A stretch of 64,000 nt of DNA from Rhodanobacter sp. FDAARGOS 1247. GTDB lineage: Bacteria > Pseudomonadota > Gammaproteobacteria > Xanthomonadales > Rhodanobacteraceae. The position numbers and the translations under genes were made by a program. The stretch spans positions 1,798,001-1,862,000 of the forward strand of contig NZ_CP069535.1 of the NCBI RefSeq assembly GCF_016889805.1. Direction: 5' to 3'. Below the pieces are notes generated by a model. That model had not been told where the DNA came from, made no database searches, and worked only from the letters and a program-made list of their open reading frames with translations. Below are positions 1 through 64,000 of the stretch, one piece after another (the stretch's first letter is position 1; each line of letters starts with the position of its first letter).

Positions 1-1
1 C

Positions 2-169
2 CAGTACGACCACGACGCCGAAGGCGGCATCGCACTGGACCAGCAATGCCTGCCCGACGAGCTGGTCGGCAGCGTGTTCTACGAACCGGTCGAACGTGGC
101 CTGGAACTGCAACTGCGCGAAAAACTGCTGGCCCTGCGCGCCGCCCGCGAAAAAGCCCGCGGCGGCTGA
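2..169 (+). CDS. rarA: Replication-associated recombination protein A, C-terminal end (partial)
   Basis: Only the last 55 codons are in the window; the reading frame is open from base 2 to the TGA at 167-169. The tail carries the pattern of RarA/MgsA C-termini: a (Q)YDHD segment, a DQQCLPDEL stretch, then VFYEPVERGLE and a charged helix ending in RAAREKARGG. RarA is an AAA+ ATPase of the clamp-loader/RuvB class that acts at stalled replication forks. Its position just upstream of serS agrees with other Xanthomonadales. The ATPase core lies outside the window, so the call rests on the tail and on synteny. Confidence 0.6.
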   Translation, partial: QYDHDAEGGIALDQQCLPDELVGSVFYEPVERGLELQLREKLLALRAAREKARGG

Positions 170-247
170 TTCCGCTGCTGCACGCTCCCTTGCCGTTGCC
201 GCGATGCCCGGCATAGATTCGACCCGTCAACCGGGGAGGGGTGAACC

Positions 248-826
248 ATGCGCGTACTCGTGGCGGGTCTGATCGGTGGCATCGTGATCTTCGTATGGGG
301 CGTGCTGGCGCACATGGCGCTGGGGCTGGGCAACGTCGGCATCCAGTTGCCGGCCAACGAGAACGTGGTGTTGAACAGCCTGCACGAAGGGCTGGGCAAC
401 CAGCCCGGCGTCTACATCCTGCCGTCGCTGGACCCGAAGCAGATGGGCGACGAGGCGGTGATCAAGGCCTACTCGGCCAAGGCCGCAACCTCGCCGTATG
501 CGTGGGTGGTCTACCTGCCGCAAGGCGACGACATGATGCAGATGGGCCCGCAAATCGGACGGCAATGGGCATCCGACACGCTCGCCGCGCTGGCGCTGGC
601 CTGCATCCTCGGACTGGCCGGACTGGGCTTTCGCCGGCGCATCGGCGTGGCGGCCACCGCCGCCGTGTTCGCCTGGCTGAGCACGATGCTGCCGTACTGG
701 AACTGGTACCGCTTCCCGCTCGACTTCACCCTGGCCGCCCTGGTCGAACAACTCGTCGGCTGGCTGCTCGCCGGCGCCGCGATGGCCTGGTGGCTGGGCC
801 GCAGCGAACGCAAGCTGGCCAGCTAA
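248..826 (+). CDS. Hypothetical inner-membrane protein, 192 aa
   Basis: The ATG at 248 follows a GGGGAGGGGTGAACC ribosome-binding region. The protein opens with a hydrophobic segment (about residues 5-25). A soluble, probably periplasmic stretch of about 90 residues follows, containing LPANENVVL and PQGDDMMQMGP. The C-terminal half has three further hydrophobic segments (about 113-133, 138-155 and 163-185) and ends in RSERKLAS. This suggests a four-helix membrane protein with one extracytoplasmic domain. I do not recognise the family, and no catalytic motif stands out. It is separated from serS by about 240 bp that include a hairpin repeat. Confidence 0.75.
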   Translation: MRVLVAGLIGGIVIFVWGVLAHMALGLGNVGIQLPANENVVLNSLHEGLGNQPGVYILPSLDPKQMGDEAVIKAYSAKAATSPYAWVVYLPQGDDMMQMGPQIGRQWASDTLAALALACILGLAGLGFRRRIGVAATAAVFAWLSTMLPYWNWYRFPLDFTLAALVEQLVGWLLAGAAMAWWLGRSERKLAS

Positions 827-863
827 AAAGCCGCCTGCATCTCAGTCGCGGAGCCGGTATTCC

Positions 864-890
864 CCCTCCCCTGCGTGCAGCAGGGGAGGG
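864..890. repeat. Intergenic palindromic (REP-like) hairpin
   Basis: CCCTCCCCTGC pairs perfectly with GCAGGGGAGGG across the loop GTGCA, giving an 11-bp stem. It is followed by GGCCGGGGAGGGGTGAAGCCCC, a composition typical of short dispersed intergenic repeats in Xanthomonadales. It lies between the membrane protein gene and serS and could also end transcription, but it has no T-tract. Confidence 0.55.
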
Positions 891-1036
891 CCGGGGAGGG
901 GTGAAGCCCCCACGAAATCAAGCAGCCGCCCAACGCACGCTTGAGGCCCCAAGCCAAAAACCTGAGCTCCGCACCCGCGCAAAACCCCCACGCCAACCCG
1001 CGCTACATTGCAGCCACCACCACCCCCCAGCGATAA

Positions 1037-2730
<1,694 letters not shown>

Positions 2731-2778
2731 TAAGCTTGCACGCTTGCCGGCAGAGCAACCTGCTGGTGACAGATTTAT

Positions 2779-2942
2779 GGAGAGATGGCCGAGCGGTTTA
2801 AGACAGCAGTCTTGACGCGGAGGCAGGAAGCCGAAGCGAACAGCGGCAAAGCCGCTGGCCCCGAAGGGGTGGAGGGCAGGATGCCCGTAGCAAAACTGCC
2901 GTAGTGGCGCGCAACGCGCGCCTCGTCAGTACAACGAGTTCT
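2779..2942 (+). pseudogene. tRNA-Ser 5'-half pseudogene, unit 1
   Basis: This is the most diverged unit: the D-loop region reads GAGCGGTTTAAGACAG where units 2 and 3 and the real tRNA read GAGTGGTTTAAGGCAG. The insert hairpin CAGCGGC-AAA-GCCGCTG is perfect. The terminal hairpin is GGCGCGC-AAC-GCGCGCC. The leader before it (GACAGATTTAT) resembles the leader of the intact tRNA, suggesting this was once the promoter-proximal tRNA. Confidence 0.85.
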
Positions 2943-3107
2943 GGAGAGATGGCCGAGTGGTTTAAGGCAGCAGTCTTGACGCGGAGGCAGGAAGCCGAAG
3001 CGGACAGCGGCGGAGCTGCTGGCCCCGAAGGGGGGGAGGGCAGGATGCCCGGAACAAAACTGCCGTAGTGGCGCGCGGAGCGCGCCTTGCGCAGGACAAC
3101 GAGTTCT
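2943..3107 (+). pseudogene. tRNA-Ser 5'-half pseudogene, unit 2
   Basis: The tRNA-derived 5' half is identical to that of the intact tRNA. The insert differs from units 1 and 3 in ways that keep pairing: CAGCGGC-GGA-GCTGCTG uses a G-U pair, and the terminal hairpin is GGCGCGC-GGA-GCGCGCC. Stem conservation with loop variation suggests selection on RNA or hairpin structure, or copying from a structured element family. Confidence 0.85.
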
Positions 3108-3273
3108 GGAGAGATGGCCGAGTGGTTTAAGGCAGCAGTCTTGACGCGGAGGCAGGAAGCCGAAGCGAACAGCGGCGCAGCCGCTGGCCCCGAAGGGGTG
3201 GAGGGCAGGATGCCCGGAACAAAACTGCCGTAGTGGCGCGCAACGCGCGCCTTGCAGCAGACAACAAGTTTAT
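3108..3273 (+). pseudogene. tRNA-Ser 5'-half pseudogene, unit 3
   Basis: The 5' half is identical to the intact tRNA. The insert hairpin is CAGCGGC-GCA-GCCGCTG and the terminal hairpin GGCGCGC-AAC-GCGCGCC. The spacer ends in GTTTAT directly before the functional tRNA-Ser, unlike the GTTCT that precedes units 2 and 3. Confidence 0.85.
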
Positions 3274-3363
3274 GGAGAGATGGCCGAGTGGTTTAAGGCA
3301 GCAGTCTTGAAAACTGCCGTAGGTGCAAGCCTACCGTGGGTTCGAATCCCACTCTCTCCGCCA
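3274..3363 (+). tRNA. tRNA-Ser(UGA)
   Basis: This is a complete 90-nt class II tRNA with encoded CCA (3361-3363). The acceptor GGAGAGA pairs with TCTCTCC, and the discriminator is G. The anticodon stem GCAGT/ACTGC encloses CTTGAAA, giving anticodon TGA (UGA), which reads UCN codons. The long variable arm GTAGG..CCTAC and T-arm with GTTCGAATC are present. It is the only intact copy of the local tRNA-Ser family and lies close to serS. Confidence 0.97.
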
Positions 3364-3456
3364 GTTATCCAATAGGTAGTGGCTCCGGCCAAGCAGTTCC
3401 GGAACTACCCTACTAAAAGACCTACTACGCCTGATGTGCTGGGCTGTGTGGGCGAG

Positions 3457-3481
3457 AAGGCCACCCTTGAGGCGGCCTTTT
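3457..3481. terminator. Putative terminator between tRNA-Ser and the ART-like gene
   Basis: AAGGCC (3457-3462) pairs with GGCCTT (3474-3479), and the hairpin is followed by two more T residues on the + strand. It could end the tRNA transcript on the + strand and, being bordered by AA on its left side, the convergent gene on the - strand. The stem is short, so confidence is moderate. Confidence 0.5.
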
Positions 3482-3484
3482 GCT

Positions 3485-4246
3485 TCATGGCCCACGGGCC
3501 ATTTGGTCTTGAAGCTTCTTCGCTTCGCGTAGCCTTTCGGCGTGGGGCGCTGTCCTTTGCAAGACCCGCTGCGTTGCCTCGGGATTGAGCCAGCGCGGAC
3601 CTGCGACGTCGCGGGTGTGCCCGACCCTCAACAAAAGTGCTTCGTACTGTTTTTGAGTCACGCTGGCAGTGCCGTAGTAGATTTTCGCGGCTTCGGCGAC
3701 AAGCTCCTCAAACGGGCTGGAGTGTCCGCCCACCGAATAGATATCCTCCCGTTCCAGCTTGTCGATTTCTAGGACAGCTTCGCTTTGGCTGTCTCCGTAG
3801 CAGCCCGCACCCTTCGCATAATTAGCAATAACGGACTTGTTCCGTTCCATCGCATCACGGAAAGCGTGGTCTTGGTACAACTCGCGCAGGTTGACGATCA
3901 CGCTACCGGCGGGCGGCTTGATGGAGAAAATGACGCCCTGATAGCCCTGTCCCTCAGGGGGTACGCCGCCTTTGAAGCCTTTGGCGATTTCGAGGTCCGT
4001 TGTCCACGAGGAAATTTTCTCGGGCAGGCGGTTTTCGCCCAACAAATCCCATACGCCACCCTTCACAAGCGCAATCTGTCTATGGCACACCAAGACGCTT
4101 TCGCGGAACTGCGAAGGCAGGTTCTGACAAGCTGCTTTTAACTCCGCCCCGCGGCGTCGATTCTGCTTCGCGCCACCACCGCGCTGCCAATCGCTTACGG
4201 CTTGAAGCAGGGGAAGATCAAATGTAAATCCATGAGCTGCATTCAT
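3485..4246 (-). CDS. Putative ADP-ribosyltransferase-fold protein (candidate toxin/effector), 253 aa
   Basis: The ATG at 4246 is preferred to an upstream in-frame GTG at 4309, because that codon lies inside a 10-bp hairpin (4302-4325). The pattern matches the R-S-E signature of cholera-toxin-type ADP-ribosyltransferases: VLVCHRQ (Arg56), ISSWTTDLEIAKGF (Ser79/80-Trp-Thr, Ala88, Phe91) and SQSEAVLE (Gln154-x-Glu156, the Q/E-x-E turn). The strand GVIFSIKPPAGSVIV lies between the second and third motifs, as expected for the fold. There is no signal peptide. A C-terminal helical tail rich in R, K and Q follows. The DUF6953-like gene lies just upstream on the same strand. The substrate is unknown, and the fold call rests on motifs only. 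Confidence 0.6.
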   Translation of the reverse strand: MNAAHGFTFDLPLLQAVSDWQRGGGAKQNRRRGAELKAACQNLPSQFRESVLVCHRQIALVKGGVWDLLGENRLPEKISSWTTDLEIAKGFKGGVPPEGQGYQGVIFSIKPPAGSVIVNLRELYQDHAFRDAMERNKSVIANYAKGAGCYGDSQSEAVLEIDKLEREDIYSVGGHSSPFEELVAEAAKIYYGTASVTQKQYEALLLRVGHTRDVAGPRWLNPEATQRVLQRTAPHAERLREAKKLQDQMARGP

Positions 4247-4301
4247 GTACGACCTACCTGAGAACGTTGCCCCGCGTATCGGCGAAGGCTGCAAATTAGA
4301 A

Positions 4302-4325
4302 CTCGGCACCCATGAGGGTGCCGAG
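4302..4325 (-). terminator. Perfect hairpin between the DUF6953-like and ART-like genes
   Basis: CTCGGCACCC pairs perfectly with GGGTGCCGAG around the loop ATGA, giving a 10-bp stem. It lies in the 88-bp gap between the two minus-strand genes. Read on the minus strand it is followed by TTCTAATTTG, a moderately T-rich tract. It may be a terminator or attenuator that lowers expression of the distal ART-like gene. Confidence 0.65.
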
Positions 4326-4334
4326 CTGCTACGA

Positions 4335-4613
4335 CTATCGAACCATCCGCTTGTCGGGTGGATCAGACTCGCGGCGTTGCCGCCACGTCTGCGAACTCCG
4401 ACTCCAGACCACGTCGTCAGGCGTCAGCTTGCGGAACTCCTCAAGGATTCCCTTGTTGATTGCCCAGTTTCGCTGGCGGTTCTTGTAGACGTGATGTTCG
4501 CCGAAGGTCATGCGGATGCCGCGCGCAGCAGAGGACTGCACCAAGCGGTTCTGCCGCCGGTACTGATCAAGCATCCACCGCGCCACGGCCTTCTCATCTT
4601 CCGAAGGGGTCAT
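4335..4613 (-). CDS. DUF6953-like small protein, 92 aa
   Basis: The ATG at 4613 has an excellent Shine-Dalgarno (GGAGGTGATAT before ATG). The protein begins EDEKAVARWMLDQYRR, then has FGEHHVYKNRQRNWAINKGILEEFRKLTPDDVVW and a basic WRQRR tail. I recall this arrangement (AxWMLxxL near the N-terminus, then FGxxxVYxNxxGNxAIxxxVLxxFRKLT and VVWxxxxxxWRxR) from the uncharacterised DUF6953 family; that assignment is from memory. It is the upstream neighbour of the ART-like gene on the same strand, so it could be its partner or immunity protein, but no evidence beyond position supports this. Confidence 0.65.
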   Translation of the reverse strand: MTPSEDEKAVARWMLDQYRRQNRLVQSSAARGIRMTFGEHHVYKNRQRNWAINKGILEEFRKLTPDDVVWSRSSQTWRQRRESDPPDKRMVR

Positions 4614-4697
4614 ATATCACCTCCGATGACCTGTAAGAGGTGTCCTCGCTCAAGAGAGACGGGAGGGCGCACCGAGGGCGCCTCCCGGGTGCTGCGC

Positions 4698-4796
4698 TTA
4701 GCCCGGAAGGCTGCGCCAATGCTGACAGACGTACTCCAGACGGCCCCTACGGACCCGGGTATACGCGCACACATGCACCGCCTTGGCGTGGGACAT
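4698..4796 (-). CDS. Small protein, 32 aa, with perfect ribosome-binding site
   Basis: The ATG at 4796 is preceded by GCAGGAGGACTT, a near-ideal Shine-Dalgarno at normal spacing. It opens MSHAKAVHVCAYTRVRRG and ends EYVCQHWRSLPG. The pattern VHVxAYTRxRxGxxExVxxHxRS looks like that of short basic proteins I associate with phages and plasmids, but I cannot name a family. It lies upstream of the DUF6953-like and ART-like genes on the same strand, with 84 bp before the next gene, and could head that transcription unit. Confidence 0.5.
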   Translation of the reverse strand: MSHAKAVHVCAYTRVRRGRLEYVCQHWRSLPG

Positions 4797-5113
4797 AAGT
4801 CCTCCTGCAAGCCGGGTTTGTGAGGGCGATATCGGAATTCCGGGTCCCAGGGGGTATACTCCCTGTGTTGTACGGGCCGCGGAATCGGCAGAGGGACACC
4901 CTCAACTGCCATGCCGTGATGCCGGTACGGAGATTCGGAACGCCGTTGTGGGCACCCTTGCCGGGGTGTTTCCAACTCCGAACCAGCCGCACCAGCGTTT
5001 CTGCCTACCTAGCGCCTCAACTCAAGCCTGTTTCGCGACGGGGAACTTGAGTTGGGGCGTTGCTTTGTCTTGGCCACCCACGGCGGTAGTCAGCGGGCGG
5101 CCACGGTCTAATG
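4797..5113. other. Intergenic gap of the accessory island
   Basis: No convincing gene is seen. The stretch contains an imperfect palindrome around a TATACT hexamer (4848-4865, CAGGGGG-TATA-CTCCCTG), which could be a promoter with an overlapping operator. It also contains a large inverted repeat at 5013-5059. It separates the DUF5343-like gene from the 32-aa ORF, and any promoter for the DUF6953/ART genes should be here. Confidence 0.5.
5013..5059. repeat. 13-15 bp inverted repeat
   Basis: GCCTCAACTCAAG (5014-5026) pairs with CTTGAGTTGGGGC (5046-5058) with a single mismatch, and flanking bases extend the stem. The loop is about 19 nt. It lies 55 bp past the stop of the DUF5343-like gene and could end that transcript. 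There is no proper T-run on the minus strand, so an operator or attachment role is also possible. Confidence 0.55.
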
Positions 5114-5863
5114 TCATGACGGTTCCTCCGCGGCGTCCGCCGCCCCCGCTTCCTCGGCCATCGTTTCCCTGTAGTTGTTGATGATGAACTCGATCATCTT
5201 CACCACGGAGATCCACTGACGGTCCGTCATGCCCTTCGGCAAGATGATCGCCCCGTCCTTCCCGGCAATCGGGATCGGAATGCTGATCATCGAGTCGTCA
5301 TACGGCTTCTGGTGATGTTTCGGCGTGCCATGGACGGGTTCCTGCTGGGCAAGCGCGGCCGGGGGCGTGATGCTAGGCTTCGCTTTGCGCTTTGCAGTCG
5401 GGGAAACCGTCGGCGCCTTGACGTGCGGGCTGACTTGAATCCCCGCGTCCCGAGTGGCAGCCAAAAAGAAGCTGATGCACTTGCTCAGCGTTGAGCCCGA
5501 GATTTCGTACTCGCGGAATTTGTCGGTCATCTGCTGGGTCGTGGCCGACTTCAGATTGAACGTGCCGTCAGTCACCGCGGAGTAGCTTTGCTCGATCATC
5601 GTCTTGAGCATGGCCTTAGCCACGGCCTCATCGGCAGCAAGATACTTATCGAGTCGCTCAGTGCGCGCGCCGTCGTTGTCGATCAGCTTGAACCACTTCA
5701 GGGCCGCGATGAGCGCCGCCTGCTCCGACCCGGATCGCTTCCGAAGCAATCCCAGACTACGGTCGATCACGTCCGGGAGCACCTCGTGGGAACGCAGCTC
5801 CCCGATGAGCGTCTCGAAGCTCTTGTAGGAGGTGTAAGGGGGCTTGATTGCCTTGTCGTTCAC
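5114..5863 (-). CDS. DUF5343-like protein, 249 aa
   Basis: The GTG at 5863 follows GCGGAGGCGCTC, a good Shine-Dalgarno. A longer reading from 5926 would start inside the predicted promoter and is rejected. The N-terminal half reads PPYTSYKSFETLIGELRSH, then DRSLGLLRKRSGSEQAALIAALKWFKLIDNDG and TERLDKYL. This resembles DUF5343 proteins, which look like winged-helix-type sequence readers. The middle is a low-complexity P/K/T-rich linker (about residues 160-200). The C-terminus has a short SISIPIPIAGKDGAIILPKGMT motif and a helix. The function is unknown. It is the first gene of the minus-strand island and has its own promoter. Confidence 0.6.
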   Translation of the reverse strand: MNDKAIKPPYTSYKSFETLIGELRSHEVLPDVIDRSLGLLRKRSGSEQAALIAALKWFKLIDNDGARTERLDKYLAADEAVAKAMLKTMIEQSYSAVTDGTFNLKSATTQQMTDKFREYEISGSTLSKCISFFLAATRDAGIQVSPHVKAPTVSPTAKRKAKPSITPPAALAQQEPVHGTPKHHQKPYDDSMISIPIPIAGKDGAIILPKGMTDRQWISVVKMIEFIINNYRETMAEEAGAADAAEEPS

Positions 5864-5899
5864 GAGCGCCTCCGCAGGTGCGGGTGGATTTTGGCGCAG

Positions 5900-5926
5900 A
5901 GTATACCTTTCTGATGTGGCGTGCAA
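5900..5926 (-). promoter_or_regulatory. Promoter of the DUF5343-like gene
   Basis: Read on the minus strand, TTGCAC (5921-5926) and TATACT (5900-5905) are 15 bp apart, short of the ideal 17. Transcription would start near 5893, about 30 nt before the GTG start. The -10 hexamer is near-consensus; the -35 is four of six. Confidence 0.5.
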
Positions 5927-5941
5927 CGCCTGTTTCGTAAT

Positions 5942-5955
5942 TTGGTCTAGACCAA
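5942..5955. promoter_or_regulatory. Perfect 14-bp palindrome, probable operator
   Basis: TTGGTCTAGACCAA is a perfect dyad lying about 16 bp upstream of the -35 of the DUF5343-like gene. It sits at the edge of an AT-rich stretch. The location suggests a regulator binding site, but the cognate regulator is not evident in the window. Confidence 0.5.
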
Positions 5956-6395
5956 CTTATGCTGAAATTAATTGTAATTACTACATCATAACTATTTGAT
6001 TCATAAAGATAGCATAGACTTATGCACAGGTTGATGCATTGTTTTGTCTCAAATATTGAGTCTTGAACTACGTCAGGAAAATGCTTCTTCAAGCTCCTGC
6101 TTGCTGATCCTTTCCCCGGAAGTGGTGGTTTCGTTGTCTATGCCGCGTTTCATGCGAGGCTATATGCGATGCCAGTATGCGCTCTGCTACGTCCCTGCAA
6201 CTCGTATGCGTTACGGAAATGCGTGCCGCGGCGCTTCGCCCAGCAGTGACCGCGGCGCGAGTCGCCAACCCAAGGAGGTCTGGATGTGCCCGGTCACGAG
6301 GCTGCCAGCGAATCAGGCCGTAGGCCCTGCTTCTCGCGCATTTCAGCCTTGATTCGGCAGACGATCCACCCGGAGGCGACGTGCTGCCAGCGGAG

Positions 6396-6470
6396 CGAGA
6401 AACGGGACGGAGGAAATTAAGTCGCCCTGACTCTCCGCTGTTCCCCTTGTCTCTGTTGACCCGCTGGGGC
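6396..6470 (+). repeat. Dispersed repeat, copy 1 (upstream of brnT)
   Basis: This stretch runs from CGAGAAACGG, through ACGGAGGAAAT, ACTCTCC and GTTCCCCTTGT, to CTGTTGA and is a diverged direct repeat of 7279-7352. Both are in the same orientation and bracket the BrnT/BrnA genes. It resembles an intergenic repeat family I recall from proteobacterial genomes, often found near accessory genes. Confidence 0.65.
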
Positions 6471-6508
6471 AAGGACGTGATAACCCCACTCGTCGCCGCT
6501 TCCGGAAT

Positions 6509-6537
6509 TTGACACTTGCACAAAGTGTAACTACATT
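6509..6537 (+). promoter_or_regulatory. brnTA promoter with operator-like palindrome
   Basis: TTGACA (6509-6514), a perfect -35 hexamer, is 17 bp from TACATT (6532-6537). Between and over them lies the inverted repeat ACACTT..AAGTGT (6512-6528). This is the layout expected for autorepression by the BrnA antitoxin or BrnTA complex, which is known for the family. Confidence 0.7.
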
Positions 6538-6567
6538 CCGTAACCACACATCAAGAAGCCAACGGAC

Positions 6568-6852
6568 ATGGACTTCGAGTGGGACGACGCCAAGGCGGCA
6601 CTCAATCTGCGCAAGCACGGCATCGCGTTCGAGGATGCTGCGTACGTTTTTCTCGATCCTGGACGAATCGACATGGTCGATGATCGTGACGACTACGGCG
6701 AGGAGCGTTGGCTGAGTATCGGTTGGGTGAGTCCGGTGTTGTTGGTGGTGGCCCATACCGAGCGCGGCATCCACGGCGAAGTCATCCGCATCATCTCGGC
6801 CCGCAAGGCCAATGCCCAGGAACGAGCCTTCTATCATGAAGCACAAACTTGA
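6568..6852 (+). CDS. brnT: BrnT family ribonuclease toxin
   Basis: The 94-residue protein is typical BrnT: MDFEWDDAKAALNLRKHGIAFEDA at the start, then the DDRDDYGEERWLSIGWV segment and a C-terminal GEVIRIISARKANAQERAFYHE. BrnT has a RelE/ParE-like fold and cleaves RNA to stop translation. The WDxxKxxxNxxKHGxxFE and RIISAR motifs are intact, so the toxin is probably functional. It is the first gene of the pair and overlaps brnA. A strong promoter with a palindrome lies just upstream. Confidence 0.93.
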   Translation: MDFEWDDAKAALNLRKHGIAFEDAAYVFLDPGRIDMVDDRDDYGEERWLSIGWVSPVLLVVAHTERGIHGEVIRIISARKANAQERAFYHEAQT

Positions 6853-7132
6853 TCCCAAGCGCCCGACACAACCGACCACCGCGCAGCGCAAGCGTCTGCA
6901 GGCCGTGGCGGACAAGCCCGATGTCGATATCGATTACAGCGACATTCCCGCCCTGTCGCCGGAATTCTGGGCAACGCATCGCCCCGTGCGCAGCGAGCCC
7001 AAGGCGCAGGTGACCTTGCGCATTGACCGGGAAGTGCTGGACTACTTCAAGAGCGGCGGCACGGGCTACCAGACGCGGATCAACGATGTGCTGCGCAGCT
7101 TCGTGGCGGCGCACAGTGACGCGCACCGCTGA
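6836..7132 (+). CDS. brnA: BrnA family antitoxin
   Basis: The ATG at 6836 lies inside the end of brnT, which is the normal coupled arrangement. The 98-residue protein has a basic N-terminus (MKHKLDPKRP), an acidic middle (DVDIDYSDIPALSPEFWATHRP) and the C-terminal ribbon-helix-helix DNA-binding part QVTLRIDREVLDYFKSGGTGYQTRINDVLRSFV. BrnA binds BrnT and represses the operon. An upstream in-frame ATG at 6812 is less likely because it would lengthen the overlap and has no better Shine-Dalgarno. Confidence 0.93.
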   Translation: MKHKLDPKRPTQPTTAQRKRLQAVADKPDVDIDYSDIPALSPEFWATHRPVRSEPKAQVTLRIDREVLDYFKSGGTGYQTRINDVLRSFVAAHSDAHR

Positions 7133-7634
7133 TCCATTTCGAACTTGAAAGCGTTATCGGCGGCATGTTCAGGGGAGCATCCTGCATGACCGTCCGGGAA
7201 ATCACGAACAAATGGGCGAACGACGTCGCGGGCGTGACCCATGCGCGTGACCCATGTGGATGAGATCGAGTTTGATCCCGAGAAACGGTACGGAGGAAAT
7301 CAAGCCTCCCTGCCTCTCCCCCCGTTCCCCTTGTTCCCTGTTGAGCCCCGCCAGCGTGGCCTTCTTTTTGAGAAGTTCATCCCGCACCGGCGTGTACGCA
7401 CTCGCGGACTCGGCCAACTCACTGCCTGCCACGCAGTCGATCCGGGCCTTCGCGGAGACTGGCGATCTGGCCTCATGCGTCACCGCGGTGCGGTGACGAG
7501 TTCACCCGGCGGCAAGGTTGTCGCCACAAAAGTGATCCCGCGCACGTACTGCCAATGGCGGCCTTTTTCGGCGCCAGGGGGCGGAGTAGTTTGCGTCGAG
7601 GGGGAGTGCAGGGGGCCATCCGGAGGGAGACAAC
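7133..7634. other. Intergenic region between brnA and the TonB receptor
   Basis: This holds the second dispersed repeat (7279-7352) and a short tandem duplication GCGTGACCCAT (two copies around 7233-7254). No intact gene is seen. A minus-strand open frame at 7202-7483 has some protein-like character but reads through the repeat and lacks a ribosome-binding site, so it is not called. This appears to be the right border of the accessory island. Confidence 0.45.
7279..7352 (+). repeat. Dispersed repeat, copy 2 (downstream of brnA)
   Basis: This is the direct partner of 6396-6470. Shared blocks include CGAGAAACGG, ACGGAGGAAAT, CTCTCC and GTTCCCCTTGT followed by CTGTTGA. Similarity stops at both ends, so BrnTA and about 880 bp lie between two copies in direct orientation, a geometry that could allow deletion or excision by recombination. 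Confidence 0.65.
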
Positions 7635-10298
7635 ATGCATATCCATGCAGGGATCAACGTGGTTCTTTTGCGCGCCATTCGCGCGGCGCTTGCCGCCGCG
7701 GCGCTGGTCGCGTGCTCGGTGCAGGCGCAGGATGCAGGCGCGTCGGACAGTGGACAGGCCCAGGCTGGCCAGGCGACCGCGGTACAGGGAAGCAACCATG
7801 CGGCGAAGGCCAAGTCGACCACCACCCTGCAGGAAGTGGTGGTGACCGGCACGCACCGGGCCGGCCTGTCGCCGACCTCCTCGATTTCGCCGATCGACGC
7901 GTTCAGCGGCAGCCAGATCGCGAAGCAGTCGTCGGCTGACCTTACCGACGCGCTGACCAATGTCGTGCCGTCGCTGACCACCCAGCGCTTTCCCATCGCC
8001 GACGGCACGTCGTTCGTGCGACCGGTATCGCTGCGCAACCTGTCGCCCGACCAGACCCTGGTTCTGGTCGACGGCGTGCGCTTCCATCGTTCGGCGCTGG
8101 TCAACCTGCAGATCGACCCGCTCGGTACTTTCAACCAGGGCGCGCAGGCGGTCGATTTCTCGGTGTTTCCGTCCAACGCGATCGAGCGCGTCGAGGTGCT
8201 GCGCGATGGCGCTTCGGTGCTGTACGGATCGGATGCGATCGCCGGCGTGGTCAACGTCATCCTCAAGAAGTCTTCCTCGGGCGTGACGGTCAGCGCGCAG
8301 ACGGGCCAGTATGGCAAGGGCGATGGCAACCTGCGGCGCTACGACGCCGATGCGGGATTCCCGCTCGGCGCCGATGGCTTCGTGCACGTGAGTGCCGAGC
8401 GCGAAACCACCGACCCCACCTCGCGCGGGATGCCGCAAGCGGACGCGGCGGCGGTCGCGGCCGTGGTCGGTGCGGACCAGGTGCCGTACGACGGCTTCGG
8501 CCAGCGCTGGGGCGACCCACAGACCAAGACCAACAAGCTGTTCGTCAACGCCGGCCTGCCGCTGGCCGGCGACGCGCAGCTCTACGCCACGGGCAGCTTC
8601 ATGGGCAAGAAGGTCCTGTCCAGCTTCTTCTATCGCAACCCGGTCTTGCCGGCCCAGGACGGCATCAGCGGCCGCTCCACCCTGGTCAGCTACGCCGATG
8701 GCACGCTGAACCCGGCGAACGCGCCCCAGTCGCTGGTGGACAGCATCGTGGCCGGTGGTGGCGACCCGGCGAACTACCTGACGGCCAACGCGGCGAGCCC
8801 GAGTGGCTGGGTGCTGCTGAACCCGATCTACACGCAGTTCCCGGGCGGCTACAGCCCGCTGTTCGGTGCGGACATCAGCGATCACCAGCTGGTCGGCGGC
8901 GTGCGCGGCGGCGGGCAGGGCAACCTGCAGTGGGATCTGCACTACCGCACCGGCAGCAACGAGGTCGACTACCAGCTGAAGGGTTCGATCAACCCGAGCC
9001 TGGGCAGCCTGTCGCCCACCAACTTCCACCCCGGCAAGCTGACCCAGCGCGAGCAGGGCGCCGGTGCGGATTTCGTCCGTTCGTTCGACGACTCGCCGCT
9101 CACGCTCGCCTTCGGCGCGAACTGGCGCCAGGAGACCTACATCATCCACCAGGGCGATGCCGGGTCGATCGAGGTGGGGCCGACCGCGTCGGTGTTCGGG
9201 GTGGGCTCGGATGCCTTCCAGGGCTTCCCGGCCAACGCGGCCGGACGCTTCACGCAGAACAGCGAGGCCGCCTACGTCGACGCCGAGACGAACTTCACCG
9301 ACCAGTGGTCGGGCGCGGCGGCCGTGCGCTACGAGCGCGCGGACAACTACGGCTCCAAGATCGTGTACAAGCTTTCCAGCCGTTACGCGTTCACCGACGC
9401 GTTCGCGCTGCGCGGTACGTACAACACCGGCTTCCGTACACCGACCCCGGGCCAGGCGAACACGCTGAATGTCACCACCACGGCGAACGCCCAGGGCGGC
9501 CTGATTCCCAGTGGCACCTATCCGGTCGACAACCCGGTGGCGCGCGCGCTCGGTTCCAGGCCGCTGAAGACCGAAACCTCCAGGAGCCTGTCCGTCGGCG
9601 CCGTGTGGACGCCGCTCGACAACGTCACGACGACGCTGGACTACTACCGGATCAGGATCGACGACCGCATCGGCCTGGTCAGCAACAGCGTGACCCAGGC
9701 CACCGTCGACCAGCTCGCCGCCGGCGGCTATCCGAACGCGCAGCTGCTGCTCGGCAGCGATGCCAGCTATTTCGGCAATGCGTTCGGGTCCGACATCCGC
9801 GGCATCGACTTCGTGGTCGATACGCGGCATCAGCTGGGCAATGGCCGGCTCAACATCGACTTCCGCTACAACCAGAACAAGCAGAACGTGGTCAAGGTGC
9901 AGCCGGACACGCTCAACGATGATTTCGTGTACGACCTCGAACACCAGGTGCCCAGGAGCCGGTCGGTGCTCAGCTTCGACTACAACCTGCACCGGTTCGA
10001 CGCCATCGCGCGGGTCAACCGTTACGGCAGCTGGAGCACGACGGTCGGCCTGTTCGGCAGCAACAACCCGCCGGACGACGTGAATCACTACAGCGGCAAG
10101 ACGCTGCTCGATCTGGAGGCCAGCTACAAGTTCAACGACACCTTCACGGTGACCATCGGTGGCAACAACGTCTTCGACACCTACCCCGGCAAGGAGCAGA
10201 ACGCCACGCTGCAGTTCCTTGGCGTCAAGTACGCGCTCACCTCGCCGTTCGGCTTCAACGGCGCGTTCTGGTACGCGCGCGTGACGGCCAGCTTCTGA
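7635..10298 (+). CDS. TonB-dependent outer-membrane receptor, 887 aa
   Basis: The ATG at 7635 follows GGAGGGAGACAAC. A signal peptide ends near residue 32 (ALVACSVQAQDAG). It is followed by a Q/A/G-rich linker and the TonB-box-like sequence LQEVVVTGTHR. The plug domain shows RNLSPDQTLVLVDGVRF and IERVEVLRDGASVLYGSDAIAGVVNVILKK. The remainder alternates as a 22-strand barrel, ending in VRVTASF with the terminal aromatic residue required by the BAM complex. Such receptors import siderophores, vitamin B12 or carbohydrates. The substrate cannot be told from sequence, and no transporter partner gene is adjacent. Confidence 0.95.
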   Translation: MHIHAGINVVLLRAIRAALAAAALVACSVQAQDAGASDSGQAQAGQATAVQGSNHAAKAKSTTTLQEVVVTGTHRAGLSPTSSISPIDAFSGSQIAKQSSADLTDALTNVVPSLTTQRFPIADGTSFVRPVSLRNLSPDQTLVLVDGVRFHRSALVNLQIDPLGTFNQGAQAVDFSVFPSNAIERVEVLRDGASVLYGSDAIAGVVNVILKKSSSGVTVSAQTGQYGKGDGNLRRYDADAGFPLGADGFVHVSAERETTDPTSRGMPQADAAAVAAVVGADQVPYDGFGQRWGDPQTKTNKLFVNAGLPLAGDAQLYATGSFMGKKVLSSFFYRNPVLPAQDGISGRSTLVSYADGTLNPANAPQSLVDSIVAGGGDPANYLTANAASPSGWVLLNPIYTQFPGGYSPLFGADISDHQLVGGVRGGGQGNLQWDLHYRTGSNEVDYQLKGSINPSLGSLSPTNFHPGKLTQREQGAGADFVRSFDDSPLTLAFGANWRQETYIIHQGDAGSIEVGPTASVFGVGSDAFQGFPANAAGRFTQNSEAAYVDAETNFTDQWSGAAAVRYERADNYGSKIVYKLSSRYAFTDAFALRGTYNTGFRTPTPGQANTLNVTTTANAQGGLIPSGTYPVDNPVARALGSRPLKTETSRSLSVGAVWTPLDNVTTTLDYYRIRIDDRIGLVSNSVTQATVDQLAAGGYPNAQLLLGSDASYFGNAFGSDIRGIDFVVDTRHQLGNGRLNIDFRYNQNKQNVVKVQPDTLNDDFVYDLEHQVPRSRSVLSFDYNLHRFDAIARVNRYGSWSTTVGLFGSNNPPDDVNHYSGKTLLDLEASYKFNDTFTVTIGGNNVFDTYPGKEQNATLQFLGVKYALTSPFGFNGAFWYARVTASF

Positions 10299-10315
10299 CC
10301 GGTCGTCGCCATGCT

Positions 10316-10349
10316 GGCCATCTCCCCGGGTGTGCCCGGGGAGATGGCC
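10316..10349. terminator. Strong hairpin after the TonB receptor
   Basis: GGCCATCTCCCCGGG pairs perfectly with CCCGGGGAGATGGCC around TGTG, a 15-bp stem 18 bp past the stop. There is no T-tract, so it may act as an mRNA 3' stabiliser or a terminator of the atypical kind. Confidence 0.6.
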
Positions 10350-10531
10350 GCTTCAGGGGCGGGCCATCCACGGCGCGAGTGGCTTGAGAACGAAGGGGAA
10401 GAAACCCGTGACAGGACCACGCCGGACACTGCAGACTTGGCACATCCGAAAGGATCGGACATCCACAATTACCGGCCCGTCCACCATGTCACGCATGGCG
10501 GGTGCCACGCCATCGACCCTGTCCCGACACC

Positions 10532-11323
10532 ATGAATCGTCTTGCCGCTGTCTTGCGCTGGTTGCCGGTTTTCATCCTGCTCGATCTCTACGTCAACCTG
10601 GTGCCGCGGGTGGCGGGTTTCGCGCTGCCGGTCTGGCTGACCTACGTGGCGGGCTTCTTCCTGCTGGCGTACGTGCTTTGCCGCTTCGGGCTGGGCATCA
10701 CCAGGATGCAGACGGTGGGGCTGGGCCGTTCACCGGGCTGGCTGTCCTCGCTGGGACTGGGCTTTGCCATCGGCTTTGGAGTCTGGGCGCTGAAGAACCT
10801 GCTGTACTTCGGCATGGGCAAGTTCGACGTGGTGGGCTGGCGTGACTGGAGTTTCGTCCTGCCGATGCTGGGCCAGGCGCTGGTCGGGATGTTGCTGGCC
10901 TCGGCGATCAACGACCTGATGATCCGTGGCTATGGGCTGGCGTTCTGCCGCCGCTTCAACCTGATGGCTTGGTACCTGCTGATCACCACCGCGGTGTATG
11001 CGCTGGACGACAGCTGGAACGAGGGCATCGACCCCATCAACCTGCTGTTCTCTGCCGTTCTCGGCGTGTCCCTGGCGTATACCGTGCTCAGGACGGGCGC
11101 GATCTGGATGAGCATCGGCATCCATTGGGGCGGCAACATGTGTTATCGCGTCATGGCCGGTTTCGACGGGCAGGGCGTGGTTCGCCTTGAGCACGTGATC
11201 GAAGGTGCGCGCTTCGAATATGCGGGCCTGGCCGTTACCGCCTTGATGTTTCCGCTGCTGGTGCTGGTGCTGCGGTGGTTCGTGGATCAAAAGAGTCCGG
11301 TGCCGAATTCCGCAGCCGACTGA
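10532..11323 (+). CDS. CPBP-like integral membrane protein, catalytic residues replaced
   Basis: This is a 263-residue protein with seven to eight hydrophobic segments. The C-terminal part follows the CPBP (CAAX protease and bacteriocin-processing, Abi) plan: a motif-1 position reading INDLMIRGYG, then NLLFSAVLGVSLAYTVLRTGAIWMSIGIHWGGN. In active members motif 1 is EExxxR. Here the two glutamates are Asn and Asp, while the HxxxN of the last motif is kept. It may therefore be a non-peptidase member. The ATG at 10532 is chosen since residues before it would be hydrophilic and lack homology to a start. A role is not known. Confidence 0.7.
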   Translation: MNRLAAVLRWLPVFILLDLYVNLVPRVAGFALPVWLTYVAGFFLLAYVLCRFGLGITRMQTVGLGRSPGWLSSLGLGFAIGFGVWALKNLLYFGMGKFDVVGWRDWSFVLPMLGQALVGMLLASAINDLMIRGYGLAFCRRFNLMAWYLLITTAVYALDDSWNEGIDPINLLFSAVLGVSLAYTVLRTGAIWMSIGIHWGGNMCYRVMAGFDGQGVVRLEHVIEGARFEYAGLAVTALMFPLLVLVLRWFVDQKSPVPNSAAD

Positions 11324-11423
11324 AGCGGATTCTTCCAGCAGTCCCATCGGGAACCATCGATCACTTCGAAACGAGGCGCGGACGAATGCAATGTCCGCGC
11401 TCGCATCGTCCATCCCGGTCGTC

Positions 11424-11450
11424 TTGCACTCCACCCGACCACACGATAAT
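11424..11450 (+). promoter_or_regulatory. Putative promoter of the leader-rsgA transcript
   Basis: TTGCAC (11424-11429) and GATAAT (11445-11450) are 15 bp apart. They would start a transcript about 35 nt before the leader ORF at 11493. Spacing is short, so the -35 is uncertain. Confidence 0.4.
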
Positions 11451-11492
11451 CTCCAAACCCCTTCCACCAACCGAGCCTGGAGGTCGCTGACC

Positions 11493-11537
11493 ATGATTGT
11501 TCATTCCACGATTTCCGCCGGGTTGGCGCTGCGCTGA
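11493..11537 (+). CDS. Putative leader peptide upstream of rsgA, 14 aa
   Basis: ATG at 11493 with GGAGG eight bases upstream starts MIVHSTISAGLALR, then TGA. It lies in a 342-bp gap otherwise without genes, with hairpins between it and rsgA. The strong Shine-Dalgarno and the following structured 5' region suggest a regulatory uORF, though chance cannot be excluded. Confidence 0.4.
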   Translation: MIVHSTISAGLALR

Positions 11538-11613
11538 TACACGCGCCCCGGATCGCCGTTCGTCGGCCGATCCACCTTTCTTCCTGATACGCGTCGAACC
11601 CGGCGTTCCGTTC

Positions 11614-11633
11614 AACCACCTGCATGGGTGGTT
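11614..11633 (+). promoter_or_regulatory. Hairpin in the rsgA 5' leader
   Basis: AACCACC pairs with GGTGGTT around TGCATG, 33 nt before the rsgA start codon. An upstream pairing GGATCG..CGATCC (about 11549-11573) gives a second stem. Together they could switch access to the rsgA start. Confidence 0.45.
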
Positions 11634-11665
11634 GCTGCGTTCTGTCTTTATCCGGGGTTCCACGC

Positions 11666-12721
11666 ATGTATTCCCAGACTTTTACGCTGTTCCAGCTCGG
11701 CTGGCGGTTGAGCTATTCGCACGATCTGACCCTGCAGGATTTCGAGGCCGGTTATCCGGCCCGGGTCGTGGGAGTGCATCGCAACGCGTTGTCGGTGCTG
11801 TCTGCACGTGGTGCGGCCAGCGTCACCCTGTCGGCGGCGGTCGAACCCGCGATCACGGTGGGCGACTGGCTGCTGCTTGAAATGGAGGCGCCGCGAGTGT
11901 TGCGGTTACTCGAGCGGCAATCCCTGATCGCCCGCATCGCGGCAGGTTCGGAGCATCGGCTGCAGGCGATCGCCGCCAACCTCGACACGCTCTTCATCGT
12001 CACCTCGTGCAACGACGACTTCAACCTGTCGCGGCTGGAGCGCTACCTGGCGGTCGCTTTCGAGGCGGGCGTCGAACCGGTCATCGTGTTGACCAAGGCG
12101 GATCTGTGCGATGGTGTCGGAAGCTACCTCGACGCGGTGCGCACGATCGCACCCGCCGTCGCCAGCGTGCCGATCGACGCGACCTCGGCGGCTTGTGCCG
12201 AACCGCTGGCAGGCTGGCTGGGCGGTGGGCAGACGGTGGCCTTTGTCGGTTCGTCCGGCGTCGGCAAGTCGACGCTGGCCAATACCCTCATGGGCGGCGC
12301 GGCCCAGGCCACCGGAGGGATTCGCGAGGACGATGCCCGCGGCCGTCACACCACCACGGCGCGCGAGATGTTTGCGTTGCCGTCGGGCGCGTGGGTCATC
12401 GACACGCCGGGCATGCGCGAGCTGCGTGTCGGCGCTGTCGAAACGGGCATGAATGCCGCGTTCGATGACATCGAACGGCTCGCTGCGCAGTGCCGCTTTC
12501 ACGACTGCCGCCACCAGGGCGACCGTGGATGCGCGGTGGAGCATGCCGTCGCCGCCGGCACGCTGGACGGCCGCCGGCTCGCGAACTACCGCAAGCTGCA
12601 GCGCGAGGCCGCCCAGGCGGCGCGTTCGACGAAGGAACGTCGCGAGCACGATCGCCACTACGGCGTGTTGAACCGCAATGCGCAACGGCTGCAGCGCGAG
12701 AAGAAGGGACGCGACTACTGA
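11666..12721 (+). CDS. rsgA: Ribosome small subunit-dependent GTPase A
   Basis: The 351-residue protein shows the circularly permuted GTPase layout of RsgA/YjeQ. An OB-fold region (RVVGVHRNALSVLS) comes first. Next are the G4 motif TKAD (near 149), the P-loop GSSGVGKST (near 198), the GRHTTTAREM switch and G3 DTPGMREL. The C-terminal zinc site is CRFHDCRHQGDRGCAV (Cys-His-Cys type). RsgA checks late 30S subunit maturation. The start at ATG 11666 (MYSQTFTL) fits family members; a longer reading from 11624 would run through the leader hairpin. It is monocistronic. The sub-type resembles the second RsgA paralogue found in many proteobacteria. Confidence 0.95.
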   Translation: MYSQTFTLFQLGWRLSYSHDLTLQDFEAGYPARVVGVHRNALSVLSARGAASVTLSAAVEPAITVGDWLLLEMEAPRVLRLLERQSLIARIAAGSEHRLQAIAANLDTLFIVTSCNDDFNLSRLERYLAVAFEAGVEPVIVLTKADLCDGVGSYLDAVRTIAPAVASVPIDATSAACAEPLAGWLGGGQTVAFVGSSGVGKSTLANTLMGGAAQATGGIREDDARGRHTTTAREMFALPSGAWVIDTPGMRELRVGAVETGMNAAFDDIERLAAQCRFHDCRHQGDRGCAVEHAVAAGTLDGRRLANYRKLQREAAQAARSTKERREHDRHYGVLNRNAQRLQREKKGRDY

Positions 12722-12809
12722 GCGTGCGGGGCGAGGCTTTGTCCGAGCCCCTCATGTACGCGCAGGATGGAAACGGGGAACACGTGCCGGGGAGGGCACC
12801 TGCTGGAGC

Positions 12810-12941
12810 ATGGTCATTTCCGCGATGTTCGACGGCCAGCTTGCCGGTGGCATCGGCATTTCCGGCGGCACGGCTGCGCAGGATCATGAAGCGGCTGAAG
12901 CGGCTGAAGCGGCGCTCAGGGCGCTGGGGTTGCCGGCCTGA
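12810..12941 (+). pseudogene. C-terminal remnant of a GlcG/HbpS-type (PF03928) protein
   Basis: In this frame the sequence reads MFDGQLAGGIGISGGTAAQDHEAAEAAEAALRAL (given here split from its start at 12825). It matches the conserved GlcG/HbpS C-terminus VDGQxxGAxGVSGxTxxQDxxVAxAxxAAL. Everything upstream in frame is unrelated, so about three-quarters of the gene is missing. It overlaps the last 58 bp of the flavin monooxygenase on the other strand. A short GCGGCTGAA repeat (12889-12912) lies inside it. HbpS-family proteins bind haem or sit beside glycolate and related oxidoreductases. Confidence 0.6.
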
Positions 12942-14455
12942 GCCGTCTGCGGCATGGGCTGCGCCAGCGAAATACCGACGCCTTGCAGGTACGCGTGCAG
13001 AGCGTCGATGCCGTCGCCCGCGATGAAGGCTCCGACATAGCTGTCCGGACGCACCAGCACCCAGCTGTTCGGCGCTAGCCCGTACGCGTCGTGGAAATGG
13101 CCGTGGGTGTCGACCACGTCGCCGCGGTTGCCGAACACATGAGTGCGCAGGTGCGGATGCGGCGCGATGCGGTCGCGGTCGGCGTCCTGGCCCAGCAGTG
13201 TCCAGTGCGGCCCCTGCAGCAGGTCGAAGACGCGGGAGGGCAGGCCCGTGGCGTGGCGGATCGGTGCGTCGGGCGCGCGATCTCCCGGCTGCAGGCGATG
13301 CGATCCCGACGTTGATTCCAGGCTCAGTGACGAGGCGCGATAGCCGAGATCGAGCTGGCGCACTTCGCGGCCGCGACGGCTGTCGCCGCGTTTGGCGGCA
13401 TCGAGCAACTGGGTCGAGAGTCCGAGCACGCTTTCGGCGACGGGGCGACGTTCTTCCTCGTAACTGTCGAGCAGGATGTCCGGCGCGCCAGCCAGGACCG
13501 CGGCCAGTTTCCAGCCGAGGTTGTACGCGTCCTGCACGCTGGTGTTCAGGCCCTGGCCGCCGGTGGGCGGATGGATGTGGGCGGCATCGCCGACCAGGAA
13601 GATACGGTCGATGCGATAGCGGTCCGCGAGCCGTGCGTTCATGTGATAGGCGGACGCCCAGGCCACCGCGCTGACCTGGATGTCGGTGCGTCCGGTGCGC
13701 TCGGCCACCATGGCAGCGATGCCGGCAGCGGAGAGGTCGATGTCGCCTTCGAGCGGGATCGGCGCCTGGATCTGGAACAGCTCGGTACCCGCGAGCGAAC
13801 AAATGGCAATCTGCTGCTGCATGTCGGATTCGTTGAAACGATGCCACGCATCCCGTTCCAGGCCATGCAGGGTGACGTCGGCCACCATGGCGCGCACGCC
13901 GAGCGTCTTGCCGGGAAAGCCGATGTCCAGCGCCTGACGCACGAAGCTGCGCCCGCCATCGGCGCCGACCAGGTAGCGGGCACACACGCTTTCGGGCCCA
14001 TGCAGGCCGTCGAGCGTAGCCGTCACGCCGTGCGCGTCCTGCTCCACAGCCACCAGCTCGCAGCCGAATTCCACCCGGTGGCCGAGTTCGGCGAGGCGCT
14101 CGCGCATGATCCGCTCTGTCAGGAATTGCGGCAGCATCCACGGCAGGGCGTGCGGTTCGGCCGGCGTGGCTTCGATCTCCCCGCCCAGGGTGGTATCGCT
14201 GTGGCTGCCGTCCGCGTGGTGTTCGCGCAGCAGCGGATAGGGACCACCGCTGGCGTGGATGCGGTCGACGATGCCAAGATCCTCGAAGACTTCAAGAGTC
14301 CTGGGCTGGAGACCCTTGCCGCGTGAACCGTGGAACGGGGCATTCTTCTTCTCGATCAGGCGAAAGCCGACGCCTCGGCGCGCGAGATCGATGGCCAGGC
14401 TCAAGCCTGCGGCGCCGGCGCCGCAGATCAATACATCGGTGTTCGACGTGTTCAT
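12884..14455 (-). CDS. FAD-dependent aromatic monooxygenase (UbiH/MhpA-type)
   Basis: This is a 523-residue group A flavoprotein monooxygenase. It shows the Rossmann motif CGAGAAGLSLAIDLARRG (near residue 11), the DG motif LVGADGGRSFVR (near 165) and the GD motif IFLVGDAAHIHPPTGGQGLNTSVQDAYNLGWKLA (split; near 290), which bind FAD and NAD(P)H. Such enzymes hydroxylate phenolic substrates, and the C-terminal thioredoxin-like domain is typical of the PheA/MhpA subgroup. The tail AQAGNPSALSAASAASAAS is antisense to the HbpS remnant and is probably an extension acquired when the original 3' end was lost. It is divergent from the marR gene, with a shared operator region. Confidence 0.88.
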   Translation of the reverse strand: MNTSNTDVLICGAGAAGLSLAIDLARRGVGFRLIEKKNAPFHGSRGKGLQPRTLEVFEDLGIVDRIHASGGPYPLLREHHADGSHSDTTLGGEIEATPAEPHALPWMLPQFLTERIMRERLAELGHRVEFGCELVAVEQDAHGVTATLDGLHGPESVCARYLVGADGGRSFVRQALDIGFPGKTLGVRAMVADVTLHGLERDAWHRFNESDMQQQIAICSLAGTELFQIQAPIPLEGDIDLSAAGIAAMVAERTGRTDIQVSAVAWASAYHMNARLADRYRIDRIFLVGDAAHIHPPTGGQGLNTSVQDAYNLGWKLAAVLAGAPDILLDSYEEERRPVAESVLGLSTQLLDAAKRGDSRRGREVRQLDLGYRASSLSLESTSGSHRLQPGDRAPDAPIRHATGLPSRVFDLLQGPHWTLLGQDADRDRIAPHPHLRTHVFGNRGDVVDTHGHFHDAYGLAPNSWVLVRPDSYVGAFIAGDGIDALHAYLQGVGISLAQPMPQTAQAGNPSALSAASAASAAS

Positions 14456-14469
14456 CGTGAATCCCATAT

Positions 14470-14486
14470 ATGTGCAAAATGCACAT
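14470..14486. promoter_or_regulatory. MarR-type operator 1
   Basis: ATGTGCA-AAA-TGCACAT is a perfect palindrome between the divergent monooxygenase and marR genes. It sits 15 bp from the monooxygenase start and 14 bp from the marR ATG, a position that would block both promoters. Confidence 0.7.
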
Positions 14487-14500
14487 TTGTAGAGAATCGT

Positions 14501-14995
14501 ATGGCTTCCAAAAAAAATGTGCAAGTTACACATATATCGCCCCGCACGCGTGCGCTGCACATGGCGCTGATCAGCGTGGTCAGCGTGTTGAACAGGCCGG
14601 ACGTGGACGAACGCCTGGTGCACGAAGCCGGCATCGCGCTGGATCGCGCGCTGTTTCCGTTGCTGGTGATGATCGAGAGGCTGGGGTCGATCGGCATCGT
14701 CGACCTGGCCGGTCGGGCCGGGCGCGACTACACCACGGTGAGCCGCCAGGTCGCCCGGCTGGAAACCCTGGGGCTGGTGCAGCGGCGGGCAAGTGAAACC
14801 GATGCGCGCGTGCGGGCCGTCACCGTAACGCCGAAGGGCAAGTCGATGACCGATGCCCTGGACGCCGCGCGCGAGCGCATGGCGCGCAAGCTCTTCGCCG
14901 AGTGGAGCGACGCGGAGGTCGACACGCTGGTGAGCCTTCTGCAGCGGTTTGCCACGGATATCGAGGCGCAGGCGTCCGGGAAGGGGCGGGCATGA
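14501..14995 (+). CDS. MarR family transcriptional regulator
   Basis: This is a 164-residue winged-helix regulator. The MarR core is seen in LLVMIERLGSIGIVDLAGRAG, the recognition helix RDYTTVSRQVARLETLGLVQRR and the wing SETDARVRAVTVTPKGK. The ATG at 14501 is used; an alternative ATG at 14561 (MALISVV) would leave the second operator wholly upstream of the gene. Its position, divergent from the flavin monooxygenase with two like palindromes, implies it represses that gene and itself, presumably relieved by an aromatic ligand. Confidence 0.88.
   Translation: MASKKNVQVTHISPRTRALHMALISVVSVLNRPDVDERLVHEAGIALDRALFPLLVMIERLGSIGIVDLAGRAGRDYTTVSRQVARLETLGLVQRRASETDARVRAVTVTPKGKSMTDALDAARERMARKLFAEWSDAEVDTLVSLLQRFATDIEAQASGKGRA
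14517..14533. promoter_or_regulatory. MarR-type operator 2
   Basis: ATGTGCAA-G-TTACACAT matches operator 1 with one mismatch in the dyad. It lies 31 bp from operator 1, inside the first codons of marR if the ATG at 14501 is used. Confidence 0.6.
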
Positions 14996-15064
14996 CTGGC
15001 AAGCAGAGCGGAACCGACAAGCACTTCCGATGACCGCGTCGTGCCCGGTGCTTGATCCGGTCGA

Positions 15065-16534
15065 TCACCCCACCCATTGCACCCGGTTCTTCCCGCTTCC
15101 CTTGGCCACATACAAGGCCTCGTCCGCGGCATTCAGGAATTTTTCGCTGTTGGCGTAACGGGCCGTCGCCGTCGAGGCGAGTCCGGCGCTGATGGTCACC
15201 ACGTCCAGGGCGCTGCGCGCGTGGCGGATCTGCATCGCTTCCACCCGCCGGCGCAATCGTTCGAGGATGTCCTCCGACGCGGCGGGCGCGTAGCCGACCA
15301 GCAGGGCCACGAATTCCTCGCCGCCGTAACGGGCGACCATCACGTCCGGTTGCAGGCTCGCCTCGCGATGCAATGCGTGCGCCACGGCGACCAGGCAGTC
15401 GTCGCCGGCGAGGTGGCCGTAGGTGTCGTTGAACGCCTTGAAGCTGTCGATGTCGATCATCGCCACGCTGAGCGCGCGCCCCGTTTTCAGGGCGTCTTCC
15501 CATTCACGCCTCATCAGCCGATAGAAACCGCGGCGATTGGGCAGGGCGGTGAGGTCGTCGCGCACGACGGCCTGCTGCAGGCCGCGCTTTAGTTTGCGCA
15601 GGTCGTCCTCGAAGGCCAGGTGTTGTCCGAGCACGATGGCGTTGCGCGCCGCGTAGGACGCGATGGCGAGGATCAGCGTGCTCGTGGCGAGCACGGGGTT
15701 CTTGTCCAGTTGGGCGAACGCCAGGCAGCACAAGGCCAGGCTCATCACGAACGGGCTGACGCTTTCGGCAAGGTGGCGAATCCGGCGGCTGGGTCGATAG
15801 CTGCGCAACCAGACCTTCCGCCGCCGGCCCAGCAGAAAACCCAGCACCACGAAGGGCAGGCCGAGCAGCAGCTCGGGCAGGTAGGACTCGCTGTGGAGGA
15901 TGAAACGGTTGTGGATGCCGGGCACGATCAGTTCGAGCCAGGCGAAAACGCTCAGCACGAAAAAGAAGCGCCGCTCGTCGGAGCGCTTGGTGGAAACCAG
16001 GCGCAGCGTGGCGAACACCGCCACGAACAGGCCCATCGCATCGAACATCCACATCACGAACGTCGCTGGCGGCGGTGTCGGCGATGGTGCGTTCAGCACA
16101 TGGTGCAGGGTGAAATAGAACAGTGCCGCGATGGCGCACGCCAGCACCGCATCGACGACGCCCGCCCAGCGATACAGCGTGGCGACCGGGTTGTAGGCCG
16201 CGGCGATGGTCAGCAGCAGGCTGCTCAGACAGAAGTAGAAGGTCGGGTCGAAGGCGACCAGGGTGCCCAGCGGATTGGACAGCGAATCGGTGAACAGCAG
16301 GCCGAACGCGCCGAGCTGCGCGACCAGCGCCAGCAACAGCAGGCTCCACAGCGGACGATTGTGCGGAACGCTCAGGCGAAGCCGCCGCCAGGCTTGCGCC
16401 ACCGTCAGCATCAGCATCGCCAGCACGGCGGCGTAGCTCCAGGAAAGTAGGTGCGCCGGCGCCCACGCGATCACGCCCAGCTGCGCCAGCAGCAGCGGCA
16501 CATAGATGCGGGACATTCCGGCGTACATTTTCAT
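15065..16534 (-). CDS. Membrane-anchored diguanylate cyclase (GGDEF)
   Basis: The product is 489 residues from ATG 16534. About 300 N-terminal residues form eight or so membrane helices. A C-terminal GGDEF domain follows, with DDLTALPNRRGFYRLM, AMIDIDSFKAFNDTYGHLAGDDCL and the active-site signature RYGGEEF. GGEEF is fully competent for c-di-GMP synthesis. The inhibitory RxxD site five residues upstream is absent (the equivalent reads LQPD), so product inhibition is not expected. The domain end LNAADEALYVAKGSGKNRV is intact. The membrane part has no recognised sensor name. Start codons at 16528 and 16516 are possible alternatives. Confidence 0.92.
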   Translation of the reverse strand: MKMYAGMSRIYVPLLLAQLGVIAWAPAHLLSWSYAAVLAMLMLTVAQAWRRLRLSVPHNRPLWSLLLLALVAQLGAFGLLFTDSLSNPLGTLVAFDPTFYFCLSSLLLTIAAAYNPVATLYRWAGVVDAVLACAIAALFYFTLHHVLNAPSPTPPPATFVMWMFDAMGLFVAVFATLRLVSTKRSDERRFFFVLSVFAWLELIVPGIHNRFILHSESYLPELLLGLPFVVLGFLLGRRRKVWLRSYRPSRRIRHLAESVSPFVMSLALCCLAFAQLDKNPVLATSTLILAIASYAARNAIVLGQHLAFEDDLRKLKRGLQQAVVRDDLTALPNRRGFYRLMRREWEDALKTGRALSVAMIDIDSFKAFNDTYGHLAGDDCLVAVAHALHREASLQPDVMVARYGGEEFVALLVGYAPAASEDILERLRRRVEAMQIRHARSALDVVTISAGLASTATARYANSEKFLNAADEALYVAKGSGKNRVQWVG

Positions 16535-16778
16535 CTCGCGATGTCCCGGCGCTGAGGGAGTGGCACGTCGACGCCGACAGGCGTTCCCGGCGCTCTTGCC
16601 AAGCCTGCCATAAAGCGTCGCCTCGCACAGGCAGTGGCGTCTCAACGCGCGCCGCGCAAAGCTGCCTGCGAAGCCGAGTCTGTCCGGGCAAGGCCGGCAG
16701 GGCTGACCAATGGGCCATTCGCGTGACCGACCCGCGCCCTACCATCGCCGGATCGTCGTTTGCTCAGGGAAGAACAGG

Positions 16779-17852
16779 ATGAAGATGTGGATCGTGATGT
16801 GCGCTGCGTTGCTGGTCACCTTGTGCGGTTGTTCCCGACATGCCGGTGCCCCGGCCGTGGCGGCCAGGCAGATCACCGACCCAGCCCCGTTCCTGCGCGC
16901 AGGTGATTGCTTCGCGCGTTGGCCGAGTTACGACGCGTGGGTGGACCAGGTCAAGGCGCGGAATGCATGGTGGAATCCCAAGGTGCTGTTGCTGAAGCAG
17001 CAGTTTCCCCGCGCGGATTTCGAGCGCGCCCAGCAACAACTGGAATGCAGTTCGATCGCCTACGAGAGCGACGGCCTGAGCATCTCCGGCTGGATGCTGG
17101 TTCCCAAGGGCAAGCCGGACCGCAAGCTTCCCGTGCTGATCTACAACCGCGGCGGCAACGGCAGTTTCGGTGCGGTCACTTTTCCCATGCTGATGCGCAA
17201 TGCATTCCCCTATGCCGAGCGCGGTTTCCTGGTGCTGGTCAGCCAGTATCGCGGCGTTCCGGAGGACGATCCGAAACGGTCGGGCACCGATCAGTTCGGC
17301 GGCGACGATGTCCGTGACGTGAGCCGCCTCATCGAGCTGGCCAAGCGCCTGCCGAACGCCGACCCGCACAACATCTTCATGCTCGGGGTCAGCCGCGGCG
17401 GGATGGAGAGTTTCATGGCAGCGCGGCGGAGCCACGACATCAAGGCCATGGCGGTCATCTCCGGCGTGTCCGATCTTCAAACCGAGCTGAAATTCCGTCC
17501 CGAGATGGAGCAGGTCTACCTGGCGCGCATCCCCGGTTACCGCACCGACAAGCAGCGTCTGCTGGCCGAGCGCTCGGTGATGGCGTGGGCGGAGGACCTG
17601 CCGAAGGACATGCCGGTGCTGCTGCTGCACGGTGACAAGGACGAACGGGTCAGCGTCGCCAACGGAATACGCCTGCATCAGCGGCTTGATCAACTGCAAC
17701 ACCCGAACCGGCTGATCGTCTACCCCGGCGACGACCATTTCCTCAGCCGGCACAGGGACGAGGCCATCGATGCGGTGGTTGGCTGGTTTCGTGCGGCCAT
17801 GACCGCTACCCCCGACGCAGCGGTTTCCGCAGCGGTATCCGCGAAACGTTGA
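16779..17852 (+). CDS. Alpha/beta hydrolase lipoprotein (prolyl oligopeptidase-like)
   Basis: This is a 357-residue lipoprotein. The signal peptide ends in a lipobox (LVTLCGC, cysteine near residue 17). The catalytic triad is visible: nucleophile in LGVSRGGMESF (GxSxG), aspartate in LLLHGDKDERVSV and histidine in YPGDDHFLSRH. The preceding LPVLIYNRGGNG and QYRGVPEDDP parts fit S9-type acyl-peptidase or dienelactone hydrolase relatives. It is likely periplasmic and membrane-attached. It converges on the DUF885 gene and shares a bidirectional terminator with it. Confidence 0.85.
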   Translation: MKMWIVMCAALLVTLCGCSRHAGAPAVAARQITDPAPFLRAGDCFARWPSYDAWVDQVKARNAWWNPKVLLLKQQFPRADFERAQQQLECSSIAYESDGLSISGWMLVPKGKPDRKLPVLIYNRGGNGSFGAVTFPMLMRNAFPYAERGFLVLVSQYRGVPEDDPKRSGTDQFGGDDVRDVSRLIELAKRLPNADPHNIFMLGVSRGGMESFMAARRSHDIKAMAVISGVSDLQTELKFRPEMEQVYLARIPGYRTDKQRLLAERSVMAWAEDLPKDMPVLLLHGDKDERVSVANGIRLHQRLDQLQHPNRLIVYPGDDHFLSRHRDEAIDAVVGWFRAAMTATPDAAVSAAVSAKR

Positions 17853-17873
17853 AACATTCCGCGTCCTCGCGAG

Positions 17874-17905
17874 AGAGCGCCTGCCGGCACGCCGGCAGGC
17901 GCTCT
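17874..17905. terminator. Bidirectional terminator hairpin
   Basis: AGAGCGCCTGCCGG pairs with CCGGCAGGCGCTCT around CACG (14-bp perfect stem), lying between two convergent genes. Confidence 0.8.
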
Positions 17906-17910
17906 GCGGA

Positions 17911-19728
<1,818 letters not shown>

Positions 19729-19814
19729 GATCGACTTCCCCGGTGTGATCGCAAGCGCCGAGCCTAGGCGCTCCGTTGTCCGGGTGCAATCGTCCGCCGT
19801 CACGCGCCAGACGA

Positions 19815-22187
19815 TCAGCCGGCGATGGCCGTCTTCACCGCTGGCGTCGCCACGTCCATTGCGGCTGCCGGCCTGCCCAGCAGGTAGCCCTGACCCAGCG
19901 GGCATCCCATCTCGGCCAGGGCGTTGCACTGCTCGATGGTTTCGATGCCCTCGGCGATGACCTGGATGTCCATCGAACGGGCCAGCGCAATGACCGCGGC
20001 GATGATGCAGGCGCTGCCGCGGGTGGCCGGCTTGCCCAGCCCGTTCACGAAGGTGCGGTCGACCTTCAGCATGCGCAACGGCAGGCGCTGCAGGTATTGC
20101 AGCGAGGAATAGCCGGTGCCGAAATCATCCAGCGCCGCGCCCACGCCCGCGGCGCGCAGCCGCAGCAGCATCGCCTGCACGTGGTCGGGGTCTTCCAACA
20201 GGACGTCCTCGGTGACTTCCGCGATCACCCGCGAGGCGGGCAGCTTCACGCTGGCCAGCAGGTCGAGCAGGCGCCGGTCGAAATCGTCCGAGCCGAGATG
20301 CGCAGCCGACACGTTGAAGGTGAGGAAGGCATCGGCGGGGCCGTGCTGGGCGAACGTGCGGAAGCTGCGCTCGAACATCTGCCAGTCGATCGCCTCCAGC
20401 AACCGGCAGCTGTGCGCGACCTTGAGGAAGTCGGCCGGCTCGACCAGGCCGCGGCCGGGCCGGTGCCAGCGGATCAGTGCTTCGTAGCCGGCGATGCCGT
20501 TGTCGTGCAGCCGGCGGATCGGCTGGAACCAGGGTTCGAAGCGGTGCTCGCGCAACGCTTCGCGCAGGTCGGTTTCCAGTGCCAGCCGCTCCACGACCTC
20601 GCCGGCCATCGCCGGCTCGAACATCGCGATGCGCGGAATGTCGATGGACGCGGCGCGATGAAGGGCGATGTCCGCGTCGCGCAGTACGTGTTCGAGCGTG
20701 CGGTAGCCGGCGTCGCACAGCAGCACGCCGAGGCGGGCGGACAGGTGCAGCTCGCGGCCGGCCACGGCGATCGGCTGTCCGATGCAGTCGATCATCCGAT
20801 GGGCGATGCGCATGGCCTGGCGTGTGCCGGCCATCTGCGGGATCAGCACGGCAAATTCGTCACCGGCCAGGCGGGCGACCAGGCCGGGCCGGTTGCCCAG
20901 GCATTCGGTGAGGCGCGTGGCGACCTGTTGCAGTACCTCATCGCCGGTGAAATGGCCGAGACCCTCGTTGATGCCGGCGAAGCGATCCAGGTTCAACTGC
21001 AGCAGCACGGCGGGGCTGGTCGGATCGCGCTGCATCGCGTGGAGCAATCGTTCGATGTGCTCATGCAGGCAGCGCGGATTGGCCAAGCCGGTGAGGGCGT
21101 CGTGGGTCTGCTCGTGGACAAGCTGCTGCTGCACCCGCGCACGCTCGCCGACTTCCTTGTGCAGGGCACGGCTGCGTTGCGCCACGCGGTCCTGCAGCGC
21201 CCGGTTGGCCTCGGCCAGCGTCCGCGTTTGCCGTTGTTCGTCGAGGTTCTGTTCGGCCTCGCGATGCCGCTCGATCACGCAGCGGATATGGGTGGCCACG
21301 AACTCCAGCAGCACCAGGTCTTCGTTGGAGTAGCTGCTGTCCGGCTGCCGGCTGCGCACCATCACGGCACCGTGGATTTCGCCCTGGTGCAGCATCGGCA
21401 CGCCCATCCACTGGGCGTCATCGAGTTCCACCACCAGCGGCCCGGAGACCTGCTTGCCCAGTTGTGCCGGCGTGCCCAGCAGCGCCTTGCCATCGTGGAG
21501 CAGATACCACAGCGGCGAGCCGCCGATCGACGCCAGCGACACCTCATGGCCGGATGCCGCCAGCGGCGGCAGGCTGCGCGGGTCGGAGGTATAGACGAAG
21601 CGGAGCAGTTCGCGCTGCGGCTGGTGATCCACCACGCAGAAATGTTCGGCGCGGAGCAGGGAGCCCAGCACCGCGTGGATCTCGCGCAGGATGGCGCGGA
21701 TGTCGCGGCCGCAACCGGCCAGGTCGGCGATGGTGAACAGGGCGCGGTGCAGCCGCTCGGAATACTCCAGCGGAGGCGGCGCGCTGTGCTGCTCGATCCA
21801 GCCCAGCAGGATGCCCAGTCGACGCCCCGCCAGTTGCAGCAGGGGCTCCAGTTCGGTGATCAGGGCGGTGGCGTCGGCGCCACCGTGCAGGTTGAGCAGG
21901 AGCAGGATCGGCCGCGGTCGCTCGCACAGTCGGAAGGCCAGTGCGCCGATGGCCGGCACGCGTTGCGGAATGCCCGATGCGGCCACGCCACGCAGCCAGC
22001 CCGCGGGTCCGCCGCGGGCATGATCGAAGCCGCTGCCCAGTTCCCACAGCACGCGGGCGCTGGCGCATTCGGCATAGGCTTCGGCCAGCTCGACAATCAT
22101 GGCGGCGATGTCCACCGGCCGCGTGGCGGTATCGAGCTGATCCAGCCAGCGTGCCTGCGGCGATTCATTTGCCAGGGTGCAGTTCAT
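19815..22187 (-). CDS. GAF-GGDEF-EAL cyclic-di-GMP protein, 790 aa
   Basis: The ATG at 22187 follows GGAAAG; an ATG at 22199 is an alternative without such a site. Order: an N-terminal helical region, a GAF-like domain (about 190-340, with ILREIHAVLGSLLRAEHF and QGEIHGAVMVRSRQ), a coiled coil (about 350-390), a GGDEF domain with RLAGDEF (first Gly replaced by Ala), and an EAL domain with YEALIRW, LDDFGTGYSSL and VIAEGIET. The EAL catalytic residues are present, so phosphodiesterase activity is likely. The GGDEF half may only bind GTP. No membrane segment is seen. Confidence 0.9.
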   Translation of the reverse strand: MNCTLANESPQARWLDQLDTATRPVDIAAMIVELAEAYAECASARVLWELGSGFDHARGGPAGWLRGVAASGIPQRVPAIGALAFRLCERPRPILLLLNLHGGADATALITELEPLLQLAGRRLGILLGWIEQHSAPPPLEYSERLHRALFTIADLAGCGRDIRAILREIHAVLGSLLRAEHFCVVDHQPQRELLRFVYTSDPRSLPPLAASGHEVSLASIGGSPLWYLLHDGKALLGTPAQLGKQVSGPLVVELDDAQWMGVPMLHQGEIHGAVMVRSRQPDSSYSNEDLVLLEFVATHIRCVIERHREAEQNLDEQRQTRTLAEANRALQDRVAQRSRALHKEVGERARVQQQLVHEQTHDALTGLANPRCLHEHIERLLHAMQRDPTSPAVLLQLNLDRFAGINEGLGHFTGDEVLQQVATRLTECLGNRPGLVARLAGDEFAVLIPQMAGTRQAMRIAHRMIDCIGQPIAVAGRELHLSARLGVLLCDAGYRTLEHVLRDADIALHRAASIDIPRIAMFEPAMAGEVVERLALETDLREALREHRFEPWFQPIRRLHDNGIAGYEALIRWHRPGRGLVEPADFLKVAHSCRLLEAIDWQMFERSFRTFAQHGPADAFLTFNVSAAHLGSDDFDRRLLDLLASVKLPASRVIAEVTEDVLLEDPDHVQAMLLRLRAAGVGAALDDFGTGYSSLQYLQRLPLRMLKVDRTFVNGLGKPATRGSACIIAAVIALARSMDIQVIAEGIETIEQCNALAEMGCPLGQGYLLGRPAAAMDVATPAVKTAIAG

Positions 22188-23072
22188 CGGACTTTCCATG
22201 GTCTGAGAAACACGCTTGAACTCGATGGCGGTCGCGGCGGCGGCAATGTCGTCGCGACGTGAAAAAACGCCGCGTCCCGGCGCGCCGTACGGCCGCCTGC
22301 CGCTCCCGGCCGGTCTGGCCCGCATGCCACGGGCACGCGTCATTTCATCTCGCACTGTCATTTCATGTCGCCGGCAAGGTCAGAAACTGCTCAGTTGCGA
22401 CAGTTGCCCTGGCGCCTGGGTCAGCTCATCGGGCGGTCTCGCGCGGAACCATTCATTCGCCCTGCGCGGGGAGATGGCACGGTATTCAGGTGGCGATCCG
22501 CTCCTTCGGATGTTTGCCGATTTCGTCTGGACGTCCACATGAAGACGCCATGGATGCCGCTGTCGCGCGCCAGGATCGATCCGGCGCGTGGCAGAAGAGG
22601 GCGAAGGCCTGCTTCGCCGTCAGGGTTCGTGCCGACGCATCGCCCGGGATGCGTCGCCGGCCGGATGGACAGAGTCGGTGCACAGCGCACCGCATCCGGC
22701 CGGGGACGCAGACTTGAACGACCGGGATTCCCCGAGGTGCGCAACGCCATCGCGCATCGCCACAGCGGATTCCCACATCTGCATTCTAGGCAGGGCGATA
22801 TCGATGCACGCGACGTTTCATTCGCGCGCTCGCGACGTTTCGTCTCCAGCTGGCGGCTTTACCTGTCGACCCACTGGACACGTTCCGGCGCCGATGGCAT
22901 CCATGGCGACGGTGAGGAGGACTTCGCAGGAAGACCGTCTCGCGTGATGGACGCCGTCGCCGTCGGCAGGCATCGCCGCACGACGACGGCGCCCATGCGA
23001 AGCGCGCTGGCATGGTCTGTGCGTGGCTTCAAGACTTCCCGCAGGGGAGGACTCGACCTCAGGAGGAGTTCG
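22188..23072. other. 885-bp intergenic region with nested palindromes
   Basis: No gene with normal codon pattern or start was found on either strand. Notable are the hairpin GACGCATC/GATGCGTC (22634-22655) and, next to it, CCGGCCGGATG (22657-22667) pairing with CATCCGGCCGG (22693-22703). The stretch separates two divergent regulatory genes and must hold both promoters. It may also include remains of an older gene, or an untranslated RNA. Confidence 0.4.
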
Positions 23073-24041
23073 ATGGATACGCCCGTTCCAGCGAAGGGCC
23101 GGCAAGCCACGCTGCCATGCAGGACCTTCAGCACCGCACTGATCGAGCCGCGCCTGCGCTCGCGGGCGTACGCGCGCTGGATCGCCCCGCTGGCCGAGGT
23201 GCAGCCCGGTGACGACGAACCGATGGATGCCTCGGTCGTCGTGTTCGAGCTGGGCTCGCTGCGGGTGGCGCAGTCGAGCGCGAGCCCGGCAAGGTACCGG
23301 CGCGATGCCGCGCTGATCGCCCGCAGTCCGCTGAGCCAGTGCGTGCTGCTGCGCCTGCTGCTGAGCGGTTCGGCGCGGGGCAGCTTCGGCAAGCGCGGCA
23401 CGGTCGAGTTGCGCATGGGCGACATCTACCTGAACGACCTGGCGCAGCCAGCCGAACTGTGGGAAGCCGGTTGCGCGCACCTCAACCTGCTGCTCAGGCA
23501 CAAGGCGATCGACCAGGCGCACTCGCCACTGCACGGCCGGGTGCTGCGCAAGGACCACCTGCCGTGCCGGATGCTGACCCAGCACCTGCTGCATCTGCTG
23601 GGGACGCTGCCCGGGATCGAGACCAGTCACGCCGGCAAGGCCGCCAGCGCGACCCTGGCGGTGGTGCGCGGCTGCCTGCGCGCCGAATCGCGCCAGCGCG
23701 ACCGCCCGCAATGGGCGGAGACGCTGCACGTGCGCATCCGCGAACACATCGAGGCCCAGCTGGGCGACCACGAACTGAGCGCGGCCGTGCTGCAGCGTCG
23801 GTTCCACGTGTCACGGGCGCAGCTGTACCGGATGTTCGCCGACAGCGGTGGCGTGCAGCATTACATCCGCGACCGGCGGGTGGAGGCGGTGCACCGGGAT
23901 CTTCGCGAGCAGCCGGAACGGAACATCTCCGATCTCGCCTTCAGCCACGGCTTCTCCAGCGAGCGGCAGTTCCAGCGCGCCTTCCGCGCCCGCTATGGCC
24001 GGACGGCCAGCGAGGTGCGCGAACGCCTGCAGCTGTTCTGA
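23073..24041 (+). CDS. AraC family transcriptional regulator
   Basis: The ATG at 23073 follows AGGAGGAGTTCG, an ideal Shine-Dalgarno, which decides against much longer readings of the frame. The product is 322 residues. The N-terminal 200 residues resemble the AraC-binding-like domain (PF14525 type: RSRAYARWIAPLAEVQPGDD). The C-terminus holds two helix-turn-helix motifs: LSAAVLQRRFHVSRAQLYRMFA and ISDLAFSHGFSSERQFQRAFRARYG. The ligand and targets are unknown. It may control itself and the GGDEF-EAL gene across the long divergent gap. Confidence 0.9.
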   Translation: MDTPVPAKGRQATLPCRTFSTALIEPRLRSRAYARWIAPLAEVQPGDDEPMDASVVVFELGSLRVAQSSASPARYRRDAALIARSPLSQCVLLRLLLSGSARGSFGKRGTVELRMGDIYLNDLAQPAELWEAGCAHLNLLLRHKAIDQAHSPLHGRVLRKDHLPCRMLTQHLLHLLGTLPGIETSHAGKAASATLAVVRGCLRAESRQRDRPQWAETLHVRIREHIEAQLGDHELSAAVLQRRFHVSRAQLYRMFADSGGVQHYIRDRRVEAVHRDLREQPERNISDLAFSHGFSSERQFQRAFRARYGRTASEVRERLQLF

Positions 24042-24075
24042 GCAGTCCGCTGCCCGCCGACGGGCACGACCTGCT

Positions 24076-24453
24076 TCAGCGCCGCCGGACTTTGCCCAGC
24101 GCCAGGCCGATCGCCGCCAGCAGCTCGGCCGCGCCGAACGGCTTGCGCAGGAACACTCCGCGATCGGGAATGTCGTGCACGTGGACTTCGGTGTCGGCGG
24201 TGATCACCACGATGGCCACCTCGTCGTTGTGCCTGATCGCCTCGTGGCAGATGTCGATGCCGGAGACGCTGCCGGCGAGAATCACGTCGGCGACGACCAC
24301 GTCGACGTGCGCCTGCCGAAGGTGGCTCATCGCGCCGGCAGAACCCAGTGCGCGGATGCTCTGCAGGCCATCGGCGGCCGACAGCAACAGGTCGATGGAT
24401 TCCAGCACCATGTTGTCGTCGTCGACGATGAGGACGGTCTTGTTCGTATCCAC
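24076..24453 (-). CDS. Stand-alone response-regulator receiver (CheY-like)
   Basis: This is a 125-residue single receiver domain. Acidic pocket DDD follows LIVDDDN, the phospho-acceptor aspartate is in DVVVADVIL, the Thr is in VVITADT and the conserved Lys is in FLRKPFG. There is no output domain, so it acts by protein contact or phosphotransfer. A kinase is not adjacent. It is followed on the same strand by the Kef-type antiporter gene (upstream in transcription), with about 86 bp between them. Confidence 0.88.
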   Translation of the reverse strand: MDTNKTVLIVDDDNMVLESIDLLLSAADGLQSIRALGSAGAMSHLRQAHVDVVVADVILAGSVSGIDICHEAIRHNDEVAIVVITADTEVHVHDIPDRGVFLRKPFGAAELLAAIGLALGKVRRR

Positions 24454-24539
24454 GCGGTGCTACCCCCGTTTGCTGCCGGCAGGGCCCAGCATAGGCCGAC
24501 TCCGCTTGCCGTGGGTGGATTGTCCTGGCGGGCCGAGGG

Positions 24540-25727
24540 TCACCCGGCTGCTTCGCCGGCGTCGCCGCGGCGGAGCAGCCAGGCCAGCAGCGGCGGCGTG
24601 ACCATCGCGGTGAGCAGGGACATCGCCACGATGACGGCGTAGATGCGGTCGCTGAACACGCCCGCGGCCAGGCCCAGGCTGGCGATCACCACACCCACCT
24701 CGCCGCGCGGCACCATGCCGAAGCCGATGATGGTGGCGCTGCGCCGGCCCAGCGACAGCGAGCCAAGGAAACCGCCCAGCAACTTCGACACGATCGCGAT
24801 CGCGGTGGCGACCAGCAGCATCAGCAGCGCATCCACGCTGGCCAGTTCGGCCAGGTTGACCTTGGCGCCGGTGACCACGAAGAAGAACGGCGTGAGGAAG
24901 GACAGCAGCGGCAGGGTCTGGTGCTCCAGTTCCTTCCGCTGGCGGGTTTCCGAGGCGATCATGCCGGCCAGGAACGCGCCGATGATCGCGGCCAGGCCGA
25001 AGCGCGTGGACAGCCATGCCAGGCCCAGGCAGATCGCCAGCACCACGCTCAATGCCGAGTGCGGACTGATCGGCACCTCCAGCCAGCCCGAGCGACGCCG
25101 CATCACCTGCGAGCCACCCCAGCCGATGATCGCCACGAACCCGATCGCGCCGGCCAGGGTCAGCAGCAGCGAATGCAGGTCCAGCGAGCCGCCGCCCTGC
25201 AGCGAGGACACCACGCCGAGCAGCAGCATGGCCAGGATGTCGTCGATCACCGCTGCGCCCAGGATCACCCGGCTCTCGATGCGCTGGAGCACGCCCAGTT
25301 GCTGCAGCACCCGCGCCGTGATGCCGGCCGAAGTGGCGACGAAGGCGGCTGCCACGAACATCGACTTGATCCATTCGAAACCTTCGCCATGCGCCCACAG
25401 CGCGCCGGCCACGAAGGGAATGATCACGCCGAGCACGCCGACCAGCAGGGCGCTCTTGCCGACCTTTTTCAGATCATCCAGCCGTGTTTCCAGGCCTACC
25501 GAAAACAGCAGCAGCACCACGCCGATCTCGGCCAGCACGTCCAGCGGCGTGCCGGGCAGGATCTGCTCCGGGCTCAGCCAGCCCAGCAGCGACGGTCCGA
25601 TCACGCAGCCGGCGGCGATCTCGCCGACCACGCCGGGCAGCTTTATCCGCTGGGCGATTTCCGCGCCGATCTGCGCGGCGACGAAGATGACGAACAGGGT
25701 CAGCAGGATGTCGGCGGCGTGGTGCAT
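24540..25727 (-). CDS. CPA2-type cation:proton antiporter
   Basis: This is a 395-residue membrane protein with 12-13 helices in the Na+/H+ exchanger fold. Conserved items are LPGVVGEIAAGCVIGPSLLG at the start, LLLFSVGLE, FVATSAGITARVL and the ion-binding AAVIDDIL pair of aspartates. It lacks a C-terminal TrkA-N or TrkA-C domain, so it is of the shorter KefB/NapA type rather than a full KefC. It lies beside nhaD, making a small ion-homeostasis neighbourhood. Confidence 0.9.
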   Translation of the reverse strand: MHHAADILLTLFVIFVAAQIGAEIAQRIKLPGVVGEIAAGCVIGPSLLGWLSPEQILPGTPLDVLAEIGVVLLLFSVGLETRLDDLKKVGKSALLVGVLGVIIPFVAGALWAHGEGFEWIKSMFVAAAFVATSAGITARVLQQLGVLQRIESRVILGAAVIDDILAMLLLGVVSSLQGGGSLDLHSLLLTLAGAIGFVAIIGWGGSQVMRRRSGWLEVPISPHSALSVVLAICLGLAWLSTRFGLAAIIGAFLAGMIASETRQRKELEHQTLPLLSFLTPFFFVVTGAKVNLAELASVDALLMLLVATAIAIVSKLLGGFLGSLSLGRRSATIIGFGMVPRGEVGVVIASLGLAAGVFSDRIYAVIVAMSLLTAMVTPPLLAWLLRRGDAGEAAG

Positions 25728-25805
25728 GGATCGTCTTTTCCGTCGGGCAAGCGCTCAATGGTACAGGGCCACCGCCGGCGATGTTTTGCACGACGCGCGC
25801 TTCGA

Positions 25806-27197
25806 TCAGCCGAACACGAACCGGGTCAGCCACAGGTGCAGGGCGATGCTGGCGGCGTAGCCCAGCGCGATCGCCCAGCTCCAGCGCAGGTGGCTCATGA
25901 AGGTGTACTGGCCGCGCGCGGCGCCCATCAGCGCCACGCCGGCCGCCGAGCCGACCGACAGCAGGCTGCCGCCCACACCGGCGGTCAGCGTGATCAGCAA
26001 CCATTGCGAGGCGTCCATCGGCGGATTCATCTTGATCACTGCGAACATGATCGGGATGTTGTCGACCACCGACGAGAGCACGCCCATCGCGGCGTTCGCC
26101 GTGGTCGGTCCGAGGTTGCCATAGAGCCGGGTCGAGGCCAGTTCCAGATAGCCCAGCGCAGCCAGCCCCCCGACGCAGGCGAACACGCCGTAGAAGAACA
26201 GCAGCGTGTCCCACTCGGCGTTGGCGATGATGCGGAAGATCGAATAGCCCTGTTCTTCGGCGCCGTGCGCCAGCGCGTAGCGGCGCTGGCGATAGTCGAT
26301 GCGGCTGGCCAGCAGGTTCAGCAGGGCCAGGCCGGTGAGCATGCCGTAGGCGGCGGGCATGCCCAGCCACTGGCGGCCGACCACGGTGATCGCGATGGTC
26401 AACGCGAACGTGAGGCAGATGCTGATGCCGCCATGCTTGATCCGGCTGTGACTTTCGGTGCTCGCCGGCCGGCCTTTCGGCAGCGCGACAAACATGATCA
26501 GCGCCGGCACCAGCCAGTTCACCACGGCCGGGAAGAACAGCCGGAAGAAGTCGAAAAATTGTGCCTTGTTGGCCTGCCACACCATCAGCGTGGTGATGTC
26601 GCCGAACGCGCTCCAGGCGCCGCCGGCATTCGCCGCCACCACCAGGTTGATCATCGCCAGCGTGATGAAACGCGTGTTGCCGGCGCCCACGGCCAGAATC
26701 ACCGCCGACATCACCAGCGCGGTGGTCAGGTTGTCCAGCACCGGCGAGATCAGGAAGGCGAGCAGGCCGGTGATCCAGAACAGGCTGCGATAGCTGAAGC
26801 CGTAGCGGATCAGCTGCGAGCGCAAGGCCTCAAACACGCCGCGCTCGCCCATCGCGGTCACGTAGGTCATCGCCACGACCAGGAAGAAGAAGATCTCCGC
26901 GTACTCGAGGAACATCGCCTCGAACGCTTCGCGAGTGAGGCTGGCGTCGGTGCCGGTGCCGCCGTTCTGCCAGGCGATCATGCCCCAGATCAGCGCAGCG
27001 GCCAGCATCACCGGCTTGGACTTGGCGATGTGGATGCGCTCTTCGAGGATCACCGCCATGTAGGCCAGCACGAACAGCGCCAGCGCCACCCAGCCGATCG
27101 GGTGCGCCACCAGGTGGAAGTTCACCCCGGCGCCGGTTTCGGCCGCCATCAGCGGCGTGCTGGCGGACAGGAGCGCCAGGGCGGCAAACCATCGCAT
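25806..27197 (-). CDS. nhaD: NhaD-type sodium:proton antiporter
   Basis: This is a 463-residue protein. The ATG at 27197 begins MRWFAALALLSASTP, a signal-like first helix. Typical NhaD sequence follows: VLAYMAVILEERIHIAKSKPVML, EIFFFLVVAMTYV, SPVLDNLTTALVMSAVIL, NLVVAANAGGAWSAFGDITTLMVW and LSSVVDNIPIMFAVIKM. The two DN(L/I)(T/P) positions are the ion-binding residues. The exchanger exports Na+ or Li+ at alkaline pH. It appears to be transcribed alone; the MFS gene lies 83 bp upstream on the same strand. Confidence 0.93.
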   Translation of the reverse strand: MRWFAALALLSASTPLMAAETGAGVNFHLVAHPIGWVALALFVLAYMAVILEERIHIAKSKPVMLAAALIWGMIAWQNGGTGTDASLTREAFEAMFLEYAEIFFFLVVAMTYVTAMGERGVFEALRSQLIRYGFSYRSLFWITGLLAFLISPVLDNLTTALVMSAVILAVGAGNTRFITLAMINLVVAANAGGAWSAFGDITTLMVWQANKAQFFDFFRLFFPAVVNWLVPALIMFVALPKGRPASTESHSRIKHGGISICLTFALTIAITVVGRQWLGMPAAYGMLTGLALLNLLASRIDYRQRRYALAHGAEEQGYSIFRIIANAEWDTLLFFYGVFACVGGLAALGYLELASTRLYGNLGPTTANAAMGVLSSVVDNIPIMFAVIKMNPPMDASQWLLITLTAGVGGSLLSVGSAAGVALMGAARGQYTFMSHLRWSWAIALGYAASIALHLWLTRFVFG

Positions 27198-27280
27198 GGA
27201 AGATCCTTGGGGCAAGAGCGTGACGTCGGTTGGCAGGAAGGGTAGCAGCCGCTGGCCGGGGCCGGCACAACCCGTCGAGG

Positions 27281-28756
27281 TCAGTCCGAAGGCGCGGCGA
27301 GGTCGGGCCGCCGCTCCGGGCGCAGCCGGCTGAACACCCGGCTTGCTCCCGCGGTGACCAGGGCCAGCAGCAGCACGGTCCAGCGGAACGCCATCACGTA
27401 GTTTTCGTGCGCGTGTCCGGTGAGCATGAATTCCATCAGCAGCGTGGCCAGCGCAATGCCGAAACTCATCGCCAGGTACTGCACGGTGGAGGCCATCGAG
27501 GAGGCCATCGACGCGTGTCGGATGTCCAGGTCGACATAGATCAGCGTGTTCATCGTGGTGTACTGCAGGCCGGCGAATGCGCCGTAAGCGAAGGTCAGCA
27601 CGGCGATCAGCCACACCGGCGTGGCGGGGCCGAGCAGCGCGAACGTCGCCAGCAGGGCCGCCACGATCAGCGTGTTGCCGATCAGCAGGCGACGATAGCC
27701 GTAGTGCACCAGCGCCCGATTGACCGCCCACTTCGCCATGATCGAACCCAGTGCCTGCGGCACCATCATCAGGCCAGCCGCCAGTGGTGACCAGCCGCAG
27801 CCGACCTGCAGGAACAACACCAGCAGCAGGAACATGCCCGAAATGCCCAGCCGGGTGAACAGCCCGCCGGCGAGCGCCACCGACACGCTGCGCACGCGCA
27901 GCAGGGCCAGATCGGCCACCGGATGCTCGGTGCGCCGGCTGTGCCACAGATAGATCGAGCCCAGCAGCAGGGCGGCCAGCGTGCACAGGCCCATGCGCGA
28001 CCACGGCACCGGGGTCGAGCCGGCCAGCTCGGAGGCGGTCAGCAGCAACGCCGAGGCCGCGCCGAACAGCAGGAAGCCGACCAGGTCGAAGCGGTTGGCG
28101 TGATCGAGCCGGTACTCCGGCATGTCGCGCCGGTTCATCCACACGCCGGCGATCGCCACCGGCACGTTGATCAGGAAGATCAGCCGCCACGAGGTGAACT
28201 CCACCAGCGCGCCGCCCAGCAGCGGACCGAGCACCGAGCCGAGCAGGCCGAAGGTGGCCACCGTGCTCATCGCCCGCACGAACTCGCCCCGGTCGATGCT
28301 GCGCACCAGCACATAACGCCCCACCGGCATCAGCGAGGCGCCACCCACGCCTTGCAGCACGCGGGCGGCCACCAGCTGCGGCAGCGTTTGCGCGATACCG
28401 CACAGCAAGGAGCCCAGGCCGAACACGACGATCGCCGCACCAAACACGCGGCGGGTGCCGAAGCGGTCGCACAGCCACGGGCTGGCGGGAATCAGGATGG
28501 CCAGGGTCAGCACATAGCTGGTCAGCGCCGTGCGCATGCCCAGCGGCGTGACCTTGAGTGCCTCGGCCATCGCCGGCACCGCGGTGTTGACCACGGTGGA
28601 ATCGAGCGCCTGCATGAAGAAGGCTGCGGCAACCAGCCACAGCAGGCCACGGTAGCGTTCGCGCGAGGTCGGCTCGTCGGCCTCGACGGCGCCGGCCAGG
28701 GGATCGGGCGCGGAAAGCGCTGCAACGTCAGGGACCACGGGGCTTCGAACAGGCAT
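27281..28756 (-). CDS. MFS drug-efflux transporter (DHA2/EmrB type)
   Basis: The product is 491 residues from ATG 28756; a GTG at 28810 is an alternative. It has 14 helices, with the DHA2 start WLVAAAFFMQALDSTVVNTAVPAMA and motif A (LCDRFGTRRVFGAAI). Motif C-like glycines follow in GLLGSVLGPLLGGALVEFTSWRLIFLINVPV. Such proteins are proton-driven exporters of drugs or toxic metabolites. No membrane fusion protein gene is adjacent, so it probably works alone in the inner membrane. Confidence 0.9.
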   Translation of the reverse strand: MPVRSPVVPDVAALSAPDPLAGAVEADEPTSRERYRGLLWLVAAAFFMQALDSTVVNTAVPAMAEALKVTPLGMRTALTSYVLTLAILIPASPWLCDRFGTRRVFGAAIVVFGLGSLLCGIAQTLPQLVAARVLQGVGGASLMPVGRYVLVRSIDRGEFVRAMSTVATFGLLGSVLGPLLGGALVEFTSWRLIFLINVPVAIAGVWMNRRDMPEYRLDHANRFDLVGFLLFGAASALLLTASELAGSTPVPWSRMGLCTLAALLLGSIYLWHSRRTEHPVADLALLRVRSVSVALAGGLFTRLGISGMFLLLVLFLQVGCGWSPLAAGLMMVPQALGSIMAKWAVNRALVHYGYRRLLIGNTLIVAALLATFALLGPATPVWLIAVLTFAYGAFAGLQYTTMNTLIYVDLDIRHASMASSMASTVQYLAMSFGIALATLLMEFMLTGHAHENYVMAFRWTVLLLALVTAGASRVFSRLRPERRPDLAAPSD

Positions 28757-28939
28757 GGCCGGCCATGATAGCGGCCACGGCGGCTTGATTTCTGCTGCCA
28801 CTCTCATCACAGTGAACCTTGTTTCATCTGCCGGTCATGCCCATACAGGTATCACGGCCTTATCAACCACACGCGCCGGGGCGGCTTCGTTCCGGCGTGT
28901 GCTTTTGCGCGGCAGGAGCCGCGAGCATCAGGAAAAGCC

Positions 28940-31813
<2,874 letters not shown>

Positions 31814-31814
<1 letters not shown>

Positions 31815-32770
31815 TGACGATGTCCCCACGCGCCACGCTGGAACTGCGCGCACGGCTGTACACCTTGTTGCGCGCGTTCTTCGCCGAGCGCAACGTGCTG
31901 GAGGTGGAAACCCCGATGCTGTCCGCCGCGGGCAATACCGACCCCAACATCGAGAGCTTCGGCAGCATCTTCAGCGGTCATGTCGATGCGGGCGCGCGCG
32001 AGCGCTGGCTGCGCACGTCGCCGGAGTATCCATTGAAGCGCTTGCTGGCCGCGGGCATCGGCGATTGCTACGAGCTGGGCCGGGTGTTCCGCAATGGCGA
32101 GGCGGGTGGTCGGCACAATCCCGAGTTCACCATGCTGGAGTGGTATCGGGGCGGCTGGGATCACCGGCGGCTGATGAGCGAGACGATCGCGCTGGTGGAA
32201 GCGGCGCTGGCGATGCGCGGTCGGCGTGCCGAGGTGGTGGTGACCAGTTACCGGCAGCTGTTCCTCGACGGCCTGGGCATCGATCCCGTCCACGCCTCGA
32301 TCGACGAACTGCGCGCGCCGCTGGCGGAATTCGGCATCGGCCCGGAGGGGCTGGGGCATGACGACTGGCTCGACTTGCTGATCACCCACAAGCTGCAACC
32401 GATGTTTCCCCGCGATCGCATCACGGTGATCCACGATTACCCGGCGAGCCAGTGCGCGCTGGCGAAGATCCGCCCGGGCGAGCCGCCGCTGGCCGAGCGC
32501 TTCGAGCTCTACCTAGGCCGCTACGAACTGGCCAACGGCTATCACGAACTGAACGATGCGGCCGAACAGCGCGCGCGTTTCGAGCGCGACAACACCGTGC
32601 GTCGCGAACGCGGCCTGCGCGAGATTCCGCTGGATGAAAACCTGCTGGGCGTGCTGGATGCGATGCCTGACTGCGCCGGCGTGGCTTTGGGCGTGGAACG
32701 GCTGCTGATGTGCCTGGCCGACACGGACGCGATCGCCGACGTGCTGGCGTTTCCGTTTGCCCGGGCGTGA
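31814..32770 (+). CDS. epmA: Elongation factor P beta-lysylation ligase
   Basis: This is a 318-residue class II LysRS-like protein with no anticodon-binding domain, the mark of EpmA (PoxA/GenX). Seen are TSPEYPLKRLLAAGIGDCYELGRVFRNGE (motif 2), HNPEFTMLEWYR and the C-terminal GVALGVERLLMCLADTD (motif 3). EpmA attaches beta-lysine to EF-P, helping ribosomes through proline runs. The EpmB aminomutase is not in the window. The ATG at 31814 shares one base with the ligA stop (TGATG), so the two are coupled. Confidence 0.95.
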
Positions 32771-32809
32771 AGCAGGGCGCGCGACCTTGCTGGCCGCGCG
32801 CCGTGCCGC

Positions 32810-33541
32810 TCAGGCGGCGTCGCCCTTGATCGCCGGCTGCTCCGCTCGGTCGCTCCACAGGTAGCGATAGATCACGCCGCCGACGATGCCGCCGATGATC
32901 GGCATGACCCAGAAGAACCACAGTTGATCCAGCGCCCAGCCGCCCTGGAAAACCGCCACGCCGGTCGAACGCGCCGGGTTCACCGAGGTGTTGGTGACCG
33001 GGATGCTGATCAGGTGGATCAGGGTCAGCGCCAGGCCGATCGCGATGCCGGCGAAACCCACCGGCGCACTCTTGTGCGTGGCGCCCATGATGATGAAGAT
33101 GAAGAAGCCGGTCATCACCATCTCGCACAGCGCCGCGGCGCCCATCGAATAGCCGCCCGGCGAATGCGCGCCGTAGCCGTTGGAGGCGAAGCCGCTTGCG
33201 GCGGCGTCGAAGCCGGGCTTGCCTGAGGCGATCGTGTACAGCACCAGCCCGGCGAGCAGCCCGCCGAGCACCTGCGCGACGATGTACGGAATCACGTCTT
33301 TCAGCGGGAAGCGACCGCCGGCGGCAAGACCGCAGGTGACCGCCGGATTGATGTGGCAGCCGGAAATGTGGCCAATCGCGTAGCACATGGTCAGCAGGGT
33401 GAGGCCGAACGCGAATGCCACCCCGGCAAAACCGATACCCAGTTGCGGAAAGCCGGCAGCCAGCACGGCGCTGCCGCATCCACCCAGAACCAGCCAGAAC
33501 GTGCCGAAGAACTCGGCAGCCAGACGCTTGCTCATGTTCAT
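32810..33541 (-). CDS. aqpZ: Aquaporin Z
   Basis: This is a 243-residue MIP channel with six helices and both half-helix signatures: [13 protein letters not shown] and [19 protein letters not shown]. The phrase around the second NPA, with [27 protein letters not shown], is close to AqpZ of E. coli, so water rather than glycerol is the expected substrate. The ATG at 33541 follows GCAGGAGTAAACGTG. It is convergent with epmA. Confidence 0.95.
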
Positions 33542-33688
33542 CACGTTTACTCCTGCTGCAAGGGAAAGGAGATGGCCGGCGCGCCCATGTGGATGTCGTG
33601 GCAGCTCGCGGGCGCACCAGCTCAAGCATATTCGCGCACCGTCCGCCGTGCCGTTTCCGTCGCCGTCCCTGGCGACGGAACGGGTCAG

Positions 33689-34942
33689 TCAGGGCGTGTC
33701 GAAGCGCATCGCCACGGCGCGGCGTTCGAGCAATCCGACCGCCGGCTGATCCTGCAAGCGCAGGTCGTGCAGTTCGTACGGTGCGCCGATGCCCTGCAGG
33801 CTGTGCGGGTCGTAGTGCAGGGTCAGCTGGCCCTTGCCGGCCGGCAGCCAGTTGGCCGACTGGGCGAACGCCGCCGGCACCATCCGGCCGTCGGCACCGC
33901 GCCCGTACAGCACTGCCGAGACGGCATAGCGGCTGGCCGAGACGGCATCGACGCCCAGGCTGATGTCGAGGCCGCGATCGGCGGCGACCGCAGTGCTGGC
34001 CAGGCCGCTGAGGCGGGCATCGGGCTGGGCGGCGGCGAACACCGTGGTGGTGTCGCGACGGATCTCGTGCCCGGCGCTGTCGGTGCCTTGCGTGAAGCTG
34101 TGCACCTCCCACAGGCCCGGCGTGGTCGGGATGCTGTGCGGACGGACATCGACGGTGAAGCTGCCATCGGCCTGGCGACGGAAGCTGAGCGGCGTGGTGC
34201 TGCCATCGGGTGCGCGCAACAGGCCGCCCACCGAGCTCAGCGGCAAGGCGCGATCGGCGTCACGCAGGACCACCCGCACCTTGACCGCCTCGCCCAGCAG
34301 CAGGTCGTCACGGTTGCCCTGGGCGGTGACGGCGAACGGGCTCTGCGGCTCGAACACATGCACCACGTAGCGGCCGCGGGCGGAGGCGACCTGCAAGGTG
34401 GCCACGCCGCTGCCCAGCTCGGGCTTCAGCCGCATCACCATCGAGGCCGCCGGGACGTCCATGCCGGCGGCGTGCAGCTGGGCGGTGTCGGCGACCTGGC
34501 TGCTGGCCGCCGCGGCGCTCAGCGATTGCCGGCCCAGTTGCAGCCGCACGCTGGCCGGGTCCAGCTTGCCGACCGCCTGGTCGCCCGGACTCAGGCGGAT
34601 GATCGCGCCCGGTGCGGTCAGCGGCAGCTTCAGGCCCTGCTGGAGTTCCGTGGCCGACACGTCGCGCCAGTATTCGCGGCTGCTGCGCGAAAACGCTTGC
34701 GGCACCGCCTGCAGCGTCGCGTCCTGCGCCAGCGGCCAGCTCACGCTGACCGGCCGGCGCTCGACATGCATGCGCGTCGCGGCGGCGGATGTGGCAGTCA
34801 AGCGGGTGCCGGCGCTGCGTGCCTGCAGGCTGGGCGGAACCATGTCATCAGCTTGCGCCGGCAGCAGCGCGTGGGTGCCGGCCATGGCCGGCGCGGCGGC
34901 GAAGATCACCAGCAATGCGCTTGCGAGTATCCCTTTCTTCAT
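33689..34942 (-). CDS. DUF4785 family exported protein
   Basis: This is a 417-residue protein with a signal peptide (ASALLVIFAAAPAMAGTHALL). It contains Ig-like beta domains and the stretches SFRRQADGSFTVDVRPH and TPGLWEVHSFTQGTDSAGHEIRRDTTTVFA. I associate this arrangement with DUF4785, a family of Xanthomonadaceae. It starts six bases after the stop of the lipase-like gene, whose tail holds its AGGGGA ribosome-binding site, so the two are one operon. A chaperone or accessory role for the exported hydrolase is possible, but this is inference from linkage only. Confidence 0.8.
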   Translation of the reverse strand: MKKGILASALLVIFAAAPAMAGTHALLPAQADDMVPPSLQARSAGTRLTATSAAATRMHVERRPVSVSWPLAQDATLQAVPQAFSRSSREYWRDVSATELQQGLKLPLTAPGAIIRLSPGDQAVGKLDPASVRLQLGRQSLSAAAASSQVADTAQLHAAGMDVPAASMVMRLKPELGSGVATLQVASARGRYVVHVFEPQSPFAVTAQGNRDDLLLGEAVKVRVVLRDADRALPLSSVGGLLRAPDGSTTPLSFRRQADGSFTVDVRPHSIPTTPGLWEVHSFTQGTDSAGHEIRRDTTTVFAAAQPDARLSGLASTAVAADRGLDISLGVDAVSASRYAVSAVLYGRGADGRMVPAAFAQSANWLPAGKGQLTLHYDPHSLQGIGAPYELHDLRLQDQPAVGLLERRAVAMRFDTP

Positions 34943-34947
34943 GGTGA

Positions 34948-35805
34948 TCATCCCCTGATGTCGTTGGCGAGAATGGACGGCAGGCCGAAGCAGGCGCGCC
35001 GGCTCTGGTTGTGGTTCAGCACGGAGCCACCTGTGCGCTGGGTGTCGCGGAACCACACGGTGCCGGCCGCCGACGCGCTGGAACATTCGATGAAGCCGTC
35101 CGAGCAACTGCTCAACCAGTTCTGGGTGATCTCCAGCCCCACGCTCTGCGTGTAGCCGCCGCAGTAGGCCTGGCTGCTGAACAGACCCGACGCCACGTCC
35201 GTGCCCACCACGTCGCGGAACGGCACCGGCAGACCCGGCCGGCCGGACGTGCCCAGCAGGTATTGCTGGTTGTAGGTGGCCATCCAGCCGGTCTGCTGCT
35301 GGCGCACGGCGTCGGTCTTGTAGCCGAGCAGCCAGCCCAGCGCCGACTCGAACACGTTGCCGGCCATCACCGCATTGGCCAGCGGCGTGCCGGCGCTTGA
35401 GGGCGCGATCGCGTCGACCTTGACGATGCGGCTGATGATCGCGGGGTAACGCGCGTCCCAGGTCGGGTTGGACAGGATCCAGCGCATCACGTTGCCGCCG
35501 TTGGAGTGGGTGATCACCACCAGCCGATCGATGTGGCGGTTCTGGATGAAGCTGGTGAGCTGGGTGGCCAGGCAGCCGGCGGCGCGGTCGTCCCACATGT
35601 ACTGGTTGAAGTCGCAGTTGACCACCAGCAGGTTGCTGCGGTCGGTCAGGCCGTTGCGCACGCCTTCGACCATGTCGGACTGCCAGTAGTCGTTGTATGC
35701 ATCGGTCTGGTTGCCGGTGCCGTGGACCAGGGCCACGCCGGTGGTGGCTGCCTGCGCCGTGGCGCAGCTCAGGGCCAGTGCCAACATCAAGGTTGTACGT
35801 CGCAC
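34948..35805 (-). CDS. Exported alpha/beta hydrolase (lipase-like)
   Basis: This is a 285-residue protein with a signal peptide (MLALALSCATAQA). It has VALVHGTGNQ (oxyanion-hole HG) and the nucleophile elbow VITHSNGGNVMRW (THSxGG, typical of AHSxGG lipases). Two to four cysteines (near 64, 78, 216 and 235) could form disulphides. It probably acts in the periplasm or outside the cell. It heads an operon with the DUF4785 gene. Confidence 0.85.
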   Translation of the reverse strand: MRRTTLMLALALSCATAQAATTGVALVHGTGNQTDAYNDYWQSDMVEGVRNGLTDRSNLLVVNCDFNQYMWDDRAAGCLATQLTSFIQNRHIDRLVVITHSNGGNVMRWILSNPTWDARYPAIISRIVKVDAIAPSSAGTPLANAVMAGNVFESALGWLLGYKTDAVRQQQTGWMATYNQQYLLGTSGRPGLPVPFRDVVGTDVASGLFSSQAYCGGYTQSVGLEITQNWLSSCSDGFIECSSASAAGTVWFRDTQRTGGSVLNHNQSRRACFGLPSILANDIRG

Positions 35806-36071
35806 GTTGATCTCTCCCCATCAAGGCGGCGGAATGCCGCGGCGGAGCCGACCGGGTGCAGCCACAGGTACGCCAAACCCCCTGTGTTGCAGGCAGGCCG
35901 ACTACAGGTGATGTCCAGGACATCGTCAGGACGTGTCGCCAGATCCCCCCAGACCGTGCGGCACGGTATGGACTCTAGCAGCGCCATACGTGCGCGTCTT
36001 GACGCAAGTGCACAACTGCCGCAGCGCCGGTGTGCGCTAAGGTTGCGCGCTTTACGCTTGGGGATGCCTGC

Positions 36072-37376
36072 GTGGTCGAGATGCCTGCCGTTGCCGCCTT
36101 GCCCGATCGCGACCGCCTCGACCGGCGCGACGTGAAGACCCTGCTGCTGGCCGCCCTGGGCGGTGCGCTGGAGTTCTACGACTTCGTGGTGTTCGTGTTC
36201 TTCGCGATCCCGCTGAGCCAGTTGTTCTTTCCCCACGACACGGCGCCGTGGCTGGCCCAGTTGCAGGTGTTCGGCATCTTTGCCGCGGGTTATCTGGCGC
36301 GGCCGCTGGGCGGCATCGTGATGGCGCATTACGGCGACAAGCTGGGGCGCAAGCGCATGTTCACGCTCAGCGTGTTCCTGATGGCGGTGCCCACGCTGGG
36401 CATCGGCCTGCTGCCGACCCATGCGCAGATCGGCATGCTGGCGCCACTGCTGTTGCTGCTGCTGCGCGTGGTGCAAGGCATCGCGGTGGGCGGCGAGGTG
36501 CCGGGAGCCTGGGTTTTCGTGGCCGAGCACGTGCCTGCGCGACGGGTGGGCTTCGCCTGCGCCAGCCTCACCTCGGGCCTGACCGTCGGCATCCTGATCG
36601 GCTCGTTGGTGGCGGCGACGATCAACAGCCGGCTGACGCCCGCGGCGGTGCTGGACTGGGGCTGGCGCCTGCCGTTCCTGGTCGGCGGCGTATTCGGCTT
36701 CTGCGCGGTGTGGCTGCGCCGCTGGCTCAGCGAGACGCCGGTATTCCAGGCGATGCATGCGCGCAGGGAACTGGCCAGCGGCCTGCCGCTGCGGCTCGTG
36801 TTCGAACGACATCTGCCCAGTGTGTTGCTGTCGATGCTGGTGACGTGGATGCTTACCGCGGCGATCCTGGTGATCATCCTGATGACGCCGTCGATCGTGC
36901 AGTCGGCTTTTCATGTCGCCCCGGCGCGAGCGTTCCTGGGCAACAACCTGGCCTCGTTCGCGCTGGCGCTGGGCTGTCTCGGATACGGCTGGCTGGCCGA
37001 CCGGATCGGTTACGCGCGGACGCTGCTGCTCGGCGCGATCGGCCTGCTGCTGTGCAGCTATGCGCTCTACCTCGACCTGCAGGCCGGCGCCGGGCATTTT
37101 CTCGCGCTCTACGCGTTGACCGGACTGGCGGTTGGCGTGGTGGGTGTCGTTCCCGCGCTGATGGTGGCGGCGTTTCCGCCGGCGGTGCGCTTTTCCGGCC
37201 TGTCGTTCTCGTACAACATCGCCTATGCGCTGTTCGGCGGCATCACCCCGCCGCTGATCGGCTGGCTGGTGAAGCAGTTCGGCGTGCTGGCGCCGGCGCA
37301 CTACGTGGCGTTTGCCGCGCTCATCGGGGTCGCCGTCGCGCTGCGCCTGCGGGGACGCGACGTGGCTGACGGCTAG
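36072..37376 (+). CDS. MFS transporter, metabolite:H+ symporter (MHS) type
   Basis: The product is 434 residues from the GTG at 36072 (GGGGA seven bases upstream); ATG 36081 is the alternative. The MHS subfamily start is clear: TLLLAALGGALEFYDFVVFVFFAIPLSQLFFP, ARPLGGIVMAHYGDKLGRKRMF, and LLLRVVQGIAVGGEVPGAWVFVAEHVP. Members import carboxylates such as citrate, ketoglutarate or shikimate, or osmolytes. Its stop overlaps the stop of the convergent DUF2461 gene (shared CTAG), so no terminator separates them. Confidence 0.9.
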   Translation: MVEMPAVAALPDRDRLDRRDVKTLLLAALGGALEFYDFVVFVFFAIPLSQLFFPHDTAPWLAQLQVFGIFAAGYLARPLGGIVMAHYGDKLGRKRMFTLSVFLMAVPTLGIGLLPTHAQIGMLAPLLLLLLRVVQGIAVGGEVPGAWVFVAEHVPARRVGFACASLTSGLTVGILIGSLVAATINSRLTPAAVLDWGWRLPFLVGGVFGFCAVWLRRWLSETPVFQAMHARRELASGLPLRLVFERHLPSVLLSMLVTWMLTAAILVIILMTPSIVQSAFHVAPARAFLGNNLASFALALGCLGYGWLADRIGYARTLLLGAIGLLLCSYALYLDLQAGAGHFLALYALTGLAVGVVGVVPALMVAAFPPAVRFSGLSFSYNIAYALFGGITPPLIGWLVKQFGVLAPAHYVAFAALIGVAVALRLRGRDVADG

Positions 37377-38059
37377 AACTCCAGCTCCTGCGCCGCACAC
37401 AGATAGTCGACCAGCGGCGCGACGCGCTTGAACGCGGCCACGGTCCACGGCAGCAGTTCGTCGGAGCAGGCCAGCTCTTCGCCAAGCGGCATGGTGGCGA
37501 CGAAGTCCTTGCGCTTGAGATCGTCGATCAGCTCGTGCGTGGGGTCGTAGCCGCGCGGCGGGCGAACCAGCGATTCGCCGCCCAGTTGCAGGTGTTCGCG
37601 GAATGCCTTGCTCTGCGTGGCACGTTTCCATGCCGCCGGGTTGTCGACCAGGAATTCGCGGATGTGCTTCAACGCGTCCGGTTCCGGATGCCACAGGCCG
37701 CCGCCGGCGAAACAGTCGCCCGGCTCGATGTGCAGGTAGAAGCCCGGCGCCTGGATCTCGTGGCGTCGTTCATGGGTGAAGCGCGAGCCCTGCCACGATT
37801 TGTACGGCAGCTTGTTGTTCGAGTAGCGGGTGTCGCGGTAGATGCGGTAGAGCGAGCCGCCGCTCTTGCGCGGATCGGCGCGGTAGTGGCTGCTGATCTT
37901 CGCCAGCGGCGCCTGCAGGTCGGTGATCAGTTGCAGGAACGGCTCGCGCACGTGGCGCTCGTAGTCATCCTTGTGCGCGTGGAACCATTCGCGGTTGTTG
38001 TTGTTTCCAAGCGAGCGCAGGAAACGGAATGTGGCGGGGGTGAAATAGCTTCTGGACAT
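37373..38059 (-). CDS. DUF2461 family protein
   Basis: The 228-residue protein matches the DUF2461/TIGR02453 family: FTPATFRFLRSLGNNNNREWFHAHKDDYE, RIYRDTRYSNNKLPYKSWQG and GFYLHIEPGDCFAGGGLWHPEPDAL. No biochemical function is established for this family. The start MSRSYF at 38059 is chosen by alignment with the family pattern. It ends inside the last codons of the MFS gene on the other strand. Confidence 0.88.
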   Translation of the reverse strand: MSRSYFTPATFRFLRSLGNNNNREWFHAHKDDYERHVREPFLQLITDLQAPLAKISSHYRADPRKSGGSLYRIYRDTRYSNNKLPYKSWQGSRFTHERRHEIQAPGFYLHIEPGDCFAGGGLWHPEPDALKHIREFLVDNPAAWKRATQSKAFREHLQLGGESLVRPPRGYDPTHELIDDLKRKDFVATMPLGEELACSDELLPWTVAAFKRVAPLVDYLCAAQELEF

Positions 38060-38125
38060 GGGGATTCGTCGAGAGGGAACAGGGCGGGCACTGCCCGCCA
38101 TCGTGCTGCGGTCAAGGTGTGCGTC

Positions 38126-39571
38126 TCAGGTATCGCCGAGGCTGTCGGCCAGCTGTTCGCCCCAGGCCTGCAACTGGTCGAGCAGACCCAGCTTGTCCTG
38201 CGCCTGCGGATCGCCGCGCAGCTCGGCGATGCGGGCGAAGTAGTCGTCCAGGGTCAGTCCGGTCAGCGGCGTGTGCCGGGTCAGTCGGGCCTGGCGGAAG
38301 CGCTCCCAGCGGAGGCGCTCGTCGGCATCCAGCGTTTCCGGCCAGTTGCGTGCGCGGTAGCGAAACAGCAGTTCCGGGTAACGCGCGTCGCGAAAAGGAA
38401 ACGGACGGCTGCCCAGTTCCTCCGGCGGCGTGGCGCGCACCTGGGCGAGCAGGCGCTTGTCCGCATCGGGCAGGAAGCCGCCGCCGTACAGCGCCAGCTC
38501 GGGATCTTCGGGTGGCGGCAGTTCGGCCGCGCGCTGGAACACCCGGCGCAGCTTTTCGGGCAGGCCGGCGGCGGCGTGCAGCATGTCGCGATGGGCCTGG
38601 CAGCGGGGAAGATCCAGTTGCAGCCGCGCCAGGTCCACGCCCTGCAGCACGGACAATGGCGCCAGCGCCGGCGCGTGGTTCGCGCGCACGGTGCGCAGCG
38701 GAATCCGCTCGACGCCCTCGGGCAGGTCGGCGCGCGGGGTGAAGATGCGGTCGGCGATCTCGTCCTCGTCCAGCGCCAGCCACGCGGCCGGATCGGTCGC
38801 CAGGTCGTACACGATCACCTCGCCGGCACGGCCGGGGTGGGCGGCCAGCGGCGCGACCACGGTGAGGCAGTGACGGCTGGCCGGATAGCGCGAGGACACG
38901 TGCACCAGCGGCGTCATGTTCACCACGTCGAGCAGTTCGAACACCTTCTGCTTGCGCCGCAGCGCGTAGTGCCAGTCCCACAGTCGCGGCTGGCGCACCC
39001 GGATCAGCCGGGCCAGGTCGATCAGCGCGTAGACGTCGGACAGCGCGTCATGGGCACGTTCCTGGTTCAGTCCGTTGGCGCGCGCCAGGTGCTCCAGTTT
39101 GAAGCTGGGCGAACCGTCCTCCCGCGTTGGCCACACGATGCCCTCGGGGCGCAGCGCCTGGCACATGCGCACCAGGTCGATCAGGTCCCAGCGCGAATTG
39201 CCGTTCTCCCACTCGCGGCCGTACGGCTCGTGGAAGTTGCGGTAGAGCATCTGGCGGGTGAACTCGTCGTCGAAACGCAGCGAGTTGTAGCCCACGCCAC
39301 AGGTGCCCGGCCGGGCCAGTTCCTCATGCACGCGAGCCGCGAAGTCGGCCTCGTTGACGCCGTCCAGTTCGGCCTGTTGCGGCGTGATGCCGGTGATCAT
39401 GCAGGCGTCGGGGTGCGGCGGCATCTCTCGTGGCGGCTTGCCATAGAACATCACCGGGTCGCCGATGATCTCCAGCGCCATGCTGGTGCGGATGCCGGCG
39501 AACTGCAGCGGCCGGTCCCGGCGCGGGTCGGCGCCGGAGGTTTCGTAGTCATGCCAGAAGAAGGTCTGCAT
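38126..39571 (-). CDS. sbcB: Exodeoxyribonuclease I
   Basis: This is a 481-residue DEDD-type 3'-5' single-strand exonuclease. Motifs: [21 protein letters not shown] (DxE), [14 protein letters not shown], and [14 protein letters not shown] (HxxxxD). The [15 protein letters not shown] and [11 protein letters not shown] stretches are characteristic of SbcB. It takes part in mismatch repair and recombination. It is divergent from orn, another DEDD exonuclease, with 83 bp between starts. Confidence 0.96.
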
Positions 39572-39654
39572 CCGGCGATGATCGCATGGCGCCGTGCCTT
39601 GCCGGCATGGCGGGGTCGGCAAGGCTGATAAACTCCCCCGCACAAGGAGAACCC

Positions 39655-40221
39655 ATGAGCCAAGCCCACGAAGAAAACCTGATCTGGATCGATCTGGAGA
39701 TGACCGGCCTCGACACCGACAACGACTCGATTCTGGAGATCGCCACGGTGGTTACCGACAAGGAACTGAACGTGCTGGCCGACGGGCCGGTGTTCGCGAT
39801 CCGCCACGAGATCGATCAGCTGGAATCGATGGACAGCTGGAATACCAACCAGCACCACAAGTCCGGCCTGTGGCGGCAGGTGCTGATCTCGGAAACCGAC
39901 CATGCGATGGCCGAGCAGGCCACCGTGGAATTCCTGCGCGCCTGGGTGCCGCCGGGCAAGTCGCCGATGTGCGGCAACTCGATCTGCCAGGATCGCCGTT
40001 TCATGCACCGGCAGATGCCGCGGCTGGAGCGCTACTTCCATTACCGCAACCTGGACGTGTCCACGCTGAAGGAACTGGCGCGGCGCTGGGCGCCGGAGAT
40101 CGCCAAGGGCGTGGGCAAGGAGTCGGCGCATACGGCGCTGTCCGACATCCGCGACTCCATCGCCGAACTGCGCCATTACCGCCGTTTCATGGGCGAGCTG
40201 GGCGGCAAGGTCGGTGCCTGA
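39655..40221 (+). CDS. orn: Oligoribonuclease
   Basis: This is a 188-residue DEDDh exonuclease that degrades 2-5-nt RNAs and pGpG, the end product of c-di-GMP breakdown. Seen are [27 protein letters not shown] (DxE), [16 protein letters not shown] and [18 protein letters not shown] (HxxxxD). The ATG at 39655 follows AAGGAGAACCC. The two c-di-GMP proteins at 15065 and 19815 give Orn a functional context here. Confidence 0.97.
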
Positions 40222-40253
40222 GTGGCGCACCGCTGGTTGCATCTGACGAGGCC

Positions 40254-41168
40254 ATGAGCATGTCGAACGACTTGTTTGCCACGGTGCTGGACTGTGCCGG
40301 ACGTCCGCTGCGGCTGGATCGCGCCCGGGTGGTCGGCATCCTCAACGTCACCCCCGATTCGTTCTCCGACGGCGGCCTGCATGACAGCGTGGAGGCTGCC
40401 GTGGCGCATGGCGTGCACATGGCGGAGGAGGGCGCCGACATGCTGGACGTCGGCGGCCAGTCGACCCGGCCGGGCGCAGCCGAGGTTTCGCTGGAAGAGG
40501 AACTGCAACGCGTGGTGCCGGTCGTCGAACAGCTGGTGGCGCGCACCTCGCTGCCGATCGCCGTCGACACCTCGCGGCCCGAGGTGATGCGTGCCGCGGT
40601 CGCCGCCGGCGCCGGCATGATCAACGACGTCTACGCGCTGCGCCGCGATGGCGCAATGGACGCGGTTGCCGAACTGGGCGTGCCGGTGTGCCTGATGCAC
40701 ATGCAGGGCGAGCCGCGCAGCATGCAGGACGAGCCGCATTACGACGACGTGGTCGGCGAGGTGCATCGCTTCCTCACCGACCGGCTGTTCGCCTGCGAGC
40801 TGGCCGGCATCGATCGCCGCAAGGTGCTGGTCGATCCCGGCTTCGGCTTCGGCAAGACGCTGGAGCACAACCTGGCCCTGCTGTCGGCGCTGGAACAGTT
40901 CGCCAGCCTGGGCAGTGGCGTCTACGCCGGCTTGTCGCGCAAGTCGATGATCGGCACGCTGACCGGTCGCAGCGTGCCGGGCGAGCGCCAGGCGGGCTCC
41001 GTGGCGGCCGCGCTGATCGCCGTTCAGCGCGGAGCACGCATGGTTCGCGTACATGACGTGGCGGCGACCGTGGACGCGCTGGCGGTATGGCGGGGCGTGC
41101 ATGCGGTGGACGCCGTGCCCCGGCGCAGTGCGCCGCCGGCGGCGCCGCGCTGGCCCGACGACGATTGA
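40254..41168 (+). CDS. folP: Dihydropteroate synthase
   Basis: This is a 304-residue protein with a TIM-barrel DHPS pattern: [58 protein letters not shown] and GLSRKSMIG near the pABA and pterin sites. It joins pABA to dihydropterin pyrophosphate in folate synthesis and is the target of sulfonamides. It lies just before glmM, the usual FolP-GlmM neighbourhood. Either ATG (40254 or 40260) could be used; CGAGG precedes the first. Confidence 0.97.
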
Positions 41169-41224
41169 ATGACGCGCCGGCGAGCCGGCTGCGTTCCCGC
41201 AAGACACCCGAGATCCCCACAACG

Positions 41225-42577
41225 ATGAATCAACGCAAATACTTCGGCACCGATGGCATTCGTGGCCTGGTCGGACAATGGCCGATCAGCGCCGACTTCA
41301 TGCTGCAGCTGGGCCGCGCCGTCGGCAGCGTGCTGGCGCGTGAGCGGAAGGATCGTCCCAAGGTGCTGATCGGCAAGGACACCCGCATCTCGGGCTACAT
41401 GTTCGAATCGGCGCTGGAAGCCGGACTGGTGGCGGCTGGTGCCGACGTGGGCCTGCTCGGCCCGATGCCGACGCCGGCGGTGGCCTACCTGACCCGCTCG
41501 ATGCGTGCCCAGGCCGGCATCGTGATCAGCGCCTCGCACAACCCGCACCACGACAACGGCATCAAGTTCTTTTCGGCCAATGGCGAGAAGCTGTCCGACG
41601 AAGTCGAGCTGGCGATCGAGCAGGAAGTCGATGCGGCGTTCGTCACGGTGGCCTCCGAACGGCTCGGCAAGGCCCGCCGCATCGACGACGCGGTGTCCCG
41701 CTACGCCGAATACTGCAAGACCACGGTGGCGGAGGACTTCAGCCTGCACGGGCTGAAGCTGGTGCTCGACTGCGCCCATGGCGCGACCTACCAGGTGGCG
41801 CCCAAGGTGTTCGCCGAACTGGGCGCCGAGGTGATCGCCATCGGCGACAAGCCGGACGGCTTCAACATCAATCGTGATGTCGGTTCGACCCATCCGCAGG
41901 CCTTGCAGCAGGCGGTGCTGGCTCATGGCGCCGATCTCGGCATCGCCTTCGATGGCGACGGCGACCGGGTGCAGCTGGTCGACCGCCACGGCGCACTCGC
42001 CGATGGCGACGACATCCTCTACGTGCTGGCGCGCAGCTGGCACGCGCATGGTGCGCTGAACGGCCCGGTGGTCGGCACCCTGATGAGCAACTACGGCCTG
42101 CAGCTGGCGCTGGCAGAACTCGACGTGCCGCTGATTCGGGCCAACGTCGGCGATCGCTACGTGATGCAGCAGTTGCGCCAGCACGAAGGCGTGCTTGGCG
42201 GCGAGACCTCGGGCCACATCCTGTGCCTGGATCGGGCCACCACCGGCGACGGCATCGTCGCCGCGCTGGCCGTGCTGGAGGCGCTGGCGCGTTCGGGCGA
42301 GGACTTCGCCGTGGCGCGGCAGGGGCTGCAGAAAATGCCCCAGGTGATGCTGAACGTGCGCGCCGTGGGCGCCCGTCGTTCGCTCGCCAGCGACGAGGTC
42401 AAGCAGGCTCTGGCCGAAGTGGAGCGGGTGCTGCAGGGTCGCGGTCGCGTAGTGCTGCGCGCCTCGGGCACCGAGCCGCTGGTGCGGGTCACCGTGGAAG
42501 GCGCCGACGCAGCGGAAGTGCAACAGCTGGCAGAGAAGCTCGCGGCAACGGTAAAATCCGCAGCCGAACGCTCGTGA
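41225..42577 (+). CDS. glmM: Phosphoglucosamine mutase
   Basis: This is a 450-residue protein of the alpha-D-phosphohexomutase family: YFGTDGIRG at the start, the active-site serine in [17 protein letters not shown], metal loop [10 protein letters not shown], sugar loop GGETSGHI and phosphate-binding [11 protein letters not shown]. It makes glucosamine-1-phosphate for cell-wall precursors. In relatives tpiA and secG usually follow directly; here three other genes intervene. Confidence 0.97.
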
Positions 42578-42675
42578 ACCTGTAGCAGCACCGGGTCGCC
42601 ATGGATTGGCCCGACGTGCCCCGCCCCTGCGGTGGCGGATCATCCGACCGCACGCCCAACCTGGTGACTACAGCC

Positions 42676-43608
42676 ATGAAGAATGTTCCAACCCTCGACA
42701 TCCGCCGTTACGACACGGAGCGCGATGCCTTCGTCGCCGAGCTCGGCGCGGCCTATCGCGAATTCGGTTTCTGCTGCATCAGCGGCCACGGCATTCCGCG
42801 CGAACTGATCGACGGCTCGTACGACGTGTTCCAGCGCTTCTTCGCGCTGCCCACCGAAACCAAGATGAAGTACCACCTCGCCGGCAGCGGCGGCGCGCGC
42901 GGCTACACGCCGTTCAAGGTGGAGACGGCCAAGGACAGCCAGTACGCCGACCTCAAGGAGTTCTGGCATGTCGGCCGCGAGATTCCGCGCGACTCGAAAT
43001 TCGCCGACGTGATGCCGCCCAACGTGTGGCCCAGCGAAGTGCCGGACTTCAAGCAATACGGCTATGGCCTGTACGAGGCGCTGGACCAGCTGGGCACGCG
43101 CGTGCTGCGTGCGCTGGCCCTGCACATCGGCGAGGCGGAAAACTTCTTCGAGGACAAGACTGACGTCGGCAACTCGATCCTGCGGCCGATCCACTATCCA
43201 CCGATCACCCAGGACAACATTCCCAACGTGCGCGCCGGTGCGCACGAGGACATCAACTTCATCACCCTGCTGGTCGGCGCCAGCGCCGAGGGCCTGGAAG
43301 TGCTGAGCCACGGCGAGTGGCTGCCGATCACCACCGAGGGCGACGCGATCGTGGTGAACATCGGCGACATGCTGCAGCGCCTGAGCAACCACGTGTATCC
43401 GTCGACCTCGCACCGGGTGGTCAACCCGCAGAACGAGAATGCGCGCAAGCCGCGCTACTCGGTGCCGTTCTTCCTGCACCCGAACCCGGACGTGGTGCTG
43501 GACCCGCTGGACTCCTGCATTACGCCGGACAACCCGCGCCGCTACGACACCTCCATCACCTCGCACGAATACCTGCTGCAGCGGCTGCGCGAAATCAAGC
43601 TGATCTGA
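42676..43608 (+). CDS. Isopenicillin-N-synthase-like Fe(II)/2-oxoglutarate oxygenase
   Basis: This is a 310-residue protein with the DIOX_N start VPTLDIRRYDTERDAFVAELGAAYREFGFCCISGHGI. The jelly-roll core has the iron triad HxD...H (GAHEDINF; SNHVYPSTSHRVVN) and the 2OG-binding RxS (KPRYSVPFF). The length and order fit the IPNS/2OG family used in amino acid and secondary metabolism. No biosynthetic cluster surrounds it, and the substrate is unknown. It sits 98 bp after glmM on the same strand. Confidence 0.92.
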   Translation: MKNVPTLDIRRYDTERDAFVAELGAAYREFGFCCISGHGIPRELIDGSYDVFQRFFALPTETKMKYHLAGSGGARGYTPFKVETAKDSQYADLKEFWHVGREIPRDSKFADVMPPNVWPSEVPDFKQYGYGLYEALDQLGTRVLRALALHIGEAENFFEDKTDVGNSILRPIHYPPITQDNIPNVRAGAHEDINFITLLVGASAEGLEVLSHGEWLPITTEGDAIVVNIGDMLQRLSNHVYPSTSHRVVNPQNENARKPRYSVPFFLHPNPDVVLDPLDSCITPDNPRRYDTSITSHEYLLQRLREIKLI

Positions 43609-43622
43609 TCAGCTTGTTTCCT

Positions 43623-43697
43623 CCCGCGCGAACGCGGGCTCCCGGTTTCCTTCCCCCGCCCGCGGGGGAAGGTGGCCGCAGGCCGGATGGGGGTGCT
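43623..43697. repeat. Intergenic REP-like repeat block
   Basis: This contains CCCGCG-CGAA-CGCGGG (43623-43638), TTCCCCCGC-CC-GCGGGGGAA (43651-43670) and then GGTGGCCGCAGGCCGGATGGGGG. The composition, including the CGGATGGGGG tail, is that of the repeats commonly dispersed in Xanthomonadales intergenic DNA. It lies between two convergent oxygenase genes and may also terminate both. Confidence 0.6.
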
Positions 43698-43702
43698 GCT
43701 CC

Positions 43703-44374
43703 TCACGCCATCCAGAAGAACACTGCCGTCATCCGCTTGGCCGCCAGCTCCTGCCCCCAGTACGCACTCGCGCTGTGGATCAGGTTGGCCTTGTAGACCA
43801 GCAGCCGGTTGCAGCGGTGATCCACCCGAACGTCCTCGACAAAGGCGTTCGGCTGGACGAAGCGATTGCCCAGGGCCTCGGCCAGATTCCGATGCGGCGG
43901 CATCACGATGTTCCCGCCCAGCTGGCCCCCGGACATGCGCTGACGAAAGAAGCTCGTGCCGCAGTGTGCCGGTACGTCGGGATTCAGATAGAGCACCGCC
44001 GCGTAGCGGCACAGATTCGTCGAGTCGGTGTGCGGCTTGACCGAGCCCTCGACCGAGCCGACCACCTGCACGCAGTTGTGGTTGAGCCGCAGGCCGGCCT
44101 CGGTCTGCTCGACCCAGAGTTTCTTCGCTCCGGTCAGCTCGCATACCCGCTTGTCCAGCGCGGCCAGTTCGTCGTCCAGCAAGGCGGGAATCGCCCGCAT
44201 TCCCGGCCATACCTCGCCGGTGTACGGATAGCCCATTTCCCAATCGGTCTTGGCCAGGCAGCGTGCGCGCACCTCGTCGGCATTCGGCAGCACGTCGTCG
44301 ACCACCCAGTAATCGCGGCCTTCGACGGGCTTGCGGTAGGGCAACGGTCGCATCTGGGTGGGAAACAGTGACAT
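43703..44374 (-). CDS. DUF6445-like 2OG/Fe(II) oxygenase-fold protein
   Basis: This is a 223-residue protein whose central part fits a jelly-roll oxygenase: SVKPHTDSTNLCRYAAVLYLN (HxD), CGTSFFRQR, and NRLLVYKANLIHSASAYWG (second His) with KRMTAVFFW (Arg). This resembles DUF6445/PF20043-type 2OG-Fe proteins often linked to chalkophomycin-like or glycan clusters; the assignment is from memory. It is unrelated in sequence to the adjacent IPNS-like enzyme. Its neighbour upstream on the same strand is the SDR gene (69 bp). Confidence 0.7.
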   Translation of the reverse strand: MSLFPTQMRPLPYRKPVEGRDYWVVDDVLPNADEVRARCLAKTDWEMGYPYTGEVWPGMRAIPALLDDELAALDKRVCELTGAKKLWVEQTEAGLRLNHNCVQVVGSVEGSVKPHTDSTNLCRYAAVLYLNPDVPAHCGTSFFRQRMSGGQLGGNIVMPPHRNLAEALGNRFVQPNAFVEDVRVDHRCNRLLVYKANLIHSASAYWGQELAAKRMTAVFFWMA

Positions 44375-44442
44375 GGTGAGAAGCCGGTGGCGAGCGTGGG
44401 TTCAACAATAAGGGACGGCGCGGAGCGTGCCTGCGTACCGGT

Positions 44443-45249
44443 CTACACCTGGGTATTCCGGTAACGCTTCGACTCCCGTGCCGAGAGCCACATGGCCAGT
44501 CGGTCCGGCATCAGCTGGACGACCCGCTTGATCGTCCGGTTGACCCGACCGGGGATGTACACGGCATCACCGCGCTCGACGGCGGCGATGCCCTGGCGCA
44601 CCACTTCCCCCGCGGTGAGCCACATGAAGCCGGGCAGCTTGTTCATCTTGTCGCGAGTGCCGGTGACGTCGTGGAATTCGGACCAGGTGAAGCCGGGGCA
44701 CAAGGCGCTGACGTGCACGCCGGCGGCCTGGTTCTCCAGGCAAAGCGATTGCGAGAACTTGATCAGATAGGCCTTGCTGGCCGCGTACAAGGTGTGTCCC
44801 GCCGGACCCGGAACATGGCCGGCCAGGGAGGCGACGTTGATGATGCGGCCGTGGCCGCGCTCGCGCATGCCGGGCAGCACCCGCCAGGCCAGTTCGGTGG
44901 GCGCGGTCATCAGCACCTGAAGAAAGTCGGCATGGGTCTTCCAGTCGTTGGCAACGAAGGTGCCCGGCACGCCGTAGCCGGCATTGTTGATCAGCCAGTC
45001 CACCTGCAGGCCGCGTTGTTCCAGCGCTTCGCACAACCGCTGCGGCGCCGATGGATCGGCAAGGTCGAAGGGCAGCACGGTGATGTCGACGGCGTGGGCT
45101 GCGCGCAGTTCGACGGCGAGGACTTCCATCCGTTCGGTGCGGCGGGCGGTGAGCACCAGGTCGTGCCCCAGGGCCGCGAGCTGGCGGGCGAACTCGGCGC
45201 CAATGCCGGAAGAAGCGCCGGTGATCAGGCTGAGCGGGCGACGGGTCAT
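44443..45249 (-). CDS. Short-chain dehydrogenase/reductase
   Basis: This is a 268-residue classical SDR with LITGASSGIGAEFARQLAALG (TGxxxGxG cofactor motif), WLINNAGYG (NNAG), a serine in INVASLAG and the catalytic YAASKAYLIKFS (YxxxK). The Arg residues after the glycine motif (TARRTER) favour NADPH. The start ATG at 45249 follows AGGAA; an ATG at 45279 is possible. Substrate unknown. Confidence 0.9.
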   Translation of the reverse strand: MTRRPLSLITGASSGIGAEFARQLAALGHDLVLTARRTERMEVLAVELRAAHAVDITVLPFDLADPSAPQRLCEALEQRGLQVDWLINNAGYGVPGTFVANDWKTHADFLQVLMTAPTELAWRVLPGMRERGHGRIINVASLAGHVPGPAGHTLYAASKAYLIKFSQSLCLENQAAGVHVSALCPGFTWSEFHDVTGTRDKMNKLPGFMWLTAGEVVRQGIAAVERGDAVYIPGRVNRTIKRVVQLMPDRLAMWLSARESKRYRNTQV

Positions 45250-45377
45250 CGTGCGTGGTTCCTGCGGATGGATCTTCATTCTTGACTGCACGGGTCGGGC
45301 GACGCCAGTGGCAGGTGTGTTTGCCGTTCCTCCGACCCCTCGGTAAGCTTGCGGTTTGATCGCAGCAGAAGCAGACC

Positions 45378-46145
45378 ATGCGCAAGAAATTCGTCGCCGG
45401 CAACTGGAAGATGCACGGCAGTCGCTCGATGGCCAAGGCTCTCGTGGCGGACATCGCCGCCGACATGCCGGGCGATATCGATGTCGCCGTGTTTCCGCCG
45501 TTCCCGTACGTGGCCGAGCTGGCCACGCAGCAGGCCGACTCCGGCTTGCGGGTGGGTGCGCAGGACGTCAGCGCACACGAGGGGCAGGGCGCGTATACCG
45601 GCGAAGTGTCGGCCGCGATGCTGGCCGACATCGGCGCGCGATGGGTACTGGTCGGCCATTCGGAACGTCGCCAGTACCACCATGAAAGCGACGAGCTGGT
45701 GGCGCAGAAATTTGCCGCGGCCCGTGCCGGCGGCCTGACCCCGATCCTCTGTGTGGGTGAAACACTGGAACAGCGCGAAGCAGGCGAGACCGAGGCGGTG
45801 ATCGCACGCCAGCTGCATGCGGTGCTCGCGATCAATGGCGTGGCCAGTTTCGACACCGCGGTCATCGCCTATGAACCGGTCTGGGCGATCGGCACCGGCC
45901 GGACCGCGAGCCCGGAGCAGGCGCAGCAGGTGCACGCCTTCATCCGTAGCCAACTGGAAAAAGAAGATGTTATGATTGCCCGTCTGACCCGACTGCTTTA
46001 CGGCGGCAGCGTCAAGGCGGCCAACGCCGCTGAATTGTTCGCGCAGGCGGACGTGGATGGGGGTCTGATCGGTGGGGCCTCCCTGACTGCATCCGACTTC
46101 CTTGGAATCTGCGCCGCGGCGCATCAGGCGTCACAGGCTCAATAG
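45378..46145 (+). CDS. tpiA: Triosephosphate isomerase
   Basis: This is a 255-residue TIM-barrel enzyme with the full signature: KFVAGNWKMHGS, HSERRQYHHE, catalytic glutamate in AYEPVWAIGTGRTASPEQ and YGGSVKAANAAELF. It interconverts dihydroxyacetone phosphate and glyceraldehyde-3-phosphate. secG follows after 7 bp, as in most Xanthomonadales, so they are co-transcribed. Confidence 0.98.
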   Translation: MRKKFVAGNWKMHGSRSMAKALVADIAADMPGDIDVAVFPPFPYVAELATQQADSGLRVGAQDVSAHEGQGAYTGEVSAAMLADIGARWVLVGHSERRQYHHESDELVAQKFAAARAGGLTPILCVGETLEQREAGETEAVIARQLHAVLAINGVASFDTAVIAYEPVWAIGTGRTASPEQAQQVHAFIRSQLEKEDVMIARLTRLLYGGSVKAANAAELFAQADVDGGLIGGASLTASDFLGICAAAHQASQAQ

Positions 46146-46152
46146 AAACCTT

Positions 46153-46614
46153 ATGTTCGTCATTTTCAGCGTGTTCTACATTCTGATCGCAGCGGCGATG
46201 ATCGTGCTGATCCTGCTGCAGAACGGAGCGGGCGCCGACGCCGGTTCCGGTTTCGGCGGCGGTGCCTCGGCCACGGTTTTCGGCGCGCGCGGTTCGTCCA
46301 CGTTCCTGACCCGTGCCACGGGCGTGCTTGCAGGCCTGTTCTTCCTGCTCAGCCTGGCCATGGGCGTGTATCTGAATGACAACGGCGCACCCAAGGCCAA
46401 GGCACAGGATCTTGGCGTGATGTCGTCGCTGTCCGAGCAGCCGGCAGCCACCAACGCGGCCCCGGCCAAGCCTGCCGCGGGCTCGGAAGTTCCGGCAGCC
46501 GTACCTGCTTCAACCAGCAACGCCGTACCGGCAGCTCCGCCGGCGGCAACCCCCGCTCCGACCCAGGGTCAGGGCGAGGTGCCGGCAGCCACCGAGCCGC
46601 CGGTCAAGCACTAA
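46153..46614 (+). CDS. secG: SecG preprotein translocase subunit
   Basis: This is a 153-residue protein: two membrane helices (residues about 2-21 and 55-75) around the conserved NGAGADAGSGFGGGASATVFGARGSSTFLTR segment (split by its glycines), then a long A/P/T-rich periplasmic tail. SecG assists protein export through SecYEG. The tail is unusually long compared with the ~110 residues of E. coli SecG, as in related organisms. Confidence 0.95.
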   Translation: MFVIFSVFYILIAAAMIVLILLQNGAGADAGSGFGGGASATVFGARGSSTFLTRATGVLAGLFFLLSLAMGVYLNDNGAPKAKAQDLGVMSSLSEQPAATNAAPAKPAAGSEVPAAVPASTSNAVPAAPPAATPAPTQGQGEVPAATEPPVKH

Positions 46615-46625
46615 GCAACACACCT

Positions 46626-46710
46626 GCCCAGGTGGCGGAACTGGTAGACGCACTACCTTGAGGTGGTAGCGACGCAAGTCGTAGGGGTTCGAGTCCCCTC
46701 TTGGGCACCA
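46626..46710 (+). tRNA. tRNA-Leu(GAG)
   Basis: This is a complete class II tRNA with encoded CCA. The acceptor GCCCAGG pairs with CTTGGGC, the anticodon stem is CTACC/GGTAG with loop TTGAGGT (anticodon GAG), and the T-arm has GTTCGAGTC. It follows secG by 11 bp, a conserved neighbour in this lineage. Confidence 0.97.
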
Positions 46711-46718
46711 ATTGAATG

Positions 46719-46782
46719 GTTTCGACAAACCTGTCGAAACGGCAAACGGAAAAGCCGCCCTTTGGGCGGCTTTTCCGTTTGC
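46719..46782 (+). terminator. Double-hairpin terminator after tRNA-Leu
   Basis: The first stem is GTTTCGACA/TGTCGAAAC around AACC (46719-46740). A 19-bp perfect stem follows with arms at 46742-46760 and 46764-46782; its core is GCCGCCC/GGGCGGC, flanked by an A-run and a matching T-run. It ends the tpiA-secG-tRNA transcript. Confidence 0.85.
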
Positions 46783-46969
46783 GTGCGCACTTCACCAGTC
46801 GATGGTGCAATTCGAAGAAGCTGCTGCGGCGTTTTGCGCACACTCATCGTGGGCGTCGGCTGACATCATCTGGCGCGTCGCCATGTCACATTCCTTTCCA
46901 GTCGGGCACGGCATTCGCTGGCCGGTCAGCGGCACGTTTTCGGGCCTCACTGGAAGGGGAGTGATTGTG

Positions 46970-47236
46970 ATGGTGACGATCCTGCTGAAGCCATTGGCAA
47001 ACGGGGGCTGGAGCATCTGCCGCCATCACATCACCTTGTTCAGCGATCTGCAGCTGGGCGCTGCGATCAAGCTTGCACGCGAAATGGCACGGGACGAGTT
47101 TCAGCGCCTTGGCCGGGAAATTCGCGTAGAGATGCCCGGACCGATCTCCACCCTCGTCCTGGCGAGTTACACCCATGGCGCGGCTACGCTCGCGCAGGGG
47201 ACCACCGGTCAGGGCCGGGGCGTGCTGGCCGCCTGA
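46970..47236 (+). CDS. Hypothetical small protein, 88 aa
   Basis: The ATG at 46970 has GGAAGGGGA nine bases upstream; GTG codons at 46961 and 46967 are alternative starts. Sequence: LLKPLANGGWSICRHHITLFSDLQLGAAIKLAREMARDE and GREIRVEMPGPISTLVLASYTHG. The plan resembles short DUF2188-like proteins (a beta hairpin, then a helix AxxxARExAR), but I would not name it. It stands alone between tRNA-Leu and the regulator gene. Confidence 0.6.
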   Translation: MVTILLKPLANGGWSICRHHITLFSDLQLGAAIKLAREMARDEFQRLGREIRVEMPGPISTLVLASYTHGAATLAQGTTGQGRGVLAA

Positions 47237-47402
47237 GCCTGTTGACGGATTCGGACACGCCGACTGCAACGCGCGGAGGGGGAGCGCGCGGCTGGACTGG
47301 CCGGGCGCAAGGATCGCGCCGGCGGTTCATGGGCCATGAGGCCACTTGCATTGGCGTACCATGCAGCCTAATTTCAAGCAGCCCTACCAAGGAGGGAGTC
47401 AA

Positions 47403-48056
47403 GTGATCAATGTGGTCCTGGTGGACGATCACGAGCTGGTGCGCACCGGCTTTCGAATGATCCTGCAACAGCAGTCGGACATCCACGTTGCCGGCGAGGC
47501 GGGCACCGCCGAGGAAGGGCTGCGGCTGATCCGCACCCTGAGTCCGGACATCGCCCTGGTCGACGTGCACATGCCGGGCATGAGCGGGATCGAGCTCACC
47601 GAACGCGTGTGCCGGTCGAAACTGTCCACGCATATCGTGATCGTGACCGTCGTGGACGATGCGCGTTTTCCCAAGCGCCTGCTTGACGCCGGGGCGCTGG
47701 GCTACCTGACGAAGGGATGCAGTGCGGACGAACTGGTTTCGGCGGTACGCCAGGTTGCCGGCGGCAGACGCTATCTCGCCCCCGCCGTTGCCCAGCAACT
47801 GGCCCTGGCCACCCTTGATGGCAGCGCTTCGCCCTTCGATACGCTGTCCAGCCGCGAGCTGGAGGTGGCGATGATGCTGGTTCGGGGCAAGCCGCTGACG
47901 ATGATCGGCGAGCAGCTCAATTTGAGTCCCAAGACCGTTTCCACCTACAAGCAGCGACTGATGGAAAAGCTCCACGTGGACCACGTGCTGAGCCTCGCCC
48001 ATCTGATGACGGTGCATGGCTTGATCGATACGCCGAATCACCACGTAGGCAACTGA
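47403..48056 (+). CDS. GacA/UvrY-type response regulator
   Basis: The GTG at 47403 follows AAGGAGGGAGTCAA. The 217-residue NarL-family regulator begins VINVVLVDDHELVRTGFRMIL. It has the phospho-Asp in IALVDVHMPGMSGIEL, Lys in YLTKGCSADELV and a LuxR C-terminal HTH: LSSRELEVAMMLVRGKPLTMIGEQLNLSPKTVSTYKQRLMEKLHV (split by helix turns). This is the GacA/UvrY pattern, the partner of GacS/BarA kinases that turns on CsrA-titrating RNAs. The kinase is elsewhere. Confidence 0.88.
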   Translation: MINVVLVDDHELVRTGFRMILQQQSDIHVAGEAGTAEEGLRLIRTLSPDIALVDVHMPGMSGIELTERVCRSKLSTHIVIVTVVDDARFPKRLLDAGALGYLTKGCSADELVSAVRQVAGGRRYLAPAVAQQLALATLDGSASPFDTLSSRELEVAMMLVRGKPLTMIGEQLNLSPKTVSTYKQRLMEKLHVDHVLSLAHLMTVHGLIDTPNHHVGN

Positions 48057-48088
48057 GGCCCCCGGCAACGGAAGCCCCGATGCGAGGA

Positions 48089-48118
48089 AAAAAAACCGGA
48101 CTTTCGTCCGGTTTTTTT
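48089..48118. terminator. Bidirectional intrinsic terminator
   Basis: A 13-bp stem AAAAAAACCGGAC/GTCCGGTTTTTTT around TTTC lies between the convergent gacA-like gene and rne. It has T-runs in both directions and is a textbook bidirectional terminator. Confidence 0.93.
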
Positions 48119-48128
48119 ATTGCTGCAA

Positions 48129-51100
48129 TCAGCCTTGCGCGTCGCTCTTGTCGTGCGGGACTGGCGCAGGTTCTTCCCTGTCTTCGATGGCCTTGTCCGT
48201 CACCGTGACGTGACGGGGAGGCATGCCCAGCAGGTCACCTTGCTTGGGCATCGGAAGGGGAGCGGACACAGCCTCGGTGGCGGTCGCCGGCCCGGTCTGC
48301 TCCGCCGCCACCGGTGATGCGGGCGTGCTGGATGCCGCCGCCGGCTTGGGGTTGGTCGAATCAGTGTTCGGGAAACCGGAGGCCACTGGCGCAGCCGACG
48401 TGGGCTTCTCGACCGGAGTCGCCGTCATCGTGGGGGCAGGAGCTGTCACCGCCGCAACCGCAACCTCGGCGGTGGTTTCCTCGGCAGGCTGTGCCGCCGG
48501 TGCGAGGATGGCGTCACTTGAAGCACCCGCGTGCGTGGACGGCTGGCTGACGGCTGGCGTCACCGCTGGTGCTTCAACAGCCACGAACCTTGCTTCGGGC
48601 GAAGCTTCGGTGTCAACGGTTCCCGTCAACGTCTTTTCCTGGTCAGGCTTGGCTGCCAGCGTGCTGGATGGGGCCGTTGCGGGCCTGGTTTCGGCCACTT
48701 CAACCTTGACGGCATGCTGATCGGTACCGCTGTTTGCCGGAGCCGGTTCGTCCTGGAGCGGAATCGGCGGCAGCGCGGGCAGGTTGAAGGCAGTTACTGC
48801 GCTGATCACAGCCGCAGGTGTCTCCAGCTTCGAATGGCCTTCTGTCACACCAGACACAGGGCTTTCATGGGTCGGGCGAGCCGGTGCCTTGGCCTGACCC
48901 GCGGCGCCAGTCCCGACGTTGGCGGCATCCGTGGACACGCGTTCGGCAACGCCTGCCTGAGTCGCGACGGGCGTGGGCGCCAGGGCGCTTTCTTCGCGGT
49001 CCTCGTCGTCCAGCGCCTCGGCCTGCTCGCTGCTGATATCGGTTCCATTGGCACCGGCTTCATCATGACGACGGCGACGACGGCCACCGCGCCGACCGCG
49101 CCGACGCCGCGACTGGGCACCTTCGGTATCCGCCGCGCCTTCTTCGGACGAGGGCACTGCTGCCTCGGCAACGGGCGTCACCAGCAACTCGGCTTCCTTG
49201 GCCACCTCGTCCATCGGGGCCGCAACAGGACGCTGGTTTTCCACGACGCGCGGCTGGCGCTCAACCTTCGGCTGCTGTTGCGGATTGGGCTTGCGCTCGG
49301 CACGGGGCGGAGCGTTCTCGGCCGGCCCCTTGGGCTGGCGTTCCGCCCTGACAGACTGGGTTTGGGCCTGCGGTGCCGGTCGTGACTGGGATTCGTTGTT
49401 GCGCTGGCGATTGCTGCGCGCCTGCTGCTGAGCTGCCGACTTCGGCGAGCCTTGCGGCGGTGTCGTTTCGCGTCGTGGCTGGCGGGCCGGCGTGGCATTG
49501 GCGCCGTTGCCGTTGCGGTTGCCGCGTTCGTCGCGACGACTGCGGTTGCCGCTCTCGTTGCCGCTGTCGCTGCGCGCCGGAGCAGGGGAGGTCGCCGCCG
49601 GCGCCTCCGGACCGCGGAACCAGCCCAGCAAACGGGCAATGACGCCGCCGGCGGGCGCACTGCGCGTTGCCGTGGGTTCTGCCGGGCCGCGACGGGGCGC
49701 GGTCGGCCGGCTGGGCGCCGGGGCGGCCGCGACTTCCTCGCGCACCGGGGCAGGGCTTGCCGGAAGCACGCCGCTGACTGCCGGCTGCTCACCGCTGCCA
49801 AGGGCCTGGCCCATCTTCGGCAATTCGGCGGTTTCCACCACGGTCAGCATTTCGTAACTGGGCTTGCTGTGCTCGCCCATGTCCGCTTCGCGGATGCGCT
49901 GGATCTCGATGTGCGGGGTCTGCAGCTTTTCGTCGGCGATGATCATCACGTGCACCTTGTGGCGCAGTTCGATCTCCACCACGCTGGCACGCTTCTCGTT
50001 GAGCAGGAAGTTGACCACGCTGGAAGGCGCCTGCACCAGCACCTGGCCGGTGTTGTCCTTCATCGCGTGTTCTTCGATCAGGCGCAGGGTCGACAGCGAC
50101 AGCGATTCCACGCCGCGGATATGGCCGTGGCCTTCGCAACGCGGACACGTGATCTGGGTCGCTTCGCCGAGGCTGGGGCGCAGGCGCTGGCGTGACATCT
50201 CGAGCAGGCCGAAGCGGGAGATGCGGCCGATCTGCACGCGGGCACGGTCAAGCTTCAGCGCTTCCTTCAGGCGGTCTTCCACCTCGCGCTGGTGGCGCGG
50301 GCTGTCCATGTCGATGAAGTCGATCACGATCAGGCCGCCGGCGTCGCGGATGCGCGCCTGGCGGGCGATTTCCACCGCGGCCTCGCAGTTCGTGTTGAAC
50401 GCGGTTTCCTCGATGTCGCTGCCCTTGGTCGCCTTCGACGAATTCACGTCGATCGCGGTCAGCGCCTCGGTCTGGTCGATCACGATCGAGCCGCCCGACG
50501 GCAGGCGCACCTGGCGGTCGAACGCGCTCTCGATCTGGGTTTCGATCTGGTAACGGGTGAACAGCGGGGTGTCGTCGCGGTAGAGCTTGAGCTTGCGCAG
50601 GGCGTTCGGCATCACCTGCTGCATGAAGTCGCGAGCGTCGTTGTAGAGCGACTCGTCGTCGATCAGGATCTCGCCGATGTCGCTGCGCAGGTAGTCGCGC
50701 AGGGCACGGATGAACAGCTTCGATTCCTGGTAGATCAGGAACGGCGCCTTCTGCTTGCCGGCCGCCTCGGAGATCGATTTCCACAGCTGCAACAGGTAAT
50801 CGAGATCCCACTGCAGCTCTTCGGCATCGCGACCCAGGCCGGCGGTGCGCACGATCAGGCCGACATCGTCCGGCACGGTGACGTGGTCCAGCGCTTCCTT
50901 CAGGGCCTGCCGGTCTTCACCCTCGATCCGGCGGGACACGCCGCCGGCCTTCGGGTTGTTCGGCATCAGCACCATGTAGCGGCCGGCCAGGCTGATGAAG
51001 GTGGTCAGGGCGGCGCCCTTGTTGCCACGCTCTTCCTTTTCCACCTGCACGACGACTTCCTGACCTTCCTTGATCAGTTCGCGGATGTTCGCCTTGTGCG

Positions 51101-51350
51101 GGTCCAGGCCGTTGGTGAAGTATTCGCGGGAGATTTCCTTGAGCGGCAGGAAACCGTGGCGTTCGGCGCCATATTCAACGAAGCAGGCTTCCAGCGAAGC
51201 CTCGACACGGGTGATTCGACCCTTGTAAATATTGGACTTTTTCTGTTCCCGCGAAGGGATTTCGATGTCCAGGTCGTACAGGTTCTGGCCATCGACAATG
51301 GCCACGCGCAACTCTTCACGCTGAGTCGCGTTGATCAACATACGTTTCAT
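48129..51350 (-). CDS. rne: Ribonuclease E
   Basis: The product is 1073 residues from ATG 51350 ([21 protein letters not shown]). The N-terminal catalytic half is typical: S1 domain [24 protein letters not shown], the catalytic aspartates in [12 protein letters not shown] and [12 protein letters not shown], and the zinc-link [12 protein letters not shown]. The C-terminal half (about 520-1073) is a disordered degradosome scaffold with R-rich RNA-binding islands ([17 protein letters not shown]) and A/P/T/E repeats. It degrades mRNA and matures rRNA and tRNA. The gene has a ~300-bp leader shared divergently with rluC. Confidence 0.97.
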
Positions 51351-51685
51351 GGTGGTAATCCTCGGCTTGGCCGCGCGTCGCGTGCCGCGGTGGCGCCACA
51401 GTGGCGGCCTGCCGGGGATCGCGCCGCTGCAGTTAAGCGGCAAAAAAAACGGCACCGTTTCCGGCGTCGGGATGATTCGGTCAGCTGCGCCTGCCGCCCC
51501 GATGCCGCAATGGCATCGGACAAACGACGGCCCAACCGTTACGATGAAAGGGAGTCGCGACCGGCCGCCAGAAGGCAACCGGGGCAATCCTCGCCGACGT
51601 TACGGGCGGGCACTCGACCCGATCCAGACTTCGATGGGCAGAATGTAGCGCCCGCCGAGTATCCTATTTCAGCAGGTTTTTTTCA
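51351..51685. other. Divergent rne-rluC leader region
   Basis: There is no gene here. On the rne strand, an AAACGG..CCGTTT stem-loop followed by a run of eight T residues (51442-51460) would lie in the rne 5' untranslated leader and looks like an intrinsic terminator or attenuator. RNase E is known to be autoregulated through its 5' leader in enterobacteria, so a similar control element is plausible. Confidence 0.5.
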
Positions 51686-52684
51686 ATGCAGACGGCAACT
51701 TCCCATGACGCACCTCACGGTGTACGTCAAGTCGAGATCGGTCCCGAACGGGACGGTCAACGCATCGACAACGCGCTGGTGACCCTGCTCAAGGGCGTCC
51801 CCAAGAGCATGATCTATCGGCTTTTGCGTACGGGTCAGGTGCGCGTCAACGGCAAGCGGGCCAAGCCCGATACCCGTCTCGCAGAGGGTGATACGCTGCG
51901 CATCCCGCCGGTTCGAGTGGCCGAGAGGCCGGAAGGACATGCCCCCGCCGGAGGGCTGGTTGCCGCGGTCGCCGATGCGGTGATCTTCGAGGACAAGCAT
52001 TTCCTGGTGATCGACAAGCCCTCGGGCGTGGCCAGTCACGGTGGCAGCGGGGTCAGCCACGGCGCCATCGAACTGCTTCGCGCGGCCAGGCCGCAGGAGC
52101 ATCTGGAACTGGTTCATCGGCTGGATCGCGATACCAGCGGTGTGCTGGTCTTCGCCCGGACTCGCGCCGGGCTGACCGGTCTGCAGGCGGCGATCCGCGC
52201 CGGCGAAGTCACCAAGCAGTACCTGTGCCTGATGCTCGGCCATCCGTCCAAGGCAAAGTTCGACGTGAACGCGCCGCTGTTGAAGTCGGTGCTGCAGGGT
52301 GGTGAACGCATGGTGCGGGTGGCCGACAGCGGCAAACCGTCGCTGACGTTCTTCCGCGAGATGGAGCAGTACCCCAGCGCGCGCCTGATGCAGGCCACCC
52401 TGGGCACCGGCCGCACGCACCAGATCCGGGTGCATGCGGCACATGTCGGCCACCCGCTGGCCGGTGATCCGAAGTACGGCGACCGCGAAATGAACAAGCG
52501 CTACCGCGAGATGGGGCTGGAACGGCTGTTCCTGCACGCCTCGCACATGAGTTTCGACCTGGATGGACGGGCCTACAGCTTTTCCGCGCCGCTGCCCGAT
52601 GACCTGAAAAACTTTCTCGACGTCCTTGCCGTCAAGGGCAAGCGGCTGGTCTATACCCGCGACAAGTCGCGCACCGACTACTGA
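51686..52684 (+). CDS. rluC: 23S rRNA pseudouridine synthase C
   Basis: This is a 332-residue RluA-family enzyme. An S4 RNA-binding domain lies at the N-terminus (RIDNALVTLLKGVPKSMIYRLLRTGQVRVNGKR, with RxDxxL start). The catalytic Asp is in HRLDRDTSGVLVFA, and GRTHQIRVHAAHVGHPLAGDPKYG comes later. It modifies U955, U2504 and U2580 of 23S rRNA (E. coli numbering). Its place opposite rne is the conserved arrangement. RluD and TruA do not have this neighbour. Confidence 0.95.
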   Translation: MQTATSHDAPHGVRQVEIGPERDGQRIDNALVTLLKGVPKSMIYRLLRTGQVRVNGKRAKPDTRLAEGDTLRIPPVRVAERPEGHAPAGGLVAAVADAVIFEDKHFLVIDKPSGVASHGGSGVSHGAIELLRAARPQEHLELVHRLDRDTSGVLVFARTRAGLTGLQAAIRAGEVTKQYLCLMLGHPSKAKFDVNAPLLKSVLQGGERMVRVADSGKPSLTFFREMEQYPSARLMQATLGTGRTHQIRVHAAHVGHPLAGDPKYGDREMNKRYREMGLERLFLHASHMSFDLDGRAYSFSAPLPDDLKNFLDVLAVKGKRLVYTRDKSRTDY

Positions 52685-53026
52685 TCAGCGCGCCAGCAGC
52701 GCCTCGACCCGCGCGGCACAGATGAAATCGTTGAGGGACAGCCCGCCCACGTCATGGGTCGACCACAGGATCCGGCAATGGCCGTAGCCCGCCTCCAGAT
52801 CCGGGTGATGGTCTTCATGGTTGGCCATGTAGCCGACCGCGTTGATGAAACCCAGGGTGTGGTGAAAATCCTTGAACGTGAAGTCCTTCACGATGGCCCG
52901 GCCGTCGTCGGCCAGGCTCCAGCCGGGCAGTTGTAGCAGCAGGTCGGCGATCTCGGGCGCCTGCAGTGCGTGTTCCTTGCCCTTGCGGGGCTGGCAATGT
53001 CTGGTCGAGAGCTCGTTGGCGTTCAT
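52685..53026 (-). CDS. phhB: Pterin-4a-carbinolamine dehydratase
   Basis: This is a 113-residue protein with the PCD/DCoH signature MANHEDHHPDLEAGYGHCRILWSTHDVGGLSLND (split at the glycines); the two His of DHHPD are catalytic. It dehydrates the hydroxypterin formed by aromatic amino acid hydroxylases. A phenylalanine hydroxylase gene is not in the window. The ATG at 53026 (MNANELS) is chosen over a longer frame. It converges on rluC, stop against stop. Confidence 0.93.
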   Translation of the reverse strand: MNANELSTRHCQPRKGKEHALQAPEIADLLLQLPGWSLADDGRAIVKDFTFKDFHHTLGFINAVGYMANHEDHHPDLEAGYGHCRILWSTHDVGGLSLNDFICAARVEALLAR

Positions 53027-53180
53027 GCAGTCTCCATCGGTGTTCGGAATAGCGGAGGCGAAGCGTCGAAGTTGTGCGCGCAAAAGTCAAAGCGCGCATG
53101 AAACCTGAAACAGGACTAAAATGGTGCTGTTTCGTCGGCACCGTTTGGCCGGCATCGACATGGGCGGTTCTGGAGCAGGC

Positions 53181-53789
53181 ATGATTGATATTTCCGAGCG
53201 TGCGCAGCAGCACTTTCTGCGCCTTCTCTCACAACAGGGCATCGAAGGGCTGGGCATCCGCCTGCGGGTGACTTCGCCGGGTACGCCCGCGGCAAACTGC
53301 GAGCTGGAGTTCTGCGAGCCCATCGACCTGGCGGGTGGGGAATGGACGATCGAGTGCGCCGGTTTCGATTTTCATGTGGATGGCGAAAGCGCCAGCTGGC
53401 TTGATGGCGCCAGCATCGACTTCGAGCCGAATGCGACTGGTGGCCAGCTCAATATCCGGGCACCGAAGATCAAGGGTGACATCCCAGGCGCGGAGGCGGG
53501 ACTGATCGAGCGTGTGCGCTACGTGCTGGAGGCCGAGATCAATCCCAAGCTCGCGTCGCACGGTGGCCGGGTCAGCCTGCTGGAGATCGACGCCAATGGC
53601 GTGGTGCTGCTCCAGTTCGGTGGTGGCTGCCATGGCTGCGGGATGGTCGACGTGACCCTGAAGCAGGGGGTCGAAAAGACCCTGCGCGAGCGGGTGCCGG
53701 AAATCACCGCGGTACGTGACGCTACCGATCACGCCGGCGGCGAGAAGCCCTATTACAGCAAGGCCGAGGGCAAATCCGCGATTGCCTGA
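53181..53789 (+). CDS. nfuA: Fe/S biogenesis protein NfuA
   Basis: This is a 202-residue protein with an N-terminal degenerate A-type domain (MIDISERAQQHFLRLLSQQG) and a C-terminal NifU domain with the CxxC cluster ligands in FGGGCHGCGMVDVTLKQGVE. NfuA delivers 4Fe-4S clusters under oxidative stress. The A-type domain lacks the full Cys set, as is normal. The ATG at 53181 follows GGAGCAGGC. It is followed by an intrinsic terminator. Confidence 0.95.
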   Translation: MIDISERAQQHFLRLLSQQGIEGLGIRLRVTSPGTPAANCELEFCEPIDLAGGEWTIECAGFDFHVDGESASWLDGASIDFEPNATGGQLNIRAPKIKGDIPGAEAGLIERVRYVLEAEINPKLASHGGRVSLLEIDANGVVLLQFGGGCHGCGMVDVTLKQGVEKTLRERVPEITAVRDATDHAGGEKPYYSKAEGKSAIA

Positions 53790-53811
53790 ACCGGTCGGTG
53801 TGTCATGACGG

Positions 53812-53838
53812 AAAAGGCCCGCTTGCGCGGGCCTTTTT
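53812..53838. terminator. Intrinsic terminator, nfuA/cytochrome c
   Basis: AAAAGGCCCGC pairs with GCGGGCCTTTT around TTGC, with T-runs both ways between convergent genes. Confidence 0.9.
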
Positions 53839-53859
53839 CGGACTGGAGAGGGAATCGAC

Positions 53860-54213
53860 TTACTTGTCGCCGCCGATGTGGCCCTGCAGGGTGTCGAGCT
53901 TGCTCGGCAGTCCCGAAAAATACGCGGACACGTCTTCGATGTCCTGGTCGGAAAGCGTGGCAACCATGCCCTTCATGATCGGGTTGTCGCGATCGCCATT
54001 CTTGTATTCGTGCAGCACGCGCTGGAGATACAGGTTGTACTGTCCTGCCAGGCGAGGGTACTGGGGGTCGATCGAGTTGCCATCGGTACCGTGGCAGGCG
54101 AAGCAGGTTGCAGCCTTCTGCTTTCCGTTCTCGGCATTGCCATTGGCCAGCAACTGGGTGGACGCGAACGCCAGCACGGCGCCGACGGAAAGCAGGGTAA
54201 GCACACGGTTCAT
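53860..54213 (-). CDS. Monohaem cytochrome c (c4/c5-like), gene 2 of pair
   Basis: This is a 117-residue exported protein with a signal peptide (VLTLLSVGAVLAFASTQLLAN) and one haem site (ATCFACHG; CxxCH). The axial Met is likely in NPIMKGMVATLSDQDIEDVSAYFSGL. These are cytochrome c4-like halves that carry electrons to terminal oxidases in the periplasm. It lies 18 bp after the related gene on the same strand and probably arose by duplication or by splitting of a dihaem c4. Confidence 0.93.
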   Translation of the reverse strand: MNRVLTLLSVGAVLAFASTQLLANGNAENGKQKAATCFACHGTDGNSIDPQYPRLAGQYNLYLQRVLHEYKNGDRDNPIMKGMVATLSDQDIEDVSAYFSGLPSKLDTLQGHIGGDK

Positions 54214-54231
54214 GCGTGAAATCCTTGGCGA

Positions 54232-54555
54232 CTACTTGGCGAGACTGGAAAGATAGGCGGCGATGTTCCGGATGTCCGCATCGGACAGGCTCTGGGCCTG
54301 CGCATCCATGGTGGGATGCTTGCGGTCGCCAGCCTTGTAACCATTCAGCGCGTTGACGATGTACTGCTCGTTCTGGCCGGCGATCTTCGGCACCGGATAC
54401 TGCGGATAGGCATTGGTGTAACCGGGCACGCCATGGCAGCCGGCGCAGGTATAAACCAGCTTGCGGCCGGCGGCCTTGTCGCCTTCGGCGTGGGCGCTCG
54501 CGGTGGCGAACAGGGCAGAGGCCACAACCAGGCCCAGCAAATGCAATCGAGTCAT
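54232..54555 (-). CDS. Monohaem cytochrome c (c4-like), gene 1 of pair
   Basis: This is a 107-residue protein with a signal peptide (LGLVVASALFATASAHA) and haem site YTCAGCHG. Haem-ligand Met is likely in HPTMDAQAQSLSDADIRNIAAYLSSL. Like its neighbour it is the size of half a dihaem cytochrome c4. The two genes may supply a two-haem relay as separate chains. An upstream extension in frame is unlikely since the signal peptide begins at MTRLHLL. Confidence 0.93.
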   Translation of the reverse strand: MTRLHLLGLVVASALFATASAHAEGDKAAGRKLVYTCAGCHGVPGYTNAYPQYPVPKIAGQNEQYIVNALNGYKAGDRKHPTMDAQAQSLSDADIRNIAAYLSSLAK

Positions 54556-54746
54556 CGAGGTCTTTCCCACGAGTGCGACGGATACGGGATCTTGCAAGCC
54601 ACCAAGTATAGACGTTGCGTTAACGACCTAACAACACTCCGCTTGACGATGGTCAAGGATTGCACGGCTCGCATGCGGTACATCGGCCGGGCATTGGTGT
54701 TGCGTGCCCCGTCCCCATATACTTGGCGTGTCAGATCGTTTTCCCC

Positions 54747-55101
<355 letters not shown>

Positions 55102-55106
55102 ACAAG

Positions 55107-55134
55107 AAAACCCCCGAGCGATCGGGGGTTTTTT
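55107..55134. terminator. Terminator shared by ssrA and smpB
   Basis: AAAACCCCCGA pairs with TCGGGGGTTTT around GCGA, followed by further T residues, between the convergent tmRNA and smpB genes. Confidence 0.92.
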
Positions 55135-55155
55135 CTTTGGTGCCTTGCCGAAGTT

Positions 55156-55647
55156 TCAGGCTGCGCGGTTGTGCGATCGCATAGTGCGCTGCTTTTCGAT
55201 TTGCCAGTCGCGCTGCTTCTCGGTATCGCGCTTGTCGTGTTCCTGCTTGCCGCGGGCCAGGCCGATCTCGACCTTCACCTTGTTGCCTTTCCAGTACATC
55301 GCAGTCGGCACCAGGGTGTAGCCCTTGCGTTCGACGGCGCCGACCAGTTGATCGATCTCCTTGCGATGAAGGAGCAATTTGCGCGTGCGCCGGTCCTCGG
55401 CGATGACATGGGTGGAGGCACTGATCAGCGGGGGGATCGAGGTGCCGACCAGGAATATCTCGTTCTTCAGCACCACCGCATAGCTGTCGCCGAAATTGAT
55501 GCGGCCCGCACGCAGTGCCTTCAGTTCCCAGCCCTGCAATGCGACGCCAGCTTCGAAGCGCTGATCGATGTGGTACTCGAAGCGGGCGCGCTTGTTCAGC
55601 GCGATGGTCCCGCCGCCCTTGTTGTCCTTGTCCTTGCTCTTGGCCAT
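55156..55647 (-). CDS. smpB: SsrA-binding protein SmpB
   Basis: This is a 163-residue protein with SmpB signatures: [61 protein letters not shown] and the basic tail [20 protein letters not shown] that enters the mRNA channel. It binds the tRNA-like part of tmRNA. Gene and ssrA are adjacent and convergent, as in many gammaproteobacteria. Confidence 0.97.
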
Positions 55648-55788
55648 GTCCGCTAAACTTCGGGCCTCTGGGCGGCCGCATTGCCCGTCGTTCCCATCGG
55701 AGCGACGCTTTGTTGAGATTGCGTCCAGGCAGGACGCTCACTTGATCTTTCGCATTCACGGATGAATGCACAAGCCGAAGAGGTTGTC

Positions 55789-56220
55789 GTGATCGAAATC
55801 CGCCGCAGCGCGCTGGTGAAATATTCGCCAGCGCAGATGTTCGACCTGGTCAATGAAGTCGAAGCATACCCAAAGCGCTTCTCCTGGTGTGCCGGTGCAG
55901 AAATTCTGGAGCGCTCGGAGCATGTGCTGGTGGCGCGACTCGATCTCAAGTTCGCGGGGTTCCAGCAGAGCTTCACCACGCGAAACACGGTCGACCCGCC
56001 ACGGCGTCTGCAGATGGATCTGGTAAATGGGCCGTTTCGCAGCCTCGAAGGCGTATGGGACTTCATCGCGCTGGGCGAGGCGGGATGCAAGGTCGCATTT
56101 GCGCTGGATTTCGATTACGCCGGCCGGCTCGGCGGCAGTGCCCTGAAGCTCGGTTTCCAGGGGCTGGCCGGGCGCATGGTGGATGACTTTTGTCGGGAGG
56201 CAGGGCGCGTTTATGGGTGA
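55789..56220 (+). CDS. ratA: RatA family ribosome-association protein (START/COQ10-like)
   Basis: The GTG at 55789 follows GAAGAGG at good spacing; an ATG at 55762 is possible but lacks a ribosome-binding site. The 143-residue product has a polyketide-cyclase/START fold: IRRSALVKYSPAQMFDLVNEVEAYPKRFSWCAGAEIL. It also has LKFAGFQQSFTTRNTVDPPRRLQMDLVNGPFRSLEGVW. RatA is reported to block 70S assembly in E. coli; relatives help coenzyme Q function. It overlaps rnfH by 8 bases. Confidence 0.93.
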   Translation: MIEIRRSALVKYSPAQMFDLVNEVEAYPKRFSWCAGAEILERSEHVLVARLDLKFAGFQQSFTTRNTVDPPRRLQMDLVNGPFRSLEGVWDFIALGEAGCKVAFALDFDYAGRLGGSALKLGFQGLAGRMVDDFCREAGRVYG

Positions 56221-56491
56221 GGCCACGATCCGGGTCGAAGTCATTTGCGCGGGGCCGGAGCGTGCCCTGCGGCGCCGGATCGATCTTGCCCAAGGTGCCA
56301 CGGTGGCTCAGGCCATTGCCGCTTCGGGGATGGCCGAGGCACTCCCCGGGGGCACGATCAGTTCCGAACGCCTCGGCCTGTTTTCCCGCAAGGTGGCGCC
56401 GGATCACGTACTGCGTGACGGCGACAGGGTCGAAATATATCGCCCCTTGCTGCTCGATCCGATGGAGGCACGTCGGCGACGCGCCCGTTGA
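56213..56491 (+). CDS. rnfH: RnfH family (RatB-like) ubiquitin-fold protein
   Basis: This is a 92-residue protein with a beta-grasp pattern: ATIRVEVICAGPERALRRRIDLAQGATVAQAIAASG and GLFSRKVAPDHVLRDGDRVEIYRPLLLDPMEARRRRA. The PLLxDPxExRRxRA ending is diagnostic. RnfH lies next to ratA in most gammaproteobacteria. The ATG at 56213 lies inside the ratA 3' end, so the pair is coupled. Confidence 0.95.
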   Translation: MGEATIRVEVICAGPERALRRRIDLAQGATVAQAIAASGMAEALPGGTISSERLGLFSRKVAPDHVLRDGDRVEIYRPLLLDPMEARRRRAR

Positions 56492-56518
56492 GCCATGTGC
56501 AGCCAGGCCGTCGGCTGA

Positions 56519-56977
56519 TCAGTGGCCGTCGTTGCTGCCCTGTCCGAAACCGCCGTTGTCCTTCTTGTCATCCGGCGAGGTGTTCTTGTCACCTTGGGTT
56601 TCGTTGGCCGGATAGCCGGCGTTGTATTTCTTGCTGTCCTTGACCAGTTGCTGGGCGTCCTGCGCAAAGAAGTCGCCTTCGGTGCGCACCAGGGTGTCGT
56701 TGTTGAAGGTCAGCGTGAACGTGCGCACCTTCATCGGGGCGCCACGACGCGAAAACGTCGAAACGTAGTCCCACCGGCTCTGGTCGAACGGGCTGTTTAC
56801 CGACGGTGTTCCCATCAACACCAGCACCTGATGCTTGGTCATTCCCGGCTTGAGCTGATCCACCGTTTTCTTGTCCAGCAGATTGCCTTGCTGCACGTCG
56901 GGCTTGTAGACGATGTGGCAGCCGGCGACAGAGAGCGCCAGCATGGTGAAAACCAGCAGGGTAATCAGCTTTTGCAT
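56519..56977 (-). CDS. bamE: Outer-membrane assembly lipoprotein BamE
   Basis: This is a 152-residue lipoprotein with signal peptide and lipobox LSVAGCH (Cys20). The core matches BamE/SmpA: VYKPDVQQGNLLDKKTVDQLKPGMTKHQVLVLMGTPSVNSPF and RWDYVSTF. BamE is part of the BAM complex that inserts outer-membrane proteins such as the TonB receptor at 7635. The C-terminal tail is D/K/N/G-rich and probably flexible. It is divergent from fur, the standard arrangement. Confidence 0.96.
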   Translation of the reverse strand: MQKLITLLVFTMLALSVAGCHIVYKPDVQQGNLLDKKTVDQLKPGMTKHQVLVLMGTPSVNSPFDQSRWDYVSTFSRRGAPMKVRTFTLTFNNDTLVRTEGDFFAQDAQQLVKDSKKYNAGYPANETQGDKNTSPDDKKDNGGFGQGSNDGH

Positions 56978-57052
56978 GCGTGTTGCGTCCGGATCGTGAA
57001 GGTGTCGGATGATACACTACCGGCTCGAAAAGGCCGTGTGCGAGGGTGGGGC

Positions 57053-57475
57053 ATGGAACAGGAAACCAGAGAGCTGCGCAGGGTGGGCCTCAAGGTCACG
57101 CATCCGCGCATGCGCATCCTGCAGATTTTCGACGAAGAAGGCGTGCAGCATCTCAGTGCCGAGGACGTCTACAAGAAACTGCTTGCCCACCAGGAAGACA
57201 TCGGACTGGCCACCGTTTACCGGGTGCTGACCCAGTTCGAGGCGGCCGGCATCATCGTCAAGCACAATTTTGAAGGTGGCCAGGCGGTCTACGAACTTGA
57301 CCGCGGCAAGCACCACGATCACATGATTGATGTGGACAGCGGAAAGGTCATCGAGTTCGTCAGCGAGGAGATCGAACGTCTCCAGCATGAAATTGCGGCC
57401 AAGCACGGCTACGTGATCGAGGATCACAACCTGGTCCTCTATGTAAGGCCCAAGCACCGTCCCCGCAAAGGCTGA
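57053..57475 (+). CDS. fur: Ferric uptake regulator
   Basis: This is a 140-residue Fur with a winged-helix (VGLKVTHPRMRILQIF, ATVYRVLTQFEAAGI) and the metal-binding HHDHMIDVD. The CxxC pair that holds structural zinc in E. coli Fur is absent (the site reads IDVDS), as in other xanthomonad Fur proteins I recall. With iron it represses uptake genes, possibly including TonB receptors. It is divergent from bamE; the start at 57053 follows GGGTGGGGC. Confidence 0.95.
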   Translation: MEQETRELRRVGLKVTHPRMRILQIFDEEGVQHLSAEDVYKKLLAHQEDIGLATVYRVLTQFEAAGIIVKHNFEGGQAVYELDRGKHHDHMIDVDSGKVIEFVSEEIERLQHEIAAKHGYVIEDHNLVLYVRPKHRPRKG

Positions 57476-57553
57476 GCAGTTGCCACGGCGCCCACCGCCG
57501 GCGCCATTCCCCCGAAAAGGCAACATTCCCCCGAAAGGGCAAACGGCAGGCAT

Positions 57554-57591
57554 AAAAAAGCCGCGAGGAGGACTCCTGTCCGCCCGCGGCT
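57554..57591 (-). terminator. Intrinsic terminator facing the fur side
   Basis: On the minus strand AGCCGCG pairs with CGCGGCT (57585-57591 with 57559-57565), and a run of T residues follows (57554-57559 read on the other strand). It would end a minus-strand RNA that starts upstream, or the histidine kinase transcript reading through. Confidence 0.6.
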
Positions 57592-57682
57592 GCTCCTCTA
57601 CCTGTCGATCGGCAAGCGAATGGCTCGCTGTTGCCTCATGACTCTCGCCAGGTAGCGGCGAAACGGCATCCTGCCGTTTTTT
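57592..57682. ncRNA. Candidate structured ncRNA between fur and the histidine kinase
   Basis: Between two opposed terminators lies a nested structure. CTACCTG (57598-57604) pairs with CAGGTAG (57649-57655). Inside it GGCAA-GCGA (57611-57619) pairs with TCGC-TG-TTGCC (57625-57635). On the plus strand, AAACGGCA-TCC-TGCCGTTT with T-run (57661-57682) is a good terminator. No ORF explains this stretch. Either strand could be transcribed. Its family is not recognised. Confidence 0.45.
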
Positions 57683-57794
57683 CAGAGCCGCCGTCCCCAC
57701 GGCTGCCCTGATCCGTCATCTTGCGATGACGGCTCCCCCACATCGATGGATTGATCGTAACGAGAGCTTCACTTTTGCGGTATCAGAAAAATTC

Positions 57795-59393
57795 CTAGGT
57801 CACTCGCTGCTCTTCCATCGCGCCTGTGCTGCTTCGCAGCAAGATGCGAAGGTGGACTCCGGTCGCGGCAGGACGCAGCCGGAACTGTCCACCCAGCGAC
57901 GTGACGCGGTCACGCATGCCTTGCAATCCACGACCGCCACGCGGCAGTCGGCTGGGCAGGCCCGCGCCATCGTCACGGACGTCCAGCAGGGCCACGGCGA
58001 TGCCCTGGCGTTCGCCGATGCGCAGGCGCAGCCGGAATTCGCTGGCCCTGGCGTGCTTGACGGCATTGGTGGCGCTCTCCTGCACCAGCCGGTAAATGGC
58101 GGTGCGGGTATCGTCGTCCAGCAGGCGCGGGTCGCCATGCAACTGGGTGTGATACGTCATCCCGGCGGCATTCAGCAGATCGCGAATCGGTCCCTCGTCG
58201 AGCGCGCGCAGCAACCCGAACTCGTCCAGCACGGCCGGGCGCAGGTCGTCGAGCAGCCGATGCAGGGCTCGCCGCATGTGCGCGAGGATGGTGTTGATCG
58301 AGGTACTGATGTCCTCCATCCCGGCCTGGTGCAGGCGTGCCTGGGCCAGCTTCACGTGGGTCTGGATCGCGGTGATGTTCTGGCCGAGCTCGTCGTGCAG
58401 TTCGGCGGCCAGATGGCGGCGCTGGTTTTCGTCGGCCTGCAGGTTGCCGCGCGCGGCGTCCCGCAATTGGTGGGCCAGCTGGTCGAGGCGGCGGTTGACG
58501 GCGCCAAGGTAGACGTTCTGCTCGGCCACCCGTGCGCTGCTGCGGCGCAGGGCGTCCGTGGCCGAACCGAGCATCAGTGCGCCGGTGCCTGCCACGGCCA
58601 GGAACAGGTAGGCCGCGGCCGTCGTGGGCGCGTGGCCCAGGTGCTGATCCACCAGGGTCATGCCCAGGCTGGTGGTCAGCATGGCCAGGCTGGCCCCTCG
58701 CCAGCCGTGACGGAAAGCGAAGAACAGTACCGGCGCCAGCGAAAGTACCCGGGCGAACTGTGGTTGCGGCGCGGCCTGTTCCGACAGCACCAGCAGGATG
58801 GTCATCGACGGCAGCATGACCAGCAGGCCATCCATGACCAGGCTGGCCAGGGCGCGCTGCTCGATTCGCGTGCGCAGGACCATGATCATCAACGGCACGA
58901 TCAGGAGGATGCCCAGATACTGGCTGAGCAACTCCTCGCCAAGCATGCGGGCCAGCAATTCGGGGGAGCTCGGGGTGCTGACCATCGCCAGCAGCGCGGC
59001 GTCGACGGCGGTCGTCGCGGAAACCACCAGAACCACCGACAGCATCAGTCGGGTCACTTCCTGCGGGCTTTGCAGGCTGGCATGCAGGTTGAACCGGCGC
59101 AGCAGCCACAGGCCGCCGGCCATCACCAGCGGCTCCGGCAACTCGCCGATGGCCAAACCCAGCCAACCCAGCGGCATGCCATGGGCGAGTGCGATACCGG
59201 TGGTCGCGGCCAGCTCGGCGCCCAGCAGCCAGCCCCAATAGCGCACCGGGGTCAGCAGCAGGGTGCCGAAACGCAGGCCGTAAGGCAGCATCCAGTAGGG
59301 TTGGACGGTCGACCACAGCAGCAGCCAGAGCAGCAGATAGCCCGCGGCGATGATGGGCCCGGAGTCGGGCAGGTGCAGGAGTTTCGATCGCAT
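57795..59393 (-). CDS. MASE1-type NarX-like sensor histidine kinase
   Basis: This is a 532-residue protein. The N-terminal ~270 residues are membrane helices that resemble the MASE1 sensor domain (LLLTPVRYWGWLLGAELAA). A coiled coil is followed by the HisKA_3 dimerisation helix RRHLAAELHDELGQNITAIQT, whose His is the phosphorylation site. The HATPase shows ESATNAVKHA, DDGAGLP and GRGLQGMRDRV. The ligand is unknown. Its partner is the divergent LuxR-type regulator at 59488. Confidence 0.92.
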   Translation of the reverse strand: MRSKLLHLPDSGPIIAAGYLLLWLLLWSTVQPYWMLPYGLRFGTLLLTPVRYWGWLLGAELAATTGIALAHGMPLGWLGLAIGELPEPLVMAGGLWLLRRFNLHASLQSPQEVTRLMLSVVLVVSATTAVDAALLAMVSTPSSPELLARMLGEELLSQYLGILLIVPLMIMVLRTRIEQRALASLVMDGLLVMLPSMTILLVLSEQAAPQPQFARVLSLAPVLFFAFRHGWRGASLAMLTTSLGMTLVDQHLGHAPTTAAAYLFLAVAGTGALMLGSATDALRRSSARVAEQNVYLGAVNRRLDQLAHQLRDAARGNLQADENQRRHLAAELHDELGQNITAIQTHVKLAQARLHQAGMEDISTSINTILAHMRRALHRLLDDLRPAVLDEFGLLRALDEGPIRDLLNAAGMTYHTQLHGDPRLLDDDTRTAIYRLVQESATNAVKHARASEFRLRLRIGERQGIAVALLDVRDDGAGLPSRLPRGGRGLQGMRDRVTSLGGQFRLRPAATGVHLRILLRSSTGAMEEQRVT

Positions 59394-59487
59394 GGACGAA
59401 TGTTACATGCGCGCCCGTTGCGGATGTTCAGGGGAGCGAGCGGCCGGGAATGTACAGATGGGCTCCCGCTCTGTGTAAAGTAGGCGG

Positions 59488-60123
59488 ATGTACAGCATCG
59501 TTCTGGTTGATGACCATGCCATCGTTCGCGAGGGCTTCAAGCGGCTGATCGAGATGGAGTCCGATCTCGATGTGGTGGCCGAATGCCGCAGCGCCGACGA
59601 TGCCGTCGAAGCCGTGGGGCATTGGCGTCCCGATCTGGTGGCCCTGGACCTGTCCCTGCCGGATGGCAGCGGCCTGCCGCTGATCGAGCATCTTCGCAGC
59701 GTGCATCCGCAGGCCCGCATCGTGGTGCTGAGCATGCATGACGGCGAGCCCTATGTATCCGAAGCGCTTCGTCGCGGCGCCAGTGGTTACGTCACCAAGG
59801 GTGTCGCTCCCGAAGAACTGGTGGCGGGCCTGCGCGCGGTGATGCAGGGCGAGTGCTTCCTGAGCTCGGACCTGCGCCAGCGTCGGGCGGAGCGGCCGAA
59901 TGAGGCGCTGGACCCGGTCAACCGGCTCACCACCCGGGAGCGCGAAGTGTTCCTGCTGCTGGCTGGCGGCCTGACCCCGAAGCAGGTGGCGGCGGAGCTG
60001 GGCATCGGCCAGAAGACCGTCTACATCCACCGGGCCAGCCTGATGGGCAAGCTGGGGGCGGGGTCGGAACTCGATCTCTACCGCATGGCCAGCGAACGAG
60101 GGTTGCTGTCACCGGCGGGCTGA
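59488..60123 (+). CDS. LuxR/NarL-type response regulator
   Basis: This is a 211-residue protein. The receiver has VLVDDHAIVREGFKRLIE, phospho-Asp in LVALDLSLPDGSGLP, and VTKG. The HTH reads LTTREREVFLLLAGGLTPKQVAAELGIGQKTVYIHRASLMGKLG. It is divergent from the kinase gene (95 bp between), making a clear pair. It differs in sequence from the GacA-like regulator at 47403. Confidence 0.93.
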   Translation: MYSIVLVDDHAIVREGFKRLIEMESDLDVVAECRSADDAVEAVGHWRPDLVALDLSLPDGSGLPLIEHLRSVHPQARIVVLSMHDGEPYVSEALRRGASGYVTKGVAPEELVAGLRAVMQGECFLSSDLRQRRAERPNEALDPVNRLTTREREVFLLLAGGLTPKQVAAELGIGQKTVYIHRASLMGKLGAGSELDLYRMASERGLLSPAG

Positions 60124-60147
60124 CGGGTCACTCGCGCCGGCATCAGC

Positions 60148-61821
60148 TCAGTCCGTCTGTGCGCGGTCCAGCATCTGCCTGGCGTGGGCCCTGGTTTCCC
60201 GGGTGATCTCCAGACCACCCAGCATGCGCGCCAGCTCGTCGCGGCGGCCGGCGGCATCGAGCTTCTCGATACGGGTGCGGGTGGAGTCGTCATCGCTGTG
60301 CTTGCTGACCCGCAGATGGGCGTGCCCCTGCGCGGCAACCTGCGGCAGATGGGTGACACACAGAACCTGTCGCTGCGCACCCAACGCCCGGAGTTTCTGC
60401 CCGACCACCTCGGCGATCGCCCCACCGATGCCGGTATCGACCTCGTCGAAGATCATGCTGCCGACCGTGTCCTTGCCCAGCGTGGCGACTTCGATGGCCA
60501 GGCTGATGCGGGCCAGTTCGCCACCGGAGGCGACCTTGCGCAGTGCGCGCGGTGGTTGACCGGGATTGGCACTGACCAGGAACTCGCAGCGTTCGCGACC
60601 CTGCGGGTCGGGCTCGCCGGCGGCAGCGGGTTCCAGTTCGACCTGCAACTGGCCGCCGGCCATGCCCAGTTCGTTCATCAGGGCGCTGACTTCCTCACCG
60701 AGCCGACTGGCAGCCAGCGAGCGGGCCTCGCTCAGCCTGGCGGCGGCGTCGGCATGGGCCAGCTCCAGCCGCCGGCTTTGCGTGGCCAGCGCTTCAAGCG
60801 CATCGCCGGCGCCTTCCAGTTCATCGTGTTCGGCGCGCAGGGCGGCCAGCTTGTCATGCAGTTCCGCAGCCGGCAGCCGGTGCCGCCGCGACAGTTCGTG
60901 CAGCCGGGCCAGGTGGTTGTCCACTTCGCTGAAACGTTCCGGATCAAGGTCGACGTCCTGCGCGTATCGTCCCAGACCATCGGCCGCCTCAGCCAGCTGG
61001 ATGCCGGCGTTGTCCAGCAGATCGAGCAGGGGGGCGAGCTTGTCGTCGAGTGCGGCAAGCTTGGACAGCTCCGCGTGGGTGCGACCCAGCGCGCGGCGCA
61101 GCGCGAATTCGCTGTCGCCATCGAGCAGTTCCAGCACGCTGGTGCTGCCTTCAGCCAGCCGTCCGGCATTGGCCAGCCGCTTGTGACTCGATTCCAGCTC
61201 GGCCAGTTCGGCGGGCGGCAGGGACCATTTTTCTAGCGATTCGATTTCGTGGCGAAGCAGTTCGAGGCGCTGGTCCCGGTCGTCGCCGCCGCTGAGCTTG
61301 CGCATGCGCGCCGCGAGCTCGCGCCACTGCATGGCGCTTTCGCGCACCTGCACCAGCAGGTCGTCATGGCCGGCATAAGCGTCGAGCAGGGCCAGCTGAT
61401 GAGGACGGGACAGCAGTGCCTGATGCTCGTGCTGGCCATGGATCTCGACCAGCAGGGCGGCCAGTTCGCCGAGCTGGCGCGCGTTGGCCGGGCGGCCGTT
61501 GATCCAGGCCCGGGAACTGCCCTCGGCACGGATCACCCGGCGCAACTGGCAGCCACCATCCTCGTCCAGTTCCTCGCGGGACAGCCACGCCCGCGCCTCG
61601 GCCAGATCGGTGAGGTCGAACTCGGCAGCCAGTTCGGCGCGGTCGCTGCCGGCGCGGACCATGCCGCTGTCGGCGCGGGCCCCGGCCAGCAGCATCAGGG
61701 CGTCGACCAGCAATGACTTGCCGGCACCGGTTTCGCCGCTGACCACGGTCAGGCCGGGGCCGAAGGACACTTCGGCGGCTTCCACAACGGCAAAATGGCG
61801 GACGTAGAGCGAAGTAAGCAT
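60148..61821 (-). CDS. recN: DNA repair protein RecN
   Basis: This is a 557-residue SMC-like ATPase: VSGETGAGKSLLVDALMLLAG (Walker A), a long coiled coil, and the C-terminal VASGGELARISLAIEV signature with MIFDEVDTGIGGAIAEVVG (Walker B). RecN holds broken DNA ends and sisters together during double-strand break repair. It is divergent from hrcA, an arrangement common in gammaproteobacteria. It is expected to be LexA-controlled, but no SOS box was identified with confidence. Confidence 0.97.
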   Translation of the reverse strand: MLTSLYVRHFAVVEAAEVSFGPGLTVVSGETGAGKSLLVDALMLLAGARADSGMVRAGSDRAELAAEFDLTDLAEARAWLSREELDEDGGCQLRRVIRAEGSSRAWINGRPANARQLGELAALLVEIHGQHEHQALLSRPHQLALLDAYAGHDDLLVQVRESAMQWRELAARMRKLSGGDDRDQRLELLRHEIESLEKWSLPPAELAELESSHKRLANAGRLAEGSTSVLELLDGDSEFALRRALGRTHAELSKLAALDDKLAPLLDLLDNAGIQLAEAADGLGRYAQDVDLDPERFSEVDNHLARLHELSRRHRLPAAELHDKLAALRAEHDELEGAGDALEALATQSRRLELAHADAAARLSEARSLAASRLGEEVSALMNELGMAGGQLQVELEPAAAGEPDPQGRERCEFLVSANPGQPPRALRKVASGGELARISLAIEVATLGKDTVGSMIFDEVDTGIGGAIAEVVGQKLRALGAQRQVLCVTHLPQVAAQGHAHLRVSKHSDDDSTRTRIEKLDAAGRRDELARMLGGLEITRETRAHARQMLDRAQTD

Positions 61822-61885
61822 GGCTGGCTTGATCGGGGAGTGACGGGATTGTAGCGGGAGCCGCCGAGCTGCTGGATACGTTTCA

Positions 61886-61914
61886 CTTGCAAGGCGCGCG
61901 CGCAGACCTTATTT
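61886..61914 (+). promoter_or_regulatory. Sigma-32-like promoter of hrcA-grpE
   Basis: CTTGCAA (61886-61892) resembles the heat-shock -35 CTTGAAA, and CCTTATTT (61907-61914) is a partial match to CCCCATNT; the spacer is 14 bp. No CIRCE element (TTAGCACTC-N9-GAGTGCTAA) was seen here. Confidence 0.45.
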
Positions 61915-61945
61915 CTGTGTGGTCTCACGGACTGCAACACTCAGC

Positions 61946-63010
61946 ATGACGAACCGGCACGGCCACGACCTCGATGCACGCGCGCGCAACCTGTTGCGCA
62001 CGCTGATTGCGCAATACCTGATCGACGGCGAGCCGGTCGGCTCTCGCACGCTGTCGCGTTCGTCCGGCCTGGATGTCAGTGCTGCCACCATCCGCAACAT
62101 CATGGCGGATCTGGAAGACGCCGGCCTGGTCGCTTCGCCGCACACCTCGGCAGGGAGGGTGCCGACGCCGCGCGGGCTGCGCCTGTTCGTCGACAGCCTG
62201 ATCGAACTGCAGCCGCTGCCGCAGGCCGAGATGGCCCGCCTGCAGCGCGAATTGCCGCCGGGGCCGACCACCACGCGCGACCTGCTGGGCAATGTTTCCA
62301 CCTTGCTGTCGGCGATGACCCGGTTTGCCGGTGTGGTCACCGTGCCGCGCCAGGCCGATTTCCCGCTGCGGCATATCGATTTCGTGTCGTTGCCGGACGC
62401 GCGGGTGCTGGTGATCCTGGTATTCAGCGACAACCAGGTGCAGAACCGCATCGTGCAACTGGCCAAGCCGCTGGATGCCAGCGAGCTCGAGCGCGCGGCC
62501 AATTACCTCAATACGCACTTTGCCGGTTTCCGGATCCACGACATCCGTGCCCACCTGCTGGCCGAGGTGCGCAAGGCCGGCAGTGAATTGAACCGGTTGC
62601 TGGCCAGTACGGTCGAGCTGGCCACCGCCTCGTTCGGCCCCGACGGTCCGACCGGGCCGGACATGCTGGTCAGTGGCCAGACCAATCTGATGGGTTATGC
62701 CGAGCTGGCCGACATGCAGCGCATGCGCGAGCTGTTCGAGGCATTCCAGCAAAAGAACGAACTGCTGCAGCTGATGGAAGTCTGCGCCCGGGCCCCCGGG
62801 ATGCGCCTGTTCATCGGTGAGGAATCGGGCTTTACCGCGCTCGATGGTTGCAGCGTGGTGACCGCCAGCTATGGCGCGCAGGGTCGGGTGCTGGGCGCGG
62901 TGGGCGTCATCGGGCCGACCCGGATGGCCTACGAGCGGGTGATCCCGGTGGTGCAGGCCACCGCCGGATTGCTCAGCGACGCCTTGAATCGGGCGGCCAC
63001 GACCCTATAA
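61946..63010 (+). CDS. hrcA: Heat-inducible transcription repressor HrcA
   Basis: The product is 354 residues from ATG 61946. An N-terminal winged helix (LDARARNLLRTLIAQYLIDGEPVGSRTLSRSSGLDVSAATIRNIMADLEDAGLV, interrupted by turns) reads CIRCE; HTSAGRVPTPRGLRLFVDSL follows. The C-terminal part is a GAF-like sensor (LFIGEESGFTALDGCSVVTASYG). HrcA represses groE and dnaK type genes until GroEL is titrated by unfolded protein. It heads hrcA-grpE-dnaK. Confidence 0.96.
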   Translation: MTNRHGHDLDARARNLLRTLIAQYLIDGEPVGSRTLSRSSGLDVSAATIRNIMADLEDAGLVASPHTSAGRVPTPRGLRLFVDSLIELQPLPQAEMARLQRELPPGPTTTRDLLGNVSTLLSAMTRFAGVVTVPRQADFPLRHIDFVSLPDARVLVILVFSDNQVQNRIVQLAKPLDASELERAANYLNTHFAGFRIHDIRAHLLAEVRKAGSELNRLLASTVELATASFGPDGPTGPDMLVSGQTNLMGYAELADMQRMRELFEAFQQKNELLQLMEVCARAPGMRLFIGEESGFTALDGCSVVTASYGAQGRVLGAVGVIGPTRMAYERVIPVVQATAGLLSDALNRAATTL

Positions 63011-63091
63011 CCGCTGCGGGAGACGGGGTTTCTCGCAAGAATCATGGGCGGTCGGCATTCGTGCCGGCCATGACAACCGTTTGGAGTGAAC

Positions 63092-64000
<909 letters not shown>

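Follow-up and report, generated by a model that had tools for sequence, protein, structure and literature searches.

A three-unit array upstream of a Rhodanobacter tRNA-Ser(UGA) gene is a loop-inserted variant of the tRNA-linked repeats

Analysis of the window, a 64,000-nucleotide stretch of the Rhodanobacter sp. FDAARGOS 1247 genome, revealed that an array of tRNA-Ser(UGA) 5′ halves ahead of the intact tRNA-Ser(UGA) gene is a loop-inserted, upstream variant of the tRNA-linked repeat (TLR/rtT) family, and there is very little doubt that the insert carried by each unit is a member of this extended family. An earlier note on the same DNA had known of no described example; the E. coli TLRs, first described in 1978 and present in 22 copies at ten loci, are the same family (PMC8144298). 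We hold with moderate confidence that the whole is best explained by a TLR-type loop insertion and its amplification, which would have given the pre-tRNA-Ser a CsrA-titrating leader.

The array occupies positions 2779-3273 as three tandem units of about 165 bp (unit 1, 2779-2942; unit 2, 2943-3107; unit 3, 3108-3273) and is followed by the intact gene at 3274-3363, all on the forward strand. Each unit consists of the tRNA-Ser(UGA) 5′ half up to the anticodon, a 77-nt insert of four hairpins, the anticodon 3′ strand, a GC hairpin and a linker. Tandem-repeat comparison recovered three 165-nt copies (2763-2927, 2927-3091 and 3092-3256) with identities of 86%, 100% (the reference) and 95%, respectively, and the tRNA 5′ half four times at a spacing of 164-166 nt, in agreement with the three units of the earlier note. 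The anticodon 3′ strand AAAACTGCCGTAG is found exactly four times; the part of the RNA gene copied in each unit comprises the 5′ half and 13 nt of this strand, and a GC hairpin (2905-2923, 3069-3087 and 3234-3252, from sequence and folds) replaces the variable arm, T-arm and acceptor. Within the array and the gene, ARAGORN and Rfam both called a tRNA at 3274-3363 only (Ser, anticodon UGA), which had been taken for the only intact tRNA-Ser; this holds in the window, but the genome also encodes a tRNA-Ser(CGA) (locus L118).

The insert cores, bounded by CTTGA on the 5′ side and AAA on the 3′ side, lie directly 3′ of the anticodon, as first described, and are one nucleotide longer than the roughly 76 nt first given. 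They were scored with covariance model R2, built from 95 matches from genomes of the same order (taken as Xanthomonadales) and without E. coli; all three are training rows of the model. The core of unit 1 (2816-2892; 79.2 bits, E of 9e-15 in 76 kb) folds into H1 (2816-2838), H2 (2841-2857), H3 (2858-2870) and H4 (2874-2886). Those of unit 2 (2980-3056; H1 2980-3002, H4 3038-3050) and unit 3 (3145-3221; H1 3145-3167, H4 3203-3215) reach 68.0 and 79.2 bits, respectively.

Upstream of the array lies serS (1070-2350, forward strand; Pfam PF02403 Seryl_tRNA_N and PF00587 tRNA-synt_2b), which ends 429 bp away; the array is near serS as reported, but a small ORF lies between them. The proximity looks incidental, because related elements adjoin many other tRNAs, 5S rRNA and tmRNA. 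The segment 2731-2778 (forward strand) is presumably the native tRNA-Ser leader, and a TTCCTGATAA motif at about 2724-2733 is common to several loci of the genus. A promoter in this leader can only be inferred, because no sigma-70 promoter consensus was found in 2560-3480, nor was a terminator consensus. Beyond the tRNA gene, two ORFs on the reverse strand (3485-4309, no Pfam match; 5114-5926, DUF5343) possibly belong to an island at the tRNA gene.

The inserts fold as four hairpins, with RNA z-scores of -3.05, -2.87 and -2.60 for 78-nt pieces, and also fold well as DNA (-3.62, -2.41 and -3.10). Folded alone, they expose AGGAA in the H1 loop and AGGAU in the H4 loop, whereas the H2 and H3 loops lack GGA except for H2 of unit 2, so that the array has six GGA hairpin loops, two per unit. 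H4 of unit 1 is among them only in the isolated insert: in the minimum-energy fold of 150 nt it is lost to GGCAG/CUGCC pairing, which counts against the preferred explanation, whereas it stays in units 2 and 3. Two units at other loci carry another hairpin repeat (GAGCCTGTCCTGGACTTGATCCAGGA) inside the H4 loop (L024, 1704-1804; L032, 1553-1653).

The covariance-model search suggested earlier found the same cores in relatives, with covarying stems. One alignment of 90 distinct rows has 293 double-change cells, with 90.7% of its cells paired, and another of 88 rows has 433, with 97.1% paired; neither number of double changes was reached by any of 500 shuffles, and although fitting an alignment to a model favours the structure of that model, slid controls drop to about 26-41% paired. 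A chance repeat was rejected on the recurrence of the cores in relatives and on covariation above all 500 shuffles. The GGA motif is located in the loop of H1 in 196/207 and of H4 in 199/209 distinct aligned copies, compared to 7/142 for H2 and 18/210 for H3. These counts come from three alignments that overlap by at least one element (the L008/L118 copy), a MAFFT alignment (A3) with misaligned H1 having been left out, and exclude rows with fewer than five letters in the loop stretch (4, 2, 69 and 1 of 211 for H1, H4, H2 and H3, respectively). Low-scoring copies gave a similar picture (H1 28/33, H4 26/33, H2 1/33, H3 2/33), with some bias remaining because the models contain GGA.

Model R2 also retrieved the E. 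coli repeats. It finds four copies in the tyrT/tyrV region (rttR; E of 6e-7 to 4e-5 in 76 kb) and the RrA, RrB and RrF cores in rrnA, rrnB and rrnD (68.1 bits, E of 2.6e-13 in 10.4 kb), in addition to weak matches (E of 1.6e-4 to 0.0097) among and after the argV-argQ genes near csrA. The tyrV repeat is itself a T-loop insertion (AAGGTTCGA^[core]^ATCCTTC), and in rrnB the core precedes AACTGCCAGGCAT, a copy of the 5S 3′ end, between two terminators. The array thus has the core sequence and structure of the E. coli TLRs and abuts a tRNA gene. In E. coli, the last 18-19 bp of a TLR exactly repeat the 3′ end of the RNA gene that directly precedes it (PMC8144298). The array lacks this feature, its gene being downstream, and is therefore called a TLR variant.

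Dispersed copies point to the loops of RNA genes as targets. Covariance model R1, built from 22 inserts of which three are from elsewhere in the genome, matched in 32/41 genomes, and ARAGORN placed a tRNA in 15 of the 40 fetched loci. T-loop sites (GGTTCGA^core^ATCC) adjoin tRNA-Ser, tRNA-Gln and tRNA-Tyr, the anticodon-loop site reads CTTGA^core^AAA and a D-loop site reads GGTCGA^core^AAG (L111); by eye, one tRNA-Ser copy has cores in both its anticodon loop and its T-loop (L095, reverse strand, about 100-370). A second group of copies lies inside long hairpin repeats such as CTTTCTCTTT...AAAGAGAAAG. The 181 distinct sites with full flanks, a set biased by the richness of alignment A4 in tRNA-Ser arrays and by loci L301-L330 from genomes picked for a T-loop copy, comprise 56 T-loop, 26 anticodon-loop, 5 D-loop and 94 other sites, some of the last also tRNA-linked by eye. 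In the 123 non-redundant sites, which leave out flanks more than 70% alike, with N or short, the last two bases before the core are GA in 74 and the first base after it is A in 84%. T-loop copies in the non-redundant sites are sense in 39 cases and antisense in one, a bias to be read with the choice of part of the set from genomes with the sense T-loop pattern. Flanks pair slightly better than permuted partners (-18.3 vs -16.5 kcal/mol, sd 0.36). Copies occur near Tyr, Gln, Arg, Val, Pro, Glu and other tRNAs, next to tmRNA (L369 and L370) and next to 5S rRNA (L308 and L316), with flanks (GAACTGGGAAGTGA^core^AAACG) that look like a 5S loop when set by eye against E. coli rrnB. Judged from these sites, insertion into loops is highly probable. 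The possibility of a known dispersed repeat at random sites, raised in the earlier note, is half right: the element is dispersed, but its sites are not random.

Several loci have elements head to tail without a spacer (L357, L363, L327 and L124/L150) or with one base between them (L374), and those in L357, L363 and L327 are unequal in length, as if each new arrival had entered at the same point. In genome G329, which has 32 matches, the 15 fetched cores (L341-L355) are identical and lie within larger composite hairpin repeats; in G256, 14 rows of the R2 search score equally.

Comparison between genomes provided further support for the loop entry. A DNA search with the whole unit matched in 32/41 genomes, this one included, many of the matches being to the tRNA 5′ end only. 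At the examined locus, the genus genomes vary from zero to five decoy halves: at least one in 15/25, part of a unit in G011 and G023, and none in 7/25, two of which (G010 and G017) retain a remnant by eye; G014 was not covered by the script reading. In addition, three decoy halves are present in one genome from another family of the order (L034). By eye, 68 of 70 leader bases agree between G002, which has one unit, and G019, which has none. The near-identical leader precedes an occupied gene in G002 and an empty one in G019, indicating that the unit is placed after the native leader and its 5′ half and before a restored gene. However, the anticodon stem of the intact tRNA is not the same in the two genomes, and the event was therefore more than a bare insertion. 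The tRNA-Ser(UGA) anticodon stem occurs in two forms, CAGT/ACTG or CCGG (L023, L037, L041, L043, L045 and L046 vs the window), and in G020 a CAGT unit adjoins a CCGG tRNA (L023), so that concerted evolution of units and gene is not obligatory.

The family extends well beyond the order. At E<=0.001, R2 matched in 116/276 genomes of the class (97/216 genera), and at E<=1e-5 in 34/150 genomes of a phylum sample, 26 of them in other classes and 20 of these 26 in one family. This range is what is new here; we do not claim that earlier wide surveys are absent. A strict T-loop pattern occurs in 113 DNA stretches of genome contigs, and the 80 of these that were listed include Alteromonas, Rheinheimera, Rhodanobacter, Serratia and Buttiauxella; scanned with a pattern, viral contigs gave 0 matches. 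A tRNA was found in 22 of 40 further class loci, and a gathering-threshold Rfam scan of 20 of the 40 class-level loci returned tRNAs only. Among the 116 genomes, the 30 best-scoring have a tRNA within the locus of their top match (up to ~3 kb) in 19 cases, on the strand of the element in 18, against a chance expectation that we take to be about 5% (50 tRNAs in 3 Mb, our own estimate with no control run).

Altogether, we propose that an element of 70-80 nt with four hairpins, of which H1 and H4 have GGA loops and H2 and H3 mostly GNA triloops, inserts into the hairpin loops of genes for tRNA and other RNAs, mostly after GA and before A. Entry into the anticodon loop of tRNA-Ser(UGA) would here have left an intact gene preceded by a 5′ half, and the array of three units may then have arisen by unequal crossing-over. 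The idea of a tiny element that enters the anticodon loop and restores the 5′ half, put forward in the earlier note, fits well with the cores found elsewhere in anticodon, T- and D-loops. As the native leader now lies ahead of the array, pre-tRNA-Ser should carry the units as its 5′ leader, and co-transcription with the tRNA is quite likely. With its six GGA hairpins, the released RNA would titrate CsrA/RsmA at a pace set by tRNA synthesis, a role already proposed for RrA/B/F in E. coli. A sponge, also suggested earlier, is hence plausible through hairpins of the CsrA/RsmA type, though not through seryl-tRNA metabolism.

The signature and one tested relative make a strong case for the CsrA link, which for the Rhodanobacter array is still a prediction. 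Several GGA motifs lie in hairpin loops and are conserved in the family, and csrA is encoded in this genome; its presence in 241/276 class genomes carries little weight either way. Elements lie downstream of csrA in G256, G239, G155, G148, G168, G203, G251 and G258 (by eye, among the rows listed), but they may reflect the tRNAs alone, because the order csrA-tRNA-Ser-tRNA-Arg is conserved and is present in E. coli as well. RrB binds CsrA in vitro via its GGA motifs with a KD of about 100 nM, and changing three of its five GGAs abolishes the shift (PMC8144298). The chance that the array RNA binds CsrA/RsmA is a little better than even, and that it provides useful regulation in vivo is doubtful. 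Further observations weigh against the preferred explanation: E. coli rrA/B/F deletion or overexpression had modest effects, both towards lower CsrA activity, and a predictor gave the other 19 E. coli TLRs a CsrA score below 0.01 (PMC8144298); moreover, 9/116 element-bearing genomes have no CsrA match (by eye, six listed so and three missing from the match table), three of which hold 11, 13 and 15 copies and one of which (G050) is 100% complete.

More tentatively, and with rather less than even confidence, TLRs may be a phylum-wide mobile family that enters the loops of stable RNAs (T, anticodon, D and probably 5S) and carries a twin-GGA CsrA-binding device, so that the titration of CsrA would scale with the synthesis of tRNA and rRNA. 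Those TLRs of E. coli tRNA operons that lack GGA would then be exceptions. The 2021 paper describes TLRs as without known function before its RrA/B/F work (PMC8144298); the wide set provides them with a conserved, testable signature, namely two GGA hairpins and loop insertion, and gives grounds for asking if a coupling of CsrA activity to the transcription of stable RNAs is common among bacteria. A mobile element that targets the loops of RNA genes, as this set suggests, would be of an unusual kind.

An unlikely alternative, though compatible with the preferred explanation, is that the family is a selfish hairpin element mobilised in trans, by a hairpin-binding enzyme acting on single-stranded DNA or by integrases crossing over at tRNA loops; the GGA hairpins H1 and H4 would then be recognition sites and CsrA binding a side effect. 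Despite the strong covariation, interior G-U pairs are scarcer in the element (53/3705, 1.4%) than in the stems of tRNAs at those loci (162/3768, 4.3%; 204 distinct tRNAs), and C(GNA)G triloops close H3 in 175/210 and H2 in 84/142 copies. GNA triloops are best known from DNA, where they form very stable mini-hairpins, so selection on single-stranded DNA is possible. Together with the folding as DNA, these features favour a DNA stage, perhaps single-strand movement, with which an RNA role is compatible. The spacerless elements of unequal length, the identical cores of G329, the equal-scoring rows of G256 and the GA and A at the insertion sites point the same way, and Islander notes anticodon-loop and T-loop crossovers of tRNA-integrating islands (PMC4383910). 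However, no candidate mobilising gene was found, though none was systematically sought, and E. coli RrA/B/F are processed RNAs (PMC8144298). The sense bias at T-loops fits an RNA function, but strand-specific insertion too.

It is improbable that the array is a neutral relic, an old repeat duplicated with the tRNA half by unequal crossing-over and functionless now. The variable copy number in the genus would suit it, as would the loss or breakage of the host anticodon stem in some units (L018 and L031), but conservation of the stems and GGA loops across three aligned sets from many genera speaks against it. Far less probable still is a decoy or sponge for tRNA-Ser metabolism, acting on SerRS or tRNA-modifying enzymes. 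SerRS reads the acceptor 3′ strand, T-arm and long variable arm of tRNA-Ser, all absent from the units, which retain the 5′ half close to serS, and homologous elements lie beside many other tRNAs, 5S and tmRNA; on these grounds the SerRS decoy was rejected. An anticodon-loop intron, archaeal-type or group I, has the right position directly 3′ of the anticodon but practically no standing, with 77 nt, no match to any intron family at E up to 5 and the same core in T- and D-loops, and removal would not restore a full tRNA because the units lack a 3′ half.

Among known systems, the closest are the E. coli TLRs (rttR/rtT, RF00391), which share the four-hairpin core, tandem copies by an RNA gene and copying of part of that gene. 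They differ in lying downstream of the gene and copying its 3′ end, whereas the array lies upstream with a tRNA 5′ half and an anticodon-loop site, and rttR lacks the GGA loops of the array units. The Rfam RtT model (RF00391) gave no match in the array at E up to 5, and the tmRNA-linked relative L369 scored 41.6 against it (gathering 45). RrA/RrB/RrF share the core and two GGA-loop hairpins, but lie between the rrn T1 and T2 terminators in one copy each, with a 5S 3′ end instead of a tRNA half. The AaHKsRNA22 model (RF02902) matches the array weakly (26.5 bits, below the gathering score of 39.8), and its consensus as printed has an H1 loop without GGA, unlike the array, the H4 loop not being printed. 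CsrB/RsmZ-type sponges likewise contain several GGA hairpin loops, and CAGGAUG occurs in CsrB as it does in the array, but the array units lie in a tRNA leader and match no Rfam sponge family at E up to 5. sRNA-Xcc1, also considered, is absent from the Rfam matches of the array and 20 class-level loci. Xanthomonas RsmU, which binds RsmA (PMC7694677), is likened to the array here by its GGA hairpin loops. Repeats similar to rtT also occur upstream of gatY, rbfA and cvpA, where they were noted as BIMEs (PMC2965389). The Pasteurellaceae RtT RNAs are expressed; those of Actinobacillus pleuropneumoniae give Northern blot signals and resemble the array in their position upstream of tRNA genes (PMC4986893).
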